A DNA stretch of 13,257 bases from Acholeplasma sp. Its GTDB lineage: Bacteria > Bacillota_I > Bacilli_A > Acholeplasmatales > Acholeplasmataceae. Location of the stretch: contig DURF01000208.1 of NCBI GenBank assembly GCA_012837395.1, positions 1-13,257 of the forward strand, in the 5' to 3' direction. A program made the position numbers and the translations under genes. Under the pieces are notes generated by a model. That model did no database searches. It was not told the origin of the DNA and was given only the letters and a program-made list of their open reading frames with translations. Shown piece after piece: positions 1-13,257 of this stretch (position 1 is the stretch's first letter; the number at the start of each line of letters is the position of its first letter).

Positions 1-2559
1 ATGTTAAACAAAGAAAGGAAACTTGTTATCTTTGGCCCACCTGGTACTGGTAAAAGCCAAACTATAACAAGTATTATTGCTAATGCAGTTTTAAATCAAG
101 AAAATGTTTTAGTCGTCAGTGAGAAGAAAGTCGCTCTTGATGTTATTTATTCACGACTTAAAGGTGCATCTAAATATGTAATGTTTATTGATGATGCTGA
201 AAATAAAGCAGAGTTTTATAATAAGCTAAGTAATTTTATTGATCCAACTCCGCCAGTTAGAACAATCAACAACGATATTTATAAATCAGAAGAAGAAATT
301 ACAGAACTTATTAATACACTTGATAACTCTTTGAAACTATTGTTTGAAAAAGAAGATGATGTTATTACGAATGATCTTTTTAATAGATACTTAAAAGACC
401 GCGAAATAGTTGATTTTCTAATTCCAAAACATGTTTTTAATATGTTTAACGAACACTTTAAAAATCTATCATTTAACGATATTAAATCATTAGAAGAAAC
501 ATTTGATACTAACAATAAATTAAACGATTATTTAGCATACCACGAAATGATTGATAAGTATCCATTGTTAAAGAAATTGGAAACTAAAATAACAAGAAGT
601 TCTAAACTAGAATTTAATAAGTTTAATGAAACATATTTATCTTTTATTAATGATTATAATACTTCTAAGTATTTTAGAAAAAGAAAACTAAAAAAACAGT
701 TTTTAAAAGATAATAATTTATATCTTGATTTTTTAACAATTAAAAAATCAACTGATAAAAAGTATTTAAAACTACTTACTTTAGATCCAACACTTCACAA
801 TTATATAAACGAAAACATTAATAAATTAGACAAGATAACAAACAACTATAATAAATTAAACGAATTATCACTTGTTTATTTAAATATGTTATTAAAAGAT
901 GATTTGCTAAAAGATGTTATTGACATAAATAAATATCGCAAATACTTATTTGATGCATATTTCACTGGATATTTAGAAGAGTTTAAAACTAAAAATCAAA
1001 AAGATTTATATATTATCAACGAATATCAAGAAGCTAATAACAAATTAAATGAACTTATTAATGAAAAGATTCAAATTTCATTAGAATCTTTTGAAATGGA
1101 ATTATTTAAAAATGCACTTAACTTTTCAAATACAAAAAGAATTATGGATATTAAACGTATTCTTGAATTAACGAGAAAACCAAGTATTAACGCATTTATT
1201 AATCGCTTCCAACCTGAACTTCAACAAAATGTTAAAATCTGGATGATGACACCTGAAGTAGTTAGTGCTGTTATTCCTTTAGAATATGGCATGTTTGATT
1301 TAGTAATTTTTGACGAAGCATCACAAATGTATGTTGAAAAAGGAATTCCAGCAATATACCGTGCTAAGAAGGTTGTTATTGCCGGAGATCCTAAACAACT
1401 TAGACCTTCAAGTTTAGGTTTTGGTAGAATAAACGATGAAGATGAATTTTATGAAGATGAAATGTTACAAGATGTATCTGTAGACGCTAAGAGCTTGCTT
1501 GATCTTGCTAGGTATAAATATAAAGAAACACTACTTAATTATCACTACCGCTCAAATTATGAAGAATTAATCGCGTTTTCCAATTACGCCTTTTATGAAG
1601 GTAAGTTAATAGTTTCTCCAAACCAAAAATCAAGTGAAAAACCACCAATTGAATATCATTATATTGAAGACGGTATTTTTCATAAAAGACAAAACGAACA
1701 AGAGGCAAAAGCAGTTGTTGATTTAATTAAGAAAATATTTAGACAAAGAAAAAATAATGAAACAATTGGTGTTATTACCTTTAATAGTACCCAAAGAGAT
1801 TTAATTGAAAATTATATCGATCGAGAACTCTTTAAAAGAAGTAGTTATCAAAAACAATTTGAAAATGAATTAAATAGAAGAGATGATAATGAAGATAAAA
1901 GTTTATTTGTGAAAAACATTGAAAATGTCCAAGGTGATGAAAGAGATATAATTATTTTTTCAATGGGTTATGCTAAGGATAAAACTGGAATAGTAAAAAG
2001 AAGATTTGGTTGGTTAAATCATGAAGGGGGACAAAATAGATTAAATGTTGCTATAACAAGAGCAAAAGAGAAAATCTATTTTGTAACATCACTTTACCCT
2101 GAAGAGTTTAAAGTTGATGATTTAACTAATGATGGACCAAAGTTATTAAAAGACTTTATGAGGTATTGTTACTTCATATCAAACAATAAAAAAGACTTAG
2201 CTAAAATTGTTTTAAATGAACTTCATTCGACAGAAGAAGCAACAAAACTAGTTTTAACTAATACTTTAATTGAAGATGTTAAAAAACGTTTAGAGCGCTT
2301 CAAATATGAAATACACACATCTATTGGAATAGGTGAATATCATATAAGCCTTGGCGTATATGATAAGGATAATAAAATGTATAAACTAGGTATTATATGT
2401 GATATTGTTGATAATAATAATTTAAACTCAAGAAAAGACCTTCTTCATCAAGAAAGATATTTAAAAGCCAGAGGCTGGCAAATATACCGTGTATTTTCAA
2501 ACAACTGGTACATTGATCCAAACAAAGAAATTAGAAAGATAAGAGAATTACTTAAATGA
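1..2559 (+). CDS. UPF1-like superfamily 1 DNA/RNA helicase with degenerate C-terminal nuclease-like domain (5' partial)
   Basis: An AAA_11/AAA_12-type SF1 helicase of the group usually found with DUF4011 and MTES_1575 domains. Visible motifs, numbered from the ATG at 1: Walker A GPPGTGKS at residues 12-19, Walker B DEAS at 438-441, motif III GDPKQL at 462-467, motif IV YHYRSN at 514-519, motif V VQGDERD around 643-649 and motif VI NRLNVAITRAK at 679-689. A long, probably helical insert separates Walker A from Walker B. The C-terminus (about 770-850) resembles the MTES_1575 PD-(D/E)XK fold (LGI.CD at 796-801, GWQIYRV at 825-831), but two expected acidic residues are replaced. Walker A only 12 residues from the first Met is too close for this family, and no ribosome site is visible, so the true start probably lies upstream. 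ATP-dependent translocation is expected; the biological role is unknown. The stop overlaps the next gene's ATG. Confidence 0.85.
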   Translation: MLNKERKLVIFGPPGTGKSQTITSIIANAVLNQENVLVVSEKKVALDVIYSRLKGASKYVMFIDDAENKAEFYNKLSNFIDPTPPVRTINNDIYKSEEEITELINTLDNSLKLLFEKEDDVITNDLFNRYLKDREIVDFLIPKHVFNMFNEHFKNLSFNDIKSLEETFDTNNKLNDYLAYHEMIDKYPLLKKLETKITRSSKLEFNKFNETYLSFINDYNTSKYFRKRKLKKQFLKDNNLYLDFLTIKKSTDKKYLKLLTLDPTLHNYINENINKLDKITNNYNKLNELSLVYLNMLLKDDLLKDVIDINKYRKYLFDAYFTGYLEEFKTKNQKDLYIINEYQEANNKLNELINEKIQISLESFEMELFKNALNFSNTKRIMDIKRILELTRKPSINAFINRFQPELQQNVKIWMMTPEVVSAVIPLEYGMFDLVIFDEASQMYVEKGIPAIYRAKKVVIAGDPKQLRPSSLGFGRINDEDEFYEDEMLQDVSVDAKSLLDLARYKYKETLLNYHYRSNYEELIAFSNYAFYEGKLIVSPNQKSSEKPPIEYHYIEDGIFHKRQNEQEAKAVVDLIKKIFRQRKNNETIGVITFNSTQRDLIENYIDRELFKRSSYQKQFENELNRRDDNEDKSLFVKNIENVQGDERDIIIFSMGYAKDKTGIVKRRFGWLNHEGGQNRLNVAITRAKEKIYFVTSLYPEEFKVDDLTNDGPKLLKDFMRYCYFISNNKKDLAKIVLNELHSTEEATKLVLTNTLIEDVKKRLERFKYEIHTSIGIGEYHISLGVYDKDNKMYKLGIICDIVDNNNLNSRKDLLHQERYLKARGWQIYRVFSNNWYIDPNKEIRKIRELLK

Positions 2560-3431
2560 AACAAAACACAATAAGAAATGTCATAATCTTTAGTTTAATA
2601 GGTAATATATTACTAACGGCTATTAAATTAACATTTGGATTACTAGGTAATTCTAATAGTTTAGTTAGTGATGGATTTAATTCCCTATATGATATATTTG
2701 TAAGTATTTTAATATTAGTAGTTTTAAAGGTATCTAATAAAACTCCCGATAAGAATCATCCTTACGGTCATGAGAAGTACGAAGGAGTTATGTATTTATT
2801 TTTAAGTTTCATTATTTTATTAACAGGTGGTTTTTTATTAAAAAGTGGCATTAGTAACCTGTTAAAGTATTTTAATGATAATACGGTAATTATTAAACCA
2901 GAAAGTTATACAATGATTGTTGCTGTTGTAGCACTAGTGATAAAGTTTGTTTTATTTGTTGTTACTAATAAAACAGCAAACAAATATAACTCAAGCAGTC
3001 TAAAGGGAGACACTAAAAATCATTTATATGATATGCTATCTACTTCAGTAAGCTTACTTAGTATAATACTTGCGCAATTTGGTTTATTATATTTTGAACC
3101 AATAGCAACCATAATAATATCAATATTCATATTATATTCAGTCTATGAAATGATTAAAGAAGCTGTTTCGTTTTTAGTTGATGAAGCTCCTAAAAAAGAA
3201 AAAGTAAGAGCGATCCATCAAACAATTCTAAATTGTGATGGCGTAATTAAAATTGATGATCTAAAAACAAGGAAACATATGAACCATATTTATGTCGATG
3301 TTGAAATTGCTGTGGATAGAAATTTATCACTACTTGAAGCACATAAAATAGCAGAAGATGTGCACTTAGAAGTAGAAAAAGAGTTTGATGCGTTGCACTG
3401 TATGGTGCATGTTAATCCATATAAATCTTAA
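2556..3431 (+). CDS. Cation diffusion facilitator (CDF) family metal efflux transporter
   Basis: A 291-residue inner-membrane metal/proton antiporter of the CDF family, of usual length. About six hydrophobic segments lie at roughly 8-30, 35-58, 78-98, 118-137, 157-177 and 180-198. The family loop motif HPYGHEKYE is at 68-76, and a cytoplasmic C-terminal domain (about 205-291) holds the usual VDVEIAVD and LLEAHKIAEDV blocks. The transport-site motif in TM2 reads D39-GF-N42-SLY-D46 and in TM5 D152-TK-N155-HLY-D159. Asn therefore replaces the His/Asp of zinc-type members in both half-sites. Asn at the TM2 position is known from manganese CDFs, so Mn (or Fe) rather than Zn is an inference, not proven. 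The ATG overlaps the helicase stop in ATGA, which suggests translational coupling. No terminator follows directly. Confidence 0.88.
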   Translation: MKQNTIRNVIIFSLIGNILLTAIKLTFGLLGNSNSLVSDGFNSLYDIFVSILILVVLKVSNKTPDKNHPYGHEKYEGVMYLFLSFIILLTGGFLLKSGISNLLKYFNDNTVIIKPESYTMIVAVVALVIKFVLFVVTNKTANKYNSSSLKGDTKNHLYDMLSTSVSLLSIILAQFGLLYFEPIATIIISIFILYSVYEMIKEAVSFLVDEAPKKEKVRAIHQTILNCDGVIKIDDLKTRKHMNHIYVDVEIAVDRNLSLLEAHKIAEDVHLEVEKEFDALHCMVHVNPYKS

Positions 3432-3490
3432 ATGTTAACATAAATATATAAAAGCTATAAATTATATTGTAAATATTAATAAAATAAGAA

Positions 3491-3527
3491 GGGGGAGGTA
3501 TTCAAATATTTACTCTTATTTGAATAC
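3491..3527 (+). promoter_or_regulatory. Strong Shine-Dalgarno abutting an 11-bp hairpin
   Basis: GGGGGAGG (3491-3498) is one of the strongest ribosome-site sequences in the window, but the nearest ATG is at 3541, too far for normal initiation. A perfect 11-bp inverted repeat, 3498-3508 with 3517-3527 and an 8-nt loop, starts at its last G. If folded, the base of the hairpin is 13 nt from the ATG, so the helix could bring the site near the start of the 36-residue ORF. The in-frame ATT at 3508, nine bases from the site, is a less likely start. The pairing is directly visible; the role is inferred. Confidence 0.5.
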
Positions 3528-3540
3528 GTGTGTAAAAACA

Positions 3541-3651
3541 ATGAGAAAAAACAAAGTATTTAGTAAAGTTTTAGGGGTTATTACCGTTATGTTATTATCT
3601 TTAGCATTTAGTAATTTTTATAAATCCAATAACGAATATGATGATAAGTAG
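3541..3651 (+). CDS. Small membrane or secreted peptide, 36 residues, unknown
   Basis: A short ORF with a basic N-terminus (MRKNKVFSK), a hydrophobic stretch (about residues 10-27, VLGVITVMLLSLAF) and a polar acidic tail ending NEYDDK. This is the layout of a signal peptide or a single-pass membrane peptide. The tail after the hydrophobic part is too short for a mature enzyme but would suit a processed signalling peptide of the Phr type; that is speculation, as no Phr- or RRNPP-type receptor gene is nearby. A terminator starts 35 nt after the stop, so the ORF sits in a plausible transcript. The ribosome site is remote and separated from the ATG by the hairpin at 3498-3527. It could instead be the remnant of a longer secreted protein. 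I do not recognise a family. Confidence 0.45.
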   Translation: MRKNKVFSKVLGVITVMLLSLAFSNFYKSNNEYDDK

Positions 3652-3686
3652 ATAACTAAAGTAGCTGACAATAACTTATTTAATGA

Positions 3687-3716
3687 AAGGTATGATGATC
3701 ATAGCCTTCTTTTTTA
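3687..3716 (+). terminator. Intrinsic terminator after the small peptide ORF
   Basis: AAGG-TATG pairs with CATA-(G bulge)-CCTT across a 5-nt loop (3687-3708), followed by CTTTTTTATT. It is the first good terminator after the helicase/CDF genes and probably ends both that operon and the 36-residue ORF. Confidence 0.65.
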
Positions 3717-3748
3717 TTATCTAGGAAAGTTCGTCTTTTCTAGATAAT
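3716..3748. repeat. 14-bp hairpin directly behind the terminator
   Basis: ATTATCTAGGAAAG (3716-3729) pairs with CTTTTCTAGATAAT (3735-3748) through 14 bp with one G-T pair and a 5-nt TTCGT loop. It begins at the last bases of the preceding terminator's T-run. No T-run follows it on either strand, so it is not itself a normal terminator. It may be an operator, a transcript-protecting structure or a mobile-element relic. From here to about 3878 I see no gene. Confidence 0.5.
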
Positions 3749-3877
3749 AGTGATATATCCATTTAAACAAACAGAAAACCCTTCGTAAGAAGGTATAAAC
3801 AATATTTACTTAACAACAAATTATTTAGAATTTAAAACTGGAATGGTTATAATAAAGTAGACACAAAGATAAGAGAA

Positions 3878-3905
3878 TAAAAAAAGAAACTTACTAAGAA
3901 GTTTC
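3878..3905 (-). terminator. Intrinsic terminator of the XRE gene, with the stop codon in its loop
   Basis: Read on the minus strand, GAAACTT (3905-3899) pairs with AAGTTTC (3892-3886) over a 6-nt loop, followed by seven T (3885-3879). The 5' arm encodes the last residues (E-T-S) of the XRE protein and its TAG stop lies in the loop. Confidence 0.75.
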
Positions 3906-4133
3906 CGTTATTACTAAAATATCATTAATTTGAACACTAAATATTTTAGCCAAGACAACTAAATTATCAATTGTTGGTAATGAATCACCCCATTGCCATT
4001 TATAAATGGCTTGAGGTGATTCAAAGCCTAAAATGTTTTGAAGGTCTTTTACCGTCATATTATTATTAATACGCAACTGTTTAATATTTTGTCCTGTTAG
4101 TTTTAAATTAATTACAGGATATACAAATTTCAT
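3894..4133 (-). CDS. XRE-family HTH transcriptional regulator, 79 residues
   Basis: A minimal Cro/C1-type DNA-binding protein. After about 14 N-terminal residues comes a complete HTH_3 domain (about 15-70): GQNIKQLRINNNMTVKDL, then the recognition region around SPQAIYKWQWGDSLPT and the closing helix NLVVLAKIFSVQINDIL. There is no second effector or dimerisation domain, so it probably binds as a dimer through the HTH region. It follows the DUF2828 gene by 10 bases, and its ribosome site (AGGAGGT, 4139-4145) overlaps that gene's TAG stop. The two genes are therefore co-transcribed and probably translationally coupled. It may autoregulate the promoter at 5802-5830; this is an inference. A terminator overlaps its 3' end. 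Confidence 0.88.
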   Translation of the reverse strand: MKFVYPVINLKLTGQNIKQLRINNNMTVKDLQNILGFESPQAIYKWQWGDSLPTIDNLVVLAKIFSVQINDILVITETS

Positions 4134-4143
4134 AAAAGACCTC

Positions 4144-5610
4144 CTATTTTTTTACTAAATCATCAACTTCACGATATCTTTCCAATGTTTTTAACATAAA
4201 TTCATAAGGTGTTGCAGCTTCAAGGTCATTGTTAATAACAAGTTCTAAGATTTTTTGGCTAGATCCACTAACAAGTCTTACTCCAAGTTCATTAGAAGTA
4301 ACTGGGAAGTGAACATCTCTCGCTTCAACATTCCAAAACACTAACTCAGGCATTTTTAAACCTAGTTCATTAAACTTATCCTTATATGTTTTAAAGGTTG
4401 ATTCACCTTCAACACAATAATCAAACTCCATATCACTAATAATAATGACTTGTTCAACCATATCTTCTTGTTTAACTCTACCTTTTTTAGCAACATTTAA
4501 TAATAGTTCATATACCTTACTTATGTTAGTGTTAGCAACCTCATCAAAACTCTCGACAAACTTTAACTTCTCATCAATAGTAACATCAGGTATTTTAATT
4601 AATTGTGGGTTTTCACTAAAGGTAATAAAATGATTTTTAAAAGGTTCAGGTAATTGTTCAGCAAAGTAGATCGCAAGTGATGTTGCTACTTGCATTGGAA
4701 CAAGCGAACCATGACCATAAAGCATTGAACTAGAACCATCTCTTACAACAATAGCTTTAGTTTTAGCTTCAAATCTCGGTAGAGCTTTCCAATATGTATC
4801 TTGGAATCTTTGATTAATATCATAACTATGAGTTTGGGCTATAAAAGCAACATCACTAACACTTGCAGTGTTAGTATTCATTTTAGCTAAACCACTATCA
4901 ACTCTATCTAAATATTTAGAAAACCTTTCTAAATCATTTCTAATAAATGCTTTATTATATTTTAACATCGCAAGTGATGGAACACCTTCATAATTAAAGG
5001 AATAGTTTTTTGTTCTTAAATAGTTTTCTAAAATTCTTCCTTTTCTAAGTTTACTTAAAGTTTTTCTATATTCTTCATTAGTCATATTTAAATACTTAGC
5101 TATTTTTCTAGCAAGTAATCTCGCTTCTTTATTACTTGTATTAATAGAAGGTAACCATTTAGCCAAAAGAGATACTTTGTCATTGTTTTTAAGTTTATTT
5201 AAATCACTATCTAACTCTGTTTCAATAAACTTTAAAACATCATTTTCAATTGGCGTATTAAAGCCAGCTAAGATATCATCATATCTTCCATACTTAGGAA
5301 TTAAAGGTATTAACTTTTTTGCTAAGTTTGGATTTAAATTAGCAAACATATTAAATAACAACCTAAAAGAGTTTCTCTCTCCCAAACCATTTAAAATATC
5401 TCTTAAATAAAGCAATATCTTCATAGTTATAGTACTATCTTCAAAGTAAGATCTAATAAATAAATTACTCAAATCATAGTAATTATAACGCAAACCACCC
5501 ATTAAAGAATATAGATCAAGTGTATATTTGCCAGTAGTAGTAAATGCAGTATCGCCTTTTTCGGTTGTAGTTTTAATTAAATCGTTTCTTAACGCTTCAA
5601 TATAGTTCAT
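4144..5610 (-). CDS. DUF2828 protein: TROVE-like N-terminal region plus VWA domain
   Basis: A 488-residue cytoplasmic protein. The N-terminus has the DUF2828 signature (T-EKGDTAFTTTGKYTLDL around 15-33, GGLRYNYYDL, then YLRDILNGLGERNSFRLL), a helical-repeat region resembling the Ro60/TROVE ring. The C-terminal half is a von Willebrand factor A domain with a complete MIDAS: D291-G-S293-S-S295, T361 (in NTN) and D393 (in IISDMEFD). These would bind Mg or Mn. Ro60-type proteins bind Y RNAs and misfolded RNA; DUF2828 itself has no assigned function that I know of, so RNA binding here is an inference. The start ATG is preceded by GGAGGT at suitable spacing. A long structured leader (5647-5795) and a good promoter lie upstream; an XRE gene follows in the same operon. 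There is no signal peptide or membrane segment. Confidence 0.85.
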   Translation of the reverse strand: MNYIEALRNDLIKTTTEKGDTAFTTTGKYTLDLYSLMGGLRYNYYDLSNLFIRSYFEDSTITMKILLYLRDILNGLGERNSFRLLFNMFANLNPNLAKKLIPLIPKYGRYDDILAGFNTPIENDVLKFIETELDSDLNKLKNNDKVSLLAKWLPSINTSNKEARLLARKIAKYLNMTNEEYRKTLSKLRKGRILENYLRTKNYSFNYEGVPSLAMLKYNKAFIRNDLERFSKYLDRVDSGLAKMNTNTASVSDVAFIAQTHSYDINQRFQDTYWKALPRFEAKTKAIVVRDGSSSMLYGHGSLVPMQVATSLAIYFAEQLPEPFKNHFITFSENPQLIKIPDVTIDEKLKFVESFDEVANTNISKVYELLLNVAKKGRVKQEDMVEQVIIISDMEFDYCVEGESTFKTYKDKFNELGLKMPELVFWNVEARDVHFPVTSNELGVRLVSGSSQKILELVINNDLEAATPYEFMLKTLERYREVDDLVKK

Positions 5611-5646
5611 TTATAATACCTCCAAATAAACATGAAATAATTAGGG

Positions 5647-5666
5647 GCGGACCATAATTGGTCCGC
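5647..5666 (-). promoter_or_regulatory. 8-bp GC-rich hairpin between the tandem motif and the ribosome site
   Basis: GCGGACCA pairs perfectly with TGGTCCGC around a 4-nt loop. It is 3 nt from the closing helix of copy B and about 20 nt upstream of the GGAGGT site. No T-run follows on the minus strand (CCCCTAATTATTTC), so it is not a standard terminator. It may stack on copy B or mark an RNA 3' end. Confidence 0.55.
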
Positions 5667-5669
5667 TAC

Positions 5670-5729
5670 AAGATGCATAAAGTTAATCTGATGTTCTCTA
5701 CACCTGTTTAAATATGCTGTTAGCATCTT
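5670..5729 (-). repeat. Tandem RNA motif, copy B
   Basis: Minus strand: AAGATGC (5729-5723) pairs with GCATCTT (5676-5670). UAACAGCAUAU follows the 5' arm; the inner stem is TTAA plus GGTGT-[AGAGA]-ACATC plus TTAA; CUUUAU precedes the 3' arm. Relative to copy A, two adjacent pairs (C-G, A-U) are changed to (U-A, G-C), so the pairing is kept. Confidence 0.65.
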
Positions 5730-5738
5730 CCCTATAAC

Positions 5739-5791
5739 AAGACACATAATAATAACTTTACTTTAAAGTAGATAGTTGCTGTTAGTGTCTT
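5739..5791 (-). repeat. Tandem RNA motif, copy A
   Basis: Minus strand: AAGACAC (5791-5785) pairs with GTGTCTT (5745-5739). Next to the helix is UAACAGC, then an inner hairpin AACT-TACT-[TTAA]-AGTA-AGTT, then AUUAUUAU before the 3' arm. A competing small hairpin, AGTGT-AAAG-ACACT, could form with the bases just upstream and would break the closing helix. Confidence 0.65.
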
Positions 5792-5801
5792 TACACTTCA
5801 T

Positions 5802-5830
5802 ATTATACGAGATTAATTATTCTTTGTAAA
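5802..5830 (-). promoter_or_regulatory. Sigma-A-type promoter of the DUF2828/XRE operon
   Basis: Minus strand: -35 TTTACA (5830-5825), 17-bp spacer, -10 TATAAT (5807-5802). This is the best-formed promoter in the window. Predicted start near 5795, just before motif copy A. Confidence 0.75.
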
Positions 5831-5893
5831 TAAACCGCTAGTTTAATTTGTTTCATTGTGTTAAAATTAAAACAATAAAGGAAGTGATTAATT

Positions 5894-6415
5894 ATGAAGA
5901 AATGTTTAATTGTTGTTGATTTCCAAAATGATTTTGTTGATGGTGCACTAGGATTTAATGGTGCAGAAAAACTAGATCAAATTATTGAAAATAAAATTAA
6001 GGATTATTTAATTAATAATCAAGATATCTTATATACTCTAGATACTCATTATGATAATTACTTAGAAACCCAAGAAGGAAAAAGACTACCTATCATACAC
6101 TGTATTGATAATACTAAAGGTCATGAAGTATATGGTAGTACAGGAAAGTATTTAAAAGATGCTAAAAAAGTATTTAAGAAAAATACTTTTGGTTCACTTG
6201 AACTAGGAAACTTTTTAAAAGATAAAGACTATGATGAAATAGAAATAGCTGGTCTAGTTACAAACATGTGTGTTATCTCTAATGCGATTATTGCAAAATC
6301 AGCTCTACCAGAAGCAAGAATAGTAGTTGATAAGAATGCATCACTTAGTTTTGATAAAGACTTACACAATAAAACTCTTGATGTTTTAAAAGGTATGCAA
6401 GTAGATATAATATAG
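5894..6415 (+). CDS. Nicotinamidase/isochorismatase-family cysteine hydrolase
   Basis: A 173-residue cytoplasmic amidohydrolase. The family triad is visible: D9 (VVDFQNDF), K96 (KNTFGS) and nucleophile C126 (GLVTNMCV). The metal site typical of nicotinamidases is also present: D50 and H52 (LDTHYDNY) with H69 (PIIHC). The metal site points to nicotinamidase (nicotinamide to nicotinate plus ammonia, NAD salvage) rather than isochorismatase, but close amidases share it, so the substrate is not fixed. Length is slightly below classic PncA. The start follows AAAGGAAG at good spacing. It is a single-gene unit, divergent from the DUF2828 operon, ended by a strong terminator at 6441. The upstream promoter is not clear to me. 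Confidence 0.88.
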   Translation: MKKCLIVVDFQNDFVDGALGFNGAEKLDQIIENKIKDYLINNQDILYTLDTHYDNYLETQEGKRLPIIHCIDNTKGHEVYGSTGKYLKDAKKVFKKNTFGSLELGNFLKDKDYDEIEIAGLVTNMCVISNAIIAKSALPEARIVVDKNASLSFDKDLHNKTLDVLKGMQVDII

Positions 6416-6440
6416 TAAAAAGTATAATATGATATTGACT

Positions 6441-6484
6441 TCCTCCAGATAATTGCTTTTAACACAATTATCTGGAGGAGTTTT
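6441..6484 (+). terminator. Strong intrinsic terminator of the nicotinamidase-like gene
   Basis: TCCTCCAGATAATTG (6441-6455) pairs perfectly with 6465-6479 (15 bp, 9-nt loop), followed by GTTTT. Confidence 0.85.
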
Positions 6485-6503
6485 ATCAGCTTATTAAGTA
6501 AAT

Positions 6504-6536
6504 AGAGGGTTCATATCAAATCGATATGAACCCTCT
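6504..6536 (-). terminator. 14-bp hairpin terminator after the DJ-1/PfpI gene
   Basis: AGAGGGTTCATATC (6504-6517) pairs perfectly with 6523-6536 over a 5-nt loop. It begins 4 nt after the minus-strand stop codon at 6541. The following minus-strand bases (ATTTACTT) are only moderately T-rich. It sits between convergent genes and may act on both strands. Confidence 0.7.
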
Positions 6537-6540
6537 TAAA

Positions 6541-7059
6541 CTATTCTTTTAAAGCTTCAATTATTAAAGGTAGGTATTTAGGTAAATCAGGCGGTCTACG
6601 CGCTGAAATAATATGTCCATCTCTAATTGCTTCAACATCATGCCAAATAGCACCTGCATTAGTTAAATCATCTTTAATGCCTGGTGTTGATGTTACATTA
6701 ACACCTTTTAAGACATTAGCAGAAGCAAGTACCCAACCAGCATGACATATTTGTCCAATAACTTTTTTGTTTTCATTCATATGTTTAACAAAGTCTAAGA
6801 CTTTAGGTAGTCTTCTTAAGTAATCTGGTGCCCATCCACCAGGAATTAATAAGGCATCAAAGTTTGTTATTTCAACTTTGTCAAAAGCAAGATCACTTTT
6901 TACAGTTAAACCGTATTTACCAACATAATCATGATTAGCCAGTTCACCAGCTACTAAAACGGTTGCTCCAGCTTCTCTTAAACGAAGAATTGGATACCAT
7001 AATTCTAAATCATCAAAGTCTTTACTAACAATAGTTAAAACTAATTTATCTTTAAGCAT
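6541..7059 (-). CDS. DJ-1/PfpI family protein (glutamine-amidotransferase-like fold)
   Basis: A 172-residue cytoplasmic protein of the PfpI/YhbO type, the group that holds putative intracellular proteases, deglycases and glyoxalase-like stress proteins. The nucleophile elbow is QICHAGW with C105 followed by H106; the family end motif SARRPPDLPKY is near the C-terminus. The acidic residue that assists the Cys (Glu in the FED of PfpI) is Asp16 here (FDDLEL, E19 kept). Start choice: the GTG at 7071 is part of the ribosome site AGAGGTG, and the ATG at 7059 follows it by 9 nt, so 7059 is preferred. An extended -10 promoter lies just upstream. A nitroreductase and other redox genes are adjacent, which suits a role in carbonyl or oxidative stress, by inference only. 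Confidence 0.87.
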   Translation of the reverse strand: MLKDKLVLTIVSKDFDDLELWYPILRLREAGATVLVAGELANHDYVGKYGLTVKSDLAFDKVEITNFDALLIPGGWAPDYLRRLPKVLDFVKHMNENKKVIGQICHAGWVLASANVLKGVNVTSTPGIKDDLTNAGAIWHDVEAIRDGHIISARRPPDLPKYLPLIIEALKE

Positions 7060-7082
7060 ATAATTAATCACCTCTTTAGTTA

Positions 7083-7091
7083 ATTATAACA
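7083..7091 (-). promoter_or_regulatory. Extended -10 promoter of the DJ-1/PfpI gene
   Basis: Minus strand TGTTATAAT: perfect -10 (7088-7083) with TGn. No convincing -35. Predicted start near 7076, giving a leader of under 20 nt with the ribosome site almost at its 5' end. Confidence 0.55.
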
Positions 7092-7126
7092 AATAGCTAA
7101 GTCTTGATATAACTATATACATAGAA

Positions 7127-7158
7127 TAAAAAAATAATGGAAAATAATTTCCATTATT
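7127..7158 (-). terminator. Intrinsic terminator of the nitroreductase gene
   Basis: A perfect 11-bp stem (7158-7148 with 7143-7133), 4-nt loop, and a T-run on the minus strand continuing to 7128. It begins 3 nt after the stop codon. Confidence 0.85.
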
Positions 7159-7160
7159 AA

Positions 7161-7769
7161 TTAATAATATTTAACTGCATCATCTAAACTAATTCTATAT
7201 GAATCATAGCCAGCATCTTTAGCCTTACCTAGGGATACAATTAAGATTGGTTGTAAGTTTTCATCTTCAATATTAAGCGCGCTTAATATTGTTTGTTTAT
7301 TAAATCCTGCAATTGGACATGTATCATAACCATACTCTTTAGCAACTAACATTAATTGCATTGCTAAAAGTCCTCCATCTAAATAACCTTCATTAAGAAT
7401 TCTTGCTTTATTATAATTGTTATTACGTTCTTTAATAATATCTTTTTGACGATTAGCAACTTCTTTAGGTAGGAAACCTAAATGCTCTGAATCACTAAAT
7501 ACTTTTATACCTGTTTCAAATTTATTTAAATCTGTAGCAATTATTATAAAAGCACTAGAAGTATCTAATTGTAATATATTACCAAACATATGTGGTTTAA
7601 TTTTTTCTTTCGCTTCTTTTGATTCAACAACAATCATTCTTGTTGGTTGTAAGTTCATTGACGATGGAGCTCTTAGTGCTAATTCAAGCATTTCATTTAA
7701 TTCATTTCTAGGAATTTTAAAGTTCTCATCGTAGTTACGAACTGATTTTCTATTTAAAAATATTGACAT
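7161..7769 (-). CDS. Nitroreductase-family FMN oxidoreductase
   Basis: A 202-residue flavoenzyme, the usual length for NAD(P)H-dependent nitroreductases of the NfsB/YodC type, which work as cytoplasmic homodimers. The FMN-phosphate motif RKSVRNYDE is at 7-15, the second FMN-binding block APSSMNLQPTR around 34-44, the DGGLLAMQLMLVAKEYGYDTCPIAGFN stretch in the middle of the C-terminal half, and a final SLGKAK block. It should reduce nitro compounds, quinones or similar substrates; the true substrate cannot be told. The ATG is preceded by AGGAGTG at 7 nt. It has its own extended -10 promoter, so it need not depend on the M28 gene upstream, although I see no terminator between them. Its own terminator follows directly. 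Confidence 0.9.
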   Translation of the reverse strand: MSIFLNRKSVRNYDENFKIPRNELNEMLELALRAPSSMNLQPTRMIVVESKEAKEKIKPHMFGNILQLDTSSAFIIIATDLNKFETGIKVFSDSEHLGFLPKEVANRQKDIIKERNNNYNKARILNEGYLDGGLLAMQLMLVAKEYGYDTCPIAGFNKQTILSALNIEDENLQPILIVSLGKAKDAGYDSYRISLDDAVKYY

Positions 7770-7790
7770 ATTCTCACACTCCTAAAAAGT

Positions 7791-7799
7791 ATTATAACA
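7791..7799 (-). promoter_or_regulatory. Extended -10 promoter of the nitroreductase gene
   Basis: Minus strand TGTTATAAT with perfect TATAAT (7796-7791) and TGn; no good -35. Predicted start near 7784, directly before AGGAGTG (7783-7777), so the leader is very short. Confidence 0.55.
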
Positions 7800-7826
7800 T
7801 AAGAAACTAATGGTGGTTATTAAATA

Positions 7827-9026
7827 CTAATTCTCATTATCTTTTTTAATAATATAATTATAAAATACGTTAATTGTGTGATTTATAGCCCTAAATGACA
7901 CATTTTCAATTGTATCATTTGGAGTATGATAAGCCATATTTCTATTATCATTACTCCAAGGCATCCCCATAATTGTGGTTGCTTCTACGTTTATTTTCCC
8001 AAATTCACCAGCATCAGTTCCACCAGTTAAAACTGCGATATTTTGTTTATGTGTTTTAATTCCTAAGTTGCTGGCAACTTTAATTAAATCATCAGCTAGA
8101 CTATCACTTAATTTAACAGTATTATTAATATCACTTGTTAAGAAGAATAACTCATTTTCATCATATAAACATTCAATGTTTAAAAGATAAGTTTTAGTTT
8201 CTAATAAAGCGTCTTTATGAGCTTTAACAAAAGCTCTAGCCCCTCTTAAACCTTCTTCCTCAGCATCAAACGAGGCAAAGATAATTCTTGTATGTTTTAA
8301 TTCATCTTTAGTTCCTTTTAAGTTATAAAAATGTTTTCCAAGCATAAAAGCAACCATCGTTGATGCTAGGTTATCACCAGCACCAGGGGTGGCTTTTTTG
8401 CTTCTAAAGAACCACATTTGTAAAACAAGTAGTAGACCTAGTCCAATAATACCAATTGATACATAATATAAGATATCATGTTTAACAAATATATTAACAA
8501 CCGCTAGCACCATACTCAATAAAACAAACATAATCGAACCAGTTACTCTTAGGCCGTATAATTTAGGCTGATGAATAAAGAAGTTAAAAATAGGTGCACT
8601 ATCATGATGTCCACTTATAATAATTTGTCTTTTAACTTCCGCCTTCGGTTCAATTACACCATAAACATTTCTAGCTTTTCTTTTAGGAAACAAAAAGTCA
8701 ATAATTGGTAAATATCTTATAAACTGTAAATAAAGAATTAAGACACTTACAACTGTTAAAACAACAGTTATTAATACATAACCCAATACAAATGAAACAA
8801 ACCCTAATAAATAACAAATAACTAATAAGTTAATCCAACCTAAAAATGCTCCCTTATTAATATAAAAATCTTCACTAAAAGTTTGATCAGAATATTCTTT
8901 AGCTTCTTCAAATAAATAATCAGCAGTATCAAGACTTGCTTTTGTTCCAGCAAGTCTTGGACCAAACTTCTTAATTATTTCATCGGTTTCATTTATTACA
9001 TCTTTAGTTAATTTATCTATATTCAT
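7827..9026 (-). CDS. Membrane-anchored M28 family zinc metallopeptidase
   Basis: A 399-residue protein with an M28 aminopeptidase core split by membrane segments. Expected metal ligands and catalytic residues: H140 and D142 (GHHDS), D218 (GAGDNLAST), E256 catalytic and E257 ligand (FDAEEEGLRG), E285 (NIECLYD, usually Asp) and H367 (YHTPNDT). Hydrophobic stretches lie at about 58-107 (two or three helices) and 157-207 (two helices). The second set falls between the first ligand motif and D218, inside the peptidase domain. No N-terminal signal peptide is seen, so which side of the membrane the active site faces is unclear. Peptide N-terminal hydrolysis is expected. GAGGTGGG precedes the ATG and a full promoter lies at 9049-9077. 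No terminator separates it from the nitroreductase. Confidence 0.87.
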   Translation of the reverse strand: MNIDKLTKDVINETDEIIKKFGPRLAGTKASLDTADYLFEEAKEYSDQTFSEDFYINKGAFLGWINLLVICYLLGFVSFVLGYVLITVVLTVVSVLILYLQFIRYLPIIDFLFPKRKARNVYGVIEPKAEVKRQIIISGHHDSAPIFNFFIHQPKLYGLRVTGSIMFVLLSMVLAVVNIFVKHDILYYVSIGIIGLGLLLVLQMWFFRSKKATPGAGDNLASTMVAFMLGKHFYNLKGTKDELKHTRIIFASFDAEEEGLRGARAFVKAHKDALLETKTYLLNIECLYDENELFFLTSDINNTVKLSDSLADDLIKVASNLGIKTHKQNIAVLTGGTDAGEFGKINVEATTIMGMPWSNDNRNMAYHTPNDTIENVSFRAINHTINVFYNYIIKKDNEN

Positions 9027-9048
9027 ATTCCCACCTCAATTTTCAACT

Positions 9049-9077
9049 ATTTTATCATATTTACTATCGTATAACAA
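9049..9077 (-). promoter_or_regulatory. Promoter of the M28 peptidase gene
   Basis: Minus strand: -35 TTGTTA (9077-9072), 17-bp spacer ending in TGA, -10 TAAAAT (9054-9049), that is TGATAAAAT. Predicted start near 9042, just upstream of the ribosome site at 9030-9037. Confidence 0.6.
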
Positions 9078-9279
9078 AATTAAGAAATAATTGTTGTCAT
9101 AAACTAAATAATTATCTAGTTATATAGATGAGAGAGCAACTGATAAAGACTGATTATGAGCTGTTGTTTGAGAAGAAGTTAGGGTAAGAATTATTATTGT
9201 ATACTAAAAACCAAAAGTAAACCTAGAACACTTTTCTTTTTGTAAATATGAAGTAAGTATATTAATATGTAGAACATAT

Positions 9280-9312
9280 AAAACTCTCAATATTTATTGT
9301 GTTGAGAGTTTT
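9280..9312. terminator. 11-bp inverted repeat, possible bidirectional terminator
   Basis: AAAACTCTCAA (9280-9290) pairs perfectly with TTGAGAGTTTT (9302-9312). The outer four pairs are A-T, so either strand ends in TTTT. The T-run is short on both strands, so termination may be weak. No clear gene ends here: between 9078 and 9280 I see only AT-rich sequence with a weak 19-codon ORF. Confidence 0.45.
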
Positions 9313-9367
9313 GCTCGTACCTTGCTCGTACCTTGCTCGTACCTTGCTGCCACTCTTGCTGCCACCC
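9311..9367. repeat. Tandem 11/12-bp repeat array
   Basis: Three perfect copies of TTGCTCGTACC (9311-9321, 9322-9332, 9333-9343) are followed by two 12-bp related units, TTGCTGCCACTC (9344-9355) and TTGCTGCCACCC (9356-9367). All begin TTGCT. The array is clearly richer in G+C than its surroundings and lies between the inverted repeat and the small ORF at 9384. The unit is close to one helical turn. Confidence 0.85.
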
Positions 9368-9383
9368 TGAGTTAGGATAATAA

Positions 9384-9488
9384 ATGAAATTCTATAAAAT
9401 ATTAAACATAAGAAATAGAAAATTAAACAATTTAAATTCAATTTATAATGAAAGTAATTTACACTTTAAAAATATAAACAACCAATAA
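9384..9488 (+). CDS. Small basic hypothetical protein, 34 residues
   Basis: An unrecognised short ORF (starting MKFYKILNIRNRKLNN, ending NINNQ), rich in Asn, Lys and Ile, without a hydrophobic segment. Support comes from context: TAGGA (9373-9377) lies 6 nt before the ATG, and a strong terminator starts 4 nt after the stop. No other plus-strand gene ends in this interval, so something must be transcribed into that terminator. The product may be a small protein, or the transcript may be a non-coding RNA with a chance ORF; the Asn/Lys-rich composition is what random AT-rich sequence would give. Confidence 0.35.
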   Translation: MKFYKILNIRNRKLNNLNSIYNESNLHFKNINNQ

Positions 9489-9492
9489 TTCC

Positions 9493-9527
9493 ACCGTTAA
9501 GCGACTATCTCGTTTAACGGTTTTTTT
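9493..9527 (+). terminator. Strong intrinsic terminator without a clear upstream gene
   Basis: ACCGTTAAGCGA (9493-9504) pairs with 9510-9521 (12 bp, one G-T) over a 5-nt loop and is followed by seven T. Canonical for the plus strand. The nearest plus-strand gene of normal size ends at 6415, so it implies a local small transcript. It may also shield the polymerase gene from readthrough. Confidence 0.85.
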
Positions 9528-9552
9528 AACAAAAATTATCTTTATTTTCATC

Positions 9553-9582
9553 TTGCTTTCACAGTCTTTTTACTTATATAAT
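9553..9582 (+). promoter_or_regulatory. Promoter of the Y-family polymerase operon
   Basis: -10 TATAAT at 9577-9582 with a weak -35 TTGCTT at 9553-9558 (18-bp spacer). Predicted start near 9589, just before AAAGGAAG. No Bacillus-type LexA box (CGAAC-N4-GTTCG) is visible around it. Confidence 0.5.
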
Positions 9583-9608
9583 GGAGCCACTAGAAAGGAA
9601 GTTTTAAA

Positions 9609-10886
9609 ATGAATGACTTTAAAAAGTATCAATTAAATCGTAATATACTTTGTATTGATCTAAAAGCTTTTTACGCATCCGTAGAATGCGTTTTAAGAGG
9701 TTTAGATCCTTTTAAGACTCCTTTAGTTGTTGCTGATGCGAAACGCGGTGATGGCTCAATTGTTTTAGCAGTTACTCCGTATTTAAAGTCTTTAGGTGTT
9801 AAGTCAAGATGTAGAGTGTTTGATTTACCTAAAGATATCGATATTATATATGCTAGACCTCAAATGCAAACCTATTTAGAATATACAACTAAAATAGCTG
9901 AAATATATTTAGAGTTCATTAGTGAAGAGGATTTATATATCTATTCTGTAGATGAGGCTTTTTTAGATGTTACTAATTATTTAAAATTATATAATATGAC
10001 AGACTATGAATTAGCTAGAACTATTTTAAATAAAATATATGATGATTTAAAACTAACCGCTGCATGTGGAATTGGTCCAAATATGTTACTTGCTAAGTTA
10101 TCATTAGATATAGAAGCTAAAGATAATAAAGACTTAATAGCAAGTTGGAACTATGATAATTTAAAAGAAAAGCTCCATCCGGTTACCCCACTTTCTAAAA
10201 TGTGGGGTATCGGAAGTAGAATGGAACGTAGATTAAACTTATTAGGTTTAATGAAAATAGGCGATATTGCTAATTATGATGTTAATGATTTAAAGAAAAA
10301 GTTTGGTGTGCTAGGTGAAGAACTTTATTATCATACTCATGGTATTGACATGAGTATGATAAAAGATAAAGGTTTATTAAGAAGTAAACCTAAATCATTT
10401 GGAATATCACAAGTACTTTTTAGAAACTATGACTCAAGTGAAATAACAACCATTATTTTAGAAATGGTTGATGATGTTACATCAAGATTAAGACTTGCTA
10501 GAAAAAGAGCTAAAACTGTTGCCCTTACAATTGGTTATTCGAAAGAATATGAATCAGGATTTTCAAGGCGTGTCACGCTTGAATATCCGACTCATAATGA
10601 ATCGGTTATTTATAAAACATGTCTAGATTTATTTGATTTATATTATGAAGGTTATCCAATTAGAACAGTATCAGTTAGTTTATCTAACTTTGATGAGACT
10701 AATATTCATCAATTATCAATCTTTGATGATGAAGAAGTAGAAATTGAAGAAGAGTTTAAAGTAAAAAGATCAATTGATAAAATTAAAAATAAATATGGTA
10801 AGAACGCAGTTCTTCGTGGATCATCATTAGAAGACCATTCAACTGCCAAATCCAGAAACAAACAAATCGGAGGTCACCATGTATAA
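9609..10886 (+). CDS. Y-family DNA polymerase, UvrX/YqjW type (lesion bypass)
   Basis: A 425-residue translesion polymerase. Catalytic carboxylates are intact: D17 (CIDLKAFYASVE) and D115-E116 (YSVDEAF). F21-Y22 mark the region that excludes ribonucleotides. The block GDGSIVLAVTPYLKSLGVKSRCRVFDLP is typical of the UvrX/YqjW branch rather than DinB. A helix-hairpin-helix thumb follows (WGIGSRMERRLNLLG), then the little-finger domain. A sliding-clamp motif QLSIF lies at 368-372. The C-terminus carries an acidic stretch and a basic tail. The ATG has AAAGGAAG upstream. Its end overlaps the YolD gene by 8 bases, the usual partner in Bacillota. It should copy past DNA damage at the replication fork at the cost of mutations. 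No LexA box is seen, so SOS control is not shown. Confidence 0.93.
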   Translation: MNDFKKYQLNRNILCIDLKAFYASVECVLRGLDPFKTPLVVADAKRGDGSIVLAVTPYLKSLGVKSRCRVFDLPKDIDIIYARPQMQTYLEYTTKIAEIYLEFISEEDLYIYSVDEAFLDVTNYLKLYNMTDYELARTILNKIYDDLKLTAACGIGPNMLLAKLSLDIEAKDNKDLIASWNYDNLKEKLHPVTPLSKMWGIGSRMERRLNLLGLMKIGDIANYDVNDLKKKFGVLGEELYYHTHGIDMSMIKDKGLLRSKPKSFGISQVLFRNYDSSEITTIILEMVDDVTSRLRLARKRAKTVALTIGYSKEYESGFSRRVTLEYPTHNESVIYKTCLDLFDLYYEGYPIRTVSVSLSNFDETNIHQLSIFDDEEVEIEEEFKVKRSIDKIKNKYGKNAVLRGSSLEDHSTAKSRNKQIGGHHV

Positions 10887-11208
10887 AGACAGAGGTATTA
10901 TTAAATGGGCACCATTTGATGCACTTTCTGGTCTTAATGAAATGGTTTTAGGACTAATTAATAAAAAGGGTAAAAGAGATAAACCAATACTATCAGAAGA
11001 TAAGTTAAGTGAACTAGATTTAATATTAAAAGATGCTATTAAAGATAATAATGAAATAATGATTGATTATTATTTAGATGGTTATATTAAAACTACTTAT
11101 GGAGTAATTAAAAAAATCGATGAAATAGAAAAGTTAATTCATTTAAATACAAATGAAAAGTTAAATATTAATGACATAGTTGATATGGAACTATTAAAAA
11201 ATAACTAA
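10879..11208 (+). CDS. YolD-like protein, polymerase partner
   Basis: A 109-residue cytoplasmic protein with the YolD signature DRGIIKWAPFDALSGLNEM at its N-terminus, followed by a small domain ending near YGVIKKIDEIEKLIHLN, which recalls the SH3-like region of the family. YolD-like proteins are encoded next to UvrX/YqjW-type polymerases and have been proposed to play a UmuD-like accessory part; the exact mechanism is not established. The ATG lies inside the polymerase's last codons (ATGTATAA, 8-base overlap), with GGAGG at a suitable distance, so translation is coupled. No terminator follows; the next element is the riboswitch transcript. Confidence 0.9.
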   Translation: MYKDRGIIKWAPFDALSGLNEMVLGLINKKGKRDKPILSEDKLSELDLILKDAIKDNNEIMIDYYLDGYIKTTYGVIKKIDEIEKLIHLNTNEKLNINDIVDMELLKNN

Positions 11209-11213
11209 TTAAA

Positions 11214-11222
11214 TGTTAAAAT
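11214..11222 (+). promoter_or_regulatory. Extended -10 promoter for the riboswitch transcript
   Basis: TGTTAAAAT (-10 TAAAAT at 11217-11222 with TGn) and no clear -35. A start near 11229 would coincide with the first base of the aptamer's P1 strand. Partial readthrough from the YolD gene is also possible. Confidence 0.45.
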
Positions 11223-11229
11223 ATACATA

Positions 11230-11312
11230 CCATGAAGAGAAGGCGAGAGACAAGCTCATTGACCCTTCAGCAACCTACCAAAGGCAAGGTGCTAAAGCTT
11301 GAATGATGGACG
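11230..11312 (+). promoter_or_regulatory. SAM-I-like (S-box) riboswitch aptamer, apparently lacking P4
   Basis: The SAM-I core is recognisable in order: AAGAG (11235-11239), helix P2 GAAGG/CCTTC (11239-11243 with 11264-11268), GCAACC (11270-11275), helix P3 ACCT/AGGT (11273-11276 with 11287-11290), GGTGCTAA (11288-11295) and a P1 3' strand GATGG. P1 pairs CCAT (11230-11233) with ATGG (11306-11309), only four clean pairs. Between GCTAA and P1 there are too few bases for the usual P4 hairpin. The P1 3' strand TGATGG(A)CG (11304-11312) can instead pair with CGCCATCA in the downstream terminator. This gives the classic arrangement: SAM bound, terminator formed, gene off. Confidence 0.75.
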
Positions 11313-11329
11313 AAATAAATGTATTTATT

Positions 11330-11358
11330 ACGCCATCAGTCGATGGCGTTTTCTTTTT
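11330..11358 (+). terminator. Riboswitch-controlled terminator (expression platform)
   Basis: ACGCCATC (11330-11337) pairs perfectly with GATGGCGT (11342-11349) over AGTC and is followed by TTTCTTTTT. Its 5' arm is complementary to 11304-11312 with one bulged A, forming the antiterminator. Confidence 0.85.
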
Positions 11359-11383
11359 GGAAAAACAAAAAGGAGAAAAAAAT

Positions 11384-11611
11384 ATGCGTTATATTGAAGT
11401 TTGGTTTCTTGAAGCATTTGGAAACAACGAGTTACATGTTGATCAAATAGTATATGATGGTGATAGTAATTTAGCAAAGAAAGAACTTGCTAATAGATTT
11501 ATCGGATATACATATGAACTACATAATTTAGAAGGAGGATATTATATTTGTTTCTTTCACAAAAGTGAAAAAAACAAACCAATAAAATCAAATAACGAGA
11601 AAAGAAGTTGA
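11384..11611 (+). CDS. Unknown small protein (75 residues) under SAM-riboswitch control
   Basis: I do not recognise this family. It begins MRYIEVWFLEAFG, continues with an acidic, mixed region and an aromatic YYICFFHK segment near residue 55, and ends in a Lys/Asn-rich tail. No signal peptide or clear membrane helix. The frame is open back to ATGs at 11303 and 11306, but that stretch is the riboswitch terminator and has no ribosome site. The ATG at 11384 follows AGGAGA by 7 nt, so it is the start. S-box leaders normally control methionine or SAM synthesis or transport genes, so a link to sulfur or methyl metabolism is a reasonable guess only. The last 26 bases overlap, in another frame, a winged-helix-like coding remnant, so the C-terminus may be the product of a frameshift. 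Confidence 0.65.
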   Translation: MRYIEVWFLEAFGNNELHVDQIVYDGDSNLAKKELANRFIGYTYELHNLEGGYYICFFHKSEKNKPIKSNNEKRS

Positions 11612-11726
11612 AGTATTACTTGATATTAAAGAGAGTAGAGCAAATTCTATCTTAAAAGGAAAGTTTAATAAAAAACTTTTAGTAAAAAAGGGGACCACAA
11701 TTAATTCGGTTTATAAATTAAAGTAA
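11586..11726 (+). pseudogene. Out-of-frame winged-helix domain remnant
   Basis: The frame one base ahead of the 75-residue ORF reads 46 residues starting NQITRKEVEVLLDIKES and ending TTINSVYKLK before TAA. This resembles the terminal winged-helix of bacterial ATP-binding (AlbA_2/AAA_4) and Fic-type proteins, pattern ITRKEVE-LL-hydrophobic...ILK...LLVKKG...Y-L. It has no ATG, GTG or TTG start, no ribosome site, and a stop (TAA 11583-11585) just upstream. A +1 shift near 11586-11609 would join it to the 75-residue protein, giving about 113 residues. It is either a frameshifted C-terminus or a leftover of a deleted gene. 11727-11788 shows nothing further. Confidence 0.5.
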
Positions 11727-11787
11727 GTTTAATAAGCATCATATAACCTATCTCCCACATTAGCAGTTAAAACAAGTCTTTAGAATA

Positions 11788-11827
11788 CAAAAAAGGGATT
11801 ATATTTCGTCTGAAATATAGTCCCTTT
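11788..11827 (-). terminator. Intrinsic terminator of the ABC permease gene
   Basis: A 16-bp stem with one G-T pair (11827-11812 with 11807-11792), 4-nt loop, and a T-run on the minus strand (11794-11789). It lies about 20 nt after the permease stop. Opposite-strand readthrough has an AT-rich 3' side without a T-run. Confidence 0.85.
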
Positions 11828-11847
11828 CACTATCTTTGAATTAAATA

Positions 11848-13257
11848 TTATAATGGTAAATCTTTCTTTTTAAATACTATACCACTAATAAAGAGTGTAA
11901 CAATTCCAATAACTGCTAGTATTCCAAACTTCCATATAACATTCATACTACCTTCTAAAATAGCTGCTCCATCAATGAATGAAATAATAGTCATATAGTT
12001 AAAGAAGTTTAATACTTCCATTCTCATCATTGAAGGCATTGTCTCACTACCGAACATTCCAAGGATTGTAAAGATTAACATTAAAATAGATAGTCCTCCA
12101 CCGATTGCCATTGATACTCTTGATCTATTAAAAATACTTGATGTTAAGAAGTTTATTCCAGCAAATGCGAATGACACTAAAAATGTTCCAAGGCCAAATA
12201 TTAATAACTTAACATAAGTCATTTCTGATTGGACTGGAGTTGCAAATGTATAAACTAATAAAGAAACACCAGTAGTAACTACAAACATAAAGAATGATGA
12301 ACTAATTAAAAATAGACTTTGTGTATTAGTTACTTGTTTTCTTTTAGTACCAGTAGATAAAACATAAGCCATTGAGCCACTTTCAATTTGACCGGAAATT
12401 AAGTTAACACTTGCCATAATTATATAAATTATTGAAATTAACATTCCAACAATCTTATAATACATCGCAACCATCGTAGAAGAATACATATCTTGCTCGC
12501 CCATTTCACTTACCATATTAGATAGTGTATCCGGTAGTGCAGCAAAGATAGTTTTTGTGATGGTTGCCTTTAATTCTTTTCTAATTAAAGCGTGATCAGC
12601 ATCATTACCGGCTTTAGCTATTTCATAATCAATTCTTGCTTGATAAGTTAATATTGCAGTTGTTGCGATATCTCTTAATCCTTCATCATCAAATCCAAAA
12701 CTATCATATATTTCTTTAGTTATACCTAAATGAGATAGTTCGCTAATAATAGTATTAATTGCATCTTCACTAGTTGCAGCAGTAACTAAAAAGTTAGTGC
12801 TGCCAGTTCTTGCAATACTTCCTCTTAAATCATTACGAGATTTAGTATTAACTTCATCATATAAGTTTTCTGGGCGCATACCAGACACAAGTAGCTCTTG
12901 ATAGTCATCATCAGTTAGATGCGCAAAAAGCGGAGGCAAATATGTTTCCATACCCGATTCATAAATTACTCCAAAAGTTGATAGAACAGAAAACGAGAGT
13001 TCATTATATTTGTCATCATCTAATACAATAGTAGAATCGATTGTTTGCATCTTTTCAAGTAGGTTTAAAGAGATGTAATCGTAACTAGATATTAACGCTT
13101 TTTCAAAAGCTCCTTCAATATCAGTTGGATTCTTTTCAAACTCATCTAAATAAAAATCTAAAAACTTTTGATCAAACTCTAATAATACATCATCACTTAA
13201 ACTATAATAATTTAGGCTCATATTTTCATATTGTGATTCTAATTCATCATAAACAAT
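11848..13257 (-). CDS. ABC-2 type transporter permease (N-terminus outside the window)
   Basis: Membrane subunit of an ABC-2 exporter or similar complex. Residue numbers count from the internal Met at 13221. The first ~240 residues are soluble and probably extracytoplasmic. Then come about six hydrophobic segments (roughly 255-275, 300-322, 330-355, 370-390, a weaker one near 405-420, and 430-450) and a short basic tail KKKDLPL. The motif SGQIESGSMAYVLSTGTKRKQV is the usual ABC-2 cytoplasmic loop (E-G-T/S-hydrophobic-L-S-T-P/G-x-R). The frame stays open for 12 more codons to the window edge (reading IVYDELESQYEN), and the Met at 13221 has no ribosome site, so the gene continues upstream; the missing part should hold the first membrane helix. 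The ATPase partner is not in the window. Substrate unknown. Confidence 0.85.
   Translation of the reverse strand: MVYDELESQYENMSLNYYSLSDDVLLEFDQKFLDFYLDEFEKNPTDIEGAFEKALISSYDYISLNLLEKMQTIDSTIVLDDDKYNELSFSVLSTFGVIYESGMETYLPPLFAHLTDDDYQELLVSGMRPENLYDEVNTKSRNDLRGSIARTGSTNFLVTAATSEDAINTIISELSHLGITKEIYDSFGFDDEGLRDIATTAILTYQARIDYEIAKAGNDADHALIRKELKATITKTIFAALPDTLSNMVSEMGEQDMYSSTMVAMYYKIVGMLISIIYIIMASVNLISGQIESGSMAYVLSTGTKRKQVTNTQSLFLISSSFFMFVVTTGVSLLVYTFATPVQSEMTYVKLLIFGLGTFLVSFAFAGINFLTSSIFNRSRVSMAIGGGLSILMLIFTILGMFGSETMPSMMRMEVLNFFNYMTIISFIDGAAILEGSMNVIWKFGILAVIGIVTLFISGIVFKKKDLPL

Follow-up and report, generated by a model that had tools for sequence, protein, structure and literature searches.

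The window, i.e., the whole stretch of 13,257 nucleotides analysed here from contig DURF01000208.1 of an Acholeplasma sp., carries on its minus strand a DUF2828/DUF7788 gene whose leader includes a promoter-like site, two copies of an RNA motif, a GC-rich hairpin and a ribosome binding site (Table 1). The tandem pair had been noticed in a first-pass annotation made from the sequence alone; re-reading of the sequence found it in that leader on the minus strand, with starts 62 nt apart, and the stems of copies A and B differ in two neighbouring pairs, each fully compensated, as had been claimed. The 8-bp hairpin described 3' of copy B is likewise present, and the unconstrained minimum-energy fold of the 185-nt leader contains both stems as well as this hairpin; the folding energy of the leader is unremarkable (z-scores of -1.8, -1.0 and -0.6) and gives no useful signal. 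From the promoter-like site, transcription would start a few bases before copy A; the promoter scan found 14 such sites in positions 3400-6700 against a shuffle mean of 20.7, i.e., fewer than expected by chance.

Table 1. Coordinates of the leader features, the adjacent genes and other elements of the window.
Feature	Position	Strand	Description
DUF2828 + DUF7788 gene	4144..5610	-	488 aa; predicted Ro60/Rsr fold; PHROG 850 'RNA-binding protein'
Ribosome binding site	5619..5623	-	GGAGG (sequence)
GC-rich hairpin, 8 bp	5647..5666	-	GCGGACCA-ATTA-TGGTCCGC, without T run (sequence and fold)
Copy B	5670..5729	-	stem AAGATGC 5729-5723, spacer TAA 5722-5720, CAGCA 5719-5715, insert, GCATCTT 5676-5670, then G
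Copy A	5739..5791	-	stem AAGACAC 5791-5785, spacer TAA 5784-5782, CAGCA 5781-5777, insert, GTGTCTT 5745-5739, then G
Promoter-like site	5802..5830	-	TTTACA-17-TATAAT, consensus match only (11/12); predicted start near 5795
HTH regulator gene	3894-4133	-	small gene directly 3' of the Ro-like gene
Terminator-like hairpin	6504-6536	-	strong, 15-bp stem, just 3' of the DJ-1/PfpI gene
SAM riboswitch	11227-11312	+	RF00162, 48.8 bits, upstream of small ORF 11303-11611

Model R1 recovers copy A at 5735-5793 (E = 5.0e-6) and copy B at 5666-5731 (E = 1.9e-5), both being among the sequences used to build it, and finds no copy beyond these two in the window's own genome at E ≤ 0.1; the pattern CTAACAGCAN{15,45}TTATG has two matches in the same genome, both in this leader. 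The first-pass annotation recognised no known riboswitch class, in agreement with Rfam 15, of which no family matches the leader at E ≤ 1; the Rfam search also gave no YrlA (RF02553) match in the window, where the SAM riboswitch listed in Table 1 is the sole match above cut-off.

The predicted fold of the DUF2828/DUF7788 protein, a helical ring with a vWA domain, aligns with Ro60/Rsr over 384-405 residues (top four rows) at a sequence identity of 10-15%, and a MIDAS-like DxSxS motif is invariant in 12 sequences. Pfam assigns the window protein to DUF7788 and DUF2828 only, with no match to PF05731 (TROVE); a PF05731 gene is absent from the window's own genome, and a PDB sequence search with the protein did not find Ro60. 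A small HTH regulator gene lies directly 3' of the Ro-like gene in the window, in the Listeria phages A511 and CKA15 and in the Enterococcus phage PEF1; compared with HTH proteins near the Ro-like gene of three phages, the window HTH protein matched that of PEF1 weakly (E = 4e-6) and those of A511 and PMS3 not at all.

The motif opens with one strand of a 7-bp stem, followed by about three bases of free sequence, CAGC(A/C) (CTGC in some copies), an insert that varies, the second strand of the stem, and a G. Conservation among relatives corrects the earlier description in part: CTAACAGCA is common to the flanks of both window copies as reported, but the 3' element UUAUG and the inner stems of the window copies are not kept; what is kept instead is the 7-bp outer stem and a small core, comprising a short free spacer (mostly 3 nt), C(A/T)GC(A/C) and the G after the stem. 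Alignment A2 of 31 cellular copies (omitting the second copies of L152, L156 and L163, the nested L165 copy, the first L182 copy and the L177 copies) has as invariant columns one stem G and its C, the C, G and C of CAGC, a T of the 3' strand, and the post-stem G. In this alignment 99.1% of stem cells are paired, a percentage biased by the copy-selection rule, which itself demands a stem (slid controls drop to 30-49%); the stem shows 47 double changes against 13.3 after shuffling, and none of 500 shuffles reached 47. Among the best 150 viral R1 hits (136 distinct), found with a model that already contained the stem, all seven pairs change on both sides, with 189 such cells against 36 after shuffling. 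AAGACAC is the first stem and AAGATGC the second throughout six loci (L151, L152, L153, L170, L171, L174), a fixed order that may be read as avoidance of cross-pairing.

The cellular distribution of the motif follows that of the gene. Within the order, a protein search through 160 genomes detected the gene in 16 of them (17 genes); within the class, PF25043 was detected in 15 of the 395 genomes covered by a family search, which added 8 new genes; two of the resulting 25 genes (G014, G196) were set aside because the contig ends before the upstream region. One to three copies occur upstream of 22 of the 23 readable genes. The sole exception, L167, has no leader copy; it is the second DUF2828 gene of genome G117, shares 90% identity with a gene from an IMG/VR viral contig, and has two copies about 8 kb away on its own contig. 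L177 has a near copy with CTGC after a 5-nt spacer, plus a second one some 400 nt upstream; separately, L165 carries three copies between about 270 and 75 nt before the gene, one of them nested within the insert of another. Applied to the whole cellular loci (91 kb), a relaxed descriptor gave 42 sense matches against 5 antisense, some of the 42 probably arising by chance, within genes or with unrelated stems. By eye, nine of the 23 leaders (L151-L155, L159, L170, L171, L174) show a hairpin 3' of their final copy, L169 and L179 a T run directly after the copy, and L166 a hairpin with T tail; such hairpins and T runs would fit release of a short RNA. In L164 (1448-1502), a GGAGG lies inside the motif against its 3' strand, with the start codon directly after; to judge from this sequence layout, the locus is a natural candidate for autoregulation.

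R1 scored 28 times at E ≤ 0.1 across the 160 genomes, in 16 of them; 24 of these hits, at E ≤ 0.005, fall in 13 genomes, all among the 16 that carry the gene, and three genomes with the gene (G014, G107, G143) had no hit at E ≤ 0.005 in this search, which used stricter filters. Five of these 24 hits lie away from leaders, in G117, beside tRNA genes on two contigs, one of which is the contig that carries L167. The insert of one G117 copy contains a tRNA-Asn cloverleaf, and that of a weaker G117 hit (E = 0.013) a permuted tRNA-Gly-like sequence; G018 has an extra copy 3' of the gene, in the 3' UTR ahead of a terminator-like hairpin (E = 0.0096). The weak matches of R1 in G092, G099 and G014 (E = 0.007-0.08) appear to be fortuitous. 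Searches with a loose pattern were discarded: the matches listed for genome contigs, scattered across many phyla, have the look of chance hits, and loci L031-L150 were left out of the later analysis; in 88 family genomes the pattern matched 26, the useful matches being the two window copies and a reversed control giving about the same number.

Viruses provide a larger set of loci. Two scans of IMG/VR yielded at least 115 loci (the second scan contributing its best 80); on both strands (1.33 Mb) of 98 of these loci, R1 had 179 hits (E ≤ 1), spread over 65 loci and every one on the gene strand, with some loci being near-duplicates. A strict descriptor, applied to 95 viral DUF2828 loci after deduplication, scored 250 times on the gene strand (79 loci) and 6 times on the opposite strand, against 11 hits in block-shuffled sequence. 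The protein is matched by 666 of 50,697 phage records in INPHARED; within 3 kb of the gene in 14 named phages, there were 34 gene-strand hits and none on the opposite strand. Convincing copies are found in 10 of these 14: Listeria A511 (three before gp57), E. coli wV8, Mycobacterium Lumos, Bacillus 2S-4, Campylobacter F352, Enterococcus H1 and PEF1, Staphylococcus S-CoN_Ph4, Aeromonas LAh_8 and Fusobacterium FNU3. The single Vibrio 1.081.O hit and one wV8 hit were discounted, as they lie within genes; Vibrio ValKK3, Erwinia Kaldavass and Mammaliicoccus PMS3 have no copy by descriptor, PMS3 showing variant copies by eye only. Beyond the 14, E. coli K-12 phage adrianh has four copies, none on the opposite strand. 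The phages wV8, adrianh, Lumos and S-CoN_Ph4 have copies 3' of the gene, and free-standing copies occur in G117 and on viral contigs. R1 is weak on distant phages, with 3 hits against 11 by descriptor in five further DUF2828 phage loci. The search of relatives that the first-pass annotation had proposed as a check has turned up further covarying copies, beside DUF2828 genes and in viruses; the feature is confirmed as real, conserved and widespread, and extends beyond that annotation's account.

The inserts of the motif range from about 30 nt to a whole tRNA. By descriptor, the insert of 27 of the 250 phage copies (21 loci) contains a T-arm, a closed acceptor stem and a D-arm, in that order, against 7 of 5000 random segments of the same loci (0.35 per 250); of the remaining copies, 6 contain a tRNA in normal order and 217 neither. 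The permuted copies are 113-140 nt long in 24 of 27 cases; free folding recovers the arms and the outer stem in L309, L335 and L275, and less clearly in L213. The acceptor loop begins with N-CCA in 10 of the 27 (about 0.4 expected by base frequency). By eye, copies A and B of the window lack a tRNA-like module. The Rfam consensus of YrlA has an arm order identical to that of the permuted inserts, and in nine loci YrlA matches five phage copies (L309 twice, L275, L238, L335), each match lying within a motif copy and all scoring 24-43 bits, below the cut-off of 69; it misses other permuted copies in the same nine loci, e.g., both L298 copies and one in L238. ARAGORN, run on the copies and on doubled inserts, reported few tRNAs, because the permuted ones have their anticodon arm replaced, and was superseded by the descriptor with its random-segment control. 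The first permuted-tRNA descriptor, applied to whole loci, placed 13 matches within R1 hits; of those outside, 52 were on the gene strand and 6 on the opposite one. By eye, many of the 52 fall in additional motif copies, and others look to be ordinary tRNAs nearby. Permuted-tRNA-like stretches also occur at L240:2070, L246:1601 and L249:3381, where no surrounding CAGCA stem is obvious.

Canonical TROVE genes served as a control. The same descriptor gave one sense and one antisense hit in nine PF05731 loci (64 kb), where R1 had no hit at E ≤ 1; the descriptor count makes the better control here, with so few loci and with R1 performing weakly on distant DUF2828 phages too. Sub-threshold YrlA matches occur in six of the nine loci, all on the gene strand and, for example in Deinococcus gobiensis, directly upstream of the gene; the matches beside canonical TROVE genes at L353:1956-2209, L356:2439-2866, L355:2806-2926 and L352:2349-2463 are probably Y RNAs missed by Rfam's cut-off. 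The absence of the stem and the presence of YrlA-like RNAs at PF05731 loci indicate that the stem goes with the DUF2828 branch, and that the tRNA-mimic module is found in both.

The window pair is best explained as compact Y-RNA-like domains without the tRNA module that are, with good probability, bound by the adjacent Ro60-fold protein, an explanation that builds on the observed anatomy and covariation of the motif and its linkage to gene and strand, and on a Ro60-like fold and a YrlA-like module that are predicted. This agrees with one of two readings offered in the first-pass annotation, an RNA bound by the encoded TROVE-like protein; we infer the binding because the motif accompanies the gene in cells as well as in phages, the protein has a predicted Ro60 fold, some inserts are permuted tRNAs and some copies match YrlA. 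Counting against it are the L167 exception, the 16 of 95 viral loci without a descriptor hit, three phages (Vibrio 1.081.O, Vibrio ValKK3 and Erwinia Kaldavass) with no convincing copy by descriptor and a fourth (PMS3) with variants only, the pairing percentages biased by stem selection, the missing tRNA module in the window copies, and the permuted copies that YrlA does not match. The other reading, a tandem aptamer, fits poorly: some copies sit 3' of the gene, within a 3' UTR, nested in one another or inside tRNA clusters at a distance of kilobases, their inserts run from about 30 nt to a whole tRNA, and the copies accompany one protein family. A tandem riboswitch in which a metabolite aptamer controls the gene would account for the tandem leader placement, the conserved internal-loop bases and the covarying stem, but it is highly improbable given a conserved core that is very small, the nested copies in L165, and a position, insert and copy number that vary freely while the link to a single protein family persists.

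Control in cis alone, with excess protein binding the leader hairpins and blocking translation or altering the stability of its own mRNA, and with no role in trans, would suit the leader copies at 22 of 23 cellular loci, the L164 ribosome binding site within the motif followed by the start codon, and the window genome with no further copy; it is nonetheless unlikely, as copies are also located downstream of the gene (wV8, adrianh, Lumos, S-CoN_Ph4), in the G018 3' UTR, and free-standing in G117 and on viral contigs, and as tRNA mimics serve as inserts. The frequent position of the motif between tRNA genes in phages could point to an element that serves processing or maturation in phage tRNA clusters and later became linked to the DUF2828 gene; this origin is very doubtful, since the cellular loci lack tRNA clusters in most of the sequence read, and the motif is absent from tRNA clusters beside canonical TROVE genes. 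Repeated hairpins in variable number would also be expected of a DNA element (a recombination site or mobile hairpin) rather than an RNA, but the strict strand bias relative to the gene, the compensatory variation of the stems and the tRNA-like inserts read on the same strand make this extremely improbable.

If the copies are protein-bound Y-RNA-like domains, the 7-bp stem with NNN and CAGC(A/C) would most likely be the grip site of the adjacent DUF2828/DUF7788 protein, and the insert between the strands an exchangeable module, presumably a circularly permuted tRNA mimic in the tenth of phage copies noted above. In the window bacterium, the copy pair would make up roughly the initial 130 nt of the mRNA of this gene, and the simplest mechanism would be that the protein captures its own leader. 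The captured leader might be processed near the GC hairpin and kept as a short stable RNA, a partner or lid of the Ro60-like ring; alternatively, it might limit translation of the gene. Like the binding, the processing, release and function of the RNA in this account are inferred.

A more far-reaching proposal, which we put forward tentatively and with somewhat less than even expectation, is a second lineage of Ro60-Y RNA particles with its own grip (stem-NNN-CAGCA) and modules plugged in by phages, circularly permuted tRNAs being the most striking, in which cleavage of the permuted acceptor loop yields a tRNA-like product. Its first part, the separate grip and exchangeable modules of the DUF2828 branch, is well supported. 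Given the N-CCA at the start of the acceptor loop in 10 of 27 copies, RNase P/Z-type cleavage of this loop could yield a tRNA-like molecule that has a true acceptor end and, where the anticodon would be, the protein-binding stem; that such a molecule is processed and charged is speculation. If the Y-RNA-like reading holds, a conserved uncharacterised protein family, present in the 666 phage records, would gain an RNA partner and a likely biochemical role; the Ro60-Y RNA arrangement would have at least two branches that differ in their RNA stems and have the tRNA-mimic module in common; and the motif accounts for part of the non-coding space in the tRNA clusters of familiar phages that infect E. 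coli, M. smegmatis, Listeria and Campylobacter. These loci would offer small, tractable systems for roles of Y RNAs such as exonuclease steering, decoys for tRNA-cutting enzymes, and protein regulation.

The RNA domain family is unnamed and not in Rfam, and the available portions of the literature searched on Y RNA, TROVE, YrlA, permuted tRNA and phage Ro-like proteins do not describe the motif; for DUF2828, the search returned plant papers only, judging by their titles. Related systems appear in the accessible text of several papers, which deal with the YrlA module, its modification and PNPase (PMC8394870), suggest that YrlA might inhibit an anticodon nuclease (PMC7790460), mention TROVE or Ro60-like proteins and YrlA in phages (PMC7824862; PMC7765460), and name yrlA among mycobacterial RNAs (PMC9569102). 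For the Listeria phage CKA15, abundant non-coding RNAs are reported upstream of CKA15_055, an HHpred match to Rsr, and put forward as possible Y RNAs, and the CKA15_055 protein is among those in purified particles (PMC12282133, in the text available). The same text cites Chen 2014 for mycobacteriophage Y RNAs, and thus the permuted copy in Lumos may already be a known Y RNA.

CKA15 resembles the loci described here in having non-coding RNAs upstream of an Rsr-like gene; CKA15_055 corresponds to the DUF2828 protein A511 gp57, and CKA15 is 97.2% identical to A511 over the three-copy stretch. It differs in that the available text of PMC12282133 gives neither motif nor structure, and that the sole region for which this text gives coordinates (26,236-26,727 of OR088597.1) is separated from the motif stretch by about 0.6 kb on its upstream side; the A511 equivalent of this region contains no copy by descriptor. 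The region is the most transcribed non-coding one of CKA15 and is not the motif array, which counts against the interpretation as a protein-bound Y-RNA-like domain. The bacterial Y RNA YrlA, partner of Rsr/Ro60, shares with the motif a closing outer stem and a gene position beside that of a Ro60-fold protein, and, in the 27 permuted phage copies, a tRNA mimic of T-arm, closed acceptor and D-arm; in contrast, its outer stem and the neighbouring bases are unlike the 7 bp, NNN and CAGC of the motif, most motif copies lack the tRNA module, and the protein of the motif is DUF2828 whereas that of YrlA is PF05731. Ro60/Rsr and the window protein agree in the predicted ring, the vWA domain and DxSxS, yet differ in PF05731 membership and are as distant in sequence as noted above. 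Read from sequence and predicted structure, the DUF2828 system is organised like a Y RNA system yet fails the YrlA and TROVE sequence tests, and it is therefore set down as a variant of the Ro60/Y RNA arrangement.
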